NCBI RefSeq assembly: GCF_018132105.1
Contig: NZ_JWHL01000002.1
Location: forward strand, 124,001-188,000
Length of the DNA: 64,000 nt
From: Methanocalculus chunghsingensis
GTDB lineage: Archaea > Halobacteriota > Methanomicrobia > Methanomicrobiales > Methanocorpusculaceae
Direction: 5' to 3'
Numbering within the stretch: position 1 is the first letter of the stretch; every line of letters begins with the position of its first letter. Under the pieces are notes generated by a model, which saw only the letters and a list, made by a program, of their open reading frames with translations, was not told the DNA's origin and did no database searches. The translations under genes and the position numbers were made by a program. Shown here one piece after another: positions 1 to 64,000 of the stretch.

Positions 1-1011
1 CCCGGAGAGGAGATCAGGACATGTGGATTAATTGGAAAAGTAACTGCAGATCCGCAGAAGGGGACGTTCTCTGCAGTTGCGCCTGCACGAATTCATCTGA
101 GCGTCTTTGACATGAACCGTTTCGCCCCCGGCCATCCCGGCGGTGGCGGACTTGGATTTGCCATCCAGCTGTACTGCCAGGCCGAGGTCTCCTGCACACC
201 GGAAGGCATAGAGGTGGAGCATCCGCGAGCATCCATTATCCGTCATTTCCTTATTGCACTGAGCCGGGCTGTCGGCTATACCGGTGGTTTCCATGTCGTG
301 GCTACTGACCATGGAAAAGAGCATGTTGGTCTTGGATCAACGAGTACCCTTCTCACCGCTGTTGGAAACGCCACAAATGCCGCACTCGGCTCTCCACTTA
401 CAAGCGATCAGATCCGGATGCTTATTGGGAATAACTATGTCGAGGAGACCGAAGGCGGCGATGTCGTCTTTGGATTTGAGACCGGTGTCGGTCCGGCCGT
501 ATCAACACACGGTGGAATCGGGGTGATGGGTGATGCCCTCTCCCTCGTCTACCAGCATCCATTTGCAGAAGGAAAGAACGTCTTCATCGTCATCCCCCCG
601 ACCGGAGTCTCAAGTGCCGGAGAGCACGAGTTCGATCTCCTGATGACGAGGGCCCGGACCCTTGACTACCGGGATCGTGAACTAAAGGTCTATATGATTA
701 TGATGGATCTGATTCCTGCCGTTGAGCGGGGCGATCTTAAAACAATTGGCGACATCATGTGGGAGATTGAGTTCCGGGGATCAAAGCGGGCAGAGGTGGA
801 GCATCACAGCTTCGCGCTCTATGAGTACATGAGCCGGCTCCGGGAAGCCGGCCTTGAGTTTGTTGCAATGAGTTCGGTTGGTCCGGCAATCGCCATCATT
901 ACTGAGAAGAGCAGGAAAGATATGGATTCTATCGTCACCCCCCTCGGTCTTGAGATCGCAGTTGATGCTGCCGTTGATAACCAGGGTGTGCAGGTGATCC
1001 CTCCTGCCTGA
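1..1011 (+). CDS. GHMP-kinase superfamily protein, beta-RFAP synthase-like (5'-truncated by window edge)
   Basis: The frame is open from base 1, and the first in-frame ATG (112) lies inside conserved sequence (ARIHLSVFDMNRFAPG, then a GGGGLG turn). No other start codon lies upstream in the window, so the true start is probably outside it. GHMP hallmarks are the glycine/serine loop HVGLGSTSTLL near 325-357 and a C-terminal SSVGPAIAI segment. Family knowledge: the archaeal COG1907 group includes beta-ribofuranosylaminobenzene 5'-phosphate synthase, which makes the first committed intermediate of methanopterin by joining p-hydroxybenzoate or p-aminobenzoate with PRPP. The exact substrate is inferred from family membership only; a different archaeal small-molecule kinase is possible. 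It is followed by a divergent-function stress gene after a 59-bp gap. Confidence 0.7.
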   Translation, partial: PGEEIRTCGLIGKVTADPQKGTFSAVAPARIHLSVFDMNRFAPGHPGGGGLGFAIQLYCQAEVSCTPEGIEVEHPRASIIRHFLIALSRAVGYTGGFHVVATDHGKEHVGLGSTSTLLTAVGNATNAALGSPLTSDQIRMLIGNNYVEETEGGDVVFGFETGVGPAVSTHGGIGVMGDALSLVYQHPFAEGKNVFIVIPPTGVSSAGEHEFDLLMTRARTLDYRDRELKVYMIMMDLIPAVERGDLKTIGDIMWEIEFRGSKRAEVEHHSFALYEYMSRLREAGLEFVAMSSVGPAIAIITEKSRKDMDSIVTPLGLEIAVDAAVDNQGVQVIPPA

Positions 1012-1070
1012 GGATCGAACCGTACAGGTTTATCATCCTTCCTGTCTCTTTTCTCCATTGAGTACGTACT

Positions 1071-2312
1071 ATGCGGATACTCATACCAACAGATTGTTCT
1101 GAGTATGCAGATGCCGGTCTCGATATGGCTTCTGAGATTCCGGGTGTTGATGATATCCTCCTCCTCCACATCCCGGAAGAGGAGATAACGCCCGCTATCA
1201 CTGAAAAACTTGAGGAGCGATGTCGGCGCCTTCGATCCACTGATATACGCACCCGATACAGAATAGTGGCGAGGAGTCAGGGGAAGATAGCTGACATGAT
1301 CAGATCCGTTGCCGAGGAGGAGCGGATCAACACCATCGTCGTCGGGGCACGAGGGCGGGGAAGAATAGAGAAGTACTTCCTCGGTTCTGTATCAGATGAT
1401 CTCCTCCTCCATGTGAGCCGGGATCTCCTGATCATGCGCTATATCCGGGGTCGTATGCATGATGATCGTCCCGGCCTCTTCTCCCGTATCCTTGTACCCA
1501 TTGAGCTCTCTACAATATCCTATGAGATCCTCGCCTTCATCAGGTCTCTCGGTCTCAGCAGTCATGTCCTTCTTCTCCATGTCGTCCGATCCGATGATCC
1601 CGCTCTCCTTGATGATGCGAGGGATCGCCTCAACGATGCAGCGGATCTCCTGAAGGGTGACGCGGGCGGACCATCAGTATCCGTCCTCCTTCGTCGTGGC
1701 AACCGGATCGAATCGATCCTCTCGGTTGCTGAGAGCCATGCGATGAGCATAATTGTCATCGCCCGGTTTGGGCATCTCGATTACCTGAAGAAGGCGATAA
1801 TTGGAGAGACTGTTGCAGGTGTTGCAGCCAGAGCTGATATACCGGTCTATATCCGTTATCCAGAGATCAATCTCAGGGTTGATGCCAGAGAGCTGAATGC
1901 AGATGAGTTTATTCATGCTGAAGAGCTCTGGAAAAGATATCACCAACAGACCGGAGATCCGGCGAGTGATCGCATCTTTGGGACCTTTGCAGAGGGCATC
2001 CTCGTTGCGGTCGCCCGTTGCCGCCGCCATCCTGATGGTGATGAAGTGGATGCCGTCTTCACCCCGGAGGGGTACCGTGGGCATGGGTTTGCCCGGCATG
2101 CAGTCGGGGCCCTGATCGAGGCATGCAGGGATAATTATCTCTACATGCACTCAACTATCGCTCTGGTTGCGTTCTATCGCCGGTATGGGTTTGTGGAAAT
2201 TCCGGAAGAAGAACTACCCCCCTCGATCAGGAGAAGATATGCCTTTGCCCTTGGTAATCTGAAGGGGGCAGGGGTGGTTCCGATGATGCGAAGCCCGGAC
2301 GAATCAGAGTGA
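1071..2312 (+). CDS. Tandem universal stress protein domains fused to a GNAT acetyltransferase domain
   Basis: 413 aa. Residues about 1-125 form a Usp domain with a complete ATP-binding motif of the form G-x2-G-x9-G-S (starting GARGRG). Residues about 137-265 form a second Usp domain in which the corresponding motif is degenerate (ARFGHL, first Gly lost). Residues about 270-400 look like a GNAT N-acetyltransferase: the acetyl-CoA loop is GYRGHGFARHAV and a later FYRRYGFVEI block matches the conserved C-terminal strand-turn. The likely role is stress sensing by nucleotide binding coupled to acetylation; the acetylation target is unknown. The stop overlaps the 3' end of the convergent pyrophosphatase gene by 9 bp. 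A TATA-like GTTTAT near 1028 lies about 40 bp upstream. Confidence 0.8.
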   Translation: MRILIPTDCSEYADAGLDMASEIPGVDDILLLHIPEEEITPAITEKLEERCRRLRSTDIRTRYRIVARSQGKIADMIRSVAEEERINTIVVGARGRGRIEKYFLGSVSDDLLLHVSRDLLIMRYIRGRMHDDRPGLFSRILVPIELSTISYEILAFIRSLGLSSHVLLLHVVRSDDPALLDDARDRLNDAADLLKGDAGGPSVSVLLRRGNRIESILSVAESHAMSIIVIARFGHLDYLKKAIIGETVAGVAARADIPVYIRYPEINLRVDARELNADEFIHAEELWKRYHQQTGDPASDRIFGTFAEGILVAVARCRRHPDGDEVDAVFTPEGYRGHGFARHAVGALIEACRDNYLYMHSTIALVAFYRRYGFVEIPEEELPPSIRRRYAFALGNLKGAGVVPMMRSPDESE

Positions 2313-3920
2313 CCTGATCATCTGCCCGAATCTCGGAAGGAAGTCCTTCTTTCGTGACATCACACCCTCAAGCCGGACGGGTTGTGTATCGATATGCAGA
2401 CGCTGAAGAGTCATATCATCTGCGGCGACGAAGAGATCACTCCCATTTTCAAAGACACAGGTAATCAGTACGGCGACGATGTCCACATCAAGCTGTTCCC
2501 GAATCTCCGGGAGGATCTTCTGAATTTCTTCTGCATGTATAGACGAGAAATCCTCTGATGGAACCATCACCTGAGAGATGACAACCTCCTTGGAGAAGAG
2601 TGTATATCGCTTGGTATCTTTCTTGAGAAGTTCTTCGATCGAATATTCTGAGAGCTCCATCCCCTCCTGAAAGAGCTTCATCCCAAAATCAATCGGTTCT
2701 ATCCCTGTTATCTCAGAGAGATATGAGACCATCTCCTCATCTTTTGTCGTTGTCGTTGACATCTTCAGTCCGAGTGTGTCTGAGAGGACACCGGCAAGGA
2801 GGAGCCCGGCAATCTTCTCGGGGATTTGTATTCCGGAATCCCGATAGATAGATGCGACGATCGTTGAGGTTGATCCGACTGGTTCCATCACAAAACGAAT
2901 CGGCTTGAGTGTGGTCATTGCTCCAAGCCGGTGATGATCGATAATCTCCAAAATCTCGGCATGCTCGATTCCATCCACCGCCTGACTGTATTCGTTATGA
3001 TCAAGGAGGATAACCGCTTTCTGAATCTCCTCCATCAGGGTGTTGCGGGATATCATCCCGATGAGTTTGTTCTCCTCATCAACAATACAGGCCGTACGAT
3101 ATCGTGAATTGCTGACGAGCTGCTTGACATAATCGAGACCGTCGTCGGTATGGACCACCGGTACATCGGTGGCCATCACCTGGGATGCAGGGAGAGAGAG
3201 ATTGATCATCTTGGCAACACCGAATGCATCGAGTTTCGTTGAGAGGAGTGATACCCCCCGTTGTGTCGCCGCATTGATCACGCGCTCCCCAAGCGGGGCG
3301 TCATCTGCGATGATCAGAACTGCAATTCCTGCTGAGATAAGTGCCAGCTGGGAGGGTTCATTATCTCCGACGATTGCGATATCATCTTCGGTGAGGCGGG
3401 AGAGGGTGACATGGAGTGCGTCGATCGATATATAGACATTCCCTTCAATGATCTCCTTCTTTCTGACGACGATATTTGCATCAAGAATCCGTGCCAATGT
3501 ATCGAGAGGTATTGGCGATACAGAGAGATGCTCGACCCGGGTACGCCTGACATACGCCTTGGAAAGGCCGTGTTCAGAGACGAGTCCGGCAAGGCGCCCC
3601 TCCTCATCGATGATCGGGATGTTTCTCAGATCATGTTCATCCATCATCTCGACAACATCGATCGTCGGAACATCCATCCCGGCATTCAATGTGTAGGTGA
3701 ATGGAATATCCGCCACCGTCGGCTCGACCGACTCTATAAAGGCTGGTGGTTCAACCCCGAAGTGTGAGAGGACAAACTCCGTCTCCGGGTTCATATCACC
3801 ACATCGTGCAGGGATATATCTCCCAGGTTCAAGTTCGTTCAGATATGCCGCATATCCGATAACACTGCAGATACTATCCGTATCCGGGTTCTTATGTCCG
3901 ATAACATAGACACTGTTCAT
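2304..3920 (-). CDS. ppaC: Manganese-dependent inorganic pyrophosphatase with CBS-DRTGG regulatory insert
   Basis: 538 aa, against about 310 for an unregulated family II PPase. The N-terminal GHKNPDTDSI motif and the later DHH motif (in EIIDHHRLGAM) are metal ligands of the DHH phosphoesterase fold. Between them, from roughly residue 70 to 300, lies an insert with two CBS domains (one containing DLRNIPIIDEEGRLAGLVS, the other SRYRTACIVDEENKLIGMIS) around a DRTGG-like domain. The C-terminal DHHA2 domain closes the active site. The enzyme hydrolyses cytosolic pyrophosphate to phosphate and so drives biosynthesis. In characterised CBS-PPases the insert binds adenine nucleotides (AMP/ADP inhibit) and diadenosine polyphosphates (activate). 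ATG start at 3920. Confidence 0.96.
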   Translation of the reverse strand: MNSVYVIGHKNPDTDSICSVIGYAAYLNELEPGRYIPARCGDMNPETEFVLSHFGVEPPAFIESVEPTVADIPFTYTLNAGMDVPTIDVVEMMDEHDLRNIPIIDEEGRLAGLVSEHGLSKAYVRRTRVEHLSVSPIPLDTLARILDANIVVRKKEIIEGNVYISIDALHVTLSRLTEDDIAIVGDNEPSQLALISAGIAVLIIADDAPLGERVINAATQRGVSLLSTKLDAFGVAKMINLSLPASQVMATDVPVVHTDDGLDYVKQLVSNSRYRTACIVDEENKLIGMISRNTLMEEIQKAVILLDHNEYSQAVDGIEHAEILEIIDHHRLGAMTTLKPIRFVMEPVGSTSTIVASIYRDSGIQIPEKIAGLLLAGVLSDTLGLKMSTTTTKDEEMVSYLSEITGIEPIDFGMKLFQEGMELSEYSIEELLKKDTKRYTLFSKEVVISQVMVPSEDFSSIHAEEIQKILPEIREQLDVDIVAVLITCVFENGSDLFVAADDMTLQRLHIDTQPVRLEGVMSRKKDFLPRFGQMIRSL

Positions 3921-4060
3921 AGAAAGCTCCCTTCTCTCTCCATATTTAGGGTTGGTAGATCTCTTCTCACTCTCCGGTGATATTCTTTCCCCTGAGGATA
4001 GCCTGATTTGAAGAGGAATCTTTATCCCGCTCCTTCCCTGATACAGAGAGATGAGATCAG

Positions 4061-5110
4061 ATGAGTAGCGATGAAACCGTAGCCAGAGAAGAGAAGAGCC
4101 ATCCGCCCTGTATCGGATTTCATAATGAATTTGAAAAGATTCAGGAGATTATCAGCATGCACCGGTCCGGTACAAAACAAAATGTTGCGATTCTCGGTCT
4201 CCCATACTCCGGCAGAAGCACACTTCTGACAACCCTCAGGGAAGAATATAAGGACTCCTCGTACTTCGTTGAATACGGTTCATGGATCACAAAGAAACGT
4301 AAGCTGCTCGAATCCCGCTACTCTCAACCCATCGTCTTTATAGACGGGTGCCAGTATCTCTTCTCCCGTCGGATCGGTGGCTTCTCGGTCCTCGATGATT
4401 TCCTCGAAGAGGTCGCCTCCTCCTCCTCTCTCTTTATAACGACCTGGAACCTGTATGCCTGGAACTATATCAGGCGGGTTCGGGAGGTGGAACGTTTCTT
4501 TCCAAAGATCATCAGACTTCCTCCTCTCTCTGATACCGAGATGCGGCAGTGTATTCTGAAAGACTATACTGAAGCCGAGCTCCAGTTCATCGGAGATGTG
4601 GATATTGAATTGCCGTCCCTGCTCAGATTTACCCCATATCCGGTGAAGCTTCCATGGAAGAGCGAACCTGTCGAGCTGCCTCTTCCCAGGGTCAATATCG
4701 ATCGGGTATCGTTGAGACGGCATAAGAAGGAGATGAATCTCTCAGATGAGGAGCTTGTATTTCAGAAGATAACAAAGATGGCAGGTGGCAACCCTGGTGT
4801 TGGAAAAGCCATCTGGAAGAAGAGTTTTGAGTATCCGACCGTGAACCTCAAGGACTATACACCCATGCGGATGCCTGATCCACTCCTTCGAAATGATGCT
4901 TTCATCCTTGGTATCATCGCTATGACCGGCAGTATTACACGTGAGGAACTGGAGGAGGCGGCAGGGGGGGAATATCCAATCTGCCCGACCCTCTATCGTC
5001 TCCTCTCTCTTGAGGTCATTATGAAGGTTAATGGAGGGTACCAGATCTATCCGGAAGCGCTCCTTCTTGTGAATGAAATGCTTCTGAAACTACGGATCTT
5101 CTGGGAGTGA
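4061..5110 (+). CDS. Archaeal AAA/STAND-like ATPase with winged-helix C-terminus and altered Walker A
   Basis: 349 aa. The P-loop region at residues 46-54 reads GLPYSGRST, so the invariant Walker A lysine is arginine (AGA at 4214-4216). The Walker B-like strand PIVFIDGCQYLF (about residue 90) has Asp followed by Gly, not the usual catalytic acidic pair. A C-terminal segment of about 75 residues (TGSITREELEEAAGG onward) resembles a winged helix. The overall layout resembles the archaeal ATPase family PF01637-type proteins. The two substitutions suggest nucleotide binding without normal hydrolysis. It overlaps the downstream MscS gene by 4 bp (GTGA), so the two are probably co-translated. Specific role unknown. 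Confidence 0.65.
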   Translation: MSSDETVAREEKSHPPCIGFHNEFEKIQEIISMHRSGTKQNVAILGLPYSGRSTLLTTLREEYKDSSYFVEYGSWITKKRKLLESRYSQPIVFIDGCQYLFSRRIGGFSVLDDFLEEVASSSSLFITTWNLYAWNYIRRVREVERFFPKIIRLPPLSDTEMRQCILKDYTEAELQFIGDVDIELPSLLRFTPYPVKLPWKSEPVELPLPRVNIDRVSLRRHKKEMNLSDEELVFQKITKMAGGNPGVGKAIWKKSFEYPTVNLKDYTPMRMPDPLLRNDAFILGIIAMTGSITREELEEAAGGEYPICPTLYRLLSLEVIMKVNGGYQIYPEALLLVNEMLLKLRIFWE

Positions 5111-5922
5111 GAATGATGGTCGATACACAGCTTGCTGAGATTTATGACGAGATCATCCCCCTTCTCATCGATGCCGTCGTCATCTTCATCATCGCTTATC
5201 TGCTTGCCAGAGTGATCAGTTTTATTCTCATCCGTACCTCGGAGTTCTTCGGCCACGCACGGATTGGTGTCCGGATGATCGTTCCGATACTCAACATCCT
5301 CATCTACACAGTCGCCATCATGATCGTGATCCAGCGTGTGTTGACGCTCTCGACCATTGAGCTGGTCGCCTTCTCCGGTCTCTTCGGTGCGGCGATCGGT
5401 TTTGGCCTGAAGGATGCCTTTGCAAATGTCATTGGGGGGGTGATCATCGCCTTCCAGAAACCATTCAGGATAGGAGATCGGATCAAAATGGGGGAGTATT
5501 ATGGTGAGGTGGTGGAGCTTGGCCTCATCGATACCCGGATCATTACCCCTGATGACAGTTACGTCACCATACCAAACCACAAGATCTTCACTCAGAGCGT
5601 CGCAAGTGCCAATGCCGGCAAGACCGAGATGCAGGTTGTTGTGGATGTCTTTATCGATCATACCGCGGATATCGCCAGGGCGATCGAGATCTTCAAGGAC
5701 GCCATCGTCACATCCCGGCATGTGTATATCACAGACGCCTGCTTTTATACGATCCTTACTGAAAACAAAATGTACAGTGTCCGGCTCCGGGCACGGGCAT
5801 ATGTCTGGGATCTCCGCGATGAGTTCGAATGCAAAGCAGAGATATCACGAAGGACAAAAACAGCATTTCAGGAGGCAGGAATTTACCCTCCCCGGCTCTT
5901 TTCGGGTGATCAAAACGCGTAA
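5107..5922 (+). CDS. mscS: MscS-family mechanosensitive ion channel
   Basis: 271 aa. Three hydrophobic segments lie at about residues 14-40, 55-78 and 85-115. The last carries the Gly/Ala-rich pore helix pattern of MscS (FSGLFGAAIGFGLKDAFANV). It is followed by the conserved beta-domain entry FRIGDRIKMGEYYGEVVELG and the NHKIFTQSV strand. It releases small osmolytes when membrane tension rises. The GTG at 5107 overlaps the previous stop; ATGs at 5113 and 5116 are alternatives. The gene pairs with the ATPase upstream and converges on the flavoprotein gene, separated by a strong hairpin. Confidence 0.9.
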   Translation: MRMMVDTQLAEIYDEIIPLLIDAVVIFIIAYLLARVISFILIRTSEFFGHARIGVRMIVPILNILIYTVAIMIVIQRVLTLSTIELVAFSGLFGAAIGFGLKDAFANVIGGVIIAFQKPFRIGDRIKMGEYYGEVVELGLIDTRIITPDDSYVTIPNHKIFTQSVASANAGKTEMQVVVDVFIDHTADIARAIEIFKDAIVTSRHVYITDACFYTILTENKMYSVRLRARAYVWDLRDEFECKAEISRRTKTAFQEAGIYPPRLFSGDQNA

Positions 5923-5927
5923 AAAGG

Positions 5928-5953
5928 GGATGCTTACTCCTCAGTAAGCATCC
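5928..5953 (-). terminator. Hairpin terminator-like element between mscS and the gltA-like gene
   Basis: Perfect 11-bp stem (GGATGCTTACT / AGTAAGCATCC) with a 4-nt loop, at 5928-5953. On the minus strand it is followed after two C residues by TTTTT (5921-5925), the form of a bacterial intrinsic terminator. The stem includes the last codons and stop of the minus-strand flavoprotein gene. Direct observation; terminating activity is inferred. Confidence 0.6.
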
Positions 5954-7277
5954 GGCAGACGGCATCAGCTGCCGTCTTTGCCGCACCCATTGCGAGAATG
6001 ACGGTTGCAGCACCTGTTGCAACATCGCCTGCGGCATAGATCTTCGGAACAGTCGTCTTCCCCGACTCATCAACCAACAGGTTTCCTTTCTTCTCACGGA
6101 CAAGCCCCTCGATCATCCTGATGAGGAGCGGATTCGGACTCTGGCCGATGGCCTCGATGACAACGTCGGCGGGGATGATGTACTCGCTGCCCGGAATCGG
6201 CTTTGCTGAAGGCCGCCCGGAGTCATCAAGCTCGCACATATCCATCGATACGACCTCAACACCGGTAACGGTTCCTTCTCCAAGAATCCTGGTCGGGTTT
6301 GTGCAGCAGAGGAATCTGATCCCCTCCTCTTCTGCATGGTGTGCCTCAACCAGACGTGCCGGCATATCCTCCCTTCGCCGCCGGTAGACGAGGGTGACAT
6401 CGGCCCCCATCCTCTTTGCGACGCGGGCGGCATCCATCGCGACGTTTCCGCCACCTATGACGACGACCGACCGCCCTTTCTTCACCGGGGTGTCATGATG
6501 GGGGAACGCATCTGCATGGAGAAGATTGACCCGTGTCAGGAATTCGTTGGCTGAGTAGACACCGATCTGGTTCTCCCCCGGGATCCCCATAAATGCAGGG
6601 AGGCCTGCGCCAGTTGCAAGGATGATCGCGTCATAACTGAGGAGTTCTTCCACAGGCAGGCTTCTGCCGACGAGATAATTCGTCCTGATCTCAACTCCAA
6701 GACGTTTCACCTCAGAAATCTCAGCCTGGACAACCTCCTTTGGAAGCCGGAACTCCGGGATGCCATAGGTGAGGACGCCGCCAGGCTCATGGAACGCCTC
6801 GAAGATGGTCACCGAAAAGCCGTTTCTGGCAAGCTCTGCTGCGGCGGTGAGGCCGGCAGGCCCTGATCCGACGACCGCAATCCTCTCGGATCTCTTCTCA
6901 GCAAGCTCCGGGATCTCGATCCCGTTCTCACGCTCCCAGTCCGCAAGGAACCGCTCAAGCGACCCGATCGCGATCGGTTTATCCTTGACACCAAGGATAC
7001 ATTCCCCTTCACACTGGACCTCCTGAGGACAGACACGGCCGCAGACGGCGGGAAGCATATTGCTCTCCTTGATGATTCCTATTGCGGAACGGAAATCTCC
7101 ATCCTCGATACAGCGGATGAATCCGGGAATATCGATACCGACCGGGCAGCCATCGACGCATGCCGGTTTTTTGCACTGAAGGCATCGTGCAGCCTCAGCT
7201 ATCGCCTCTTCAGCCGGGATTCCGCTATCGACCTCTTCAAAGTCATGTACCCTGAGATCAGCCGGACGATCTGACAT
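5934..7277 (-). CDS. NAD(P)H/glutamate-synthase-type flavoprotein (GltA/NfnB/SudA family)
   Basis: About 447 aa from the ATG at 7277, which overlaps the upstream stop as TGATG; an upstream in-frame start at 7301 is less likely. An N-terminal region carries two cysteine clusters for [4Fe-4S] centres (CLQCKKPACVDGCPVG and CGRVCPQEVQCEGEC). FAD-binding (VVGSGPAGLTAAAELA) and NADPH-binding (VVIGGGNVAMDAARVA) Rossmann motifs follow, then the GD motif YAAGDVATGAATV. Families of this build are homomeric glutamate synthases, sulfide dehydrogenase subunit A and the large subunit of the bifurcating ferredoxin:NADP oxidoreductase NfnAB. The adjacent small subunit makes NfnB/SudA the best reading. Soluble, cytoplasmic. 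Confidence 0.88.
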   Translation of the reverse strand: MSDRPADLRVHDFEEVDSGIPAEEAIAEAARCLQCKKPACVDGCPVGIDIPGFIRCIEDGDFRSAIGIIKESNMLPAVCGRVCPQEVQCEGECILGVKDKPIAIGSLERFLADWERENGIEIPELAEKRSERIAVVGSGPAGLTAAAELARNGFSVTIFEAFHEPGGVLTYGIPEFRLPKEVVQAEISEVKRLGVEIRTNYLVGRSLPVEELLSYDAIILATGAGLPAFMGIPGENQIGVYSANEFLTRVNLLHADAFPHHDTPVKKGRSVVVIGGGNVAMDAARVAKRMGADVTLVYRRRREDMPARLVEAHHAEEEGIRFLCCTNPTRILGEGTVTGVEVVSMDMCELDDSGRPSAKPIPGSEYIIPADVVIEAIGQSPNPLLIRMIEGLVREKKGNLLVDESGKTTVPKIYAAGDVATGAATVILAMGAAKTAADAVCRMLTEE

Positions 7278-8113
7278 CAGTGGTGCCCCCCACAGCCGCA
7301 ACCCCCTGTATGGTGGGCAGCGGACTCCTTCTCTTCATCAGTATAGAACCGCTGGCGGCTCATCAGGAGATCGAAATTAACCTCATGCGCATCAAACTCA
7401 GGCCCGTCAACACAGGCAAACCGTGTCTCTCCACCGACGACGACCCGGCAGGAGCCGCACATCCCGGTACCATCGACCATAATCGGGTTTAACGAGACAA
7501 ATGTCCTGATCCCGAATGGTTTTGTCACGCCTGAGGTGACCTTCATCATGATGGCAGGGCCGATCACCCAGACAGCATCCGGTGGCCTCGTCTCGCAGAT
7601 CTCCTTGAGTGGACCGGCTGCAAACCCCTTGATTCCATAGGATCCATCATCTGTTGTGATGATCAACTCGTCACAGACCGATTGCATCTCATCTTCAAGG
7701 ATAAGCAGATCCTTGTTCCGTGCACCGATGATCCCGATGACGGTATTACCCGCCGTCTTCAGGGCCTTTGCGATGATCGGAAGGCAGGCGATACCAACGC
7801 CCCCGCCGACGAGAACGCAGGTTCCATATCGCTTCACCTCGGTCGGCTGGCCGAGAGGGCCGACGACATCAAGGATGGTATCTCCTTTCTTCAGTGCAGC
7901 GAGCTTTCGTGTCGTCGTCCCGACGGTCATAAAGATGATCCTGACGAGATCGCCATCCACCCCGGAGATGGTCAGCGGGATTCGCTCTCCTGTCTCATCA
8001 ATTCGGAGCACAAGAAACTGGCCTGCTTCTGCATGCCTGCTGACATGGGGCGCCGATATCCATGCCTCATATACATTCTCCGCAAGCGCGGATGCTGCTG
8101 TTATCGTGTACAA
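7277..8113 (-). CDS. Ferredoxin-NADP reductase-like subunit (NfnA/SudB family)
   Basis: 278 aa with a TTG start at 8113, preceded by GGAG 8 nt upstream; no ATG is better placed. The N-terminal FAD domain contains ERIPLTISGVDGD, followed by an NAD-binding domain (VLVGGGVGIACLP). Near the C-terminus GMCGSCRVVVGGE plus a later Cys forms the [2Fe-2S] site typical of PyrK/NfnA/SudB proteins. The very end is a Cys/Gly/His tail (GGCGCGGHH), which could bind metal. It pairs with the downstream flavoprotein in a 1-nt overlap, so a heterodimeric NADPH-ferredoxin (or sulfide/polysulfide) oxidoreductase is expected. Bifurcation cannot be shown from sequence alone. Confidence 0.88.
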   Translation of the reverse strand: MYTITAASALAENVYEAWISAPHVSRHAEAGQFLVLRIDETGERIPLTISGVDGDLVRIIFMTVGTTTRKLAALKKGDTILDVVGPLGQPTEVKRYGTCVLVGGGVGIACLPIIAKALKTAGNTVIGIIGARNKDLLILEDEMQSVCDELIITTDDGSYGIKGFAAGPLKEICETRPPDAVWVIGPAIMMKVTSGVTKPFGIRTFVSLNPIMVDGTGMCGSCRVVVGGETRFACVDGPEFDAHEVNFDLLMSRQRFYTDEEKESAAHHTGGCGCGGHH

Positions 8114-8159
8114 ATTAACATCTCCGAAATACCCAGAAATAATCTCGTATATATTGTTC

Positions 8160-9794
8160 CTATGACTTCTTTACTTTACGCACTTTTACAGCAATACCGC
8201 GCGTTGATCGGATCATCTCATCTGCGGACATCATTGCTCTCCCAGTTGCACGCACCCCTTCTCCTATGACAAAGACCTCATCGCCGTCCCGGATGGCGGG
8301 ATCAGCAGACTGGACACCTGGAGCCAGGATGTCACCCTGGGGGACGAACCCCTCGATGGTGACCCGGTAACAGTTAGGGAGCAGTGCCCACCCCTCGATC
8401 GTCGGCCGAAGGAGTCCGGTTCCGGGATCGAAGGAGAAGAGCTGCTGGCGGCCTGCAAAGACCTTCCTTTCAGGGAACCGCCCTTTGATGATCATCTTCC
8501 TCGTATCCGGCTTCACCCCAAACTGCCAGGCAAGCGTTCCACCGACAATATCAGGGGCTCTCTTCCTCTCCCCGGCGAGTGCGTCACGTAGTGCCCCGGT
8601 AGATTCCCATGAGACAGGACGTCCATCTGTACAGGTCTCTTCAAGGGAAATTCCCGCAGAGGCTGCTGCCTTTCTGGCGACCTCAAGCGCCCCCCCCTCC
8701 AGGTGGGCGATGACCCGCCTGTATGGATGGGTCCTGAGGTACTCTGTCAGGTATTCTGCAAGGATCGCCTGCTCTTCATGATCCCAGTGGCCGGTCACCG
8801 GCACATCGTAATGGGCGGCCGGGTAGATCAGCTCAAGCTCCCGTGGGACGACACCGAGTGGGGAGGTGATGATCACCTCATGCGCCCTCCCGGCGATCGC
8901 ATCCTGGAATTTTCGGTGGCTTTGGGAGAGAGAATACGGCTTCTTTGCAGAACAGGGGAGAAGGACACAGACATCCCAGGTATTCTGGGTGAATCGTCTG
9001 ATGACACGATCTTCAAACCTCCCAATCTCGGCCCGGTACATCGATTCCTGGGTATGTGCCCGGAATGGCGTTGTCCGGGCGATGGGGGCTGCCTTCTCCA
9101 TCAGATCGCTCTTTCTGTCGAGGTGACGGAGTATCGAAACGAGCGATGCATCAGAGCGGCAACGCGATTCGATCAGTTCCCTCAGCTCACCCCTCTGCAG
9201 GAGGGCGGTTGCGAACCGGATCTCGTGGAGGAGTGCCTGCCGGTTATGCTCCCTGAGATCCCCCGTCCGGCACCCGGAGCAGCCGCAGATCCCCTCATCC
9301 AGCCATGAGCCGGGATAGATGCCTTCCGGGGTGCAGAAGAGTCCTTCTGCGGACTTCAGATCGACGGCGATGGTATCGAAGAGATCGAGACCGGTTGCTA
9401 TCAGCATCGCTACATTTGAAGGGAGTGCCGATGCCGGTGCATAGCGTGCGGCATCCGGTGGCAGAGCGCTGAGGAAGGTCTCTACCCAGTCCGCATAGGT
9501 TCGTGGGTTTGCAAGGGCGGTATGCCATCCTGCGATGATCGCCGCGTCTCCCGAGGATACATTTCCTGACATCTGTGGATGTGCCGGGATCGGTTGATCG
9601 AGAACCTCACCGGCATATCTCTGTACAAACTCCGCATCTGCCTGGAGTGGTATATTCGAGAGAGGCCGGGACGCCAGATCCGGAAAGAGTTCTATCGGAT
9701 TAATAACGGCGGGTGTCTGGATCTGCTCATCGTTGATGGTGAAGATTCCCTGCCTGGCAAGCCCATCTCGCTTACGGACCTCAAACTGCGTCAT
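8160..9794 (-). CDS. arcS: Archaeosine synthase ArcS (TgtA2)
   Basis: 544 aa. The N-terminal half is a TGT-like (tRNA-ribosyltransferase) barrel without the normal catalytic set. The central region has the ArcS signature PC-x3-KPY-x2-S-x2-H, seen exactly as PCSAKKPYSLSQSH. The C-terminus (from about residue 465) is a PUA RNA-binding domain ending GIAVKVRKVKKS. ArcS adds lysine to preQ0 at position 15 of tRNA as a step towards archaeosine. The ATG overlaps the stop of tgtA by 4 bp, so the two pathway enzymes are translationally coupled. The PUA domain sits here and not on the partner TgtA. Confidence 0.94.
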   Translation of the reverse strand: MTQFEVRKRDGLARQGIFTINDEQIQTPAVINPIELFPDLASRPLSNIPLQADAEFVQRYAGEVLDQPIPAHPQMSGNVSSGDAAIIAGWHTALANPRTYADWVETFLSALPPDAARYAPASALPSNVAMLIATGLDLFDTIAVDLKSAEGLFCTPEGIYPGSWLDEGICGCSGCRTGDLREHNRQALLHEIRFATALLQRGELRELIESRCRSDASLVSILRHLDRKSDLMEKAAPIARTTPFRAHTQESMYRAEIGRFEDRVIRRFTQNTWDVCVLLPCSAKKPYSLSQSHRKFQDAIAGRAHEVIITSPLGVVPRELELIYPAAHYDVPVTGHWDHEEQAILAEYLTEYLRTHPYRRVIAHLEGGALEVARKAAASAGISLEETCTDGRPVSWESTGALRDALAGERKRAPDIVGGTLAWQFGVKPDTRKMIIKGRFPERKVFAGRQQLFSFDPGTGLLRPTIEGWALLPNCYRVTIEGFVPQGDILAPGVQSADPAIRDGDEVFVIGEGVRATGRAMMSADEMIRSTRGIAVKVRKVKKS

Positions 9795-11236
9795 GATATC
9801 ACCACAGCGTCAGGGAACCGCTTTTTTATATGATGGACAAGATCCGGAGAGGCAGAAAACGTTACTTCTGTCTCCGGGTTGGCGGCGAGGAGCGCATCGA
9901 CTCCCGTAAATGCAGATGCGAGCATCGCATCATCCCAGGCAGGGACCTCGTTCTGGCCTATCGGGAAGGTCTCGGAGAGTTCCCGTGGTACTGCACCAAA
10001 TGGCGGGCGGAGTTCAAGAACCTCCTCAAAGTCCTGCGGCTCAGGCCCGCCGCAGAGGATGAGCGCCTTTGATGAGAGGGCGATTCTTGGGATCATCCTC
10101 TGAAACCGGATCACCTCGGTCCGCTGGCAGGACTCGTCTCCCCGGTAGAAGAATCTCCGTTTGGTTGCACGATCTGATCGTTCGAGGAGGTCGCCGGCTT
10201 TCAGGAGTTCACGATACCCGTCGAGGAGTCTGGGGTGTGATCGGCACCGTTCATCCACAAGCTCCCAGAGGGTCCCTTCCTGGATGGAGAGGCGGACACG
10301 GGAGATCTCGGCCTGTGTCACAGCAAGGTTATGGGTCGCAAGGAGCCGTTCTTTCTGATCTGATGCGCGAAGTTCATCTGCGGTATGTGAACGGCAGACA
10401 GCACAGGGACAGGGGAGCTCTGCCATCTCGGCGAGCTTGAGAGTGCCGGACGGGGTGATGTAGCGCCCCTCCCGTGCATAGAGGGCATATGCCGCGGAAT
10501 CGAAGATGTCACAGCCCATTGCAGCCGCAAGAGCGAACATCGAGGGGTGGCCTGCACCAAAGAGGTGGACACATGCCCCTGAGGAGAGTCCCTTTTTCGC
10601 GGCGAGAACCGAATGGACAAGCTCACGATACCGGTAGCCTTCAAGGAGCGGGACGACTGCGCCGACCGGGCAGAATGAGAACCCAAGATTGCTCACCTCC
10701 CGCCCGGCTGTCTCTCTCAGATCAGCGTGGATACCGCCCTGGACCGGCCCGGCGATTGGTGCATCGTCACCAAAGATCTCTCGTGCCTCGCGGAGCCGTT
10801 CCATCGTGATGGCAAGCTCTGATTCGACGGTCTCACGTGGTGCATCAGGATGGGTTGGAATATCGAGTGGTACCCAGATATCGCTTCCGATATCCCGCTG
10901 AAATGCCAGTGTCGTCTCATTTGTCGTATCAACCGATCCATAGACCGAGAGCTGAAACGATCCGGAATCGGTCATAATCAGGCCATCAAAGCCGAGGAGG
11001 TTGTGGAGGCCGCGGGATAATGCTTCCTCGCGGAAATCAGCACTCTTTGAGAAGATGTAGGCGTTTGTGATCAGCCCTTCAATCCCCATTGCCGCCATCT
11101 CACCTGGAGGAACGATCTGGATATGCGGGTTGACGACCGGGAGGAGTGCCGGGGTTCGTATTCGTTTATCACCGACGGTGAGTCGTCCGACTCGTCCGGC
11201 GATGTCCTTATGCATCACTTCAAACTGTATTGACAT
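9791..11236 (-). CDS. tgtA: tRNA-guanine(15) transglycosylase TgtA
   Basis: 481 aa. The TGT barrel is clear: TDSGSFQLSVYG holds the catalytic/binding Asp. A zinc site is present as CPCAVC followed by a downstream His (HTADEL). It exchanges G15 of archaeal tRNAs for preQ0, which ArcS, the next gene, then converts. At 481 aa it is shorter than TgtA forms of about 580 aa that carry their own PUA domain; here the C-terminal part has the middle domain but no clear PUA. The gene starts 3 bp after the AMMECR1 gene. Confidence 0.95.
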   Translation of the reverse strand: MSIQFEVMHKDIAGRVGRLTVGDKRIRTPALLPVVNPHIQIVPPGEMAAMGIEGLITNAYIFSKSADFREEALSRGLHNLLGFDGLIMTDSGSFQLSVYGSVDTTNETTLAFQRDIGSDIWVPLDIPTHPDAPRETVESELAITMERLREAREIFGDDAPIAGPVQGGIHADLRETAGREVSNLGFSFCPVGAVVPLLEGYRYRELVHSVLAAKKGLSSGACVHLFGAGHPSMFALAAAMGCDIFDSAAYALYAREGRYITPSGTLKLAEMAELPCPCAVCRSHTADELRASDQKERLLATHNLAVTQAEISRVRLSIQEGTLWELVDERCRSHPRLLDGYRELLKAGDLLERSDRATKRRFFYRGDESCQRTEVIRFQRMIPRIALSSKALILCGGPEPQDFEEVLELRPPFGAVPRELSETFPIGQNEVPAWDDAMLASAFTGVDALLAANPETEVTFSASPDLVHHIKKRFPDAVVIS

Positions 11237-11238
11237 GG

Positions 11239-11796
11239 TTATTCAGAGAAGATCTGGCCCTCGAATCTGAGGACGGCTATCTGGTCATCCCGCCAGCATC
11301 CCGGCGGAAGACCTGCTTTCATACAGGTCTGATCGAGGAACTCGGCACCCGACCATCCATATTCTGTTGCTACCTGCGGGAGAAGGAGTCCGGATCGACC
11401 CCGTCCCTGGATGATCAGGCCATGGCGGCCGATGATCACCTGGTCTGCCCTCTCTTCGGGAGAGGTGGGGATCTCTTCGGGCAGAGAGAGTACTGTCACC
11501 TCAATTCGTATGAGGGGGAGTTCCTGCACTCTTACCGGTGGGAATCTGGGATCCTGCAGGGCAGCGGATGTTGCTGCTTCGATAATGGCTTCGCCAAGCG
11601 GCATCACCGGCATCGGAATACCGATACAGCCCCGAAGTTCCCTGTTCCGTGTGAGGGTGACAAAGACTCCCCTCTTCTCGTCAAAGATCGGCGGAAGAGG
11701 CGGGGGCTGATACTCCTCCCGGTTCAGGGCCGCCGTCATGGCTTCACGGGCGAGGGCAATCCCGGCCCTGCCGTCCCCCTCATTGAGAAGCTGCAT
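11239..11796 (-). CDS. AMMECR1 domain protein
   Basis: 185 aa, the usual length for the archaeal family. It contains the diagnostic motif LRGCIG (in NRELRGCIGIPMP), preceded by GVFVTLT. The biochemical role of the family is not settled; members occur in archaea, bacteria and eukaryotes. It is first in a three-gene run with tgtA (2 bp gap) and arcS, which hints at RNA-related work, but that is context only. The ATG at 11796 diverges from the RNase P RNA promoter. Confidence 0.92.
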   Translation of the reverse strand: MQLLNEGDGRAGIALAREAMTAALNREEYQPPPLPPIFDEKRGVFVTLTRNRELRGCIGIPMPVMPLGEAIIEAATSAALQDPRFPPVRVQELPLIRIEVTVLSLPEEIPTSPEERADQVIIGRHGLIIQGRGRSGLLLPQVATEYGWSGAEFLDQTCMKAGLPPGCWRDDQIAVLRFEGQIFSE

Positions 11797-11866
11797 ATAT
11801 AATCATCATCGCAGGAGCAGAAGATGCTATCTCCGGATGAACGAGGATTAATGAAGAGATAGATCA

Positions 11867-11878
11867 TATACTATATAC
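11867..11878 (+). promoter_or_regulatory. TATA box of the RNase P RNA gene
   Basis: The AT-rich block TATACTATATAC is centred about 28 bp before the predicted 5' end of the RNA near 11900, the normal archaeal spacing. Confidence 0.6.
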
Positions 11879-11904
11879 TGTACCTGGGGCTTTGGCACCA
11901 TGGT

Positions 11905-12256
11905 CCAGCGGTGAGAGGGAGAGTGCGGCTGACGGTGACCAGTTCTGGTCGCTGAGGAAAGTCCCCCCACCTTTCAGGCGCGCAGCCTCGTGCAAGCGGG
12001 GATGGCGAGAGTCATGGCAATGACACAGAAACGACACGTCCTGCCGCCAGCGATGAAACGACCGAGCCCCACCATCACTGATGGTGGTGCGATACCTAAC
12101 TCGTTGAGCGTAACGGCAGGGATCGATGGAACGGTGAATCCCTGCGGGTGCAAGCCAAACAGGGCAGAAGGGATGCCTGGATCCCGCCCGGGTACGGCGC
12201 TTAGCTGAATGCCGCAATGAACAGAAGGGGGCTTACTCCTCCCACTCACCATCAGT
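11905..12256 (+). ncRNA. rnpB: RNase P RNA (archaeal type A)
   Basis: The universally conserved P4 5' strand is present as GAGGAAAGTC (11954-11963). The matching 3' conserved region reads ACAGAAGGGGGCTTA (12221-12235), and a central ACAGAAA element lies at 12024-12032. The ends pair to form P1: GGTGAG-A-GGGAG at 11910-11921 with CTCCCACTCACC near 12239-12250. This catalytic RNA removes the 5' leader from pre-tRNAs together with Pop5, Rpp30, Rpp21 and Rpp29. Exact ends are uncertain by about 5-10 nt. A T-run at 12272-12276 may end transcription. Confidence 0.95.
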
Positions 12257-12271
12257 CTGTTGAAGACGATC

Positions 12272-12276
12272 TTTTT
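12272..12276 (+). terminator. T-run after RNase P RNA
   Basis: TTTTT about 20 nt beyond the P1 helix, consistent with archaeal U-tract termination. Weak on its own. Confidence 0.35.
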
Positions 12277-12299
12277 CTCATATAACTCCTAGTAATAGT

Positions 12300-12857
12300 A
12301 TGCATGTTCCATCACCTGAGGAGCTGAGATCTGCCCGACGGAGGATTGGGCTGAAACAGGCCGATCTTGCACACAGGGCCGGGATCAGTCAGTCGATGAT
12401 CGCACGGATTGAGCGTGGCTCCGTCGATCCCCGTGTCAGCACCCTCCGGCGCATCGTTGATGTCCTCACCGCTGCAGAAATCCCGGCGGTTACCGCTGGA
12501 AGTGTGATGCACTCCCCTGTCGTCAGTGTTTCACCGGATGACTCGATCCTCTCGGCCGTTGACAAGATGGAGCAGATGGCGTTTTCGCAGCTGCCTGTTC
12601 TCAAAAATGGTGTTCCCGTCGGCTGTATATCAGAAGCAGCGATTCTGACTGCCATTGGTGAACAACGGCATCCTCGCGGGCATCATCAGAAGGTCCATGA
12701 TTTTATGGAGGCGAGCTTCCCGACCGTACCCCCCGAGATCGAGATCGAGACGGTCGTCTCTATCCTTGAACAACATCATGCCGTCCTCGTCATGGCAGAA
12801 GGCCGGGTCGAGGGGGTCATCACGAAACATGACCTGATCTCCCTCATTACCCGGTAG
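12300..12857 (+). CDS. XRE-type HTH regulator with two CBS domains
   Basis: 185 aa. Residues about 7-58 are an XRE helix-turn-helix (LKQADLAHRAGISQSMIARI). Two CBS domains follow (VMHSPVVSVSPDD and a second starting VHDFMEASFPTVPP). CBS pairs usually bind adenine nucleotides or SAM, so this is probably a transcription factor responding to energy or methyl status. The target is unknown. It stands alone downstream of RNase P RNA and converges with tpiA, 2 bp apart. TATA-like CATATAAC near 12281 would give a leaderless or near-leaderless transcript. Confidence 0.92.
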   Translation: MHVPSPEELRSARRRIGLKQADLAHRAGISQSMIARIERGSVDPRVSTLRRIVDVLTAAEIPAVTAGSVMHSPVVSVSPDDSILSAVDKMEQMAFSQLPVLKNGVPVGCISEAAILTAIGEQRHPRGHHQKVHDFMEASFPTVPPEIEIETVVSILEQHHAVLVMAEGRVEGVITKHDLISLITR

Positions 12858-12859
12858 GA

Positions 12860-13528
12860 TCAGCACCTTGAGACGAGATCCCTGAGAACTGCCTCAGGAT
12901 CATCTGCCTTGACAACACCGGATGCCAGAAGCACTCCGGTACAGCCGAGATCGAGTGCAATTCTGACACATTTGCCCGAATGTATCCCGGCACCTGCCAG
13001 AACCTTCACGGAAGGGTTCTTTTCTTCAGCGGCTCGGACGGATCCCTCAATGATCCCGGGATCTGCTGTTGCAACAGAGATACCTGATCCGATCAGTTCC
13101 GGGGGTTCAATTGCAACATATGACGGCCCGAGTGCCGCCGCGCCTGCTGTTGCCCGTATATTATTCGTGCAGATGACCGTTTGCAGCTTTGCAGACTCCG
13201 CTGCGGCAAGGCCTGCTTCGATCTCAGCGAGGGTGAGGCGCCGTTCGGAATGGTTGATGAGGGTTCCTGAGGCACCTGCCATCGTCAGCATATACGCAGG
13301 GATCCGTCCTGTGTGGGCACCGGCATCGACCCCGTCAATATGCTGGGCGAATACCGGTATCGTATAGTGCTTTGCCATACGGCGAAGTTCGGTGAAGGAA
13401 GGTGCGATTCCGATCTCAACACCGGTATCCTCCATCACCGCCTGTGCCGCCCGTGCTATCCGATCTGCGGAATGGCCGGTTCCTTCCCGGTAGGTCTTGA
13501 AATTGATGAGGATGAAGGGGGAGGTCAT
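12860..13528 (-). CDS. tpiA: Triosephosphate isomerase (archaeal, short form)
   Basis: 222 aa, typical of the compact archaeal enzyme (bacterial/eukaryotic about 250). It opens with the substrate-binding strand [11 protein letters not shown] (Asn and Lys of the active site). Further active-site blocks are NHSERRLTL (catalytic-loop His/Ser) and [13 protein letters not shown] carrying the catalytic Glu and the flexible loop. It interconverts dihydroxyacetone phosphate and glyceraldehyde 3-phosphate for gluconeogenesis. It begins 1 bp after the MBF1 stop, so the two share a transcript. Confidence 0.96.
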
Positions 13529-13529
13529 C

Positions 13530-14030
13530 TCACTTCCTCTTCACCCTGATGACATCCCCAAGCGTCGTCTGGGTCTTCTCTGTACCGGTGCCCTCTGCGA
13601 CTATACCGTCAGAATCGATCAGGCGTATCTCAAGGGCGGCTTCTATCTTCTTTCTGACCGCGTCTTCAGGTGTCAGGTCTCCGTTCTCAATCTTTCTGAT
13701 AAGGTGCTCCTTCTCCTTAATCTCAAGGGCAAGCTCCTTCTGGGAGATGCCCCGCTCAAGGCGGGCTTCACGGATCCGATCCGCATAGTCTTCAACAATA
13801 TCCCCTTCGATGAAGTCGAAGACGTCGCGTTTCCGTCTCGGAGGTGCGCTCGGAGATCCTCCTGGCGTCATCCTCCCGGGTGTTCCCCTCGGTCCTGTCT
13901 GGACCTGCACCTCCGTCCCGAGCCGGGCACACCGATCACAGACCTTCATCGGCGTTGATCCTTCAATTCTCACCGTCTTCGATCGTCCTTTAATAATCTG
14001 GCCACAGGCTTCGCATTGTTCGGATTTCAT
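13530..14030 (-). CDS. Archaeal multiprotein bridging factor 1 (MBF1)
   Basis: 166 aa from the ATG at 14030 (an upstream in-frame start at 14042 lacks support and sits at the predicted transcription start). The N-terminal zinc ribbon has CEACGQ and CDRC. A flexible linker rich in Gly/Pro/Arg is followed by a canonical XRE HTH ([20 protein letters not shown]), in the archaeal MBF1 order. The protein is a conserved transcription or translation-linked cofactor. It diverges from the first PAN gene; a TATA-like block at 14063-14074 on the minus strand is correctly placed. Confidence 0.93.
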
Positions 14031-14046
14031 GTAATATCCCAAAGAA

Positions 14047-14074
14047 CTTTATACCTTTTTTCTCCTATATATCT
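14047..14074. promoter_or_regulatory. Overlapping divergent promoters of MBF1 and PAN
   Basis: The plus strand has CTTTATAC (14047-14054), 25-30 bp before a start site about 10 nt upstream of the PAN ATG. The minus strand has AGATATATAGG (14063-14074), the same distance before MBF1. The two TATA elements lie face to face in 56 bp, so the transcription complexes should compete. Confidence 0.5.
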
Positions 14075-14086
14075 ATTTGAAGGATT

Positions 14087-15331
14087 ATGGTTACGAAATC
14101 TCGCATACCTGAGGATACTCATCATTCTGAAGATACGTATCGGATGGTGATTGAGCGTCTTTCTGAACTGGAAGCGCGGAATCAGGAGTTGCGGGAGGAG
14201 CTTCGCCAGTCGAAGACGGATCGCCAGTATCTTGAAACCCAGAAGGTCAGGTACGAACGGGAAGTCCGAAAACTCAGGTCTGAGATTGAGCAGATGAGAA
14301 GTCCCCCACTCATCGTCGGGACGATCATCGATGTTGTCGACTCAAACCGTGCGGTTGTCAGGAGTAGTGCTGGACCGAAATTCCTTGTCCGAACATCACA
14401 GTTCATTAATATCGATGATCTGAAGCCCGGTGTCCGGTGCACAATGAATCAGCAGACCCTGGCCATCGTCGAGGTGCTCCCCTCCGCCTTTGACTCCCAG
14501 ATCTACGGGATGGAGGTGGAGACCCGCCCGACTGAGACGTATGTCGATGTCGGTGGCCTGAAAGAGCAGACCATTGAGGTCCGGGAGGCAGTCGAACTGC
14601 CTTTGAAGAAGCCGCATCTCTTTGAACAGATTGGGATCCTCCCCCCGAAGGGTATTCTTCTCCACGGCCCGCCGGGTACCGGGAAGACCCTTCTTGCCCG
14701 GGCTGTCGCGCATGAGACGGAAGCTACCTTCCTCCGTGTGGTCGGCTCCGAACTCGTCCAGAAGTATATCGGGGAAGGGGCGCGGCTCGTCCGTGAACTC
14801 TTTGAGAGTGCAAAGAAGAATGCCCCCTCTATCATATTCATCGATGAGATCGATGCAATCGGGGCATCGAGAGGTCAGGAGACCTCATCCGGCGATCGTG
14901 AGGTTCACCGCACCCTGATGCAGCTCCTCGCTGAGATGGACGGGTTTGACAACCGGGGTGATGTGAAGATCATCGGGGCAACGAACCGGATAGATATTCT
15001 GGATCCTGCTCTCCTTCGCCCTGGCAGGTTTGACCGGATCATTGAGATTCCACTCCCTGATGTCGAGGGACGGCTCGCGATCCTCAGGATCCATACAAAG
15101 AAGATCACCCTTGCAGATGACGTTGATCTCCTTGCGCTTGCACGTGTCACTGAGGGAAAGAACGGTGCTGATCTCTCTGCAATCTGTATGGAGGCCGGAA
15201 TGTTTGCAATTCGTGATGAGAGGCCCTCCGTTACCAGGTCGGACTTTGAGAGAGCGATCAGGAAGATCTCTGCAGACTTCGATCGCAATAAGGTCTCACA
15301 GATGGCATCCATCGGAACGATGTTTGCCTGA
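14087..15331 (+). CDS. pan: Proteasome-activating nucleotidase, copy 1 (non-canonical C-terminus)
   Basis: 414 aa. An N-terminal coiled coil (about residues 20-70) is followed by an OB domain. The AAA+ module has Walker A GPPGTGKT, Walker B IIFIDEID and the second-region-of-homology arginine motif [10 protein letters not shown]. It unfolds substrates for the 20S proteasome. Known PAN proteins dock to the 20S ring through a C-terminal HbYX motif. Here the end is TMFA, with Phe in the Tyr position, whereas the second PAN copy nearby ends MYL. A T-run follows at 15341-15347. Confidence 0.95.
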
Positions 15332-15718
15332 TCAAGCTTCTTTTTTTATTTCATCCTGAGAACAGAAGACGGTCAGATCATGGCTCGTCTCATCATCTGA
15401 GATGGTGCAGAGATATCTGTGCTCCCATTCTGCACCTGGATAGCCGAGCTGGCGTTCATAGATCTCACGGGCAAGCTTCTGGGAGAGAAGTACCCCATCC
15501 CCGGTCTGGAAGAGGAGATCTGATGTGTATCTCCGGATGTACCACCGGAGTTCTGAAGCAAGCGAGAGCCCTGATCCAAGTGTCGCAACAGCCACTTCGA
15601 CGACCCCCCCTGCCCGCCTCTGCGGGGGATAGAACCGGAGGATCATCCTGCTCGTCTCGGACTCCAAAAAAGTACGGTACAGGTCAATGCCGGGTTTTGA
15701 TATAAAGATAACCAGCAT
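15332..15718 (-). CDS. Uncharacterised protein between the two PAN genes
   Basis: 128 aa from ATG 15718; an internal ATG at 15646 would give about 104 aa. I do not recognise a family. It begins with a hydrophobic strand (MLVIFI), contains RFYPPQRRAGGVVEVAVATLG, and has a predicted mixed alpha/beta pattern without membrane segments. It starts 12 bp after the stop of the second PAN gene on the same strand, so it is probably cotranscribed with it. It ends back to back with PAN copy 1 (stops adjacent at 15331/15332). A role in proteasome function is only a guess from position. Confidence 0.6.
   Translation of the reverse strand: MLVIFISKPGIDLYRTFLESETSRMILRFYPPQRRAGGVVEVAVATLGSGLSLASELRWYIRRYTSDLLFQTGDGVLLSQKLAREIYERQLGYPGAEWEHRYLCTISDDETSHDLTVFCSQDEIKKEA
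15341..15347 (+). terminator. T-run after PAN copy 1
   Basis: TTTTTTT starting 10 nt after the PAN stop, within the 3' end of the convergent uncharacterised gene. No hairpin precedes it. Confidence 0.4.
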
Positions 15719-15730
15719 GACCGTCGAATA

Positions 15731-16912
15731 TCAGAGATACATGCGGACATCCTGTTCAGGCATCTCATGCCTGACCTTCCGGATGGCTGCATCAAAGTGT
15801 TCTTCTTCGATTGCGGTTGCACTCTCACGGACTGCGATCATCCCTGCCTCGCGACAGATGGCCTCGAGTTCGGCCCCGGTTGCTCCTTCAGTGCGGGAGA
15901 CGATCGATGGAAGCCTGATATCTCCGAGGGAGAGGTTCCGTGTGTGGATTTTGAGAATCTCGGTCCGTGATCCCGCATCCGGGAAGGGGATCTCGATGAT
16001 TCTGTCGAACCGCCCCGGCCGGAGGAGTGCCGGATCAAGCATATCTGGCCGGTTTGTTGCGGCCATGATCCTGATGTCACCACGGTTGTCAAACCCGTCC
16101 ATCTCAGCGAGGAGCTGCATCAGGGTGCGCTGCACCTCGGCAGATCCGGAGGTGCCGTCATGGGTCCGGGTACTCCCGACTGCATCGATCTCATCGATGA
16201 AGACGATTGATGGCGCCCTTTCGCGGGCAAGTTCGAAGAGTTCCCGTACGAGTTGTGCCCCTTCACCGATGAATTTATGAACCAGCTCGCTTCCGGACAT
16301 CCTGATGAAGGTGGCGCTTGCATTATGTGCCACAGCCTTCGCGATCAGGGTCTTCCCTGTTCCGGGTGGTCCATACAGAAGGATGCCCTTTGGTGGCTCG
16401 ACACCGAGGCGTGCATAGACCTCAGGACGGGTGATCGGATACTCGACCGCTTCCCTCACCTCTTCAATCTCCTCTTTGAGACCTCCGACCTGCTCAAATG
16501 TCGCAGATGGAGATGTTTCAAGTTCCATCACACGGACCCGGGCGTCATAGGTCGTTCCGATGACCTTGATGATTGAGAGCGCGTTATTGACTGCGACCTT
16601 GCTTCCGGCTTTGAGGAGTGGATACAGATCATCAGATACCTGTGTGATATACTCCTGATTGTTCCCCTGCTGGCGCAGGTACACCTCACCATCAGGCAGC
16701 TTCTCGATGACCACCGCGACAAAGAGGGGGAGTCGTTTGAGCTGGGCGTTCTCCCGCTTCAGCTGGGCATTCTCCTCCCGGAGTTTTGCCACATCTCTCT
16801 GCTGGGTCTCAACCTTCTCCCGGAGCTCGATGAGTGATTCATACAGTTCTTTCAGCTGCTGTGACTGGAGCGTTGAGTCTTTTCCAACATTGTCGATGAG
16901 CGTTTCGTCCAT
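15731..16912 (-). CDS. pan: Proteasome-activating nucleotidase, copy 2 (canonical HbYX end)
   Basis: 393 aa. It has the same plan as copy 1: N-terminal coiled coil (about residues 15-60), OB domain, Walker A GPPGTGKT, Walker B IVFIDEIDAVG and the arginine-finger region [10 protein letters not shown]. Its C-terminus is MYL, an exact hydrophobic-Tyr-X motif for opening the 20S gate. Two PAN paralogues are known in haloarchaea (PanA/PanB); here they sit within 3 kb, convergent. They differ in the coiled coil and tail, suggesting different substrates or mixed hexamers. Divergent from the dehydratase-subunit gene. Confidence 0.95.
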   Translation of the reverse strand: MDETLIDNVGKDSTLQSQQLKELYESLIELREKVETQQRDVAKLREENAQLKRENAQLKRLPLFVAVVIEKLPDGEVYLRQQGNNQEYITQVSDDLYPLLKAGSKVAVNNALSIIKVIGTTYDARVRVMELETSPSATFEQVGGLKEEIEEVREAVEYPITRPEVYARLGVEPPKGILLYGPPGTGKTLIAKAVAHNASATFIRMSGSELVHKFIGEGAQLVRELFELARERAPSIVFIDEIDAVGSTRTHDGTSGSAEVQRTLMQLLAEMDGFDNRGDIRIMAATNRPDMLDPALLRPGRFDRIIEIPFPDAGSRTEILKIHTRNLSLGDIRLPSIVSRTEGATGAELEAICREAGMIAVRESATAIEEEHFDAAIRKVRHEMPEQDVRMYL

Positions 16913-16916
16913 GTCT

Positions 16917-16950
16917 ATAATATAGTATATCCTCTCACCATTTATTAGGT
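16917..16950. promoter_or_regulatory. Divergent promoter region between PAN copy 2 and the DUF126 gene
   Basis: The 44-bp gap contains CTATAATATAGTATAT (plus strand, centred near 16924) and AATAAATGG (minus strand, near 16943). Each would give a start a few bases before the respective start codon, so both transcripts look leaderless or nearly so. Confidence 0.45.
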
Positions 16951-16956
16951 GTCATC

Positions 16957-17367
16957 GTGATAATCAAAGCAAGATCAATCTCAAAAGGAACCGGAAGCGG
17001 CAGGCTTCTCGTCTCGGAAGCCCCCATCTCATTCCTCTCCGGTGTCGATCCGGCAAGCGGCATCATCATTGAGGAAGGTCATCCCCTGCAGGGTGTCTGT
17101 ATCAAGGATACTGTCCTCGCATTTCCTTTCGGGAAGGGATCGACCGTCGGATCCTACATCATCTATGCCCTCAGGAGGAACAACGTCGCTCCCGCCGCCC
17201 TCATCAACGCCGAGGCAGAGGTGATCATCGCGGTCGGTGCAATCATGGCAGGGATCCCGATGATAGACAACCTGGAGGGGGGCTTCTCCCAGCTTCAGAC
17301 CGGTATGGCCGCAACAGTTGATGGGGATGCCGGGGAACTCCGGCTGGAAGATCCGGCTGATTCGTGA
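16957..17367 (+). CDS. Phosphomevalonate dehydratase small subunit (DUF126, aconitase X swivel domain)
   Basis: 136 aa with a GTG start at 16957. It is a stand-alone swivel domain of the aconitase X family, with the conserved run FPFGKGSTVGSYIIYAL and the motif EGGFSQLQTG. In archaea it combines with a large subunit (not in this window) to dehydrate (R)-5-phosphomevalonate to trans-anhydromevalonate 5-phosphate in the archaeal mevalonate pathway for lipid synthesis. The stop overlaps the GTG/ATG of the radical SAM gene, suggesting an operon of three genes. Confidence 0.9.
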   Translation: MIIKARSISKGTGSGRLLVSEAPISFLSGVDPASGIIIEEGHPLQGVCIKDTVLAFPFGKGSTVGSYIIYALRRNNVAPAALINAEAEVIIAVGAIMAGIPMIDNLEGGFSQLQTGMAATVDGDAGELRLEDPADS

Positions 17368-18491
17368 TGCAGGTCACCTGGCGGGATATCAGGGCTGCAC
17401 GGAACACCTATGCGGCTCTCTCAGCCGCATGCGAGGTGGCGGGGTATGACCTTGTCCCATCCGACTCGTCGACCGGCGGGATCATCTGCTACAGCCTAAA
17501 CAGCATCAATGAACCCCGCCTCAGATCCGAGATCCGGGACGCCCCCGGTATCACCATCGTCGGGGGGCCTCATGCATCTGCCTGCTATCGCGAGGTGGCA
17601 GAGTATGCAGATTATGTCATCGTCGGGGAGGGTGAGCGCACTCTCCCCCGCCTCCTTGATGCGATAAGGACCGGATCATCCGGGAGAATTCCGGGTGTGG
17701 CGACAAAGGACGGCTATACCCCTGTTGATCACACCGTCCTCCTCGATGCGTATCCATGCTTCTCCAGGATCAAAGGATATCTTGAGATCTCGCGGGGGTG
17801 TCCGCATGCCTGCGCATACTGCCAGACACCCCGGCTCTTCGGCAACCGCATGAGGCACCGGGGTATCGATGCGATCGCGGCATCGGCAGCGCATATCTCT
17901 GATGCGAGGTTCGTCACCCCAAATGCCCTCGCATATGGGTCTGACGGGAGAAGACCCCGGCTTGACAAGGTCGAGGCACTCTTCCGCCGCCTCAAAAAGA
18001 ACCGGATCTGGTTTGGGACATTCCCCTCCGAGGTCCGGCCGGAGTGGGTGACTGATGAGGCACTCGATCTCATCTGCACGTACACTGCCGGACGGAAGAT
18101 CCATTTCGGTGGTCAGTCCGGGAGTGATCGGATCCTCTCCATGATCAGGCGCGGCCATACCCGTTCTGATGTGGAGGTGGCTGTTGATCGGGCAGTGTCC
18201 CATGGGCTCCTCCCCATCGTCGATATGATCGTCGGGTTCCCGGGAGAGTCTGAAGAGGATCTCGGGATGACCATCGATCTCATCCGGCAGATCACCAGAT
18301 ATGGAAAAGTACATCTCCATTACTTCATGCCGCTCCCCGGTACTCCGCTTGCATCATCTACCCCGGTACAACTTCCCGCTTCAGCGGAGAAGATCTTCGG
18401 ATCGCTCGCCCTGAGCGGGCGGCTTACCGGGTACTGGACGGAACCGGAACGAAGGTTTTTGAATCCTACAGGAGATACAGAAGAGATATGA
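17364..18491 (+). CDS. B12-binding-like / radical SAM protein (MJ_1487-type)
   Basis: 375 aa. The N-terminal about 125 residues form a Rossmann-like B12-binding-type domain (TIVGGPHASACYREVAEYAD and VIVGEGERTLPRLL). The radical SAM core starts with the [4Fe-4S] motif CPHACAYC (CxxxCxxC). IVGFPGESEEDL is typical of this superfamily. The build matches the archaeal TIGR04013-type B12-binding/radical SAM family, whose reaction is unknown. Start is GTG 17364 or ATG 17367, overlapping the preceding stop; the end overlaps the next gene by 4 bp. Confidence 0.87.
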   Translation: MMQVTWRDIRAARNTYAALSAACEVAGYDLVPSDSSTGGIICYSLNSINEPRLRSEIRDAPGITIVGGPHASACYREVAEYADYVIVGEGERTLPRLLDAIRTGSSGRIPGVATKDGYTPVDHTVLLDAYPCFSRIKGYLEISRGCPHACAYCQTPRLFGNRMRHRGIDAIAASAAHISDARFVTPNALAYGSDGRRPRLDKVEALFRRLKKNRIWFGTFPSEVRPEWVTDEALDLICTYTAGRKIHFGGQSGSDRILSMIRRGHTRSDVEVAVDRAVSHGLLPIVDMIVGFPGESEEDLGMTIDLIRQITRYGKVHLHYFMPLPGTPLASSTPVQLPASAEKIFGSLALSGRLTGYWTEPERRFLNPTGDTEEI

Positions 18492-19156
18492 TGAAAGCAT
18501 TGCTGCTCGCCGACCTTCATGGCACCTATGATCATATCGACGATCTCCTCACGACCGACCCTGACTGCCTCTTTATCGCAGGTGATCTGACGCAATTCGG
18601 ACCCGTCGAGGAGATATCGGCACTCATCGACCGGCTTGATCTCCCCGTCCTTGCTGTTCCCGGGAACTGTGATCCCCGTGACTCGCTCTCCTTCCTCGAG
18701 GATTCAGGGGCGGTCTGCCTGCATGGATCCTCCATATCCTTCAATACCATCACCATCGCAGGTATCGGGGGATCGAACCCGACACCGTTCAATACCGCGT
18801 TTGAATGTTCAGAAGAGGAGATCGATGAGACGATGGCCGGGATGGTCCAGAGAATGGAGAAGAATCAGACGAATATCCTCATCTCCCATGCACCCCCGTA
18901 TGGAGCGCTCGATGAGGTCTCCCCCGGTGTCCATGTCGGCTCAACGAGTATAGCGAAGTATCTCAAAGCCTTCGATATCGTCTGTTGTGCTCATATTCAT
19001 GAGCAGAGAGGCGTTGTAAAAGTTGGAGAGACCTGGGTTGTCAACCCGGGGCCCGCATCTGAGGGCTATGGTGCCCTCATTTACATCGGTGATGAGAGCG
19101 GCGATATCAGGATTGAGCTGATTGCTCTTTCTCAAGATAAAGCTCAAGATAGCTGA
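18488..19156 (+). CDS. Metallophosphoesterase (calcineurin-like)
   Basis: 222 aa. Metal ligands are seen in order: LLLADLHG (DxH), FIAGDLTQFG (GD), VPGNCDPRD (GNCD, a variant of GNHD), ISHAPPYG and CCAHIHEQRG (GHxH-like; CAHIH here). It is a soluble phosphoesterase of the YfcE/DUF-like archaeal group; substrate unknown. The ATG overlaps the end of the radical SAM gene. Its 3' end overlaps the convergent CYTH gene by 50 bp. Confidence 0.9.
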   Translation: MMKALLLADLHGTYDHIDDLLTTDPDCLFIAGDLTQFGPVEEISALIDRLDLPVLAVPGNCDPRDSLSFLEDSGAVCLHGSSISFNTITIAGIGGSNPTPFNTAFECSEEEIDETMAGMVQRMEKNQTNILISHAPPYGALDEVSPGVHVGSTSIAKYLKAFDIVCCAHIHEQRGVVKVGETWVVNPGPASEGYGALIYIGDESGDIRIELIALSQDKAQDS

Positions 19157-19649
19157 GGCAGAACCGTTCCCCGATAATCCCATATTCAGTAGCAATCCTC
19201 TCTATCTCTTTTTCCGCTTCCTCCGGGGTGAGATCCCCTGCCGCCTCAACCTCTGCGAAGGTTCCAAGCCCGTCCACCTGGTCGAGGGTTACCGTCGCCC
19301 TCCCGACGCGATATGACTCCCGGTATTTCTGCACAGCAGCCGTCTTCTGATACCCGATCCGGTTGAGGATTGCATCCATCGTCTCACGTGACTCGACACG
19401 GATGTTTAACTCTTCACGTGCCTTCAGTGTGCCGCACCCCACCTTCGGCCCTTTGTAGGTGAGGACCGCCGTCTCTCCTGCTTCCCTGAGGCGGAGCGCC
19501 TCATCAGTCTCTGCAAAGTTCCGAAGCGGCCCCTGGTAGTAGGCATCATACTCCATCCCTTCGCCAAGAAGTTCTGCCCCGGATGCACGGAGTCGTTCTC
19601 GTATCGGTGCCAGATCACTGACCCTGACCTTTATCTCAATCTCAAGCAT
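19107..19649 (-). CDS. CYTH domain protein, class IV adenylate cyclase (CyaB)-like
   Basis: 180 aa. It has the EIEIKVRV start (ExExK signature of CYTH enzymes) and the alternating charged strands of the tunnel fold (ALRLREAGETAVLTYKG; KAREELNIRV). CyaB-like proteins convert ATP to cAMP in a few bacteria, but archaeal members may instead act on triphosphates such as thiamine triphosphate; the substrate cannot be told from sequence. It stands alone, with 50 bp of 3' overlap with the phosphoesterase gene. Confidence 0.9.
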   Translation of the reverse strand: MLEIEIKVRVSDLAPIRERLRASGAELLGEGMEYDAYYQGPLRNFAETDEALRLREAGETAVLTYKGPKVGCGTLKAREELNIRVESRETMDAILNRIGYQKTAAVQKYRESYRVGRATVTLDQVDGLGTFAEVEAAGDLTPEEAEKEIERIATEYGIIGERFCLSYLELYLEKEQSAQS

Positions 19650-19705
19650 GCGAAACCACTTCTTTAAGTATTATTCAGCACCATTTAATAAGACAGGGTA
19701 TCATT

Positions 19706-20410
19706 ATGGCTATCGAGAATGGCGTTTTTATCCGTCTCTCCTACACTGGATCCATCGAAGGTATCCCCTTTGATACGACCAGTGAAGAGACCGCAAAGGC
19801 ATCAGGTATATTCAATGAGAAATCACGGTACGGCCCGATGGTCATCCGTGTCGGAAGCGGACATGTCATCCCTGGTCTTGATGAGGCTCTTACTGGTGCC
19901 GGGATCGGTGTCGAGCAGACTGTCTCCGTCACCCCGGAGAAGGGTTTTGGCCCCCATGACAGGGAGCAGGTGAAGGCATATCCGTTCAAGGCATTTGAAA
20001 AGAAGCCGACGATCGGAACCAGGATCTCCCAGGATAAGAAGGAGGGTGTCGTCGTCGATATCATCGGCCAGCGGGCACTCGTCGATTTCAACCACCCGCT
20101 TGCAGGGAAAGAACTCGAGTATACCTTCACCGTTGAAGAGATCGTGACAGATGACGTAGAGAAGATGCAGGGCATGATCCGGCTCTTCTCTGGTCGTGAT
20201 ATCGATATCGAGTTCGCAGATGGGAAGGTAACCATGCATCTCCCTCCCGGGATCAACTATGATCAGCGGTGGTTTATGTGGCGTGGCACCATCGTCCAGG
20301 AGATCTTCAAGGTCAGCGAGTCGGTCTCTGAGATCGTCTTTATGGAGACCTTCAGACGGCCCGAGCCACCGGCAGCCGAACCTGAGACAGAAGAAGAACC
20401 AGAGGCCTGA
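19706..20410 (+). CDS. FKBP-type peptidyl-prolyl isomerase (long archaeal, SlyD-like)
   Basis: 234 aa. The FKBP core has YTGSIEGIPFDTT and GHVIPGLDEALTGAGIG. An inserted-in-flap (IF) chaperone domain follows (EKGFGPHD through DFNHPLAGKELEYTF), as in SlyD and long archaeal FKBPs. An extra C-terminal domain of about 80 residues ends in a Glu/Pro-rich tail. It catalyses proline isomerisation and holds folding intermediates. It ends 8 bp from the convergent pelA stop; placement beside ribosome-rescue genes fits a nascent-chain role. Confidence 0.94.
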   Translation: MAIENGVFIRLSYTGSIEGIPFDTTSEETAKASGIFNEKSRYGPMVIRVGSGHVIPGLDEALTGAGIGVEQTVSVTPEKGFGPHDREQVKAYPFKAFEKKPTIGTRISQDKKEGVVVDIIGQRALVDFNHPLAGKELEYTFTVEEIVTDDVEKMQGMIRLFSGRDIDIEFADGKVTMHLPPGINYDQRWFMWRGTIVQEIFKVSESVSEIVFMETFRRPEPPAAEPETEEEPEA

Positions 20411-20418
20411 ACCGGTCT

Positions 20419-21444
20419 TCAGTCAATCGCATATCTGAGGAGTGCGGCGATACCGCCAAGCCCCTCAACTCTTTTTCCAGGCTCAAATTCCGTCGAGAGG
20501 ACGATGATTGATGCCTGCATCGACTCCGCTTCCTCCATAATACGGGCTACTTCGGGAGTCCGGACTGCTGTATCAGAAACGATCAATTGTTCAGCCGCTC
20601 CAAATGAGACAGCCCGCTTCACATCATCAATTCCATAGGTGACGGGATCACTGCGGGCTACCCGCTTGAAGATCTCATCAACCGCCCGAACTTCAGCGGC
20701 GAGCTGGAGATCCTCTGCCACCTTCTCAAGAACCCCGTCGCCTATCGCCTGCTGGATTGCACCATATCCGCTCCGCTGTGTATCGACGACCATGATCCTC
20801 GATGCCAGGTCAGGAGCATTGGATCGGATATACGCTACACACTCCTCTTTGATGAAGCCGGGGCCTGCTATGACGATAGGCCCTGTCACCGAGGTGAGGA
20901 AATGCAAAATCTCCTTGAAAAGTGTCTGGCGGGTGTTTTCTCCCCGCGTCTTTCCGCTCCCCCCGGTGATGGTGGTGATCCGTTCAGGCCCGTACTGGCG
21001 GACCCGGCAGATCTCTGCCTCCCCTTCCTCGACTGCAATGATATGAACCGCATCATACAGCGATGCCTTCACCGCACGGTCGATCCGCTCGAGATCGGTC
21101 CCCCTCCATCTCCTGATGACTGAGATCTCATATCCGGTCTCGATACTGAAGCTGTGATGGAGTCCGGGATCAGGGCCGTCACGGATGATGCCCGCCACCC
21201 GGAGTCTCCTTGATTCAGGGACGAACTCAACTCTCTCGACCTCAATACCGAGCCGGACCGGCCGCTTCTCAACCTTGTCAGGACGGATCTTATCAGAGGA
21301 CTGCTCAACCGTTCTGAGGGTTGTTGCATAGACACGATCCCCTGCCTCGATAAGGTGGGAGAGATGCCAGAGATCATCGAGAGACTCAGGGTGAAGCTTG
21401 ATCTCACCGACGTTCCGCTTCAGATCACAGTATACCGCTTTCAT
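20419..21444 (-). CDS. pelA: Pelota (Dom34) mRNA surveillance / ribosome rescue factor
   Basis: 341 aa, the usual archaeal length. Three eRF1-like domains: the N-terminal Sm-like domain ends near residue 125, the central domain has the GPGFIKEE block and lacks the GGQ motif of release factors, and the C-terminal domain contains TYGIDDVKRAV and EPGKRVEGLGGIAALLRY. With ABCE1 it splits stalled ribosomes. Its ATG overlaps the stop of the rqcH-like gene by 4 bp, so the two rescue factors are coupled. Confidence 0.96.
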   Translation of the reverse strand: MKAVYCDLKRNVGEIKLHPESLDDLWHLSHLIEAGDRVYATTLRTVEQSSDKIRPDKVEKRPVRLGIEVERVEFVPESRRLRVAGIIRDGPDPGLHHSFSIETGYEISVIRRWRGTDLERIDRAVKASLYDAVHIIAVEEGEAEICRVRQYGPERITTITGGSGKTRGENTRQTLFKEILHFLTSVTGPIVIAGPGFIKEECVAYIRSNAPDLASRIMVVDTQRSGYGAIQQAIGDGVLEKVAEDLQLAAEVRAVDEIFKRVARSDPVTYGIDDVKRAVSFGAAEQLIVSDTAVRTPEVARIMEEAESMQASIIVLSTEFEPGKRVEGLGGIAALLRYAID

Positions 21445-23342
21445 GCATCTTCCCGGATATCAGATCCCCCGGCCGGAACGAAGGCGGCGACCGCCTCGGT
21501 TGAGAGGACGCTCCTGAGCAGTTTCGCATCAGTCGCCGAGATACTCTCCCGAAGAATCCGAACAGCCTTCTTTGCGATATCATTTGGCTCAAACGTGCCC
21601 GGAGTGAGCCTCACCATCTCTTTTGCCCTCTCTGCGATGGCACTCTCCGGACCTCCGATGACGGCGAGGGTCGGCTCCGTCACGACCCCGATGGCGACAC
21701 CAAGGGGTACCGAGTGGTAATACTTCCGCTCTCCCCTGATCACAAATGCACCTTTCGCGATGTATTCGCCGGACTCCGGTGTCTTGCTGACCTGATCGGG
21801 GCGGACAGCATAGACATCGCCGGATCCATACCCGCTCTTCCAGAAGTTTGAGAATGACGCGGCAAAGGCGGTCACTTCATCCATCCGTTCGGTTTTTCCT
21901 TTTACAATGACGACACTTCCTCCATGAACATCGGCATGGACGAAGGTGTCGCCCCCCTCCATGTACTTTCTGACGAGCTCCTCGTTCTGATCGGCATCCC
22001 TTCCTCCGATGACAAGTACCCCGTCACTCGTCTCAAACCAGCGGAACCGGTGGTACCATTTCGGCTTCTGCCGCTTCTGGATCGGCTTTGCCTCCTTCTT
22101 CGGGGCAGGTGGGCGGCTCATCGCCCGGATGGCTCCTTCCTTCTTGGATCGGAACTTCTTCATCTGATCATAATAGACCCCTACATTCCCTTCGACACTC
22201 TTCTTGATCGAGATGGTCACCTTCATCCCAAGATCCAGAATGACGGAAGCCTCAGCGGGATTGACCGAGATGATCTTCTCTGCAGCCGGGTGATCAGCAT
22301 TCTTCAGGACATCCGCAATCTCCTGCCATGACATCTTCTCCGCAGCAGCAGCAAGGGTGGTGATCACATTCTGAACAACCGAATAGTGCTCGTAAATGAG
22401 CTCGGCTGCTCGTTCTGACTCGCTGATCTTCGCCTCGAACTTTATGATTGCAGCTTCCTGCTGGCGCCGGATACGTTCCTCACGGGAGAGTACCTCCTTT
22501 TTTGCTGCCTCCTTCTCCTCGATCTTTGGGAGCGGATAGAACTGCGATAGCGCTTCGGAGAAAGTCGGATGTTCCGACACCGGGACGGATCCGGTGAGTG
22601 GAAAAGGCCAGCACCCCCGCCCATCGATGACAGGTCCGGTTATGGATTCCGCATCGCTCAGGATGCCTCTGTATGCTGTATAGAGGCTCTGAAGGATCCG
22701 ATCATCGAGGTATTTCGTTGGAAATTCTTTCTCAACACCTGCACGTGCACAGAGCTCCTCGCTCATCACACCCCCAAACATCAGGCTTGTGGCGATGGTT
22801 CTGACGAGATCACGATCTGATGCTCTGAGGATCTCACTGAAGGCCTCAAATGAAAGGGCGGCCAGATCCGGCCCGCTCATCTCATATACCTCGCCAGAAA
22901 CGATCTCCCGCTCACGGAAGCGCCGTCTCTTCAGGGCATTCTGGATGACATTATTCTCATCGGTGAGGATGATATTCCCTTCATCGAAGAGCTCGATGAT
23001 CATCTTCAGAATTCCATCCCCTTTCCCGATCTCAAAGATGACCACCCGTTCAATGCTCTTCTGCGTCACCGAGAGGACTTTTCCCCCCTCGATATACTTC
23101 CGGAGGTACATCGAGTACCCGGATGGATTCTTCGGGGCTGGTGGAAGCTGGGGAACCGTGTGGGCACGCCTTCCTATCTCCACAAAGAAGAGATGACGTG
23201 CCTTATTTTCGCCATTGAGGCGAAACCCAAAGTTCATGGTGTCATATTGATAGATCTTTCCGATCCAGAGAGGAAGAAGGCTCTTCATCTCCGCGGTCAA
23301 TGCGGTGAGATCAAGTCCGCTCATCCCCTGTTTTGTCGCCAT
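21441..23342 (-). CDS. rqcH: RqcH/NEMF-family ribosome-associated quality control protein
   Basis: About 633 aa from ATG 23342; ATGs at 23360 and 23324 are alternatives. I prefer 23342 because the TATA-like block AGTATTTTTTAGTC centred near 23379 would place transcription start close to 23353. Order: NFACT-N domain (starting GLDLTALTAEM), coiled-coil arms (about residues 295-345 and 375-430), then the NFACT-R domain WFETSDGVLVIGGRDADQN. RqcH recruits alanine or threonine tRNA to 50S-peptidyl-tRNA complexes to tag stalled chains. It is the upstream partner of pelA. Confidence 0.93.
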   Translation of the reverse strand: MATKQGMSGLDLTALTAEMKSLLPLWIGKIYQYDTMNFGFRLNGENKARHLFFVEIGRRAHTVPQLPPAPKNPSGYSMYLRKYIEGGKVLSVTQKSIERVVIFEIGKGDGILKMIIELFDEGNIILTDENNVIQNALKRRRFREREIVSGEVYEMSGPDLAALSFEAFSEILRASDRDLVRTIATSLMFGGVMSEELCARAGVEKEFPTKYLDDRILQSLYTAYRGILSDAESITGPVIDGRGCWPFPLTGSVPVSEHPTFSEALSQFYPLPKIEEKEAAKKEVLSREERIRRQQEAAIIKFEAKISESERAAELIYEHYSVVQNVITTLAAAAEKMSWQEIADVLKNADHPAAEKIISVNPAEASVILDLGMKVTISIKKSVEGNVGVYYDQMKKFRSKKEGAIRAMSRPPAPKKEAKPIQKRQKPKWYHRFRWFETSDGVLVIGGRDADQNEELVRKYMEGGDTFVHADVHGGSVVIVKGKTERMDEVTAFAASFSNFWKSGYGSGDVYAVRPDQVSKTPESGEYIAKGAFVIRGERKYYHSVPLGVAIGVVTEPTLAVIGGPESAIAERAKEMVRLTPGTFEPNDIAKKAVRILRESISATDAKLLRSVLSTEAVAAFVPAGGSDIREDA

Positions 23343-23397
23343 GTTAATACCAAGATACATAAGATGCGAAGACTAAAAAATACTCCACTGGTGCAAT

Positions 23398-23880
23398 ATG
23401 AGTAAAGGTCCAAAGGAGAAACGTCAGATAAAGAGGGATCCAAAGGAAACTCCCGGAGAGATGAAGGATCCTCAGAATCTGCGTGTCAATAGCGAGGATT
23501 CACAGGAGGAGCTTCCAGAGTCGAAAGAACCTGCAGAAAAGAAGGCAGTAAAGAAGGATCCACAACAGAAGCGACTTGAGAAGAAGGAGCAGCATATCAA
23601 GCGGGTGAAGAGGACGCTCATCGCCTGTATTATGGGTTTCTTTGCAGGTGGCCTTTCGTTTCTTCTTGGCGGAGTACCGGATGCCACCGGTATACAGCCA
23701 AATACCTTTCTTGCCGTGCTGCTTCTGATGGCAGGTATCGTCTTCCAGAAGCATATTTTCATGCTGATCGGAATTGATCTTACAGAGCTCGGGAAGAAAG
23801 ACTGGTTTTACCAGGGTTTCATGACATTTGCTCTCTGGCTTATCACCTGGACGATCCTCCTGACCACAAGCATCCTCTGA
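23398..23880 (+). CDS. EMC6-like membrane protein with charged N-terminal extension
   Basis: 160 aa. The first about 70 residues are extremely Lys/Glu-rich and repetitive (KKDPQQKRLEKKEQ and similar). Three hydrophobic helices follow at about 78-98, 106-126 and 138-158, separated by GGVPDATGIQPN and the conserved-looking HIFMLIGIDLTELGKKDW. This matches my knowledge of archaeal EMC6-like proteins, small partners of membrane insertase Oxa1/EMC3 homologues. It lies 6 bp before ABCE1, so a link between membrane insertion and ribosome recycling is suggested. Family call is moderate. Confidence 0.65.
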   Translation: MSKGPKEKRQIKRDPKETPGEMKDPQNLRVNSEDSQEELPESKEPAEKKAVKKDPQQKRLEKKEQHIKRVKRTLIACIMGFFAGGLSFLLGGVPDATGIQPNTFLAVLLLMAGIVFQKHIFMLIGIDLTELGKKDWFYQGFMTFALWLITWTILLTTSIL

Positions 23881-23886
23881 TTTACC

Positions 23887-25668
23887 ATGCGTATTGCAGT
23901 CGTTCATAGGGATCGGTGCCACTCAAAGAAGTGTGGAACCGAATGTATCATTTATTGCCCGCGCGTCCGAACCGGCGATGAGACGATCGTCATCGGCGAG
24001 GATGATAAGGCTGAAATCTCTGAAGAACTCTGTGTCGGGTGTGGTATCTGCATCAAGAAATGTCCGTTTGATGCGATTGATATCATCACGCTCCCCGTAG
24101 AGCAGGAGTTTCCAACCCATCGGTATGGAAAGAACGGGTTTGCCCTCTATGGATTGCCGATCCCTGTTGAAGGGAAGGTCTCCGGTATCCTTGGTCCTAA
24201 CGGGATCGGAAAGAGTACTTCTGTGGCCATCCTCTCCGGTCAGCTTCAGCCCAACCTTGGCGGGGAGACCGGGGATGCAGAGTCATGGGATCTCATCTTA
24301 AGACAGTATGCCGGAACAGAGCTCTTCGATTACATCAAAGCGGTCTCTGAAAAAGGTGTCAAAGTCGCCGTCAAGCCACAGTATATCGACGGTATTCCGA
24401 AGGTATTCAAAGGAAAGGTCGAGGATCTCCTCCGAAGGACTGATGAGACAGGTCGGCTTGATCATTATGTCAGGGAACTTTCTCTGGAGAATGTTCTTGA
24501 AAAGAATGTTGATACCCTCTCAGGAGGAGAGCTTCAGCGAATCGCATTCACTGCCTGCCTCTCCCGTGAGGCCGACTTCTACTTCCTTGACGAGGTCACT
24601 CCATTTCTCGATATCTACCAGAGGATGGCGGCTGCCCGGCTGATCCGTGAACTTGCCGCATCCCGGCCGGTTATGATCGTTGAGCATGATCTTGCGATCC
24701 TTGATCTCCTCGCCGATACCGTTCATATCGGGTATGGAAAACCTGCCGTCTTTGGTATCATCACCCGTCCAAAAGGCGTCCGTGTCGGGATCAATCAATA
24801 CCTCGAAGGATTCCTTCATGAAGAGAATGTCCGGTTCCGCGATCACCAGGTTGTCTTTGAGACGCGATCCCACAATAAGACCGTTGAACGCGAGACGCTC
24901 CTCTCCATACCCTCAATGACAAAGAGCTTCCCGGGCTTTACGCTCACGATCGACGGTGGTGACATCAGGCGTGGGGAGGTCCTCGGTGTTGTCGGGGCAA
25001 ATGGTATCGGAAAGAGTACCTTTGCAAACCTCCTTGCAGGTGTCTATGAGCCGGATGCCGGATCCGGGAAGATGGAGCGGACACTGAAGGTCGCCTATAA
25101 ACCCCAGTACATCAAGGCGGGATCTGATGCCACCGTCGAGGAGCTCCTCCGGGCTGCGACCAGACGGTTTGATACCTCGTATTATCAGCATGAGATCATT
25201 GAGCCGCTGATGCTCGCACCGATCCTCCAGTCTCCTGCTGACACACTCTCGGGAGGAGAGCTTCAACGTCTTGCCATCGCCCTCTGCCTCTCCCAGGATG
25301 CGGATCTCTATATCCTTGATGAACCGAGTGCCCACCTTGATGTGGAGCAGAGGATGAAGTCCGTGCGGGTCATCAAGCACTTTGCGGAAGGAAAAGAGGT
25401 CGGTGTTCTGGTCATCGACCATGATATGTATATCATCGATATGCTCTCTGAGCGTCTTCTCGTCTTTGAAGGAGAGCCCGGAAACCGGGGTGCTGCATAT
25501 GGGCCGTTTGGGATGCAGGATGGAATGAACAGGTTCCTTGGCAATCTTGGAATCACATTCAGAAGAGATAAGAGCGGAAGGCCGAGAATTAATAAAGTAG
25601 GATCCTTCCTTGACCGGGATCAGAAATCACGGGGCGAGTATTATTACTCAACCCCTGATAATGAATAA
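23887..25668 (+). CDS. abcE1: ABCE1/Rli1 ribosome recycling ATPase
   Basis: 593 aa. Two N-terminal [4Fe-4S] clusters: CHSKKCGTECIIYC and CVGCGICIKKCPFDAI. Twin ATPase domains have Walker A GPNGIGKST and GANGIGKST, and two signature loops LSGGELQR. The hinge regions of ABCE1 are present. It splits 70S ribosomes after termination or after Pelota-mediated rescue. It is cotranscribed with the EMC6-like gene (6 bp gap), followed by a T-run, and lies 0.5 kb from rqcH-pelA on the other strand. Confidence 0.97.
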   Translation: MRIAVVHRDRCHSKKCGTECIIYCPRVRTGDETIVIGEDDKAEISEELCVGCGICIKKCPFDAIDIITLPVEQEFPTHRYGKNGFALYGLPIPVEGKVSGILGPNGIGKSTSVAILSGQLQPNLGGETGDAESWDLILRQYAGTELFDYIKAVSEKGVKVAVKPQYIDGIPKVFKGKVEDLLRRTDETGRLDHYVRELSLENVLEKNVDTLSGGELQRIAFTACLSREADFYFLDEVTPFLDIYQRMAAARLIRELAASRPVMIVEHDLAILDLLADTVHIGYGKPAVFGIITRPKGVRVGINQYLEGFLHEENVRFRDHQVVFETRSHNKTVERETLLSIPSMTKSFPGFTLTIDGGDIRRGEVLGVVGANGIGKSTFANLLAGVYEPDAGSGKMERTLKVAYKPQYIKAGSDATVEELLRAATRRFDTSYYQHEIIEPLMLAPILQSPADTLSGGELQRLAIALCLSQDADLYILDEPSAHLDVEQRMKSVRVIKHFAEGKEVGVLVIDHDMYIIDMLSERLLVFEGEPGNRGAAYGPFGMQDGMNRFLGNLGITFRRDKSGRPRINKVGSFLDRDQKSRGEYYYSTPDNE

Positions 25669-25675
25669 TTTTTTT
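25669..25675 (+). terminator. T-run after ABCE1
   Basis: TTTTTTT directly after the stop codon, at the meeting point with the convergent che operon. Confidence 0.45.
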
Positions 25676-26168
25676 ATAGGTCCAAGCAGTTCCCATCCGC
25701 ACGCCGGATTCTGACCTTAAAGCCTTCTGCCGGGCAGTAATAGACCGTCCGACCTTTAGACCCGCCGATATCCTCTCCTTTAATCGAGATCCCGCTCTTC
25801 TTCAGAAGCTCCTTGATTGCTTCGACGTTCCGAAGGCCGATCGAGAGGTTTCCACTGAAGTTCGCAAACATCTGGGCTCCGCCAACCAGCTTTGCCTGCA
25901 GGGTCTTTGGTGTACAGCCTTTCTTTAAGAGATCCTTTAAAAGGATTTCAACTGCTGTATCGGCATACTTCCCCGGACGATCACGTTTGCCTCCGCTCTC
26001 AGGGAGCATAATATGTGCCATGCCGCCAATGCCAAGCCTGGTATCATGGAGAATCAGGCCGATGCAGGAGCCAAGGCCGATTGAGGTCATCGGCTCTGTT
26101 CCAACATGATAATCTCCAATACCGATGACGATCGCTCGGGGATCAGTTCGGGGGTGGTTACTATCCAT
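25674..26168 (-). CDS. cheD: Chemoreceptor glutamine deamidase CheD
   Basis: 164 aa from ATG 26168, chosen because GGGAG lies 7 nt upstream; an earlier in-frame start at 26201 would overlap cheC. Active-site blocks are SIGLGSCIGLIL (nucleophilic Cys), GGMAHIMLP (catalytic His) and a later Thr region. It deamidates Gln residues of methyl-accepting chemotaxis proteins and interacts with CheC. Last gene of the motility block; its stop abuts the ABCE1 terminator. Confidence 0.95.
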   Translation of the reverse strand: MDSNHPRTDPRAIVIGIGDYHVGTEPMTSIGLGSCIGLILHDTRLGIGGMAHIMLPESGGKRDRPGKYADTAVEILLKDLLKKGCTPKTLQAKLVGGAQMFANFSGNLSIGLRNVEAIKELLKKSGISIKGEDIGGSKGRTVYYCPAEGFKVRIRRADGNCLDL

Positions 26169-26187
26169 TCGGAGGCTCCCAGGGCTT

Positions 26188-26805
26188 TTAGCAATGAGCA
26201 TTGAGCAGCTTATCCATCATTTCAAGGATCTGGGAGAGGGTGTTTATCTCCGGGAGCATCAGGAGATCTCCGTTGATCGCATACTGGTCACAGACAAGTT
26301 TGGTGTGGAAGAAGACAACCTCGTTGACATCACAGGCAACTTCGACAAGAAGCTGCTGGATTGCGGCATGCCCCATATCGACGACGAGAACCGGCGGAGA
26401 GGGGAGCATCACGATACCGAGGAGTTCGGCTGTGGCATCGAGAAACGCAGAGACCATGATATTGCCGATCTCATTGAGGGCACTCTCATCCATCTCGTTG
26501 ATCTCACGATCCTCATCGGTCATCCCGAGCATTGTGTTCGTCATCCGGATGGCAGAGTGGAGAGGCATGAGGAATATGACATACCCTCCCTTCTCTATCT
26601 CCCCCTGCATCTCAAAGATTGCGAGTGCCGAGACCTCATCGGTGACATGTTTGTAAATATCTGCAAGATCGACGATCTCAACCGATGGTACCGTCATCTC
26701 AATCTGCCCCATCAACATCTGTGAAAGTGATGTTGCTGCATGAGAGGCTCCAATGTTTCCAAGTTCGCTTAGCGCGTCCAACTGTGCGGGTGTCAGGGCT
26801 GTCAT
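26188..26805 (-). CDS. cheC: CheY-P phosphatase CheC
   Basis: 205 aa. Both CheC phosphatase motifs are intact: ELGNIGASHAATSL near the N-terminus and EIGNIMVSAFLDAT in the middle, each with the key Glu and Asn. It dephosphorylates CheY-P and binds CheD in an adaptation feedback. It begins 4 bp after the cheA stop and is followed by cheD after 19 bp. Confidence 0.95.
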   Translation of the reverse strand: MTALTPAQLDALSELGNIGASHAATSLSQMLMGQIEMTVPSVEIVDLADIYKHVTDEVSALAIFEMQGEIEKGGYVIFLMPLHSAIRMTNTMLGMTDEDREINEMDESALNEIGNIMVSAFLDATAELLGIVMLPSPPVLVVDMGHAAIQQLLVEVACDVNEVVFFHTKLVCDQYAINGDLLMLPEINTLSQILEMMDKLLNAHC

Positions 26806-26809
26806 ACTA

Positions 26810-29011
26810 TTACACCATTGTATTTACATCTAGTACCGGAACGACATATCCATCTCCAAGGATGGTAATACCGGAGATTCCACGGGTTACCCCGATGATG
26901 GAACTGAGTGGTTTGACCACCACCTCCTGCTGACCTTCGACAAGGTCTACCGCGATGCAGCTCTTTTTGTTGTCATACTGCACCACGACAAGGATCTCGG
27001 TCTCTTCTGAGAAGCCGAACATATCCTCAAGCATATGGAGGGGGAGAACCTCATCCCTGAGGAGGATGGATTCCTGTGTTCCGATACGGTGGATATTCTC
27101 TCTTTTCATACTCGCCACCTCAACGATGGCACTGATCGGAATTGCGATCCTTCTGTTGTTGAGCCTGACGATCATCACCTCGACGATCGCCATTGTCGGA
27201 GGAAGGAGGAGTTCAAAGGTCGATCCCTTCCCTTCATGTGATGTGACCCGTATCGTTCCCTTCAGCGACTCGATAGCACCTTTCACAACGTCGAGGCCGA
27301 CACCCCGTCCACTGATATCGGTGATGGCATCTGCTGTGCTGAAGCCGGCATGGAAGAGGAGGTTGATCGCCTCTTCTTTCGTCAGCTGTTCAGCCTGATC
27401 CTGGGTGAGGATCCCCTTCTCGATCGCCTTTGCCTTCACTTTTTCGACGTTAATGCCGGCGCCATCATCCCGGAGCTCAATGATAACATTGTCGCGGTCA
27501 CGGCGTGCAGAGAGATGGACGAGCCCCTTGGCAGGTTTACCCGCGGCGACCCTCTTCTCCGGATGCTCGATACCATGGTTAACGGCATTCCGGATGAGGT
27601 GAAGGAGGGGGTCATTGAGGCCGTCCATGACACTTCTGTCAAGTTCAGTCTCTCCTCCATACATCACAAACTCAACCTCCTTCCCATCGTAATGGGCTGT
27701 ATCCCTCACGACACGGGGGAGGCGGTTGAATATATGATTTAAGGGGATCATCCTGATATCCATCATCAGGATCTGGAGATCGGAGACGGATCGGTCGATC
27801 ATCCCGATCGCCTCCTCCATCTCCTTCATCCTGTTCTTCTCTGCTATCTGTTTCAGCCTGCCACGGTTGATGACGAGGTCCTCGATCAGGTTCATCATCC
27901 GGTCAAGCTGCTGGATATCAACCCTGAGATTCTTGATCTCGCGGTTCTTCGTCTCAGTCTTCTTTGGTGCCTTCTCATCCAGGGCTGGTCCGGTCGCATT
28001 CTTTTTTACCGGCGTTCCGGGTGTGGCTGCGTCCTCGGGGATCACCTCGACAGATCTGATCTCAGGAACCAGTGCCGCTCTTCTGAGGGCATCGGGTTCA
28101 CTCCCCGTTTTGATCTTCAGATGGAAGACCGAGTCGAAGTTTCCATCCTCGATAGCCTCACGGGGTGGATCAGAGGAGATGATCGTCCCCATCTCCTCGA
28201 GCCGCTCGATCGCGATGCAGGCACGGAGACCACGCATCGCCGATTCCTCATCTACCGATATGAGGATACGGTAGACCGGAAGGTCGGGATCCTCCCCTTC
28301 TTCTTCGATGGTGACAGAGGTGATCTCGGATCCTTCAGCCGCTGAGATGAGTGCCTCTCCCCCTGCATCGCTCTCAATCTCGATGATGATCGTCCCGTCA
28401 AATGTATCGGCATCCCCTTCAAGATCTGCAAGCGGCGGGTGAGTCCTGATGATGGTGCCGAACTGCTCAAGGTTGCCAATAGCGATCAATGCCCTGACAT
28501 CCTTCATCTGGGATGCGTCATCAACAACGATCCTGATCCTGTACCGGGGAAGTTCGCTCTCCCCGGCTGATGCAGAGAAGAGTATTTCCTGAATCTGTGG
28601 GGATGGATCCTCTTTCTTCCCGGTCGGTATCCCTGAGGCTTTGAGTGCATCGACCAGCTCATCGACGTCAGCCGATGAGCTGTCTCCGCCTTCCTCGATT
28701 TCATCGATCATCTCCTCAATGAGATCAACCGTTCTCAGGAGGAGATCCATCAACTCCTGGGTGACTTCGACCTCCCTGTTCCTGATCGCCTGGAAAACAT
28801 CCTCCATTGCATGGCAGAGGTGCTCCATTGTATCAAATCCCATTGAGGCTGAAGCTCCTTTGAGGGTATGTGCCGCCCGGAATATCTCGTCGATCGCACC
28901 GGGATCATCTCCTCCTTCAAGGATGAGGATGTTACGTACAATCACCTCATGGTTTTCCCGTGACTCTGCCACGAAGAGACCCCGGTACTGTTCAAACTCT
29001 GATTCGACCAT
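26810..29011 (-). CDS. cheA: Chemotaxis histidine kinase CheA with two tandem P2-like domains
   Basis: 733 aa. The HPt domain carries the phosphorylated His in AAHTLKGASASMGF. Residues about 165-330 contain two homologous domains (RYRIRIVVDDASQM... and VYRILISVDEESAM..., each with LEQFGTII/LEEMGTII), read as duplicated CheY-binding P2 domains. The dimerisation helix starts VDIQQLDRMMNLIEDL. The ATPase core has HLIRNAVNHGIEHP, DDGAG and GRGVGLDVV. A CheW-like domain closes the protein. It phosphorylates CheY and CheB. No cheW gene lies in this window, so the adaptor is elsewhere. Confidence 0.95.
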   Translation of the reverse strand: MVESEFEQYRGLFVAESRENHEVIVRNILILEGGDDPGAIDEIFRAAHTLKGASASMGFDTMEHLCHAMEDVFQAIRNREVEVTQELMDLLLRTVDLIEEMIDEIEEGGDSSSADVDELVDALKASGIPTGKKEDPSPQIQEILFSASAGESELPRYRIRIVVDDASQMKDVRALIAIGNLEQFGTIIRTHPPLADLEGDADTFDGTIIIEIESDAGGEALISAAEGSEITSVTIEEEGEDPDLPVYRILISVDEESAMRGLRACIAIERLEEMGTIISSDPPREAIEDGNFDSVFHLKIKTGSEPDALRRAALVPEIRSVEVIPEDAATPGTPVKKNATGPALDEKAPKKTETKNREIKNLRVDIQQLDRMMNLIEDLVINRGRLKQIAEKNRMKEMEEAIGMIDRSVSDLQILMMDIRMIPLNHIFNRLPRVVRDTAHYDGKEVEFVMYGGETELDRSVMDGLNDPLLHLIRNAVNHGIEHPEKRVAAGKPAKGLVHLSARRDRDNVIIELRDDGAGINVEKVKAKAIEKGILTQDQAEQLTKEEAINLLFHAGFSTADAITDISGRGVGLDVVKGAIESLKGTIRVTSHEGKGSTFELLLPPTMAIVEVMIVRLNNRRIAIPISAIVEVASMKRENIHRIGTQESILLRDEVLPLHMLEDMFGFSEETEILVVVQYDNKKSCIAVDLVEGQQEVVVKPLSSIIGVTRGISGITILGDGYVVPVLDVNTMV

Positions 29012-29012
29012 C

Positions 29013-30068
29013 TTATCCTCCTATCTCCCTGACCGCACGGTGGATTTCAGCCGCCATCCGCCTCAGGGGAATGGTCTCATCCACCGCGTGATGCTCCAGT
29101 GCTGAGCGTGCCATGCCGTAGACGAGGCATTCATCCTCGCGAACGACGAATGTCCTGCCACCCGCTTCTTTCACCGCAAGCATACCAACCCCGCCATCAC
29201 TCCCCATACCTGAAAGGATGACTGCGACGATACGTTTTCGATAGACCTGCGTTGCAGAGACAAATGTTTTGTCCACAGCCGGTTTGACACCATGGATCAG
29301 CGGGCCGCTTGCATGAACGACCTTCCCGGTGATCTTTCCAGGAGTGGAGGGGGCACTTGTCACTATGGTATGGTACCCTGCTTTTGAGAGGAGGATCCGG
29401 TTTATATCGATCAGATCCCCGTTCTCCGTCTCTTTCACCGGCAATGGGCAGATTCTGTTGAACCTCTCTGCAAGCGCAGCAGTGAACCCCACCGGCATAT
29501 GCTGGGTGACGATCACCCCTGCACCAAGATCTGCGGGGAACATCGAGAGGAGAGTATCCAGCATCTGTGGTCCCCCGGCGGATGATCCAATCAGAACGAG
29601 GGTGTCTGAGCCCTCCGACCGGCCGGTGGCACCCGGAGTTGTTTTTGCCTGGGCTTTTGGGATCTCCTGTGGGAGGGTGGCGAGATGTTTGATCTTGGAT
29701 CTGATCTCCTGGCCGATCTCGCGTACTTTCCGGATATCGGTCGGCTTTAAGAGAAAATCTGCAGCACCAAGCCGGATAGCCTTCAATGTCATATCGGCTC
29801 CTTCGGATGTAAGGGAGCTGAGCATGATCACCTTTGGTTGCTTATCCGGATGGAATCGTCTCAACTTTTTGAGGACTTCGATCCCGTCCATCCGCGGCAT
29901 CTCAATATCGAGGGTGACAATATCAGGGTTGAGTCGTTCGATCTTGCTCAGTGCATCTATCCCATCGACGGCTGTGCCAACGATCTCGATCTCGGGATCC
30001 CTGCCGATGATATCCTTCAGAATCGTCCGCATAAAGACGGAGTCATCGACGATCAGGAGAGATATCAT
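29013..30068 (-). CDS. cheB: Protein-glutamate methylesterase CheB
   Basis: 351 aa. The N-terminal receiver domain has the phospho-acceptor in TLDIEMPRMDG. The C-terminal methylesterase has the catalytic Ser in IGSSAGGPQML, His in TQHMPVGFTAAL and Asp in SGMGSDGGVGML. It removes methyl groups from receptors and adapts the chemotaxis response. Its partner methyltransferase CheR is absent from the window. It is followed by cheA after 1 bp and preceded by cheY after 3 bp. Confidence 0.96.
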   Translation of the reverse strand: MISLLIVDDSVFMRTILKDIIGRDPEIEIVGTAVDGIDALSKIERLNPDIVTLDIEMPRMDGIEVLKKLRRFHPDKQPKVIMLSSLTSEGADMTLKAIRLGAADFLLKPTDIRKVREIGQEIRSKIKHLATLPQEIPKAQAKTTPGATGRSEGSDTLVLIGSSAGGPQMLDTLLSMFPADLGAGVIVTQHMPVGFTAALAERFNRICPLPVKETENGDLIDINRILLSKAGYHTIVTSAPSTPGKITGKVVHASGPLIHGVKPAVDKTFVSATQVYRKRIVAVILSGMGSDGGVGMLAVKEAGGRTFVVREDECLVYGMARSALEHHAVDETIPLRRMAAEIHRAVREIGG

Positions 30069-30071
30069 GTC

Positions 30072-30434
30072 TCACGACGCAAGCACATTCTTTACTTCAT
30101 CAAGAACCTTCGGGGCCTGGAAAGGCTTGACAACATAGCCCCGTGCTCCACTTTTAATAGCGAGCTTCACCATCTGCTCCTGGCCGACTGCGGTGCACAT
30201 CACAACCCTGGCACCGGGGTCCATCTTCTTGATCTCCTTGAGAGCCTCAATACCGTTCATCTTCGGCATAACAACGTCCATCGTAACGAGATCCGGCTTC
30301 AGATCCTGGTATTTTGCTACTGCTTCGGTACCATCTGCGGCCTCTCCGACGATCTCATGGCCCCCGGAGAAGAGGATGTTTTTGAGAAGCGTTCTCATAA
30401 ACATCGTATCATCGACGATTAAAATTCTACCCAT
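30072..30434 (-). CDS. cheY: Chemotaxis response regulator CheY
   Basis: 120 aa single receiver domain. It has the acidic pair in ILIVDD, the phospho-acceptor Asp in TMDVVMPKMNG, the switch Thr in MCTAVGQE and Lys in VVKPFQAPK. In archaea CheY-P acts on the archaellum motor through CheF, encoded immediately upstream (67 bp gap). Confidence 0.96.
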   Translation of the reverse strand: MGRILIVDDTMFMRTLLKNILFSGGHEIVGEAADGTEAVAKYQDLKPDLVTMDVVMPKMNGIEALKEIKKMDPGARVVMCTAVGQEQMVKLAIKSGARGYVVKPFQAPKVLDEVKNVLAS

Positions 30435-30501
30435 TCAGCATCCATCCAATTATTTGTGTTCAACTATATATAGAGATATCTTCTTTCTTATATCACCGCA
30501 A

Positions 30502-31305
30502 TCAATTCGTACCGGATTTTGTGGCATCTGTGATGTATCTGACACCTTTTGCAGTCAGGTGGATCTCACGCCGGATCTCTTTAACCTCCGCCATATTCAG
30601 ATTGATCAGTTTATCATAGATCCGATCGATATCCTTGAATGTCAGCTGAAGCATGTTCTGAATCGTGGATGAATCCATCCCGGAATAGACGAGCATTGCA
30701 ATCTGCTGATCCATCGAGTCGAGGTCTGCTCCTTCAACCGAGAGGCCGGCGGTTATCTCTGAGAGGAAGTTATAGAGGATCTGGAGTGTCGAAAGCTGGG
30801 TGAGGACGAAGCTCGATACAAGCCCCTGATCCTCAAGGTGGTCGATCCTGACGACATCCTGTTTCTTCCCGTCGACCTCCCGCTTCGTCATCTCGATCCC
30901 TGAGACATCGGTGAGCGGGATACAGATCTGTTTACCCGGGGTCACAAACCAGATATCGCTCTTCAGAACCACGATTGCGCCCTTCTCCCAGGCGGCGTTG
31001 GTTATCAGGACGCCGCCACGAATCGCAGGGGACATGAAGAATGCCATCAGCCGGTAGGCACTGCACTTCATCAGTATCCTGTGTTTGATGACAAAGAGGA
31101 CCTTCTCAACAGATACAAGCCGGATCTCGGTTTTATCCTTCAGATAGATGGTGAGCGTGTTCTTCTTCTCCTGGAGATCAACAATGTTCTTTAAAACGAT
31201 CGTCTGGCTCACAGGAGCGGGAATAATAATCTGTTCATCCTCTATTGATATTTTACAATTGATCCATCCTTCATTATGTCGGACCTTCACAGGTGCTTCT
31301 ACCAT
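30502..31305 (-). CDS. cheF: CheF, archaeal CheY-archaellum adaptor
   Basis: 267 aa, matching the DUF439/CheF family. The N-terminal half is beta-rich with KVRHNEGWINCKISI and a tandem PH-like pattern. The C-terminus is an HTH-like helical region (MDSSTIQNMLQLTFKDIDRIYDKLI, in part). CheF links CheY-P to ArlCDE at the motor to switch rotation. It sits between the archaellum genes and cheY, consistent with that adaptor function. Confidence 0.9.
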   Translation of the reverse strand: MVEAPVKVRHNEGWINCKISIEDEQIIIPAPVSQTIVLKNIVDLQEKKNTLTIYLKDKTEIRLVSVEKVLFVIKHRILMKCSAYRLMAFFMSPAIRGGVLITNAAWEKGAIVVLKSDIWFVTPGKQICIPLTDVSGIEMTKREVDGKKQDVVRIDHLEDQGLVSSFVLTQLSTLQILYNFLSEITAGLSVEGADLDSMDQQIAMLVYSGMDSSTIQNMLQLTFKDIDRIYDKLINLNMAEVKEIRREIHLTAKGVRYITDATKSGTN

Positions 31306-31326
31306 TCTCCTTCACCATCCTCGTCG

Positions 31327-32568
31327 TTATCTCTCTGATTCCTGAGCAGATTCCTCTTCCCGTCTGCCGCCAAGTTTTTTGAAGACCATCTCAAGCTCGT
31401 CCTCAAGCTCATCGGCGCGTACATCGACATTCCTGAGGTCCCGGACGAGGCTGAGATCAAGCTCCTTTTTAATTGTCTTGACGTCACCTTTGAGGGCACT
31501 GAGGATATCCATATCGCTGCCCCCTCCGAGTGCTCCAAAGTCCGGGACTTTCTGTTCCTGATCAGGCGTAAACTGATATCCCTCGTTAGCGGCGACAACC
31601 GTCGAAGGTTGTTCCTCCTCAGCGTCCTCTTCCTCCTCTTCATCAGAATCAGGAGTTGTAACAGAGCTTGTCTCAGGCTCATCATCGATATCGTCGATCT
31701 CATCGATCTCAAGAGCATCGAGGTCCTCATCGAGTTCGAGGGTATCGAGATCCATCCCGGACGAGAGTTCATCTGCATCGAATGCCTCATCATCCAGTCC
31801 GCCTTCCTGGGCGAGAATGGCAGCTGCATCATCCATGAATGACCCGGATTCCGCATCAAGATCGACTGATATCTCCTCGCCTCCGTCGGGATCGAGGAGT
31901 GGGCCGTCCATCCCCATCTCCCCGTCAAGTTCGGCAAATACGTCATCCTCAAGTCCGTCAAGGGAGATATCCCCGAATACATCGTCAGTGCTGCCACCAG
32001 ATCCCTGTGTCACCCCCGATGCGGCGATTGCACCGGCCGCCGCCATCGCCTCGTCACGAGGGGATGATCTCGTTGTTCTCCCATCAGATCCGGGATTTTC
32101 AGGTGTTTGCGGCGAATTCCCCTGCCTACCTGCCCGTATCCGGGCGAGGCGATCCCTCAATCCTCCAAAGAGGCGCTTCTTCTCTGTGGTGGGAGCTGCC
32201 GCCACCGGCGCCTCCTCTTTCTTTGAACGCCTGAACCGGGCTTTCACGCCACCTGCGGCTCTGCCAAGGGGTGCAAGTGCCGCCTCGATCTTCTGGAACC
32301 CCCGGTAAAAGGATGGCATCTTCTCTTCAAACTTCTCCCGCCATCCCGGACCGGCCGGCACCTCCGGCTCGTCCACCTTTTCTTCTGCCTCCGCCCTCCT
32401 CAGGCGAAGATCAGAGAATGTGAGAGCCCCTGTCAGGAAGAGGAGGAAGACTCCCAGCACAAATGTGACAAGAAGGATGTAGATGACCGGAAGCTGGACA
32501 AAGATGAAGAATGTTCCGATACTGACCGTTCCCAAGAAGAGGATTATCCTCCGTACTGAATCTCTCAT
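31327..32568 (-). CDS. Archaellum-locus membrane protein with long acidic region (function unknown; possibly ArlX/ArlC-like)
   Basis: 413 aa. Two adjacent transmembrane helices lie at about residues 8-25 and 28-50 (FFIFVQLPVIYILLVTFV). A basic cytoplasmic segment and an Asp/Glu-rich low-complexity region (about 175-325) follow. The end is a coiled coil of about 50 residues (DILSALKGDVKTIKKELD onward). TM-plus-coiled-coil plan recalls crenarchaeal ArlX, and the helical tail faintly recalls ArlC/D, but I cannot assign it. Its ATG overlaps arlJ by 1 nt (TAATG), and cheF follows 21 bp later, so it probably belongs to the motor or its signalling interface. Confidence 0.6.
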   Translation of the reverse strand: MRDSVRRIILFLGTVSIGTFFIFVQLPVIYILLVTFVLGVFLLFLTGALTFSDLRLRRAEAEEKVDEPEVPAGPGWREKFEEKMPSFYRGFQKIEAALAPLGRAAGGVKARFRRSKKEEAPVAAAPTTEKKRLFGGLRDRLARIRAGRQGNSPQTPENPGSDGRTTRSSPRDEAMAAAGAIAASGVTQGSGGSTDDVFGDISLDGLEDDVFAELDGEMGMDGPLLDPDGGEEISVDLDAESGSFMDDAAAILAQEGGLDDEAFDADELSSGMDLDTLELDEDLDALEIDEIDDIDDEPETSSVTTPDSDEEEEEDAEEEQPSTVVAANEGYQFTPDQEQKVPDFGALGGGSDMDILSALKGDVKTIKKELDLSLVRDLRNVDVRADELEDELEMVFKKLGGRREEESAQESER

Positions 32569-34184
32569 TATATTACCCCTCCTCCTGTTGAAACAAGTCC
32601 TTCCATGCTGAAGAAGACTTCAATAACCGGGGGAATCACCATGAAGAGCACCCCGGTGACGAAGACCATTATGGCTGCAAATGGATATGCGATACTCCTG
32701 TCTCCTCCGACAGCAAGTTTTGCGACGATAACATTTGATATGCAGATGATGATGAGAATATTGACGACGTACGCCCCGACGACGGCCTCGGGGAAGTCGA
32801 CGAATATCCCAAGGGCTCCTCCTCCCACCCCGCCCAGAGGTGCAACCGTTGACTCGGAGAGCGCAGCAGATGCCGCATCAAAGTTTCCCATTACCTCGGT
32901 GATGGCACGGGAGAGGGTGACCAGGATATGATAGAGTGCGATGAAGATACCGGCCATCGCCGCATGCATTGGAATCAGCAGAACGATGAATCCCATGCTG
33001 ATCATCTCACGCTTCTTTCTCATCAGCACCTGCTCAAGCATGGAATCAGCGACGACTGTCCCGATCTTCTTTGAGTCCCCACCCATATTGACGGTATCGC
33101 GGAAGATATTTAAGTACTTGTAGATGAAGTTGCTCCCACATTCGCCGACGAATTTTCTCCATGAGAGCTCCTCGTTGAGGCCAAGATTGAGCTTTGAGAA
33201 GACCGAGAGCATATGCGGCGACAGATGTGCCATCGACTTTTTGTCGATCTCTGCAAGTGCCTGGGACATCGTTCCACCTTTTCCCCCCATGATCGATCCA
33301 ACTCCGCGTATGAAATTTGGGAACTCCTCATCCCGTGCGATAACATTCTTATTATCGATATAGGCAAGAATACCAAGCGGAGCGAGCATGATGCCGACGA
33401 GCATGAAGATGATCCCTGCCGGAACCCCTGCTGCCCATGTAAGGAGCCATGCTGCCACCGTTGCCGGGAGGATGATCTTCTCCATCCGGGCGATCATCCC
33501 CTGCTCTTTTGACAGCCATTCCATAGACTTATACACACGCTCGTCAGTTGGTACAGTCTGAAACATCGTTCCTATTCCGAAGAGGGAGATGAGGATGATG
33601 ATCCAGTAGGTGATCGAGAGCGTCTCCTTCACATCGCCCGGTGAATAGATCGCAACCGAGATCATGATGGTGACTGCAATAACGACAGCTGAAAGGAGCA
33701 TCGCGATATAGGCGTCCCCCCATTTCTTCAGGAGCTCAAATCCACTGTCCTGGCTGTTTCGGAAGATCTCCATCGATGAGGAGATCTCCCCATCAAGGAA
33801 GTCCTCATCCGGTACTCCCGACTCCATCGAGTTAGCAAACCTGTTGAGGAGTGTTCGAAGGATCTCGTTCTCAGTCCTCTCTGCAACAATCGATAGTGAC
33901 TGAACATAGCTGTACCCCCAGCGCTTAACGAAGAACTCCACCTTCCTGATGGCTCTGGCGGGGGCATACTCCTTCCGCTCGGCGGTAGCCGCAAAGATCT
34001 CGGGACGCGAGGCACGGGCGATGGCAAGTGAGTTCATGTAGGTGACCATGAAGAGGATATCCGTGACCATCCGCCGCTCTTCAAAGACCCGGTTGATCCT
34101 GTCATAGACCTTCCCAAACTGATCCTCGAATGGGAGTTTGCCATTATTGCTCTCCCGAAGGCGGTCAACGACATTCTCAAACAT
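32568..34184 (-). CDS. arlJ: Archaellum platform protein ArlJ (FlaJ)
   Basis: 538 aa from ATG 34184, which follows the arlI stop by 1 bp; the in-frame start at 34205 would overlap arlI by 20 bp. Two T2SF-type cytoplasmic domains alternate with membrane helices (about residues 150-210, 245-280, and a cluster of four from 400 to the end). FlaJ-type proteins form the inner-membrane base that couples the ArlI ATPase to filament assembly and rotation. A glycine-rich GGVGGGALG loop occurs in the last membrane cluster. Confidence 0.95.
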   Translation of the reverse strand: MFENVVDRLRESNNGKLPFEDQFGKVYDRINRVFEERRMVTDILFMVTYMNSLAIARASRPEIFAATAERKEYAPARAIRKVEFFVKRWGYSYVQSLSIVAERTENEILRTLLNRFANSMESGVPDEDFLDGEISSSMEIFRNSQDSGFELLKKWGDAYIAMLLSAVVIAVTIMISVAIYSPGDVKETLSITYWIIILISLFGIGTMFQTVPTDERVYKSMEWLSKEQGMIARMEKIILPATVAAWLLTWAAGVPAGIIFMLVGIMLAPLGILAYIDNKNVIARDEEFPNFIRGVGSIMGGKGGTMSQALAEIDKKSMAHLSPHMLSVFSKLNLGLNEELSWRKFVGECGSNFIYKYLNIFRDTVNMGGDSKKIGTVVADSMLEQVLMRKKREMISMGFIVLLIPMHAAMAGIFIALYHILVTLSRAITEVMGNFDAASAALSESTVAPLGGVGGGALGIFVDFPEAVVGAYVVNILIIICISNVIVAKLAVGGDRSIAYPFAAIMVFVTGVLFMVIPPVIEVFFSMEGLVSTGGGVI

Positions 34185-34185
34185 T

Positions 34186-36060
34186 CTAATCCTTCCCCAC
34201 CTCAATCTTCAGCAGACCCTGCTTCCGGACCTTTGTCAGCATATGAAAGAGATCATAATACCTGACGTATCCCGACTGGTGAAGTCTCTCAAGGATCTTC
34301 GCCCTCTTATCGATCTCAAGATAGATATCGGCCTTCCTACGTTCCGGGATCCCAAGCATCGTTGCTATTTTGTACTCAAGAAGGAAGCTGATCCCTTTTG
34401 CATTGAAGGTGAAGGTATCCGTCACCGGTTCCCAGGAGAACGCCTCAATGAATGAGAAGCCCTGTGTCTCCGGATCATAGCCGACGAGCTCTGATACGGA
34501 GAGGATACGCCTGACGGTCTCCCCGCTTGGCCGTTTCACCGCACTCTGGATAACAACGACATTGAGGTTATCGACGAAGGTCTTTGGGATCAGGATCGGA
34601 TCTCCTGTAAGACGCTGTATCAGCTTCTCGACCGTCGCTGCGTGGAAGGTACTCATCACCGGGTGGCCGGTCTGCATCGCACCAAAGGCGATAGCACCTT
34701 CGACACCACGAATCTCTCCGACGAGGATCTGGTTCGGGCGCTGACGGAGTGCCGCACGCAGGAGGTCAAACATCGTCACTTCGGCTCCTTCACCCTCTCC
34801 CTTCCCCTTCCCTTTTGCGACCTCCCGGGTCCAGTTCCGGTGCGGGATGTTCAGTTCAGGGGTATCCTCGATGGTGACGATCTTATTCTCAGGTGGCAGG
34901 AACGCAGTGATGGCATTGAGGGTGGTTGTTTTCCCGGATGCCGTCTCCCCTGAGACAAAGAGGGACATTCCGTACTCAACCAGAATCCAGAGATAGGCGG
35001 CGACCATATAGTCGCAACCGCCACCGGCGATGATGTTTAAGATCGAGAGGGGTTCTCCCATCGCCTTACGGATGGTGAAGTTGCTCCCGTGCCTGCTGAT
35101 CTCGGTTCCATAGACGATGTTGATACGGGATCCGTCCGGGAGTGTGGCATCGACGATGGGTGAACGGTAGGTGATCGGGTGCTTGATTCGCTCAGCCATC
35201 TTCAGGACGAAGAGGTCAAGTTCATCTGATTTCTTGAACTCGATGACCGACTTCAACCCTTTGAAGATCTTATGTTCGATGAAGATGGGGCCGACCCCGT
35301 TGCAGGAGATATCCTCGATGTACCCGTCGGAAAGGAATGGCTTGAGGATCCCCATATCGACCTTGTCGCGGATGAGCAGGTACTCAAGTGCCGTGTACTG
35401 CGCCGGGGTAACGATCACCCTTCCGTCACCCGTCTGTGGAATTTCAGGGAACTTCATCTTCGAGGATTCTTTCTTTGCATCCCCGATATCCTTCTGAAGA
35501 AAATCCATGATCTTATCTTTGATTGACGTGGCTGCTTCGGCTGCTTTTGCAGTGATGAGGGTGCTCTCCCCCGAACTTTTCACCGAGGTTATCTCTTTTA
35601 AAAGCTTCTTTAAGATATCACCCCGTTCCTTTTCGGTCACGGGATCATAATCAAGGGCATCAAGGAGGTCGATGAGCTTGCATTCGATTGCAGGCATCAG
35701 ATAGTTGACACTGTGCAGAAAGGACGGTTCAATCGGGATATAGTACTGGCGGACATCATCGGGATCCGGGAGGATATGGACGAAGATTCCCTTCCCGACC
35801 GGATAGATGACATTCGGGCTCTCCATCCCTTTGAGATCCCCTTTCAGTTCTGAGAGGAAAAGGGGGATGCCGTAGATATCAACCGGGAAGATGAGGAGAT
35901 ATTCAAGGAGGTGCGGACTCTCGCGGACGTACTCCCGGGCGTTCTCAGGAAGCATCCGATACAGTGCGGATGATTCGAGATCACCTTCATAGATCCCTTC
36001 GACATCTGTTGTCTGGGGCTGAAAGGGGAGGGTTACGTCGATTGAGAGTGATGATACCAT
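34186..36060 (-). CDS. arlI: Archaellum motor/assembly ATPase ArlI (FlaI)
   Basis: 624 aa. A helical N-terminal domain of about 220 residues precedes a type II/IV secretion ATPase core. Motifs: Walker A SGETASGKTTTLNAI, Walker B region ILVGEIRGVEGAIA and the His box STFHAATVEKLIQRL. A hexamer drives both filament assembly and rotation, in contact with ArlJ and ArlH. The stop of arlH lies 3 bp upstream. No start ambiguity: ATG 36060. Confidence 0.96.
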   Translation of the reverse strand: MVSSLSIDVTLPFQPQTTDVEGIYEGDLESSALYRMLPENAREYVRESPHLLEYLLIFPVDIYGIPLFLSELKGDLKGMESPNVIYPVGKGIFVHILPDPDDVRQYYIPIEPSFLHSVNYLMPAIECKLIDLLDALDYDPVTEKERGDILKKLLKEITSVKSSGESTLITAKAAEAATSIKDKIMDFLQKDIGDAKKESSKMKFPEIPQTGDGRVIVTPAQYTALEYLLIRDKVDMGILKPFLSDGYIEDISCNGVGPIFIEHKIFKGLKSVIEFKKSDELDLFVLKMAERIKHPITYRSPIVDATLPDGSRINIVYGTEISRHGSNFTIRKAMGEPLSILNIIAGGGCDYMVAAYLWILVEYGMSLFVSGETASGKTTTLNAITAFLPPENKIVTIEDTPELNIPHRNWTREVAKGKGKGEGEGAEVTMFDLLRAALRQRPNQILVGEIRGVEGAIAFGAMQTGHPVMSTFHAATVEKLIQRLTGDPILIPKTFVDNLNVVVIQSAVKRPSGETVRRILSVSELVGYDPETQGFSFIEAFSWEPVTDTFTFNAKGISFLLEYKIATMLGIPERRKADIYLEIDKRAKILERLHQSGYVRYYDLFHMLTKVRKQGLLKIEVGKD

Positions 36061-36063
36061 ACG

Positions 36064-36828
36064 TTATACCCGTGCAAAGGACATCGGAATGATCTTCATG
36101 CCGTACCCCGGATGCACCTCAAATGATACCAGGTTTCCGGTCGTTTTTCGTGCACCCCGGACTTTGCCGACCTCCATCACCATCACATACTTGTCGCCGA
36201 TGAGCGCCTTCTTCATCACAAGGTGGGCATCGCAGGTCGAGCGGATCCGTACCAGTGAATCTTCGTCGAAGGCATAGGTGTGGAGTGTGATCAGGATGGT
36301 CTTGCCGTTGTCGACGAGGGTCTTGCAGTTGGTGAAGAAGGTGAGGACCATGTCGGTCGATGCATACTCTGAGAAGAGGGTGAGGGAGTCGATGATGATA
36401 ACGTCAGCCTTGCTCCGCTCGATATGCCTGATGAGCCTCCCGAGGATCCCCTGCATATCCTTCTCATCCCAGTCGAAGCCGACGACATGGAGGGGGAAGA
36501 CGCGAAGATACCCCCAGGCATAGTACTGGGAGATGTCAAGGCTCATCGACTCCATCTGGTTCAAAAAACTCTTGACGGTATTCTCGGTGGTGAAGAGATC
36601 GACCTGGAAGGAGTTCTTCATCGCACCCCAGGTGATCTGCTGGGTGATGACGCTCTTGCCGGTGTCATTCTCCCCTTCGATGAGGGTCATCGAGTAGAGG
36701 GGGAGGCCGTCTGCTATCTTCTTGTCGATCTCGGGGTTCCCGGTGGAGAGGATCTCTTTTCCTGTATCCAGATGGAGATCCTCATCAAGGACCTCTTCTT
36801 CCTCGTCGTCGTCGTAGATATTCTTCAT
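36064..36828 (-). CDS. arlH: Archaellum accessory ATP-binding protein ArlH (FlaH)
   Basis: 254 aa RecA/KaiC-like fold. Walker A is GENDTGKSVITQQ, Walker B is VIIIDSLTLF. The N-terminus is highly acidic (DDDEEEEVLDEDLHLD). ArlH binds but barely hydrolyses ATP and works as a ring with ArlI. It lies 10 bp downstream of arlF and 3 bp upstream of arlI. Confidence 0.96.
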   Translation of the reverse strand: MKNIYDDDEEEEVLDEDLHLDTGKEILSTGNPEIDKKIADGLPLYSMTLIEGENDTGKSVITQQITWGAMKNSFQVDLFTTENTVKSFLNQMESMSLDISQYYAWGYLRVFPLHVVGFDWDEKDMQGILGRLIRHIERSKADVIIIDSLTLFSEYASTDMVLTFFTNCKTLVDNGKTILITLHTYAFDEDSLVRIRSTCDAHLVMKKALIGDKYVMVMEVGKVRGARKTTGNLVSFEVHPGYGMKIIPMSFARV

Positions 36829-36838
36829 TCTTCCTCCT

Positions 36839-37297
36839 TCAGAGATAGCTCGATGCTGTGATCCCGTTGGGTGTTGCCACCTTCACCCATGAGGCGTTGG
36901 CAACACCGGAGATATTTATACTCATATTCAGGGACTCCCCGGGATCGAGGAGACCGGGGTTGATGCCGTCGGGGGTGATTGCCCCCTCCTGTGTCCATGA
37001 TGCCCGGACCATCTGTGTGAACAGATCATTTGCGAGATAGACATCCATACTTTCGGGCTCCGGATCGATGATGGTTGCTCCGTCATTTGTGATGAGGAGA
37101 TAGAGCTGATCCTCAGTCAGCGTATAGTCTTCGATGACGATGGATGTCCGAACGGTGGTCACCTGTACATCTGTCATCTCCCTCTGTGCCGACATCACGG
37201 TCTCGGCAGTGACAAGTGTCGCCCCGACGAGGAGATATGCCACAAGGAGCAGGAGGAAGACTCCAACGACTGCCCCGATCAAATTTGCAACCGCCAT
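36839..37297 (-). CDS. arlF: Archaellum stator protein ArlF (FlaF)
   Basis: 152 aa. One N-terminal membrane helix (about residues 5-30, GVFLLLLVAYLLVGATLV) is followed by an extracellular beta domain. The pattern VRTSIVIEDYTLTEDQLYLLITNDG resembles FlaF. In solved systems ArlF and ArlG form the stator that anchors to the S-layer. The assignment of F versus G between this gene and the next upstream gene rests on weak similarity. Sits 9 bp downstream of arlG. Confidence 0.8.
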   Translation of the reverse strand: MAVANLIGAVVGVFLLLLVAYLLVGATLVTAETVMSAQREMTDVQVTTVRTSIVIEDYTLTEDQLYLLITNDGATIIDPEPESMDVYLANDLFTQMVRASWTQEGAITPDGINPGLLDPGESLNMSINISGVANASWVKVATPNGITASSYL

Positions 37298-37306
37298 ATG
37301 TGCCCC

Positions 37307-37804
37307 TCAGACCGCTGTAAATTCAGTGCTCCTTCTGACACCATTTTGAAGGACGACCTGAAAGACGATCCTGTCTCCTGAGCTGACAACTCCGGCTTTG
37401 GCGATGATCTCAAGCGTCTCTCCCCGATCCCAGAGGTCGTTTCCGTTGTCGTCATATAGTATGAATCGCCATTCCCCGGCATCCGGTACTCCCCCTTCCA
37501 CATATGTCAGCCGCTGGTACTGCCCGGTCTCACCAAGAAAGATATCAAATCCGGAGATGAGGTTCTCCTGGATTGGATTGACGCCGGTGTTCTTAATCCA
37601 GATATAGGCGGTATCATCACTTGAATGGAGGGCAGTATTGATAACTCTGATATCGGTCCGCATCCGATCGTCCATCTCATGTGATCCGGCGACGAAGGTC
37701 TCTGATGCCTGGTAGATTGAAGGAAAGATTGCATTGACGAGGACACCTGCCGCTATGATTGCGGTGACCAGAAATATCGCAGTGACAAATGTCTCCGAGG
37801 TCAT
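37307..37804 (-). CDS. arlG: Archaellum stator protein ArlG (FlaG)
   Basis: 165 aa. An N-terminal membrane helix (about 5-28, FVTAIFLVTAIIAAGVLV) resembles the archaellin-type hydrophobic helix without a processing site. The extracellular part has RMRTDIRVINTA and YIWIKNTGVNPI, which fit FlaG. The C-terminal VVSSGDRIVFQVVLQNGVRR also matches methanogen FlaG proteins as I know them. ArlG filaments cap/stabilise ArlF. Located between arlD/E and arlF. Confidence 0.82.
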   Translation of the reverse strand: MTSETFVTAIFLVTAIIAAGVLVNAIFPSIYQASETFVAGSHEMDDRMRTDIRVINTALHSSDDTAYIWIKNTGVNPIQENLISGFDIFLGETGQYQRLTYVEGGVPDAGEWRFILYDDNGNDLWDRGETLEIIAKAGVVSSGDRIVFQVVLQNGVRRSTEFTAV

Positions 37805-37844
37805 GGTGTCTCATATCTCTCTGGTGCCGGTTACCCGGACACGG

Positions 37845-38699
37845 TTATATCTTGTCGATCAGGTGCGCCCATTCCTCCCCGATCTCTTCTCTCTTCGATA
37901 TTCCGGACCTCTTGGAAAAACCCTTCTTTGTGTCCCGCTCCATCATCACGGCGATCATGTCGCGATCAAGGGAGGTGTCGTCGGGATCCATGATCCGGTT
38001 GAGGATATAGAGCTCTGAGACGAACTCGTCTGCCCCGACCTCATGCTCCTCGCCGAGGGAGGCGGGCATGATACGTGCGATCTCTTTCACCTCGTCTGCC
38101 GCCTCCTTGGTGATGTACCCGATGGAGCGGTAACTGTCGAGCATGATATCCAGCCGATCATGGCCGTACTTGGTGATGGCGGCCTTCGTCCAGTTGAAGA
38201 GGTGATAGACCTTCTGGAGGCAGAGCTTTTCATCACCGGTATCACTCTTCTTCTGTCCGGTGGACGGGGGCATCTGCCCCATTGGATTGGGCAGCTGGGG
38301 GAGGGGAGGGGCAGGCTGTGCCTCAGGGTAATTATCAGTCTCAGGATAATTGTCGGTCTCAGCCTTCTTCTTCGATCGCTTCGGCTTCTCCTCCTCTTCC
38401 TCCTCCTCAAGCTCCACCATCTCGCGGAACTCAAAGAGCTCAGCCACCCTCGCCTCAAGCTCTTCAAGGCGGGCGGCATCGTCAGGAGTGAGGCCGGCGA
38501 TCACCTCGCCTCCTCCCTGTGCAAGGACGGTCAGGGGGTTGTCCCCCTCGTTCAGCCGCTCCCTGATATCGATCAACAGCTTCTTGATCGACTTTTTGAG
38601 GAGCTCCACCTCACGCTCCAGATTTTGCAGCTTCACCTCGGGATCATCGGCGGAGGCGCTCGCCAGGATGCTGTCGACCTGAGACTGATCTACTGCCAT
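37845..38699 (-). CDS. arlD: ArlD/E-type archaellum switch-complex protein (FlaD/E)
   Basis: 284 aa, soluble. A coiled coil covers about residues 20-55, a highly charged linker about 95-150 holds a direct 6-residue repeat (ETDNYP twice). The conserved FlaD/E domain fills the last 110 residues (YHLFNWTKAAITKYGHDRLDIMLDS... in part; YILNRIMDPDDTSLDRDMI). These proteins form the cytosolic ring that receives CheF-CheY input. Only one such gene is present, so C, D and E functions may be merged or the unknown gene after arlJ may contribute. Confidence 0.85.
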   Translation of the reverse strand: MAVDQSQVDSILASASADDPEVKLQNLEREVELLKKSIKKLLIDIRERLNEGDNPLTVLAQGGGEVIAGLTPDDAARLEELEARVAELFEFREMVELEEEEEEEKPKRSKKKAETDNYPETDNYPEAQPAPPLPQLPNPMGQMPPSTGQKKSDTGDEKLCLQKVYHLFNWTKAAITKYGHDRLDIMLDSYRSIGYITKEAADEVKEIARIMPASLGEEHEVGADEFVSELYILNRIMDPDDTSLDRDMIAVMMERDTKKGFSKRSGISKREEIGEEWAHLIDKI

Positions 38700-38724
38700 A
38701 GATATATCATTGTTTCGTATGGGT

Positions 38725-38736
38725 AATTAAATATTT
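38725..38736 (-). promoter_or_regulatory. TATA-like element before arlD/E
   Basis: The minus strand reads AAATATTTAATT, centred about 31 bp before the arlD/E ATG. It would give a near-leaderless transcript for the motor and che genes. Confidence 0.5.
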
Positions 38737-38887
38737 GGATTGGTATTGTTCCAGAATAGCGTACCTTTTCAGAAAAGTAGGGTGATGGCGTTGTTCATAC
38801 GGCATCCGGAAGATTGGCATGGATTGAATGGATCCCGATGGGTGCCGGGGTGGGCAGAGCGTGCTCCCCAGTTGCTCTGAGGAGAAG

Positions 38888-38894
38888 AAAAAAA
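38888..38894 (-). terminator. T-run after the last archaellin gene
   Basis: TTTTTTT on the minus strand about 14 nt beyond the stop of the sixth archaellin gene. Likely reduces read-through from the strongly expressed filament genes. Confidence 0.45.
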
Positions 38895-38907
38895 GTGTTT
38901 GGTTGGT

Positions 38908-39474
38908 TTACCTGAGAATGTTCACCGGGTAGATAGATGCTGGAGCGGTCCGCACAACGGTGAGGAGTGCGCCAACTTCAGGTTGCATCGAGATGGTGAA
39001 CCTCATGTTGGGGGGTGTATCCGGAACCTTGACGGTCAGGAGGAATTTCTCCCCGGGTTCAAGGATGGTATCCTCAGTGACCTCATCGAAGATCTCTGTG
39101 ATATTCCATTGAACTCCAGTAAGGGCTGCTCTATCAGCCAGATACTGGGGTGTGGTCCTCGTTGTGGCATCCGCATACGTCACCCGCATTGCAGAGATGT
39201 TCATCGGGGACATCCCTGAGGTGAGTGCGATGGTGAACTGGACTGTGCCAAGTCCATTGCCACTAGTGGTGTTTTCAAACCCATACACATCACCAATGAC
39301 TTCGATGCTGGATGCTGCCTGTCCGATGCCGCTGTGGACGACATCCTGTGCCTTCTGGGCGGTAAAGAATCCTGCCCCGAGCATGACGTACGAGAATACC
39401 GCCGCCACGACGACGAAGGCGATCAGGACGATTGCCGCTTCAAGACCGGTAAATGCATTTTCATTCTTCTTCAT
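38908..39474 (-). CDS. arlB: Archaellin, type A (third A copy)
   Basis: 188 aa from ATG 39474 (MKKNENAFTG), with the Shine-Dalgarno-like AAGGTGAT upstream; the longer frame to 39489 uses TTG and overlaps the previous gene. Class III signal peptide: short basic leader, predicted cleavage NENA/FTGLEAAI, then the hydrophobic helix EAAIVLIAFVVVAAVFSYVM that packs the filament core. The outer domain has three N-x-S/T sequons. The C-terminus ends ASIYPVNILR, the A-type signature. Last filament gene, followed by a T-run. Confidence 0.95.
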   Translation of the reverse strand: MKKNENAFTGLEAAIVLIAFVVVAAVFSYVMLGAGFFTAQKAQDVVHSGIGQAASSIEVIGDVYGFENTTSGNGLGTVQFTIALTSGMSPMNISAMRVTYADATTRTTPQYLADRAALTGVQWNITEIFDEVTEDTILEPGEKFLLTVKVPDTPPNMRFTISMQPEVGALLTVVRTAPASIYPVNILR

Positions 39475-39485
39475 CCACATCACCT

Positions 39486-40052
39486 TCAATAGACCTCATA
39501 GACGGCATTCAAATCAAACGTGAGCGGGGCATACCGGCTTATCGGGAGTGTTGCGCCGGTTGATGGCTTCACTTCGATGGTAAATGGGTTGTTCTCCTCG
39601 ATTAACGCCGAGCCATACGTATTGTTGATCCCAATCTCAAGGATCTCGCCACGTTCAAGCAGGTTATTTGGAGTGGTTCCGGCGTTATGCCAGTTATAAT
39701 TCACTTCGGTCGAATTGAGCTGTCTGATTGCTTCCTGTGTTGAGAGGGTGTATGTCACCCGGTTCACATCCACTGGCAATCCTCCTGCCGCAAGGATCAG
39801 GGTAAAGTTAGCCCATTTAACAAATCCTGTATCATTGGTCTGGAGTATAACCGGCCCGGAGACCTCCATATTCGTGGCGGCCTGACCAATCGCGGAGTAG
39901 ACCGTCTCCTGGCTCTTCTGGGTTGTGAAGAACCCGGCGCCGAGCATTACATATGAGAAGACCGCAGCGACCACGATGAATGCAATCAGGACGATCGCTG
40001 CCTCGAGGCCGGTGAAGGCTTCCTCCCTTTGTTCTTTTCTGTTTCTCTTCAT
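39486..40052 (-). CDS. arlB: Archaellin, type B (third B copy)
   Basis: 188 aa; ATG 40052 preceded by AGGTGAT. The signal peptide is more charged (KRNRKEQREEA/FTGLEAA). The conserved helix is followed by TTQKSQETVYSAIGQAA, and the gene ends with ALTFDLNAVYEVY, the B-type signature. Several N-x-T sequons (NDT, NST, NNT) may be glycosylated. Forms a B-A pair with the gene that follows it. Confidence 0.95.
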   Translation of the reverse strand: MKRNRKEQREEAFTGLEAAIVLIAFIVVAAVFSYVMLGAGFFTTQKSQETVYSAIGQAATNMEVSGPVILQTNDTGFVKWANFTLILAAGGLPVDVNRVTYTLSTQEAIRQLNSTEVNYNWHNAGTTPNNLLERGEILEIGINNTYGSALIEENNPFTIEVKPSTGATLPISRYAPLTFDLNAVYEVY

Positions 40053-40077
40053 GATTTATCACCTACATCGATTTCCT

Positions 40078-40692
40078 TCAGCGGAGGACATTTCCTTTGT
40101 AGATCGATGCCGGAACGGATCGGACTATGGTTGTGAGAGCACCCATTTCAGGCTGCATCGAGATGGTGAACCTGGTATTCGGTGTTGCGGACTCAGGGAC
40201 GCCAAGCTGGAGGAGGAACTGCTCTCCGGGTCTGATGACGGTGTTATTGTTCAGAATATATCCTTCCCTGTTGTACACCTCCATGATACGCCACTGCGTA
40301 CGGTTAGGCTCTCCGCCAATGTGTGGATCCCCCGGGTTACCATATGAATGGGTATTGTTAAAGCTCAACTGCTGGATCGCTCCACTGTCCGCATACGTAA
40401 CCCGCATATGGCCGAGGTTCATATTGGACATTCCTGATGTCAGCTGGACGCGGAAGCGGACATGCGTCAGGTTGTCTGCATTATCCTCGCTTGCCTCTCC
40501 ATAGACATCACCGACAACCTCGATGCTGGATGCTGCCTGGCCGATACCGGAATGGACGACATCCTGTGCCTTCTGGGCGGTAAAGAATCCTGCCCCGAGC
40601 ATCACATACGAGAAGACCGCTGCGACGACGACGAAGGCGATCAGGACGATTGCCGCTTCGAGACCGGTAAATGCGTTTTCATTTTTCTTCAT
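40078..40692 (-). CDS. arlB: Archaellin, type A (second A copy)
   Basis: 204 aa from ATG 40692 (MKKNENAFTG), preceded by GAGGTGAA. A-type leader and helix, TAQKAQDVVHSGIGQAASS block, and the A-type end ASIYKGNVLR. Four sequons are visible (NLT, NNT, NRT, NNT), the most glycosylation-prone of the A copies. The variable central region differs strongly from the other A copies although both ends are conserved. Confidence 0.95.
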   Translation of the reverse strand: MKKNENAFTGLEAAIVLIAFVVVAAVFSYVMLGAGFFTAQKAQDVVHSGIGQAASSIEVVGDVYGEASEDNADNLTHVRFRVQLTSGMSNMNLGHMRVTYADSGAIQQLSFNNTHSYGNPGDPHIGGEPNRTQWRIMEVYNREGYILNNNTVIRPGEQFLLQLGVPESATPNTRFTISMQPEMGALTTIVRSVPASIYKGNVLR

Positions 40693-40703
40693 AATCATTC
40701 ACC

Positions 40704-41273
40704 TCAGTACACCTGATAGACACTGTTCTTCGTCAGACTCAGCGGTGCTGTTCGGGCAATCGGGAGAGCGGCACCGGTTGATGGCTTCACCTCGATTGAA
40801 AATGGCTCATTTGCATTGATTGTGCCTATATGAGATGCACCTTCGATCTTCACCGTCAGGATCTCACCACGCTCAAGAAGGTTGTTCTCATCACCAGCGT
40901 TATACCAGGATCGTGTCACATCGCTAGCAGAATCTGCAAGCTCAAATATTCCTTGCCGGGTCATGACAGTGTAGGTCACCTTGTTCATATCCACCGGTGA
41001 GCCACCGGCCGCAAGGATCAGGGTGAAAGTGGCATTTGTTATAGTTCCACTATTATCTGTCATTAAAATGATCGGTCCGGAAACCTCCATGTTCGTAGCG
41101 GCCTGACCGATCGCGGAATAGACCGTCTCCTGGCTCTTCTGGGTTGTGAAGAACCCGGCTCCGAGCATCACATATGAGAAGACCGCAGCGACCACGATGA
41201 ATGCAATCAGAACGATTGCCGCCTCAAGGCCGGTGAAGGCTCTCTCATTCATTTCTCTTCTGTTTTCCTTCAT
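40704..41273 (-). CDS. arlB: Archaellin, type B (second B copy)
   Basis: 189 aa from ATG 41273 (MKENRREMNERAFTG), preceded by AAGGTGAA; an in-frame start at 41303 would overlap the upstream gene. B-type: ERA/FTGLEAA processing site, TTQKSQETVYSAIGQAATN block, EVKPSTGAALPIARTAPLSL and terminal VYQVY. Confidence 0.95.
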   Translation of the reverse strand: MKENRREMNERAFTGLEAAIVLIAFIVVAAVFSYVMLGAGFFTTQKSQETVYSAIGQAATNMEVSGPIILMTDNSGTITNATFTLILAAGGSPVDMNKVTYTVMTRQGIFELADSASDVTRSWYNAGDENNLLERGEILTVKIEGASHIGTINANEPFSIEVKPSTGAALPIARTAPLSLTKNSVYQVY

Positions 41274-41299
41274 AGTAGATTCACCTTGCCATACTTCGT

Positions 41300-41905
41300 T
41301 CACCGGAGGATGTTCACCGGGTAGATCGATGCCGGAACTGTCCGCACAACGGTTGTCAGTGCCCCGACCTCAGGCTGCATGGAGATGACGAAACGGGTGT
41401 TCGGTGTTGATGTGGTTGGTACAGCCATCTCCAGCAGGAACTTCTCGCCGGGCCGGAGGACTCTGTCATTACCTGGAATGACAGCGAAGTCCCGGTTCTC
41501 GACCCTGCGGATGATCCATGTATTTGGATCTGCTGGACCCTCTGTTGGAGCCCCACCTGTTGCAACGGAATTTGTAGAATCAAAGGTCAGATCCTGCCTT
41601 GTTCCGGGATCCGAATAAGTCACCCGCATCGCCGAGATATTCATCTCGTTCATCCCTGATGTCAGGTGGATGGCGAATCGAGTCGTGTTCAGGTGAGCTG
41701 GTACGCCTTCCCCAATCACATCACCAACAACCTCAATACTGGATGCTGCCTGGCCGATACCTGTGTGGACGACCTCCTGGCTCTTCTGTGCCGTGAAGAA
41801 CCCGGCTCCGAGCATCACATACGAGAAGACCGCCGCCACGACGACGAAGGCGATCAGGACGATTGCCGCTTCAAGGCCGGTAAATGCATTTTCATTCTTC
41901 TTCAT
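41300..41905 (-). CDS. arlB: Archaellin, type A (first A copy)
   Basis: 201 aa from ATG 41905 (MKKNENAFTG), preceded by GAAGGTGG; in-frame start codons upstream (to 41914) lack this spacing. A-type features: TAQKSQEVVHTGIGQAASS, SMQPEVGALTTVVRTVPAS and terminal YPVNILR. Central region is rich in Gly, Thr and Pro and contains the sequons NTT and NIS. Confidence 0.95.
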   Translation of the reverse strand: MKKNENAFTGLEAAIVLIAFVVVAAVFSYVMLGAGFFTAQKSQEVVHTGIGQAASSIEVVGDVIGEGVPAHLNTTRFAIHLTSGMNEMNISAMRVTYSDPGTRQDLTFDSTNSVATGGAPTEGPADPNTWIIRRVENRDFAVIPGNDRVLRPGEKFLLEMAVPTTSTPNTRFVISMQPEVGALTTVVRTVPASIYPVNILR

Positions 41906-41916
41906 GATAACCACCT

Positions 41917-42477
41917 TCAGTAGACCTCATAATAGGCTGTTCCAGTGCTCTTAAAGGAGAGCGGGGCATAGCGGGTGATCGGGAGCGATGCACCGGTTGA
42001 GGGCTTCACCTCGATGGTGAATGGCTGGTTTGCCTGAATGTGCTGCCTACCCGTATCATCAAGTACTAATCCGACTTCAGCGATCTCTCCCCGTTCCAGA
42101 AGCTGGTTCTCCACACCGACGTTGAATTTCCTTATAGACACATTATAATAGCCAAAATCAACAACTTGGTCCTGAGTGGAGAGTGTATAGGTCACCTTCT
42201 TCAGATCAACCGGCACACCGCCTGCTGCGAGGATCAATGTGAAGTTCGCTTGTTCCACACTCCCACCACTAGTCTTCAGAACCACCGGTCCCGAGACCTC
42301 GAGGTTCGTGGCGGCCTGTCCTATCGCAGAATAGACCGTCTCCTGGCTCTTCTGTGTCGTGAAGAACCCGGCTCCGAGCATCACATACGAGAAGACCGCA
42401 GCGACCACGATGAACGCAATCAGGACGATTGCGGCCTCAAGGCCAGTGAAGGCATCCTCTTCTCTTTGTAACTTCAT
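41917..42477 (-). CDS. arlB: Archaellin, type B (first gene of the archaellum operon)
   Basis: 186 aa; ATG 42477 preceded by AAGGTGAT. B-type: REEDA/FTGLEAA processing site, TTQKSQETVYSAIGQAATN block, terminal AYYEVY. As the promoter-proximal filament gene it is probably the most abundantly transcribed. It lies about 70 bp downstream of the archaellum TATA box. Confidence 0.95.
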   Translation of the reverse strand: MKLQREEDAFTGLEAAIVLIAFIVVAAVFSYVMLGAGFFTTQKSQETVYSAIGQAATNLEVSGPVVLKTSGGSVEQANFTLILAAGGVPVDLKKVTYTLSTQDQVVDFGYYNVSIRKFNVGVENQLLERGEIAEVGLVLDDTGRQHIQANQPFTIEVKPSTGASLPITRYAPLSFKSTGTAYYEVY

Positions 42478-42548
42478 CTAAAAATCACCTTCTTATAATC
42501 ATGAACGCTGGGTCTTCCCAACATTCTTACTCATCTTTGTAGGTGCAA

Positions 42549-42560
42549 TAATATATATAG
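42549..42560 (-). promoter_or_regulatory. TATA box of the archaellum operon
   Basis: The minus strand reads CTATATATATTA. Transcription would start near 42527, leaving a 5' leader of about 50 nt before the first archaellin. Confidence 0.6.
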
Positions 42561-42669
42561 ATATTCATCATATGGAATTGCATGAATCGGGACGATAGCT
42601 TTTCTCAACCCGATAGTACTTTTTGTACGATCTGTAAAGCTGTGTATACAGCAGGAGGATTGCTCAATC

Positions 42670-43434
42670 ATGGATAAACAGGATATTATGACATTCATCG
42701 CCGGGCTCGTCTTCGTGGTCATTATTGCGGTTGTTATTAACCCGATGGTCACCGGGGAGAGCCCTGATTTCAGCATACCGCCGATGCCGGGCGCGGGGGA
42801 GCGTGGCCCGCAGGCGGTGGTGACGCCCCCGCCGACTGCGGTGCCGCTTGGGCAGATAAGCATCCCGCACCCGTCGACGATGCAGGCGGGGAGTGCCGGG
42901 GGGGTAATGGCACAGGTCTGGGACGGCCAGCCGATCCGGCTTGGGTATGTCGATCCCGGCACCTATCATCTGACGCAGCCGGATGGCTCGATCCCGGCAC
43001 GGCGCCCCATCGAGACGGATGGCCGGGAGGTAACCCTCCAGACATTCGCAACGATTGAAGGACAGTGGAGCGGGGTATCCCAGGTGTTTGAGATCCCATT
43101 CCCCCGGTGGGAGCTTTGGTATACCGTCACCCCATCGATGCTCCCGACCGGGACATCACAGTCGGTCGGCTATCCCCGGTTCACGATCACGGTGATGGAT
43201 GCGGAAGATCCAAACCGGGTCGTCAGGATAATTGATCCGGTCGGGGGTGGGATCATCGACGAACGGCTCTGGAGTACCAACGATCCTCGCCCATGGAAGG
43301 AGAGCTTCCTCGAAGGCGGGCGGAGCTACTACCTGCTCATCGAGACCCGGCTGATCAGCTCCTATACAATAGAGGTGAAGGTTCCGGTGCCATCTGAGGG
43401 TGGGGCGATCCCGGCTCCGGCATCCGAGCCCTGA
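42670..43434 (+). CDS. Single-span membrane-anchored protein of unknown function
   Basis: 254 aa. One membrane helix at about residues 8-25 (FIAGLVFVVIIAVVI) leaves the rest outside the cell. A Pro/Gly-rich spacer (about 28-65) leads to a beta-rich domain with IPFPRWELWYTVTPS and YYLLIETRLISSYTIEVK. I do not recognise a family. Strong AGGAGG lies 10 nt before the ATG. It diverges from the archaellum operon, 190 bp apart, so it may be a surface protein, but nothing ties it to motility except position. Confidence 0.7.
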   Translation: MDKQDIMTFIAGLVFVVIIAVVINPMVTGESPDFSIPPMPGAGERGPQAVVTPPPTAVPLGQISIPHPSTMQAGSAGGVMAQVWDGQPIRLGYVDPGTYHLTQPDGSIPARRPIETDGREVTLQTFATIEGQWSGVSQVFEIPFPRWELWYTVTPSMLPTGTSQSVGYPRFTITVMDAEDPNRVVRIIDPVGGGIIDERLWSTNDPRPWKESFLEGGRSYYLLIETRLISSYTIEVKVPVPSEGGAIPAPASEP

Positions 43435-43452
43435 TTTTCTTTTTTCATCTCC

Positions 43453-44391
43453 TCACGGAAACGGAAGCTCCATCCCATCGACCCGCAGAACCGCAATCCT
43501 CGCAATCGCCAGATCCTGCACCGCAAGTCCGGTCGAGTCGAAGATGGTGATCGCATCCGGCGAGGACCGCCCCTTCGCTCCGAGCACCACCTCGCCGAGG
43601 GTGCCGGTGATCGCCGAGGCTTCATATACCCCCTGGCTGATAGGAACGTTCACCTCGCCCGAGTGGGTTGCCTGCTCATAATCATCGATAAAGACCTCTG
43701 CCCGGCGAAGGAGGGCGGGATCAAGCTCCTGCTTGCCGGGGGCGTCGGCACCGATGGCATTGATATGGGTGCCGGGGCCGACCCACTCTGATCTGATGAG
43801 CGGCTCGCGGGAGGGGGTGGTGGTGACGAGGAGATCGCAGGCACAGGCATCCTGAATCTCCGCGACCGGGGTGATCGCATACTCGGGATGGGCGGCTGCA
43901 AACGCCTCTGCCCGTGCCATGCTCCTGCTCCAGACGAAGACCTCCGAAATAATGCATTCGGCTGCGATGGCGGCAAGCTGGGCATATGCCTGCCGCCCAC
44001 TCCCAACGAGGCCGACGGTGAGGGGCTTTTTTGCCACCAGGTACTTCGCCGCCACAGCCCCGGCCGCCCCGGTCCGCATATCGGTGAGGGCGGTCGCATT
44101 GAGAAAAGCCGTCGGCAGCCCGGTCGCCGGATCCAGCAGGAGTGTCGTCGCCATCACCGTCGGGAGGCCCAGCTCCCTGTTTCTGGGATGGACGTTTACG
44201 ATCTTCACCCCGGCGAGGTCCATGGAGGGGATGGCGGCGGGCATCGTCCTGAAGTCGCCGTCCGGGAAGGTGATATAGACCTTCGACGGCATCTGGACGT
44301 TTCCCCGCCCATGTTCTGCAAAGACCTCTTCAATTGCATCATTTACTTCCTTCCAGGTGAGGTGGGCACTGGCATCAGGATAGTATCTCAT
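43453..44391 (-). CDS. Ornithine cyclodeaminase/mu-crystallin family dehydrogenase (archaeal alanine dehydrogenase-like)
   Basis: 312 aa. The substrate region has PSKVYITFPDGDFRTMPA and the Lys in VKIVNVHPRN. The Rossmann fold begins TVGLVGSGRQAYAQLAA, and GAAGAVAAKYL precedes it. Related archaeal enzymes convert alanine, pyruvate and ammonia with NAD(H); other members are cyclodeaminases or pyrroline carboxylate reductases, so the substrate is provisional. Single gene at the border of a mobile-element island. Confidence 0.85.
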   Translation of the reverse strand: MRYYPDASAHLTWKEVNDAIEEVFAEHGRGNVQMPSKVYITFPDGDFRTMPAAIPSMDLAGVKIVNVHPRNRELGLPTVMATTLLLDPATGLPTAFLNATALTDMRTGAAGAVAAKYLVAKKPLTVGLVGSGRQAYAQLAAIAAECIISEVFVWSRSMARAEAFAAAHPEYAITPVAEIQDACACDLLVTTTPSREPLIRSEWVGPGTHINAIGADAPGKQELDPALLRRAEVFIDDYEQATHSGEVNVPISQGVYEASAITGTLGEVVLGAKGRSSPDAITIFDSTGLAVQDLAIARIAVLRVDGMELPFP

Positions 44392-44551
44392 GAAGTGGGT
44401 ATTAGCAGATGAGGGTATTTCTGGATGCCGGTTGCACTCAGGGCAGTTTCATCCCATCCCTTTTCCATGATTATGCAATAAAACTCTGATTCGTCTCCGA
44501 ATATCTGATCGGCGGGATCGCTGATCCCTGAGCAGATACCAACATCAACTA

Positions 44552-44571
44552 CCAACGACAAAAGTCGTTGG
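44552..44571. repeat. Perfect hairpin CCAACGAC-AAAA-GTCGTTGG
   Basis: 8-bp stem with AAAA loop. It closely resembles, but does not match, the hairpin at 44737-44756. Such subterminal palindromes are transposase recognition sites in IS200/IS605 elements. Confidence 0.55.
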
Positions 44572-44587
44572 TTTGCCCTTCCATCTC

Positions 44588-44608
44588 TCTGATCCGGGTT
44601 GGATCAGA
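44588..44608. repeat. Perfect hairpin TCTGATCC-GGGTT-GGATCAGA
   Basis: 8-bp stem and 5-nt loop, 16 bp from the first hairpin. Role unknown; could be part of the same element end. Confidence 0.4.
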
Positions 44609-44736
44609 GTGGAGTGCGATAGGCTGGTTGATAGACAGCCCGTAGATATGTGCATAATAACCGTTGTCTCCCCGGAGGAAGTGCCTTGCACACAATAGCA
44701 TCGCCTACTGAATATATGGATTTAATGGCATTCCCC

Positions 44737-45000
44737 CCCACGACTAAAGTCGTGGGCTTCCTGCCTGTTTGATAGTGATATTCCGGGGTCGTCCTCACGG
44801 CAGATCCCTTTCTCCACAAACAGCAGTTGAAGATACACTGTCTTTGAGAGGGAGAGCGACCTGGAACAAAAGGTGGGCGCGAAGCGCCACCTATCCTCAT
44901 TTGCGGGGCGGCCAGCCCCGCTTGGTGACCTTCAGGTCGCCCTCACCGAACTCCGAAGGGGGGATGGCAGTGCCCCCCCGGAGGATGTTCGGGGATTAGT
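44737..45000 (-). mobile_element. IS200/IS605-type element remnant: 3' end of tnpB and right end
   Basis: On the minus strand, the segment 44996-44898 reads in frame NILRGGTAIPPSEFGEG... and stops at WPPRK. Another piece ends with the typical tnpB tail codons QEAHDFSRG, directly over the hairpin CCCACGACT-AA-AGTCGTGGG (44737-44756). The frames are broken, and the transposase core and zinc finger are missing, so this is a dead fragment. The stretch 44870-45000 is very GC-rich and able to fold extensively, as expected of the guide (omega) RNA that overlaps tnpB 3' ends. Confidence 0.6.
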
Positions 45001-45130
45001 ATAGCCATAGACAAAATACTTCAGAATCAGCCATCTTATCTATCGTCTCAACATCCCCGATGACAAATACGCCTGCAATTCTTTTCACGTGGGATTCAGA
45101 TTCGCCCCATTCATCCATCAATTCGATCAT
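44996..45130 (-). pseudogene. Short ORF fragment of unknown family, cut off at the mobile-element border
   Basis: 44 codons from ATG 45130 (MIELMDEWGESESH...) to TAA at 44996. Protein-like sequence continues upstream in the same frame to a stop at 45212-45214 (including THSFHRAERTH) but lacks a start codon. The end LWLY-stop lies exactly where the tnpB-like remnant begins, in the same frame. Probably the remains of a gene, possibly a toxin partner for the antitoxin-like gene upstream; I cannot identify it. Confidence 0.4.
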
Positions 45131-45223
45131 ATGCGTTCTCTCTGCCCGATGAAAGGAGTGAGTATTATGGTCTGATGCCTTTTGGAACCTGAGAGCCTGA
45201 TAAGATCGCCCTCAGCCCCCGGA

Positions 45224-45454
45224 TCATCGAAGGCCATGCTTCTGTACGACCTCCTCAAATGGGCGGCACCTTCCTTTCCGCAGATCAGCAATAGCCTCTT
45301 CGATCCTGACCAGCGTCTCTTCACCTATCGGTTCGGTATCAACTACCTCATCGAGGATGCGATTCAGTGCCTCATCATCGGTCTCTTCCGGATGCTTTTT
45401 CGCCTCATCCAGCCATGCTTTTGTCTCCGGCCGAATCTGGATTGGTGGTACCAT
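45224..45454 (-). CDS. Antitoxin-like small protein
   Basis: 76 aa from ATG 45454 (MVPPIQIRPETK); an in-frame start at 45493 adds 13 residues. The sequence QIRPETKAWLDEAKKHPEET followed by DDEALNRILDEV resembles archaeal antitoxins with a ribbon-helix-helix-like start. The acidic C-terminal helix would wrap a toxin. No intact toxin gene follows: only a broken ORF and the mobile-element remnant. Divergent from the aminopeptidase gene, about 50 bp away. Confidence 0.6.
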   Translation of the reverse strand: MVPPIQIRPETKAWLDEAKKHPEETDDEALNRILDEVVDTEPIGEETLVRIEEAIADLRKGRCRPFEEVVQKHGLR

Positions 45455-45501
45455 CGTCGAATATGGGCGACCGGGGTATTCAATGGCATTCATCCACCAG
45501 C

Positions 45502-48339
45502 ATGCTTTACCCCTTCCGGATCGAATACATCCCCATGCCCGCGAGATTCCGGTATTACCGTTCAGACTTCACCCCTGCACCTGTCGATGTCATGCACATG
45601 GATCTCACCTTCCAGGTGGAGGACGATCATACCCGGGTGGTTGCCGCGACCCGGTTTCGATCCCGGGATGAGCCGATCCGAACCTTCCGTCTCAATGCAA
45701 AGGATCTTGAGATCCTGAGTCTCTCCTCCCCCGGCCACTCCATCGATATTGCCCAGGACGAGGAGGGCATTCAGATCTCTTTCCTCAGGGAGATCCCGGA
45801 GCAGACCGAGTTCATCATCGAGAGCGAGACGATCTGCCGCCCCACATCCACCCTCCTCGAAGGGCTCTATTATGATGAGACCCCGCCCGGGGCTCCCCCG
45901 ACCCAGATCACCCAGTGCCAGCAGTGGGGGTTCCAGCGGCTCCTCCCCTGCATCGATGAGATGACCGCCAAATGCACGTACCGGACAACCATCATCGCCG
46001 ACTCCCGGTACACCCACCTCATCTCAAACGGGGATGTCGCCATCCCCCGGCACCAGGTCTCGCCACACCGCGATGCAGTCACATACGAGAATATCACCAC
46101 TCCGATGGCGCCGTACCTCTTCTTCCTCGGGGCGGGGACCTATGACTCCTTCCAGAGAACCTTCGAATACCCCTCCGGCACAACCTTCCTCCTCGAACTC
46201 CTCTGCCCGCCGGGATCAGATCCGGAACGGGCCGAAGAGGCCCTTGATATCCTTGAAGACAGCATCATCTGGGTCTATCTCTTCACTGGTCCGCACCAGT
46301 ATGATCAGCTGGAGATCCGGTACGGGATCTACCGGCTTTTTAAGAAACGTGCCTATCTCCGGCGTGGCGGTGCCCAGGAGAGCGATCTCGAACAGCTGAC
46401 CGGGGAGATGAAGAAGCTTGACGACCAGATCGTCTGCGGGTACGCCTACACCGGCTCGGTCTACCGCGAGATCGGGATGCAGAACTCAGACTTCGGGGGG
46501 ATGGAGAACGTCGGGAACACCACAATATCAACGAACCGACTGATGCCGTTTCCTGAAATGACCGACGCCGGGTTCGAATACCTCCTCAGGGTGAAGGTGC
46601 ATGAGTTCTACCATAACTTAAACGGCTCCGAGGTGACGGGCGAGACTCCGTTTGAGATCTGGCTGAATGAGGCGGCCACCGTCCATATCGAGGATCAGTA
46701 CCATGCCTTCCATTTTGGGGAGGAGTATACACGGCTCCAGCGGGCAATCGCGCTTCTGGATCCGGTGGACGGCACCTTCTCCCGCGATACCGGTGCCATT
46801 GCGATGCCGATAGAGCCTGACGGATTCAATGATCCAAATGATCTCATCACCCCGGTCACCTATGTCAAGGCACCTGAGTTCATAAGAATGATCGAGTCAA
46901 TCCTCGGGAAGGAGGCCTTTGCCTGGGCACTCTCGATCTATCATAGAACGTTTGCCCATGGAAACGCAGGAAGGGATGACTTCATCAGCCTGATGAGTAA
47001 TATCGCCGGGACGGATCTCGGTCCGATGGCAGAAGGGTGGCTGAAACAGGCGGGGTATCCGACCCTCTCGATAACCACCGGGTATGATGAGAAGGATCGA
47101 TCCTGCCGTATCAGCCTCCTCCAGTCCGGAGATGGAACGCCCTGGCAGTTCCCCTTCGACGGCGCCCTCATGAGTGCCGATGGCAGGGAGATCGAGACGT
47201 TCCATCATATCGTCACCGGGAGAAAAGAAGAGATCACCATCTCGCCCTGCCAGCCGCCCGCATATTATTCATTCAACCGGGGCCTCTCCTTCTACGGCAC
47301 GGTCGACTATGAAGCAGACGATGCCGCCCTCTTCATCCAGGCGAGGACCGATCCTGATATCATCGCCCGGTTCGGTGCATTCCAGGCCCTTCTCCAGCGT
47401 GAGATGCAGTCACTTGCGGCAGATCCGGCTGCCCCCCCCTCCCCGGCATTCATCGCCCTCTTCATCGAACTCCTATCGGACACCGGGCTGATGTCGGAAG
47501 CGGGTGCACCACTTCTCACAATCTTTGAGGGGAGTGGGGATCCTGCATCTGCGCACCGGTACCGGGAGCTATATGATCTAAGGGTCCGGCTCGAGAGCGG
47601 GATTGCCCATGCAGAGGGAGCTATCCTCCGTTCTCTGTATCGCGCCTGTCAGGAAGGCGATGGGAGATGGCGATCAATCGGGAGGATGGCACGGAATATC
47701 AAAAACAGGCAGGTGAAGAACCTCTGCCTCCGCATCCTGGCACGGATCGGCACACCGGAGATCCATGCACTCATTCGGGACCAGTTCACAAAGAGCCTTT
47801 CTGCAACAGATCGGATGACAGCATATATTCTCCTCCTCAACTCAACCGACCCTGACAGGCATCTGGTATTTGGAGAGATGATGGAGAAGTCGAGCCATGA
47901 TCTCGTGGCATGGGAGCAGTTCCTCGCCGCGACCGCCTCATCAGATGCTGAGAATCTCGTCTCCCTCCTTCGGGAGATCGAGGCGTCCCCGTACTTCCGG
48001 ATCGATCAGGCAAATGATCAGCGGGCACTCTATGGCAGGTTTGCCCGCAACAGAAAGATATCATTTGAGACTGCTGAAGGACGGGTCTATTTAAGAGAGA
48101 TTCTCTCCAGGCTCCAGTCCGTCAATGAGTACTCAACAGTCAACCTCCTCGCTGTCTTTGCCCATATTGATCAGATGGATGCGGCACACCATATCTCCCT
48201 TATCGGCATCCTTGTCTCCCTCTTCCGGGAGACGCAGTCACCCGCTATCAGGCAGACGGTTCAACGGCTCATCGCGGGCAATCCGGCTGCCACCGCTTCA
48301 TACATCGGAATGCATGGTTCCATCCCCGGAATGGAGTGA
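45502..48339 (+). CDS. M1-family zinc aminopeptidase
   Basis: 945 aa from ATG 45502 (alternative 45535; the frame is open further upstream to 45367, but that part overlaps the antitoxin-like gene and lacks family features). The exopeptidase motif is GGMEN (in place of GAMEN). The zinc site HEFYH is at residues 367-371, with the third ligand Glu 19 residues later (NEAATVH). The C-terminal half (about residues 560-945) is an all-helical ERAP1/HEAT-like domain. It removes N-terminal residues from peptides produced by the proteasome. No Shine-Dalgarno at either start. Confidence 0.93.
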   Translation: MLYPFRIEYIPMPARFRYYRSDFTPAPVDVMHMDLTFQVEDDHTRVVAATRFRSRDEPIRTFRLNAKDLEILSLSSPGHSIDIAQDEEGIQISFLREIPEQTEFIIESETICRPTSTLLEGLYYDETPPGAPPTQITQCQQWGFQRLLPCIDEMTAKCTYRTTIIADSRYTHLISNGDVAIPRHQVSPHRDAVTYENITTPMAPYLFFLGAGTYDSFQRTFEYPSGTTFLLELLCPPGSDPERAEEALDILEDSIIWVYLFTGPHQYDQLEIRYGIYRLFKKRAYLRRGGAQESDLEQLTGEMKKLDDQIVCGYAYTGSVYREIGMQNSDFGGMENVGNTTISTNRLMPFPEMTDAGFEYLLRVKVHEFYHNLNGSEVTGETPFEIWLNEAATVHIEDQYHAFHFGEEYTRLQRAIALLDPVDGTFSRDTGAIAMPIEPDGFNDPNDLITPVTYVKAPEFIRMIESILGKEAFAWALSIYHRTFAHGNAGRDDFISLMSNIAGTDLGPMAEGWLKQAGYPTLSITTGYDEKDRSCRISLLQSGDGTPWQFPFDGALMSADGREIETFHHIVTGRKEEITISPCQPPAYYSFNRGLSFYGTVDYEADDAALFIQARTDPDIIARFGAFQALLQREMQSLAADPAAPPSPAFIALFIELLSDTGLMSEAGAPLLTIFEGSGDPASAHRYRELYDLRVRLESGIAHAEGAILRSLYRACQEGDGRWRSIGRMARNIKNRQVKNLCLRILARIGTPEIHALIRDQFTKSLSATDRMTAYILLLNSTDPDRHLVFGEMMEKSSHDLVAWEQFLAATASSDAENLVSLLREIEASPYFRIDQANDQRALYGRFARNRKISFETAEGRVYLREILSRLQSVNEYSTVNLLAVFAHIDQMDAAHHISLIGILVSLFRETQSPAIRQTVQRLIAGNPAATASYIGMHGSIPGME

Positions 48340-48480
48340 TCCTGTTTATATACTGATACTCTCAGGAAAGAGCGCAAGACCTGAAAATACCTCATTTTTT
48401 TATCGATGGCAAAATTGACCTTTTTGAAAATCAATCATATTACAATGTCATATTTCAAATTCAATCACAAAAAACTCAAA

Positions 48481-48520
48481 TTAGTCGAATTTAATCGAAA
48501 AAATCGATTGAGTCGTCTAA
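48481..48520. repeat. Imperfect inverted repeat upstream of the AdoMetDC-like gene
   Basis: Left arm TTAGTCGAATTTAATCGA and right arm TCGATTGAGTCGTCTAA pair over 13 of 17-18 positions around an AAAAA centre. Located 35 bp upstream of the TATA box, so a regulator-binding site is possible; alternatively a terminator for the aminopeptidase gene. Confidence 0.45.
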
Positions 48521-48554
48521 ATGGCTGATTATAATCGTTTTTTACAACAGAAAA

Positions 48555-48600
48555 CTTTAAATACTGAACTCTTCAACCTATTAGTATCCAAACAGGGAGA
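48555..48600 (+). promoter_or_regulatory. Promoter and ribosome-binding site of the AdoMetDC-like gene
   Basis: TATA box CTTTAAATA at 48555-48563 preceded by an A-rich BRE-like tract. Start of transcription expected near 48585. AGGGAGA at 48594-48600 lies 9 nt before the ATG. Confidence 0.65.
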
Positions 48601-48609
48601 TGCGACGCC

Positions 48610-49032
48610 ATGACCCAGAGCATTCAGATAACAAAAGAGATGACCGACATCGAGATCATGAACCAGTTCAGAGAAGAGAATATGTGGGGTCTCTGTACTG
48701 CAATTGATCTGAAGAATTGTAACCCCGACACCATCCGTGACCCGCAGCAGATTCACCAGTTCGTCGTGGAAGTCTGCGACCTCATCGAGATGAAGCGTTT
48801 CGGTGAACCACTCATCGTCAACTTCGGTGCAAATGACCGTGTAGCAGGATATTCGCTCGTCCAGCTCATTGAGACCTCCTGTATCTCCGGCCACTTTGCA
48901 AACGATACAAGCAGTGCATACATCGATATATTCAGCTGCAAAGAGTACCCGCCGCAGATCACCGCCGAGTTCTGCAAGAAATTCTTCGGAGCAGAGGAGA
49001 TCAAAACAACGGTCTTCTTCCGCTCAATCTAA
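48610..49032 (+). CDS. S-adenosylmethionine decarboxylase-related protein
   Basis: 140 aa. It has the fold-level features of class 1 AdoMetDC (YSLVQLIETSCISGHFANDT and AYIDIFSCKEY), and is close to a conserved methanogen family annotated as AdoMetDC-related. The region that in true enzymes holds the self-cleaving Glu-Ser and catalytic His reads ETSCISGHF; whether Thr-Ser supports pyruvoyl formation is unclear, so catalytic activity is doubtful. Strong promoter, own terminator and high-expression features suggest a well expressed single gene. Confidence 0.7.
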   Translation: MTQSIQITKEMTDIEIMNQFREENMWGLCTAIDLKNCNPDTIRDPQQIHQFVVEVCDLIEMKRFGEPLIVNFGANDRVAGYSLVQLIETSCISGHFANDTSSAYIDIFSCKEYPPQITAEFCKKFFGAEEIKTTVFFRSI

Positions 49033-49034
49033 TC

Positions 49035-49040
49035 TTTTTT
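49035..49040 (+). terminator. T-run after the AdoMetDC-like gene
   Basis: TTTTTT two bases after the stop codon. Confidence 0.4.
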
Positions 49041-49079
49041 CCCCCAGCTTTATCTTCCCGGGACATCAACCCTGATACT

Positions 49080-49730
49080 GTGGAAACAGCAATCCGGGAC
49101 GAGTATGAGATCATCAGGGTGATCCTGCCTTTTATTCTTCTTCTTATCTATATTGCAGTCTCTTCCCTCCTCCTCCCCCCGGTACTTTTTGTTGCACTCC
49201 TCTCGATTGTCATCACCTATATTATCTCCCCGATCGGCCGATGGATCATCCCGATGGCCATCGCCCTTGGATTTCCCTGGTGGTATGCCGGTCTCACCAT
49301 CTGGCTCCTCGATATCCTCGGCGCCCTCTTCATGGCATGGAACTTCGGATATCTCTTCTCGCTCCCCCGCCTCGGCCCGATCATGGAACGGGTCATCCAA
49401 AGAATCGAAGACATTCTCAGTACCCATCCCTGGCTTGAGCGGTTCACCGAAGCCGCCCTCCTCCTCTATCTCACCCTCCCGATACAGGGCGCCGGGGCAC
49501 TGATGGGATCGGTTATCGGCCGGTTCCTTGGCATCGATCCCTGGCGGGTCTTTACCATCATCGTCATCGGATCACTGGTTGGATCCTTTGGGATGGCACT
49601 GGGTTCTGATGCCCTCCGCCTGCTTCTCATCGGCAATATCGTCCTTGGGATCGCCATCATCCTTCTTCTTGCAGGCATCATGTTCGCCGGGTATCTCTCC
49701 TTCCGGGCGATCAGAAGGAGGAGACTATGA
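49080..49730 (+). CDS. Small multidrug export family membrane protein (COG2426 type)
   Basis: 216 aa with a GTG start at 49080. Six or so hydrophobic segments, starting IIRVILPFILLLIYIAV. The segment LPIQGAGALMGSVIGRFLGI resembles the conserved Gly-rich loop of the DedA-like/PF06695 family. The C-terminus is basic (FRAIRRRRL), so likely cytoplasmic. Substrate and function unproven despite the family name. Overlaps the 3' end of convergent polB by 6 bp. Confidence 0.8.
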   Translation: METAIRDEYEIIRVILPFILLLIYIAVSSLLLPPVLFVALLSIVITYIISPIGRWIIPMAIALGFPWWYAGLTIWLLDILGALFMAWNFGYLFSLPRLGPIMERVIQRIEDILSTHPWLERFTEAALLLYLTLPIQGAGALMGSVIGRFLGIDPWRVFTIIVIGSLVGSFGMALGSDALRLLLIGNIVLGIAIILLLAGIMFAGYLSFRAIRRRRL

Positions 49731-52130
49731 GATCCCAAACATTGCCAGTGTCGTATTCGATGGATCGATATCAGACCATTCCCAGTCGAGTCCTTCAAGG
49801 ATCCGGGATATCGGCCCCTTCACCGTCTTCTCAAGCATCGTCTCCCAGTCGATGATAAATTCAGGGGGAACCTGGTCGGCATATTCAAAACAGAGAACAT
49901 CGGTCTTAGGGTACGTGCTCGTCACATTCCTGATATAGACCCGTTTTGGCTTGCTCCCTTTTTTAAAATCGGTCTTCAGGTAGGTATTTGAGTAGATCGC
50001 ACCACGGATCTGCGCATCCTTTGTATCATAATCATCGAGATGCTTCCCGATGCCGCCGGGGATTCCGGCATCCTCAAGGGAACATCGCCCGGCCCGGTAG
50101 TGGCGGATCACCTCGCCAAGGTACTCTTTCACCGCATCGAACCCCTCACCACGGAGGATCATCTCGATGACCGTCCTCTGGACGACCTTTGTTATCTGGG
50201 GCGAGTCCGACCGCCGCATCTCAAAGCCGACGATATCGATCTGATCGACATCCGCTCCCTCCTTCCAGACGAGATGGCCTGCATACCGCTTCTTCTTTCC
50301 CGCCTGGAAGAATCTGCGGTACACCTTCTCAAACTTGATCGAGAAGTAATGGGTCTCTGCCCCGAGGACCTCGCGGGCAAAGGAACCGAAGCTGTTATTC
50401 AGGGCATCCTCAATCTCACGTGCGATCCTGTTTGTCGTCTCCATATCGCTCTCCGGGAGCTGGACAAAGCAGGAGTCGGTATCTCCATAGAGGACGAGGT
50501 ATCCCATCCCGGCGATCACATCCCGGGTATGCTGGATGATCGCCCTCCCGACAGAGGTGACGGCTGATCCAATCTCGCGATCATAGAGCCGAAACCGGGA
50601 GTACCCTGAGACACCATAGTAGGTATTCATGATCACCTTCAGGACATTCTGCTGGAGATCATAGAGGATGTACTCATCAGAACCATAGGGGTGCGTATTC
50701 CTGATCCTCTTCTTCTCATCCCGTTCCAGAAGAAGCTCGGAGATGATACTCCGCGTCAGGCCGTCAGGGGATCGTTTGAACCGGATACCATTTGGCGCCC
50801 TGATCTCCCCTTTCGGATCCTTCGTCTCCGGGGAGGCATTGAGCGTCATCATCGCCATCGGGTACAGGGACTTCAGATCAAGGACGATGACATTCTCCCG
50901 AAGCCCGCTTGCCGGGGCGAAGACCGTCGCCCCTTCAAACTCGTCAGCAGCCGCGTTTCCCTTCGATGGAAGGACGAACTGGCCGGCCGCCTTCCTCAGG
51001 ATAAAGATATCGATGACATTAGATGAGTTGAGTGTCCGGTCAAGGGGGCAGCCGACGTACCGTGCGATCTCCTGGTAGAACCGGATGATGGTATTCTTCT
51101 CATCGATCCCGACGCAGAGCTCGACATCCTTATAGTTGTACTCGATCAGCTTGACGGGATCCTTCTTCCAGAGATCATGGACCGTTCCGGTGTACCTGAC
51201 CTTCCGTTCACCAAGCTCCTCCTCTGCGATTGCATCAAGTCGGTATGACTCCTTCTGCGACCCCTGCATCTTCTTGTATGCCTGGAGGAGATCGAAGATG
51301 ACCCTTCCCCTGATGGCGTTTCGTTCTGTCTGGCCGGGGAGGCGTGAGAGATCGGTGGGATCGAGGTCGAGGACCGAGATCCGCTTCATGATATACGGAA
51401 CATCGAAGTCGAGGACATTCCAGCCACTGATGATATCAGGGTTTGTATCCCGAATATGGACGATGAAGGCGGCGAGCATCGACCGCTCATCCGGGTATGA
51501 GCAGATGGTATGCATCCCCTCGGTGAAACAGCCGTTTGGATACCCTCCGTTCTTTATCTCTCTCTGGTGATCGGTCTCTGCATCCCTGGACGAGATGAGG
51601 AAGGTGGTGTACCTCTGGTCAAAGGAGTCGTGGCAGGTGATACAGAAGAGAGGCTGTTTCTCAGCCTCGGGAAAGCCCTCAGAGTCGTCACACTCAATAT
51701 CAAGGAAGCAGACACGGGCCGGGGCATCGATTGGGGCGGGGCGAACCTCCCTGTAGTCGACGGTTGAACCAGGAACGATCACTCCTCCCGTCACATTACA
51801 GTCGATCATGAACCGGGTGGCGAAGGGAATATCCGCCTCGTAATGGTGGTACCGTTCACGGACCTCGCGGACATCTGTTGGCCGGACGGTGTAGAGGCGT
51901 ACAACCTCCTCGCCTTTGATCGTCTTTGACCTGATCTCCGAGACCTCGATGGTATCGGGATGGTGTGCCCGGCGTGCCTCATCCACAGGTACATAGAAGT
52001 ACGGCCGGAACCCGGTCACCTCGACGGCAACGGCAGCCCCGTCCCGATCCCGTCCGAAGATATGGATCAGGGGACCGCCAGGTGCGTTACTGTACTCGAC
52101 CTGGATGACGGCGATCTCGTGCTCAGACAT
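49725..52130 (-). CDS. polB: Family B DNA polymerase (PolB)
   Basis: 801 aa from ATG 52130 (MSEHEIAV); an upstream in-frame start at 52172 would run far into mdh. Exonuclease motif I is FLDIECDD, and later exo motifs include SGWNVLDFDVPYI. Polymerase motifs: A LKSLYPMAM, B KVIMNTYYGVSGY, C YGDTDSCF. All three catalytic positions look intact and there is no intein. It replicates chromosomal DNA with 3'-5' proofreading. It overlaps the mdh stop by 8 bp. Confidence 0.96.
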   Translation of the reverse strand: MSEHEIAVIQVEYSNAPGGPLIHIFGRDRDGAAVAVEVTGFRPYFYVPVDEARRAHHPDTIEVSEIRSKTIKGEEVVRLYTVRPTDVREVRERYHHYEADIPFATRFMIDCNVTGGVIVPGSTVDYREVRPAPIDAPARVCFLDIECDDSEGFPEAEKQPLFCITCHDSFDQRYTTFLISSRDAETDHQREIKNGGYPNGCFTEGMHTICSYPDERSMLAAFIVHIRDTNPDIISGWNVLDFDVPYIMKRISVLDLDPTDLSRLPGQTERNAIRGRVIFDLLQAYKKMQGSQKESYRLDAIAEEELGERKVRYTGTVHDLWKKDPVKLIEYNYKDVELCVGIDEKNTIIRFYQEIARYVGCPLDRTLNSSNVIDIFILRKAAGQFVLPSKGNAAADEFEGATVFAPASGLRENVIVLDLKSLYPMAMMTLNASPETKDPKGEIRAPNGIRFKRSPDGLTRSIISELLLERDEKKRIRNTHPYGSDEYILYDLQQNVLKVIMNTYYGVSGYSRFRLYDREIGSAVTSVGRAIIQHTRDVIAGMGYLVLYGDTDSCFVQLPESDMETTNRIAREIEDALNNSFGSFAREVLGAETHYFSIKFEKVYRRFFQAGKKKRYAGHLVWKEGADVDQIDIVGFEMRRSDSPQITKVVQRTVIEMILRGEGFDAVKEYLGEVIRHYRAGRCSLEDAGIPGGIGKHLDDYDTKDAQIRGAIYSNTYLKTDFKKGSKPKRVYIRNVTSTYPKTDVLCFEYADQVPPEFIIDWETMLEKTVKGPISRILEGLDWEWSDIDPSNTTLAMFGIS

Positions 52131-52989
52131 CAAGCCTCCGGCAGAGAGACTGAAGGAAACCGCCTGCTTCATGGAGGTGCTTTTCCTCCCATTGATCCAG
52201 TTCCCAGTCTCCTATCACCTCTGCACCGCCTCTGGAGATCCGGGCAGGCACTCCCATTGCGCATCCCGAGAACCCATATTCACCCTCAAGGGAGAGCGAG
52301 CAGGTGATCGTCGCATCCTTCTCCCCGGTGAGCATCCTGATGAGATCAGTGATATGCAGCGCAGGTCCAAAGGCAGTCCCACCTTTTCCCTGAATAACAG
52401 CCATACTCGCGCCACGGAGTTCTGTCAGGATCGCATCCCGTTCGGCATCTGGAACAGGGATCCCGATCTTTGAGAAGAGGGGGATCTGGTGTTCACCATG
52501 CTCTCCGATCACCCATCCGTCTCCGTCCATTCTCCGGTTCCGGAGTGCGACTTCAAATCTTCGGGAATCGAGCTGGCCGCCAAACCCTATGCACCGCTCC
52601 CGTGGGATCTGAAGCTTCTTCTGGAAGTAGTAGGTGAAGACGTCCATCGGGTTTGAGACGACGATGAGCGTTCCGGAGAAGCCGTTGAGGTGCTTCATAC
52701 ATGCCTCTGCCACCGGAAGGTTTGCATCGAAGAGATCAGCCCGGGTCTTCACCGACGGGTTTCTGGGCGATCCCGCCGCAAAGATACAGATATCTGCCTC
52801 CCTGATACGGGAGCGGTCGGTTGTGATCGGAATATCCAGTGGGGCGTGGGAGAGATCAAGGACCTGGGCGCGGAGGAGAGGCTCATAGACATCTGCGAGG
52901 ATCAGTTCGTCAACGATCCCAAGAGCGGATGCCGCAAAGGCACATTCTCCCCCGATGCGTCCAACGCCAAGCACTGCGAGACTCGTCAT
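52123..52989 (-). CDS. mdh: Malate/lactate dehydrogenase family protein
   Basis: 288 aa from ATG 52989 (MTSLAVLGVG); the in-frame start at 53016 adds nine residues without support. NAD-binding Rossmann motif VLGVGRIGGECAFAA, an acidic residue ending the second strand (ILADVYE) that favours NAD, substrate Arg regions RNPSVKTRADL, and catalytic His in IGEHGEHQIPL. It reduces oxaloacetate to malate in the incomplete reductive TCA route. Divergent from pyrD, 53 bp apart. Confidence 0.93.
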   Translation of the reverse strand: MTSLAVLGVGRIGGECAFAASALGIVDELILADVYEPLLRAQVLDLSHAPLDIPITTDRSRIREADICIFAAGSPRNPSVKTRADLFDANLPVAEACMKHLNGFSGTLIVVSNPMDVFTYYFQKKLQIPRERCIGFGGQLDSRRFEVALRNRRMDGDGWVIGEHGEHQIPLFSKIGIPVPDAERDAILTELRGASMAVIQGKGGTAFGPALHITDLIRMLTGEKDATITCSLSLEGEYGFSGCAMGVPARISRGGAEVIGDWELDQWEEKHLHEAGGFLQSLCRRLDV

Positions 52990-53042
52990 AGTAGTGGTAC
53001 TATGGGGTATGCTCATTATTAAACAGCACCAATTCCAGAGGG

Positions 53043-53930
53043 ATGATCACTCTTCAGAAAGGTCCTGTCCATATCGGCGGGATCACCCTTCATAACCATC
53101 TCATCCTTGCAGCAGGTGTCCTTGGGACGACCGGCGCATCACTTGGGAGGATGCTCAGGCTCGGTGCAGGGGGTGTCGTCACCAAGTCGATCGGCCCTGA
53201 GCCGAAGGCGGGGCATTCCGGCCCCTGCCTCATCCCGCTCAACGGCGGTCTCCTCAACGCGATGGGTCTTCCAAATCCCTCCAGAGACTATCTCGATGAG
53301 ATCACCCATCTTCGGGATGAACCAGTCATCATCAGTATCTTTGGCGGCACACCAGAGGAGTTTGGGGAGGTTGCATCCTGGTTTGCAGATACGGCGGTCG
53401 GGTTTGAACTGAACCTCTCCTGCCCGCATGCCGAGGGGTACGGCGCTGCCATCGGTGCGGATCCCGCCATTGTCCGGGCATGTACTGAGGAGGTGGCGGC
53501 ATACGGCATCCCGACATGGGTGAAGCTGACGCCAAATGTCACCGATATCGGTGTCATCGGCCGTGCCGCAGAAGAGGGGGGGGCATCGGCCATCGTTGCT
53601 GTCAATACGGTCAGGGGGATGCGCATATCGATCGATCTCCGCCGCCCCGTCCTCGGGAACAGGTTCGGCGGCATCTCCGGTCCGATGATCTTCCCCATCG
53701 CGCTCCGCTGCGTCTATGATCTCTATGATGCCTGCTCACTACCGATCATCGGGTGTGGCGGCGTCAGCTCGGCAGAGGATGTCATCGAGATGATGATGGC
53801 TGGCGCCTCGGCCGTCCAGATAGGAAGCGCCGTCTATGACGATATCGCCATCTTTGAGCAGATCGCAGCCTCACTGTACGCGGATGATGGCCTTGCCGCA
53901 GATGAGATCGTGGGGTGCGCCCATGCATGA
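53043..53930 (+). CDS. pyrD: Dihydroorotate dehydrogenase, class 1B catalytic subunit PyrD
   Basis: 295 aa. FMN barrel with the nucleophilic Cys in FELNLSCPHAEGYG, the KLTPNVTDIG and VNTVRGMRID-like blocks, and the C-terminal GCGGVSSAEDVIEMMMAGAS phosphate-binding loop. It oxidises dihydroorotate to orotate in pyrimidine synthesis. The ATG directly follows GAGGG, so normal Shine-Dalgarno spacing is absent; TATA-like ATTATTAAA at 53013-53022 suggests near-leaderless transcription. It overlaps pyrK by 8 bp. Confidence 0.95.
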   Translation: MITLQKGPVHIGGITLHNHLILAAGVLGTTGASLGRMLRLGAGGVVTKSIGPEPKAGHSGPCLIPLNGGLLNAMGLPNPSRDYLDEITHLRDEPVIISIFGGTPEEFGEVASWFADTAVGFELNLSCPHAEGYGAAIGADPAIVRACTEEVAAYGIPTWVKLTPNVTDIGVIGRAAEEGGASAIVAVNTVRGMRISIDLRRPVLGNRFGGISGPMIFPIALRCVYDLYDACSLPIIGCGGVSSAEDVIEMMMAGASAVQIGSAVYDDIAIFEQIAASLYADDGLAADEIVGCAHA

Positions 53931-54690
53931 CGGGATGCCGGTTGTGGTGACGGTGAGAGAGATCATCGACGAGACCCCGACGATTCGGACGATCCGTTTT
54001 GATCATCCCTTTTCCATCCGGCCGGGCCAGTTCTGCATGGTCTGGGCACCCGGCGTCGATGAGATCCCGATGGGGTACTCATCCCCGGACACCATCACCG
54101 TCCAGCGGGTTGGTGAGGCGACCGCTGCCCTCACCTCCCTTGCTGTCGGGGATCGGCTTGGTATCCGGGGCCCCTTCGGTAACGGCTTCTCACCAGAGGG
54201 ACGGCTCCTTGCCATCGCCGGGGGTGTCGGTGTCGCTCCGCTCTATCCCCTTGCAGCGGCAGGGGTGGTTGAGACCTTCATCCTTGGTGCACGGACGGCA
54301 GAGGAACTCACCTTCGCAACTCCCCTTGCTGCCCTTGCAGATCTCAGGATCGCGACCGATGATGGAACCGCGGGATATCATGGCTTCGTCACCGGGATCA
54401 TCGATGAGGAGATCGATCTCTCCTCGTATGATACCATCTGTGTCTGCGGCCCTGAGATGATGATGAAAGGGATCCTCGACCGGCTTGATGCGGCAGGGAT
54501 CGCCGGACGTGGCCAGTTCTCACTGCACCGGTACATGAAGTGTGGTGTCGGGGTCTGTGGTTCCTGCTCCATCGATCCGGACGGGCTCCGGGTCTGTAAG
54601 GACGGTCCGGTCTTCACCGGTGATCAGATTCTTAACTCCGAGTTCGGAGTCTATTCCCGGGATGCGAGCGGGAGGAAGAAAAGGCCCTGA
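53923..54690 (+). CDS. pyrK: Dihydroorotate dehydrogenase electron transfer subunit PyrK
   Basis: 255 aa from ATG 53923 (alternative 53935). FAD domain RPGQFCMVWAPGVDEIPMGY, NAD domain region AIAGGVGVAPLYPL, and a C-terminal [2Fe-2S] cysteine set CGVGVCGSCSIDPDG plus a later VCKDGPVF. It passes electrons from PyrD to NAD or ferredoxin. A longer reading frame to 53836 lies inside pyrD and is not used. Confidence 0.95.
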   Translation: MHDGMPVVVTVREIIDETPTIRTIRFDHPFSIRPGQFCMVWAPGVDEIPMGYSSPDTITVQRVGEATAALTSLAVGDRLGIRGPFGNGFSPEGRLLAIAGGVGVAPLYPLAAAGVVETFILGARTAEELTFATPLAALADLRIATDDGTAGYHGFVTGIIDEEIDLSSYDTICVCGPEMMMKGILDRLDAAGIAGRGQFSLHRYMKCGVGVCGSCSIDPDGLRVCKDGPVFTGDQILNSEFGVYSRDASGRKKRP

Positions 54691-54692
54691 GT

Positions 54693-55295
54693 TCAGGGGA
54701 GGGTGCCGTTGATCGCCTCAAGATCCGCGAGATCGTTGATGTTTGTGAAGGTCACCAGCTCCGGGTCGATTGCCCGGAGCTCATTAATCGGAATGAACCT
54801 GGTATGAATGCTCCACACCATCTTCCGGATAGAATAGGAGGGTGGAGAGGCAAGATAGTCCAGAATGGCAGATCTTCGATAAACAGCATGAAGCGGCTCG
54901 AACATATCCTCATTCCAGCTGGGAACGGCCGCATCCGCATCATGCAGCTCATCAAAGAGGTATCTGACAATATCTGCCCGGATACAGGGCATATCGCAGG
55001 CGGTGATAAAGATCCGCTCATGGCTCGCAACCGCGACACCGGCTATGATCCCCCCAAGTGGTCCGATCCCCCTGATCTCATCTGCTACGGTCATGATGCC
55101 GGGAATATCCGAGAAACGACCACATTGTTCGTCATCCCTGGCGACGATGATGATCTCATCGACGACGGTTGATAGCGTTTCGACAAGATGGGAGATGAAA
55201 GATCTCCCTTTGTAGCTGAAGAAGTACTTCTCCTTCCCGCCTGATCGCCGCGCCTCGCCCCCAACGAGGATCAGAGCTGTTGTCTCCCCTGGCAT
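54693..55295 (-). CDS. mobA: Molybdenum cofactor guanylyltransferase-like (MobA)
   Basis: 200 aa nucleotidyltransferase. The N-terminal signature is ALILVGGEARRSGGKEKYFF, with GG and Lys for GTP binding; the Asp region FITACDMPCI binds the metal. It would add GMP to molybdopterin for the tungsten/molybdenum formylmethanofuran dehydrogenase and formate dehydrogenase of methanogens. Distinction from other MobA-like NTP transferases is moderate. Convergent with pyrK, 2 bp apart. Confidence 0.85.
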   Translation of the reverse strand: MPGETTALILVGGEARRSGGKEKYFFSYKGRSFISHLVETLSTVVDEIIIVARDDEQCGRFSDIPGIMTVADEIRGIGPLGGIIAGVAVASHERIFITACDMPCIRADIVRYLFDELHDADAAVPSWNEDMFEPLHAVYRRSAILDYLASPPSYSIRKMVWSIHTRFIPINELRAIDPELVTFTNINDLADLEAINGTLP

Positions 55296-55307
55296 ATCGT
55301 TCTAAGA

Positions 55308-55775
55308 TTATTTGGACTGCTCGCTGTTAAGGCTGTCTTTTCGTCTCGTCCTTGCCTCAAGATCGAGAAGCTCTTTTTTTATCGCTTTATCCGGGGTAAA
55401 TCCGCCGATATCTCTCTTTCCGATGACCCGGTGGCAGGGGATGATGATCGGGGTCGGGTTCCGTGCAAGGGCTCCCCCGACGACACGGGCATGCGTCCCT
55501 GCAGATGCTGCGATCTCCCCGTATGTCCGTGTCTCTCCGTATGGGATCTCCCTGACGATCCGGTAGATTCGTGCGGAGACCCCATCCCCCTCCTCTGCAG
55601 GGGAGGAGAAGAGCGAGAGGTCGGTCCTTCTTCCGGCGAGATATCCCGTGATCTCAGGTGGTATCGGATCTCCCCCGCCGGATCGACCAAACCAGACCCG
55701 GTGAATACAGTTTCCATCCCAGGCGACCGATACCGGCCAGAGGCCAAACCTTCCGCTCCCCTCTCTCATCGCCAT
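55308..55775 (-). CDS. ogt: Methylated-DNA-protein cysteine methyltransferase (Ogt)
   Basis: 155 aa from ATG 55775, which overlaps the helicase stop by 10 bp (ATG 55769 is a second option). The DNA-binding HTH region (IPYGETRTYGEIAASAG, ALARNPTPIIIPCHRVIG) includes the alkyl-acceptor Cys in PCHRV and the preceding Asn. It irreversibly repairs O6-alkylguanine. Cotranscribed after the XPD-type helicase, a repair pair. Confidence 0.95.
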   Translation of the reverse strand: MAMREGSGRFGLWPVSVAWDGNCIHRVWFGRSGGGDPIPPEITGYLAGRRTDLSLFSSPAEEGDGVSARIYRIVREIPYGETRTYGEIAASAGTHARVVGGALARNPTPIIIPCHRVIGKRDIGGFTPDKAIKKELLDLEARTRRKDSLNSEQSK

Positions 55776-57763
55776 CGTGTAATAATTCCTTCCGTGACAT
55801 CTGCGGTGACGGGTTTCATCTCCTGCTGCATCCATGGCGGGAGACCCGCCTTTACATCATCTTCCAGAAACCGGCTGTCTCCAAGGATGAGAAGGCCATG
55901 ATCCTCCGGTGTCCGAAGCACCCTCCCGAGTGCCTGCGTCGCCTTATTGATGGCAGGGAGGGTGTAGGCGATGAACTCCCCTTCCTTTCCGAATTTCCTC
56001 TTGAAGTACTGTATTGCCATCGCCCGGACCTGGGTATAGGGGGCGAGCGGGAGGCCGACGACCATCGCACCAGCCAGGAGATCGCCCCGGTAATCAAGCC
56101 CCTCGCTCCACTTGCCGCCGCATACGGCAAAGAGTATCCCGGACTTCTTCTTCTTCGGGAGACTGAGAAACTCAGCCAGCATTTCGTTCGCCTCTGCGGC
56201 ATCACGCGGCTCGATGAAGACCTTCTTCTTCATCAGTCTGCAGCGGGCGGCGTAATCGGCCATGATCTGGTATGACGGGAAGTAAACAGCGAGATTGCCT
56301 GGATGACCTGAAAATGCGGTGATCATCCTGACGGTCCGGTCGATATTCCCCTTATCCTGCCGCATCCGGTAGGCGGTCGTGATATCCTCAGATGCAAGAA
56401 GAAGCCGGTTCTTCTGCGGGAAGGCGTTTGGGATAGAGAGAGTGGTGACAGGAAGATCCGCAAAATAGTACTGCCTGAAACTCTCGAGCGGGGAGAGGGT
56501 GCCGCTGATGAAGAGGAGGGCATGGTGTGCGGTTGCAATCTCCTGAAGTTTTCCGGCGGGATCGATATTCCTGACTTCGAGGATGACCGACTCGTCATCC
56601 TTCCTGAAGAGGGTCAGGTATGCGGGATCGGTCGCCGAGCAATGTATCCGAAAGAGAAACTCGCAGAGCCGTTCAATAGCAGACTCCCGGAAGTCTGCAT
56701 TCTGGAGGCTCTTTTCCCGGATGGCATCGCTGATTGCGATGATATCCTCAACAATCGCTGCCATCGAGGGGTAGAGGGAGCCTTTCGTCAGTATCCGGTC
56801 AAAGATGGCAGGGTCAAACCAGTCTTCCACTTCGGTTGAGCGACGGAGCCCGTCCATGAAGTCACGGATCCTCGGGAGGACATGCCGGACAGCCTCCACT
56901 CCCTTCACCTTCGTCTTCAGTGATGAGAGCTCATGGGATGCCTGCTGGATGTCGCGTTCATCGAGGGAGACACTCTGGATTCCCTGAACGACATCCCCGA
57001 CGTTATGTGCCTCATCAACAAGAATGATCAGATCCTTCGGCTCGACATTCAGTGAAACGAGAAGCTGCTCCCTGATATCATCGTTGAAGAGATGATGATA
57101 GTTCACAATGACGACATCGGCATTCTTTGCAGAGGTGATCATCATATCGTACGGGCAGAGTCCCCCTGCGTACGCATGCAGGGAATCCGGGTTCACAACT
57201 GAGCTTGCGGCCTTCTCGGCTTTTTTTCTGATCTCCTGGGATGGAACGAGCCTGAGCCCCTCATCCCCCTCAAGGAAGACCCGGCTCCTGACGAAGTAGG
57301 GGCAGATGAGGGGATTGTCCCGATCCTGCCGCTTGATCTGTTTGATGATCTCGGGATCCTGTGCGGGAACGAGGGAACCCTTCATCGCCCGCTCACGCAT
57401 CAGTGCATTGGTAAAGGCCTTCACCCCTTCGCAGCGCCGGTAAACATCCCCGAGGCCGCCGAGCGGGCACATTCCCCTCTTTCCAATTAAGTAGGTGAAC
57501 TTCAGCCCCGCCTTCTTCCTCCGAATCATATCAAGCTCCCTGATAAAAGTATTGAGCTGGCTGATCGTCCTGACGGCAACAAGGATCGTCCTTCCGCTCG
57601 ATTCGGCAAGGAGTGCGGAAACAACGCTCGATTTACCGCTTCCAGTCGGTGCATCGATTAAGAGAACCCCGCCCTGGCGTGCGGTCCCGGCAGCGGCATT
57701 GAGCATCTCCTCCTGATGGGGACGGTACTTCGGATAGGGAAACCAGTCGTTTATATCACTCAT
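55766..57763 (-). CDS. XPD/Rad3-type iron-sulfur DNA helicase
   Basis: 665 aa superfamily 2 helicase. Walker A IDAPTGSGKSSVV, DEAH box LVDEAHNVGDVVQ, and a helicase VI-like motif INKATQALGRVLR. Four cysteines (in GMCPLGG, RRCEGV, LICPYF, GLCPYD) form the [4Fe-4S] site between motifs I and II. A 5'-3' helicase for repair or replication. Close to XPD but the DinG-type cannot be excluded by eye. Downstream ogt overlaps it. Confidence 0.93.
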   Translation of the reverse strand: MSDINDWFPYPKYRPHQEEMLNAAAGTARQGGVLLIDAPTGSGKSSVVSALLAESSGRTILVAVRTISQLNTFIRELDMIRRKKAGLKFTYLIGKRGMCPLGGLGDVYRRCEGVKAFTNALMRERAMKGSLVPAQDPEIIKQIKRQDRDNPLICPYFVRSRVFLEGDEGLRLVPSQEIRKKAEKAASSVVNPDSLHAYAGGLCPYDMMITSAKNADVVIVNYHHLFNDDIREQLLVSLNVEPKDLIILVDEAHNVGDVVQGIQSVSLDERDIQQASHELSSLKTKVKGVEAVRHVLPRIRDFMDGLRRSTEVEDWFDPAIFDRILTKGSLYPSMAAIVEDIIAISDAIREKSLQNADFRESAIERLCEFLFRIHCSATDPAYLTLFRKDDESVILEVRNIDPAGKLQEIATAHHALLFISGTLSPLESFRQYYFADLPVTTLSIPNAFPQKNRLLLASEDITTAYRMRQDKGNIDRTVRMITAFSGHPGNLAVYFPSYQIMADYAARCRLMKKKVFIEPRDAAEANEMLAEFLSLPKKKKSGILFAVCGGKWSEGLDYRGDLLAGAMVVGLPLAPYTQVRAMAIQYFKRKFGKEGEFIAYTLPAINKATQALGRVLRTPEDHGLLILGDSRFLEDDVKAGLPPWMQQEMKPVTADVTEGIITRWR

Positions 57764-57858
57764 TTGGGGCTCCTTAATTGGTTAATAATTGAATTTCAGT
57801 TGTCTCCGGATCATTTTTATTCGGAGATTATAAAGGGATGGCGACCCGGGGGTGAAAG

Positions 57859-59259
57859 TTACCCTGCCCTTCGAAGCCAGAACGAGATGCCTGCCCCGGT
57901 TGGCTGATCGATCACTGCGATCTCCCCTCCATACCGGTGTACGAGCTGCCGGACGATATACAGGCCGAGGCCCGATCCGCTCCTCCGATCATCACCCGGG
58001 GTATATCTGGAGAAGAGGATCGGCCTGAGATCCGGGGGGATTCCCGGTCCGTCGTCCTGGACGGTGATGCAGACGCGATCGCCCTCCGGCCTGACGCTGA
58101 TTGTTATCCGGGTCTCGTCACCCCCGAACTTGAGGCTGTTTCCGATGAGATTATTGAAGATCCGGGGGAGGAGATCATCGGCATACACGATGATCCCGCT
58201 CTTCTCCCAGGCGATCTCTGCTTTTGGAAACAGACCCGTCTCATCCCCGATGACGCGGTCGAGGGATACCGGCTCAAGCCGCTTCTCTGAAGATCCGATA
58301 AGCCGAATCGTATTAACATTCCTGATTATACCACTCGACTGCCGGATTCCCGCCTGTGCCCTCCGGAGATACTCTTCAGACGGTGTCCCGAGGAGCATCT
58401 CGAGATATCCTTCGGTGACCATGTTGGCATTGCGAATATCATGCTCCATAATATCGAGGAGGAGGGTATTCTCCTCCATAGCATCATTGTACTTCTGCTG
58501 GAGAACCGCCCGCCGCACCGCACCACCGATCGATCGCCCGATGGAAGTGAGGATATCTTCTTCCTGCCGGGAGTATCGTCGTGGTTTGCTGTGTGCACAG
58601 CAGATCACCCCGATCACCTCCCCACGGGAGAGGATGGGGAGTATCGCAAGCGAATAGACCCCAAGCTCCCCGTCTGCATGGTCGAGGTCCATATATTCTT
58701 CAAGGAAGACCGGTTTCTTTCCGGTCATGACAGATGAGAAGGGTGGCGATGATACGTCAATACACATACGACTGCCGAAGCAGTATTCGATATATCCTGC
58801 CATCACACGACGTTCCATTCTGTCCGGATCGTCTGTCTGGAGGTAGATCGCACCACAATCGACATCAATGAGCCGGATCGTCTCCCAGAGGCAGGTCTGA
58901 AGGATATCCTGGCATGTATGTTTTGATGATGCCGATTCGACGACCGCATGCAGGATCCGGAGCTGCTGGTACGCCTCTTCCAGTGCCTTCCTCTCCGTGC
59001 AGGCATCGACTGATGGCGAGAGGTAATAGATGAGATCGTCATCAGGTCCGGGCGTGATCAGAAGATTATGACCGGATGGAAGGGAAAGACCTGTTGCCCT
59101 GCCTGAAAGATGGACCTCCTCCCCTGCCCCGAGGATCTGATCGCTGATCCCGGCGAAGAGGGGGTGATCATGGATAGCTCCCCCCTCCCCCTCTGATGCA
59201 TGGATCTCCCCGTTCCTGCTCACTTTCAGGGTTGTTACCGGAAGATGCGAAGAATGCAT
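57859..59259 (-). CDS. GAF-domain sensor histidine kinase
   Basis: 466 aa, soluble. A divergent sensory N-terminus (about 1-90) with no membrane helix is followed by a GAF domain (about 105-250; IDVDCGAIYLQ, SLAILPILSRGEVIGVICCA). The kinase H-box is MEHDIRNANMVTEGYL (phospho-acceptor His); the ATPase has NNLIGNSLKFGG, DDGPGIPP and GSGLGLYIV. It autophosphorylates in response to a cytoplasmic signal. No response regulator is adjacent. It diverges from purB. Confidence 0.93.
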   Translation of the reverse strand: MHSSHLPVTTLKVSRNGEIHASEGEGGAIHDHPLFAGISDQILGAGEEVHLSGRATGLSLPSGHNLLITPGPDDDLIYYLSPSVDACTERKALEEAYQQLRILHAVVESASSKHTCQDILQTCLWETIRLIDVDCGAIYLQTDDPDRMERRVMAGYIEYCFGSRMCIDVSSPPFSSVMTGKKPVFLEEYMDLDHADGELGVYSLAILPILSRGEVIGVICCAHSKPRRYSRQEEDILTSIGRSIGGAVRRAVLQQKYNDAMEENTLLLDIMEHDIRNANMVTEGYLEMLLGTPSEEYLRRAQAGIRQSSGIIRNVNTIRLIGSSEKRLEPVSLDRVIGDETGLFPKAEIAWEKSGIIVYADDLLPRIFNNLIGNSLKFGGDETRITISVRPEGDRVCITVQDDGPGIPPDLRPILFSRYTPGDDRRSGSGLGLYIVRQLVHRYGGEIAVIDQPTGAGISFWLRRAG

Positions 59260-59347
59260 GAGAATATATCAGAATCTGAAGAGATAGTTCTTCTCCGGTT
59301 CCCGGGATGGATCGGTTTAATTCCACCACACCCCCATATATACACCC

Positions 59348-60688
59348 ATGGCGATCCATCCGATAGATTACAGGTACGGCACCCCGGAGATGCGCCGTAT
59401 CTGGAGTGAAGAGGCACGGTTCAACGCGATCATCCGCGCCGAAGCAGCACTTGCCGTAGCAGAAGCCGAGATCGGTCTCATCCCCGCCGATGCGGCTGAA
59501 GCCATTGAAGCAGCGGTTCCGAAGGCCTCCCTCCGTCGCGCAAACGAGATCGAAGCCGAGATCAATCATGATATGATGGCCGTCGTCAAGGCGCTTGCCG
59601 AGGTATCCGGCCCGGCCGGCCGATGGGTACACTATGGTGCAACCTCAAACGACATCCTTGATACTGCGACAGCTCTTCAGCTGAAGGATGCACTCGACTG
59701 CATCGAGGAGAAGCTTCAGCGGCTCCTTCTTGTCCTGATGGATCGGAGTGCCGCAACGAAGGAGCTCGTCTGTGCCGGCAGAACCCATGGCCAGATTGGT
59801 GTACCGACAACCTGGGGGCTCAGGTTTGCTATCTGGGCAAGTGAAGTGGGGAGGCATATCATACGGCTTCGCGAGATCAGGCCCCGTGTCGTTGTCGGCC
59901 AGATGACCGGCGCTGTCGGAACCCAGGCGGCCCTTGGAGAGGATGGAATCGAGGTCCAGGCGGCGATGATGCAGCACCTCGGTATCGGTTCTGTGGATGT
60001 CTCAAACCAGGTCATCTCCCGGGATCGCTATGCAGAATACTTCTTCCTCCTCGCCAATATCGCAACCACCCTGGATAAGATCGGGATAGAGATCCGCTCC
60101 ATGCAACGGACAGAGATTGCAGAGGTTGAGGAGGCTTTTGCCAAAAAGCAGGTGGGATCAAGCACGATGCCACATAAGAGAAACCCGATCAAGAGCGAGC
60201 AGGTCGGGGGGCTTGCACGGGTGATCCGTTCAGCCGTCGAACCCGCCCTTCAGAACAACACACTCTGGGATGAACGGGATCTCACCAACTCCTCCTGTGA
60301 ACGGGTGATCTTTCCCGAGGCGACGATCCTCTGCGATCACTGCCTGAAGGTGATGACGGATGCACTCACCGGGCTGATCATCAAAGAGGAGAATGTTCGG
60401 AAAAATCTGGATCTCCTGCATGGTGTCAACCTTGCCGAATCGGTCATGATTGAACTGACCCGGCGGGGGATGGACCGGCAGGAGGCCCATGAGGTGATCC
60501 GGACGACGAGCATGCAGGCACTTGAGGAGAAGAGGCCGCTCGCCGAGATCCTCTCTGCCGTCCCGGAGGTCACAAAACTCATATCAAAAGCGGAGATCGA
60601 GGACGCACTCCTGCCTGACCGGTACATCGGAACATCAGTCCGGCAGGTGGAGCGGGTACTCCAGAAACTCGCCCCGCTCACCTCGTAA
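59348..60688 (+). CDS. purB: Adenylosuccinate lyase
   Basis: 446 aa. Fumarase/aspartase superfamily motifs: RTHGQIGVPTTWG-type His region, and the flexible signature loop GSSTMPHKRNPIKSE with the catalytic Ser. It acts twice in purine synthesis, cleaving SAICAR and adenylosuccinate. A TATA-like GGTTTAATT at 59314-59322 places the start of transcription near 59344, so the message is probably leaderless. Confidence 0.96.
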   Translation: MAIHPIDYRYGTPEMRRIWSEEARFNAIIRAEAALAVAEAEIGLIPADAAEAIEAAVPKASLRRANEIEAEINHDMMAVVKALAEVSGPAGRWVHYGATSNDILDTATALQLKDALDCIEEKLQRLLLVLMDRSAATKELVCAGRTHGQIGVPTTWGLRFAIWASEVGRHIIRLREIRPRVVVGQMTGAVGTQAALGEDGIEVQAAMMQHLGIGSVDVSNQVISRDRYAEYFFLLANIATTLDKIGIEIRSMQRTEIAEVEEAFAKKQVGSSTMPHKRNPIKSEQVGGLARVIRSAVEPALQNNTLWDERDLTNSSCERVIFPEATILCDHCLKVMTDALTGLIIKEENVRKNLDLLHGVNLAESVMIELTRRGMDRQEAHEVIRTTSMQALEEKRPLAEILSAVPEVTKLISKAEIEDALLPDRYIGTSVRQVERVLQKLAPLTS

Positions 60689-60689
60689 A

Positions 60690-61079
60690 TCAGGTATTGG
60701 AGGGTGCAGACCTGGATAGATGGTACTGGACCACCACCCACCGGTGGCCGGTACCCCGGAGGACCATGGTGAATCGGCATGGAAGGACTTCTTCATCGAT
60801 GGTGAGGACCAGATCCCCGATCACCCATGCGATCATCCCCTCCGCTTTTATTGTACATGCACCCCTTCGGAGAGAGAACGTCTCTGCCATCGCATATCTC
60901 TTCCTCAGAACAGCTTCAAACTCTCTTCTATTGTGTACCCTCCAATCATCGCCGGGGTCATAGCCCATGATATCATCGGCGGAGATCCCGAGGATGGCAG
61001 GGATATCCCTCCTCTCCCATGCAGCGGTGAACTGGTCGAGGAGATCCTCTATCTGGTCTTTCGTCTGTGTACTGAGCAT
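60690..61079 (-). CDS. NTF2-like (SnoaL/DUF4440-type) protein
   Basis: 129 aa. A helical start (DLLDQFTAAWERRDIPAIL) followed by a curved sheet (GDLVLTIDEEVLPCRFTMVL; HRWVVVQYHLS) is the cone fold of NTF2-like proteins. Sequence resembles the SnoaL_3/calcium-binding-associated group; no catalytic set is evident. Convergent with purB, 1 bp apart. Function unknown. Confidence 0.75.
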   Translation of the reverse strand: MLSTQTKDQIEDLLDQFTAAWERRDIPAILGISADDIMGYDPGDDWRVHNRREFEAVLRKRYAMAETFSLRRGACTIKAEGMIAWVIGDLVLTIDEEVLPCRFTMVLRGTGHRWVVVQYHLSRSAPSNT

Positions 61080-61138
61080 AGCAGATAATCACCCTCTGAG
61101 CAGAAAAAAGGAGATGCGTCTTCCCTATTGAGGGAGGT

Positions 61139-62308
61139 TCAGTCGTTTGAGAGTGCATCGATCGGGTTCAGCTGCGCTGCCCGGTGGGCTGGATAGACCC
61201 CTGCCGCGATACAGATGACTGTTCCGATGATCATGCCGTAGATGACCGTGATGACGGTATGCATCGTCAGTAGATAGCTGATATCCTGCATGATCAGCAT
61301 AATCAGCAGACCCCCTCCAACAAGGCTGAGGAGACCGCCGCAGACCGATCCGATGAGGCCGAGGATCGCTGCTTCATAGAGGAACATCTTGCTGATATCC
61401 GCCTTCTGCGTTCCAATACTCCGGAGAATCCCGATCTCCTTGATCCGTTCGTTCACCGAGATGAGCATCACGTTGAGGATACTGACTGCCGCGACGAGAA
61501 GTGATATCCCCCCGATTGCCATCACAAAGAGGGATATCTGTCCGATGGCCTCCTGAATCGAGGAGATGAGGGATCGGAAGTCCATAATATTGACGACATC
61601 CTCACGCCTGTTCAGGCGGGCATCAATAGCGTCTTTTATTCCATCGATATCATCCAGGTTATGGACCGTGATGACAACCTGATCATATTTGCCTCTGCCA
61701 CTATATGTTGCCTCATACCAGCGCTCAGACCCGATAATGGCGTTATCTGTCTGGATTCCCCCTGAGAAGCCGGTATCTTCGAGGATGCCGACGACCCGTA
61801 TCCGCTGTTCACGGGCGCCGATTCCGACAGTGATGAAGTTGCCTTCCCTGATACCATAATTCCGGGCAAGTGTCTGGCCGATCATCACACCCTCAGTGCC
61901 TGAGATATACCGGCCGGATATGAGCGTTGTTATCGGAGGGAGCTCACCGGGATCAACGCCGTAGACCGAGGAGTACCCCTGTGAATCACCCACCTTCACC
62001 TGATCATAGGTATTGTAAAAGGCAATTGTCGGGTTTCTCCCGGCGATAAGCTTTATCTGCCGAATATCCCGCTCATCGATCCCGGCCTTCTCATCCCCTA
62101 CCGAGGGGCCTGCCGGGGTGATGATGATCGTATTACCCATATTCATCAGCTCATCAGAGACGGACTGTTCGAGTGCGCCTCCGAGGAGCCCCATCGAGGT
62201 GATCGCGACAACACCGATGATGATCCCGATGGCAGCAAGAATTGACCGGAAGAGATGGAGGCGGACATTACGCTGTGCAAGCTCAAATGTCATCCCGAGA
62301 TTGATCAC
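61139..62308 (-). CDS. MacB-type ABC transporter permease
   Basis: 389 aa. One N-terminal membrane helix (ILAAIGIIIGVVAITSM), a large extracytoplasmic MacB_PCD domain (about 45-265), then the FtsX domain with three helices to the C-terminus. GTG start at 62308 overlaps the ATPase stop by 4 bp and has GGAG upstream; ATG 62293 is an alternative. With the ATPase it forms a mechanotransmission-type export or lipoprotein-handling complex. No periplasmic adaptor gene adjoins. Confidence 0.92.
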   Translation of the reverse strand: MINLGMTFELAQRNVRLHLFRSILAAIGIIIGVVAITSMGLLGGALEQSVSDELMNMGNTIIITPAGPSVGDEKAGIDERDIRQIKLIAGRNPTIAFYNTYDQVKVGDSQGYSSVYGVDPGELPPITTLISGRYISGTEGVMIGQTLARNYGIREGNFITVGIGAREQRIRVVGILEDTGFSGGIQTDNAIIGSERWYEATYSGRGKYDQVVITVHNLDDIDGIKDAIDARLNRREDVVNIMDFRSLISSIQEAIGQISLFVMAIGGISLLVAAVSILNVMLISVNERIKEIGILRSIGTQKADISKMFLYEAAILGLIGSVCGGLLSLVGGGLLIMLIMQDISYLLTMHTVITVIYGMIIGTVICIAAGVYPAHRAAQLNPIDALSND

Positions 62309-62973
62309 TGGATCACCCCGTCTCGTATTGTGATGAGGCGGTCAGCGTACGTTGCGATCTCATCTGAATGGGTGACCATCACAATCGTCTTCCCCTGCCT
62401 GTTCAGATCAGTCAGGAGGTCCATGATCTGGTTTCCTGTCTTTGAGTCGAGGTTGCCCGTCGGTTCATCACAGAGGATGATTCGTGGATCATTCGCGAGT
62501 GCCCGTGCGATCGCCACCCTCTGCTGCTGGCCGCCGGAGAGCTGGTTTGGCGTATGTTTCATATGTCCTCCATCAAGGCCGACGAGCCTGAGGAGATCGG
62601 CTGGCCTGCCGGTTGTATCCCTGGCACCAGTCTTCAGGATGAGCGGGTACTCCACATTCTCAAATGCGGTGAGGAGGGGGATCAGGTTAAACTTCTGGAA
62701 GATGAAGCCGATTGCATCCCTCCGGAGATTCGTCAGTTCATAATCCGAGAGTTCGCGGGTATTCTTCCCCTCAATATAGAGGTTTCCTGAGGTGGGCTGA
62801 TCAAGGCATCCGATCTGGTTGAGGAGTGTTGTCTTCCCCGAGCCTGATGCACCCATGATCGCAACAAATTCTCCGACACCAATATCGAGGGTGACGCCGT
62901 TTAACGCATAGACATCCCCCGCCTCCATCGGGTAGATCCTTTTGACATCTTCAAGCCGGATACAGATCTCCAT
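62305..62973 (-). CDS. ABC transporter ATP-binding protein (LolD/MacB class)
   Basis: 222 aa. Walker A MGASGSGKTTLL, signature LSGGQQQRVAIARAL, Walker B IILCDEPTGNLDS and a switch His in MVTHSDEIA. GGAGAG lies 5 nt before ATG 62973. Coupled to the permease by overlap. An inverted GTAC-ATT-GTAC site lies 45-55 bp upstream and may be an operator. Confidence 0.95.
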   Translation of the reverse strand: MEICIRLEDVKRIYPMEAGDVYALNGVTLDIGVGEFVAIMGASGSGKTTLLNQIGCLDQPTSGNLYIEGKNTRELSDYELTNLRRDAIGFIFQKFNLIPLLTAFENVEYPLILKTGARDTTGRPADLLRLVGLDGGHMKHTPNQLSGGQQQRVAIARALANDPRIILCDEPTGNLDSKTGNQIMDLLTDLNRQGKTIVMVTHSDEIATYADRLITIRDGVIQ

Positions 62974-63016
62974 TAATTCTCTCCGTTCATGGTGCAGGGC
63001 AGCATGATAATGTAAA

Positions 63017-63027
63017 GTACATTGTAC
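63017..63027. promoter_or_regulatory. Palindrome GTAC-ATT-GTAC upstream of the ABC transporter
   Basis: 11-bp dyad near the expected promoter (TTATATA follows at about 63033-63039). It recalls the GTTACA-type operators 0.7 kb away only in general style. Confidence 0.4.
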
Positions 63028-63087
63028 ATTTTGTTATATATGGGTTGTTGGTACTCATTGGAAACTCATCTAAGAAGATCGTTATTA

Positions 63088-63294
63088 TTACGAGCGATCC
63101 TCATCCTCATAGAGAAAGATCTCTTCCATTGTGACCCCGAAATACCGGCTGATCTTAAATGCAAGTTCAAGCGAGGGATCATACTTCCCCTTCTCGATGG
63201 CAAGGATCGTCTGCCTGGTGACGCCAAGAGCAACCGCAAGCTCCTCCTGTGTCAGGCCGTGTTCTGTCCGGTAGATCTTGATTCTGTTATTCAT
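63088..63294 (-). CDS. Small XRE-type HTH regulator
   Basis: 68 aa from ATG 63294, preceded by GGAG 6 nt upstream; an in-frame start at 63306 overlaps the previous gene more. A single HTH: LTQEELAVALGVTRQTILAI followed by ExGKYxPSLELAFKIS. These YgzD/YozG-like regulators are often paired with a small membrane protein. Candidate binder of the operators upstream of the operon. Confidence 0.92.
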   Translation of the reverse strand: MNNRIKIYRTEHGLTQEELAVALGVTRQTILAIEKGKYDPSLELAFKISRYFGVTMEEIFLYEDEDRS

Positions 63295-63682
63295 CGAAGA
63301 CTCCAAATTTCCGGGAATAATAGAACCCGAAGATGATGAAGACGAGGATGATCAGGAGAATATTCTGGATCATGGCAAAGCCCTGGTCGAGGAGGGCCGG
63401 AGCGTCCTCCCAGTGCCCGATACCGAGGATGAAGACCGAGAAGAGGAAGAGAATCAGGATTGATATCTCGAGTGTCCGGACCGCCGTCTTCTCATATATC
63501 AATACCAGCCGTTCATCGATGATGACATTCATCTTTCGCCAGATCCAGAAGAGGAAGAGTGCCAGAGCAAGAAGCAGATAGGTAAGTAGCCTCAGATTCT
63601 CCATCATGACTGCCGCCCATGTACCGGCGAGGATGCCGATTGCAACGGCGAAGAGAGCCACCCATGAAACGATTCGATTCAT
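63287..63682 (-). CDS. DUF2178-type integral membrane protein
   Basis: 131 aa from ATG 63682 (the frame extends to a TTG at 63694). Four helices: about 5-28, 32-50, 72-92 and 103-123, with NVIIDERLVLIYEKTAVRT between the second and third, typical of DUF2178. Paired with the XRE regulator, which overlaps it by 8 bp. Function unknown; such pairs are common in archaea and Firmicutes. Confidence 0.82.
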   Translation of the reverse strand: MNRIVSWVALFAVAIGILAGTWAAVMMENLRLLTYLLLALALFLFWIWRKMNVIIDERLVLIYEKTAVRTLEISILILFLFSVFILGIGHWEDAPALLDQGFAMIQNILLIILVFIIFGFYYSRKFGVFDE

Positions 63683-63740
63683 CTCTATTCTCAATGCGTA
63701 ATCTGATTAATAATAGATACCGGAGCAGTCATCCCCTCTT

Positions 63741-63755
63741 GTTACATTTTGTAAC
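63741..63755. promoter_or_regulatory. Operator 1: GTTACA-TTT-TGTAAC
   Basis: Perfect 15-bp palindrome (6-bp arms, 3-bp centre), 47 bp or more before the DUF2178 ATG. First of three equal sites. Confidence 0.75.
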
Positions 63756-63772
63756 GTCTATACCTCCCTATT

Positions 63773-63787
63773 GTTACATTATGTAAC
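63773..63787. promoter_or_regulatory. Operator 2: GTTACA-TTA-TGTAAC
   Basis: Same arms as operator 1; centre exactly 32 bp further. Confidence 0.75.
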
Positions 63788-63804
63788 ATCCTCTGCCTAC
63801 ATCT

Positions 63805-63819
63805 GTTACAAAATGTAAC
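63805..63819. promoter_or_regulatory. Operator 3: GTTACA-AAA-TGTAAC
   Basis: Same arms; centre again 32 bp further and 11 bp before the first ATG of the rightward gene. Confidence 0.75.
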
Positions 63820-63851
63820 ATTAACGTAGTATGAGACCCAATCTTCTATCC

Positions 63852-64000
63852 ATGTCCAGAGTGGTGAGAATCGCAGATGATGCCTATGAGATCGCAACCG
63901 GGTATGCTCCCACCCTCAGCGAGGGGATACGGGTGATGGACGCCCTCATCCGTGAACTTCGTGAGAAGGGATCATCCCCGAATGATCCAAAAGAGATCGA
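63852..64000 (+). CDS. Truncated gene at window end, small DNA-binding-like protein
   Basis: At least 49 codons run off the window. ATG 63852 starts SRVVRIADDAYEIATGYAP; an in-frame ATG at 63831 adds seven residues. The beta-strand-then-helices pattern (VVRIADDAYEIA, SEGIRVMDALIREL) resembles a ribbon-helix-helix protein, but no family is certain. It directly follows the three operators, so it may be the regulator itself or its main target. Confidence 0.6.
   Translation, partial: MSRVVRIADDAYEIATGYAPTLSEGIRVMDALIRELREKGSSPNDPKEI

Follow-up and report, generated by a model that had tools for sequence, protein, structure and literature searches.

Three tandem B-A archaellin gene pairs in Methanocalculus chunghsingensis and the two-component filament they probably encode

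Organization of the archaellin array

The window analysed here, a stretch of 64,000 nucleotides from Methanocalculus chunghsingensis (contig NZ_JWHL01000002.1, positions 124,001 to 188,000), carries six archaellin genes of two types, B and A, on the minus strand in the order B-A-B-A-B-A, upstream of arlCDE-F-G-H-I-J (Table 1), which confirms the alternation reported in the preliminary description. All six reading frames, located within positions 38908-42477, are intact, and their products scored 122-130 bits against PF01917 (Arch_flagellin), for which the curated cut-off is 29.5 bits. Start codons were picked by the upstream Shine-Dalgarno motif, and an AGGTG-type ribosome-binding site precedes each gene. 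Stop-to-start spacers are 11/11/11 nt from B to A and 26/25 nt from A to the next B. Because a single TATA-like stretch was seen, the pairs are only 25-26 nt apart and no T-run occurs between them in the window sequence, all six genes seem to form a single transcription unit. It is encoded together with the archaellum motor genes, ArlH, ArlI and ArlJ downstream being above their cut-offs. An assembly artefact was rejected, since head divergence between copies of the same type is 40-51% and the locus lies inside a 240-kb contig. Beyond ArlJ, chemotaxis genes were found, CheF, a CheY-like regulator and CheB among them.

Table 1. Features of the archaellin array and the adjoining arl genes, in transcription order (positions in the window)
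Feature	Position	Strand	Evidence and remarks
TATA-like stretch CTATATATATT, candidate promoter of the archaellin array	42549..42561	-	72-84 nt upstream of B1; sequence reading, function inferred
Archaellin B1 (pair 1, first gene)	41917..42477	-	PF01917 122 bits; B clade; SD AAGGTGAT upstream
Archaellin A1 (pair 1, second gene), 11 nt after B1	41300..41905	-	PF01917 128 bits; A clade
Archaellin B2 (pair 2), 26 nt after A1	40704..41273	-	PF01917 126 bits; B clade
Archaellin A2 (pair 2), 11 nt after B2	40078..40692	-	PF01917 130 bits; A clade
Archaellin B3 (pair 3), 25 nt after A2	39486..40052	-	PF01917 125 bits; B clade; AlphaFold mean pLDDT 87.5
Archaellin A3 (pair 3), 11 nt after B3	38908..39474	-	PF01917 125 bits; A clade; AlphaFold mean pLDDT 90.7
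Seven-T run, candidate archaeal terminator or attenuator at the archaellins/arlCDE boundary	38888..38894	-	just past the A3 stop codon; sequence reading, function inferred
arlC/D/E-like protein	37845..38699	-	PF04659 Arch_fla_DE 22.8 bits, cut-off 21
ArlF/ArlG-type stator protein	37307..37804	-	NCBIfam ArlG and ArlF matches below cut-off; PF01917
ArlF/ArlG-type stator protein	36839..37297	-	NCBIfam ArlF match below cut-off; PF01917
ArlH	36064..36828	-	NCBIfam ArlH 270 bits, cut-off 215
ArlI motor ATPase	34186..36060	-	NCBIfam FlaI 739 bits, cut-off 550
ArlJ assembly platform	32568..34205	-	NCBIfam ArlJ/FlaJ 643 bits, cut-off 570

Repeat analysis of the array gave a B-A unit period of 1.21-1.22 kb and, for the tail-coding region, six in-register copies with an alternating spacing of 563/655/566/647/566, the identity between successive copies alternating as well (62/87/63/85/63%); longer repeat families of three copies, recurring about every 1.2 kb, are also present. 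This period, the constant spacers and the alternating identity support the proposal, made from the first reading of the sequence, that the B-A pair was the unit of duplication. Since 2 of the 20 possible arrangements of three B and three A genes alternate by chance, gene order by itself is weak evidence; what goes beyond chance is the repeat anatomy, the constancy of the spacers and the B-then-A order in every relative with both types. Strict alternation had also been taken to suggest that the two types are needed together, for example in a two-component filament; however, alternation follows mechanically from duplication of a pair, whatever the composition of the filament, and is no proof of two components.

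The two archaellin types

The markers by which the types had been distinguished hold, with some variants. The block following the helix is TTQKSQETVYS in B and TAQK[AS]Q[DE]VVH in A; the C-terminus is YYEVY, VYQVY or VYEVY in B and YPVNILR in A, except for YKGNVLR in A2; the signal peptide is MKKNENAFTG in all three A proteins and a more charged one of 12-15 residues in B. A class III signal peptide, ending in F-T-G and followed by the hydrophobic helix LEAAIVLIAF, is predicted in all six. Head identity in the window is 19-25% between B and A, compared with 52-60% within B and 49-58% within A. AlphaFold models of A3 and B3 matched known archaella (Foldseek E 1e-7 to 1e-13), including 7ofq, 5tfy and 9i5h for both types, so that both are predicted to fold as archaellins with a long N-terminal helix and a beta head. 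No difference in head charge between B and A was found; glycosylation was considered as a type difference and set aside as weak, sequons being fewer in B in 22 pairs and more numerous in 11.

Gene order in relatives

Exactly one B-A pair was found in Methanocalculus genomes G001, G002 and G007, on long contigs, and in G004, on a shorter one. G005 has one pair on a 3.7-kb contig, the contig of G003 starts inside B, and G006 shows no pair beside the stator genes, where its contig ends, so that these three may carry further copies. No archaellin was present in the 25 genomes of the sister genus.

Within Methanomicrobiales, a B-head profile at 99 bits or more detected 68 genes in 60 of 232 genomes. 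Since the extracted loci had been chosen from strong matches and with a query whose first sequence is B-type, the share of genomes with B-A operons is better read from this profile. Several genomes have more than one B-type head, the copies being on separate contigs or separated by 41 kb; a manual count of the profile matches showed tandem B heads in the window genome only. The extracted operons comprised 50 B-A, the B-A-B-A-B-A of the window, one B-A-A and one B-A with an additional unclassified gene, and in two further loci A was preceded by a contig-cut or unparsed gene ending in the B C-terminus. Gene order in related genomes, which had been named as a check, was uniform: B precedes A in 53/53 loci with both types, none having the reverse order, and the distance from the B stop to the A mature start is 40-53 nt in 54 of 55 pairs.

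The extracted operons contained no lone A-group gene, and B was the sole archaellin in none of the arl operons examined; the two lone B genes detected both lie away from arl operons, one of them (L144) in a genome that carries two B-A pairs as well. A-like archaellins stand alone in many Methanomicrobiales operons. The dependence between the types thus looks one-sided. This bears on the earlier suggestion that the two types are needed together: it gains indirect support from the conserved ordered pair, the shared partner tails and the duplications that keep both genes, but the need seems to exist on one side only.

That A-like archaellins appear able to form a filament without B would also suit a major/minor arrangement, in which one type, A (or B), makes up the filament while the second supplies a basal hook, a cap or a trace component, comparable to FlaB3 in Methanococcus, with operon inheritance keeping the pair together; hook and cap archaellins are known or have been proposed (PMC8821640; PMC7349177). 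We regard this as distinctly unlikely, as a minor subunit needs no amplification in step, yet the whole-pair duplications retain both genes, the tails are shared within pairs and the ribosome-binding sites of the two genes are similar.

Phylogeny of the two types

In the tree of Methanomicrobiales archaellins, B formed one group (support 100/95) and A another (90/84), so that the two-clade check proposed earlier came out in favour of two types; the Methanocalculus members of each were grouped with support of 100/100. A adjoins the archaellins of single-type operons, and looks to be the general archaellin of the order, with B as a special partner. The archaellins encoded upstream in Methanosarcinaceae (as we take genome group f8 to be) and in Archaeoglobi fell into one clade with B (99/94), and the downstream ones fell outside it. 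Archaeoglobi (f9) and Methanoculleus (g10) were assigned through named records such as L109, L143 and L158. The simplest reading of these trees is a single old split between B and A, with the order kept and the B-type gene upstream; deep branches on the A side were placed weakly (56/77), and the root of the split is thus not fixed in the tree. The trees cover archaellins of Methanomicrobiales, Methanosarcinaceae and Archaeoglobi; G508, G522 and G539, the most divergent members of the phylum looked at, have other archaellin tails. Distances in B and A were correlated (Mantel r 0.83), as expected for linked pairs inherited together. The sequences thus place the ordered pair across Methanomicrobiales, Methanosarcinaceae and Archaeoglobi, and point to its being old.

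Duplication of the pair and age of the triplication

Duplication of a whole pair was also seen elsewhere. Two loci of Archaeoglobi, L195 (identical to L158) and L196, have their own two-type pair twice in tandem, and two B-A pairs (L134 and L135) lie dispersed in the genome of Methanoregula OWC_0058. In addition, a distant archaellin-like pair was present outside the operon in all Methanocalculus genomes, with one member alone visible in G005, where the contig ends. When this pair was treed with its counterpart from Methanoculleus, its first gene fell within B (100/98) and its second gene on the A side (100/99); it is probably a diverged B-A pair, the branches being long. Both halves were kept in all whole-pair duplications seen, that is, in the window, the two Archaeoglobi loci, Methanoregula OWC_0058 and the off-operon pair.

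The three copies in the window are about as diverged as species of the genus, B1 sharing 60% head identity with B3, 59% with the B of G001 and 62% with that of G005, and third positions at conserved head residues agree at only about half of the sites; the triplication therefore looks old. In the trees, B1 grouped with the B of G001 (99/90) and A1 with its A (94/42), A2 was placed next to the latter group (99/95), and B2 branched outside the other Methanocalculus B (97/83). The triplication thus probably happened before G001 split off, copies having later been lost from G001, or else head evolution is very rapid. That B2 and A2 occupy different positions suggests some exchange between pairs. 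A recent, species-specific triplication with homogenised copies is not favoured, since paralogues are as distant as orthologues and B1 and A1 group with the G001 pair; the AU test gave borderline p values of 0.046 (B) and 0.099 (A).

Two other explanations concern the three copies themselves. Each pair might form a filament of its own, selected by the environment or under viral pressure, with only the pair in use being expressed; the heads of the three pairs, which have not been homogenised and are as different as between species, agree with this, and ecoparalogous archaellins are known in Haloarcula (PMC7349177). Set against the apparent cotranscription of the array, we consider such condition-specific or surface variants rather unlikely. 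The other is neutral drift in copy number, by which a two-archaellin operon grew through unequal crossing-over, leaving redundant extras whose order is functionally uninformative. Relatives manage with one pair, and unequal crossing-over readily affects tandem repeats whose tails are shared; nevertheless, this account is improbable on the whole, as all six genes are intact despite the 40-51% divergence of heads within a type, and in the operons examined no B had been retained by itself and no pair had lost its A.

Probable co-assembly of B and A

The array consists of three tandem copies of an old B-A unit, duplicated as a pair, and we consider it probable that the two products co-assemble at about 1:1. 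The class III signal peptidase would cut both precursors before LEAAIVLIAF, after which the B and A tails would pack in one filament core and the divergent heads would meet at head-head contacts. Incorporation would be roughly equal, most likely as a B-A dimer or in alternation, as in Methanocaldococcus villosus, and the ratio would be set by the two reading frames being closely coupled on a single transcript. Unequal crossing-over between pairs would gain and lose whole units and leave B-A-B-A-B-A behind, and three pairs might then raise the supply of a single kind of filament or provide filaments that differ in surface.

Partner tails were 90% identical on average, compared with 84% for same-type tails of other loci, in a permutation test run with no control for relatedness; partner heads were 33% identical. 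The shared tails fit co-packing and also gene conversion, and both the co-inheritance of B and A and the similarity of their tails can result from shared descent and gene conversion. By analogy, FlaB1/FlaB2 of Halorubrum and ArlB1/ArlB2 of M. villosus suggest that two-type filaments are formed. Counting against co-assembly are the partner tails of Methanocalculus, at only 82-84% identity, the unmatched tree positions of B2 and A2, and the two lone B genes.

As a more speculative extension, which we find quite doubtful, the B-A dyad would be an ancestral archaellum block in the methanogens of Halobacteriota and in Archaeoglobi, with a dedicated second dyad off the operon, and the three dyads of the window would be partner-matched orthogonal heterodimers that either make up a single filament, segmented or mixed, with as many as six subunits, or switch the filament surface.

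With regard to the co-assembly of B and A, the ordered pair, the single origin of its upstream member and the repeated duplication of the whole predict that in Methanomicrobiales, Methanosarcinaceae and Archaeoglobi archaella with two components are old and common. The prediction touches isolates of Methanocalculus and Methanoculleus as well as the genetically tractable Methanosarcina, and the strongly different heads of B and A would bear on how supercoiling and conductivity of the filament arise.

Comparison with known two-archaellin systems

Most archaellum structures have been solved as homopolymers, and two-component filaments may be exceptions. The initial statement that few fixed heteropolymers are known was fair, but it omitted FlaB1/FlaB2 of Halorubrum (PMC7349177) and the archaellins of M. 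villosus (PMC8821640). Our literature search found no paper on Methanocalculus archaellins, nor one naming archaellins together with both Archaeoglobus and Methanoculleus.

Filaments of Halorubrum contain FlaB1 and FlaB2 at about 1:1 and are more stable with both (PMC7349177); filaments of a single archaellin also work, which counts against a need for two types (PMC7349177). Like B and A, FlaB1 and FlaB2 are strongly diverged and encoded in a fixed order in one operon, the shorter one first, and their type signatures lie directly behind the helix and at the C-terminal end (PMC7349177). Unlike the window, the system is haloarchaeal, and its duplicates, found in 9/47 species, form a second two-gene operon, no three-pair array having been reported (PMC7349177).

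The M. villosus archaellins ArlB1 and ArlB2, which are encoded in one operon and differ in their heads, alternate in the filament (PMC8821640, PDB 7ofq), the fold of which both window types match. These proteins are 56.5% identical overall and have identical tails, whereas in the window genome heads share 19-25% and partner tails, as in Methanocalculus generally, only 82-84%; M. villosus also has a third, minor gene, arlB3 (PMC8821640). FlaB1/FlaB2 of Methanosarcina (M. acetivorans, PMC8546582) and the Methanosarcinaceae loci L187-L194 have the ordered pair with an upstream gene that groups with B, but, unlike the window, one pair only, M. acetivorans being related to these loci by family. The archaellum of Methanospirillum hungatei (PDB 5tfy), from the same order, is among the closest solved sequences to both types, and its filament has been described as a single-archaellin one, unlike the two types of the window.

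Off-operon archaellin-like genes

Methanocalculus genomes were found to share a second archaellin-like gene pair, which is diverged and located off the archaellum (arl) operon (copies in loci L038, L039 and L041-L044 in addition to L031, on contig 49 of genome G000), and other copies were present in Methanoculleus (L227-L230). In the tree, the first gene was placed as B-like and the second as A-like, and the pair may encode a special part of the filament, e.g. a cap or base. In Methanocalculus the pair is adjoined by a three-gene ABC exporter of the MacB type (as in L031), and a similar cassette adjoins a lone B gene in Methanoregula (L144); no MacB-type exporter cassette was found adjoining the Methanoculleus pair. 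In four genomes of g34, a genus of Methanomicrobiales (G192-G195), 10-13 archaellin-like genes per genome were dispersed along the chromosome.

Features and their locations
Feature	Location	Strand
Off-operon archaellin-like pair	L031:4912-6036
Three-gene ABC exporter	L031:6135-9000
Similar ABC exporter cassette	L144:6111-9368
Divergent gene upstream of the array	window 42670-43434	+
Archaeoglobi tandem pairs	L195:2579-5370
Archaeoglobi tandem pairs	L196:2414-5099

Surroundings and counterparts of the array

The product of the divergent gene upstream of the archaellin array has an N-terminal membrane segment (MDKQDIMTFIAGLVFVVIIAVVINPMVTG), and a Pfam search with it gave no match. It was also noticed that contigs end at archaellin genes in two Methanocalculus assemblies (G003, start of contig 7; G006, end of contig 26); tandem copies are a frequent cause of assembly breaks, and these two genomes may also carry more than one archaellin pair. 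Two pairs of two-type archaellins lie in tandem in each of the Archaeoglobi loci L195 and L196, the upstream archaellin of pair 2 being enlarged (277-288 residues mature).
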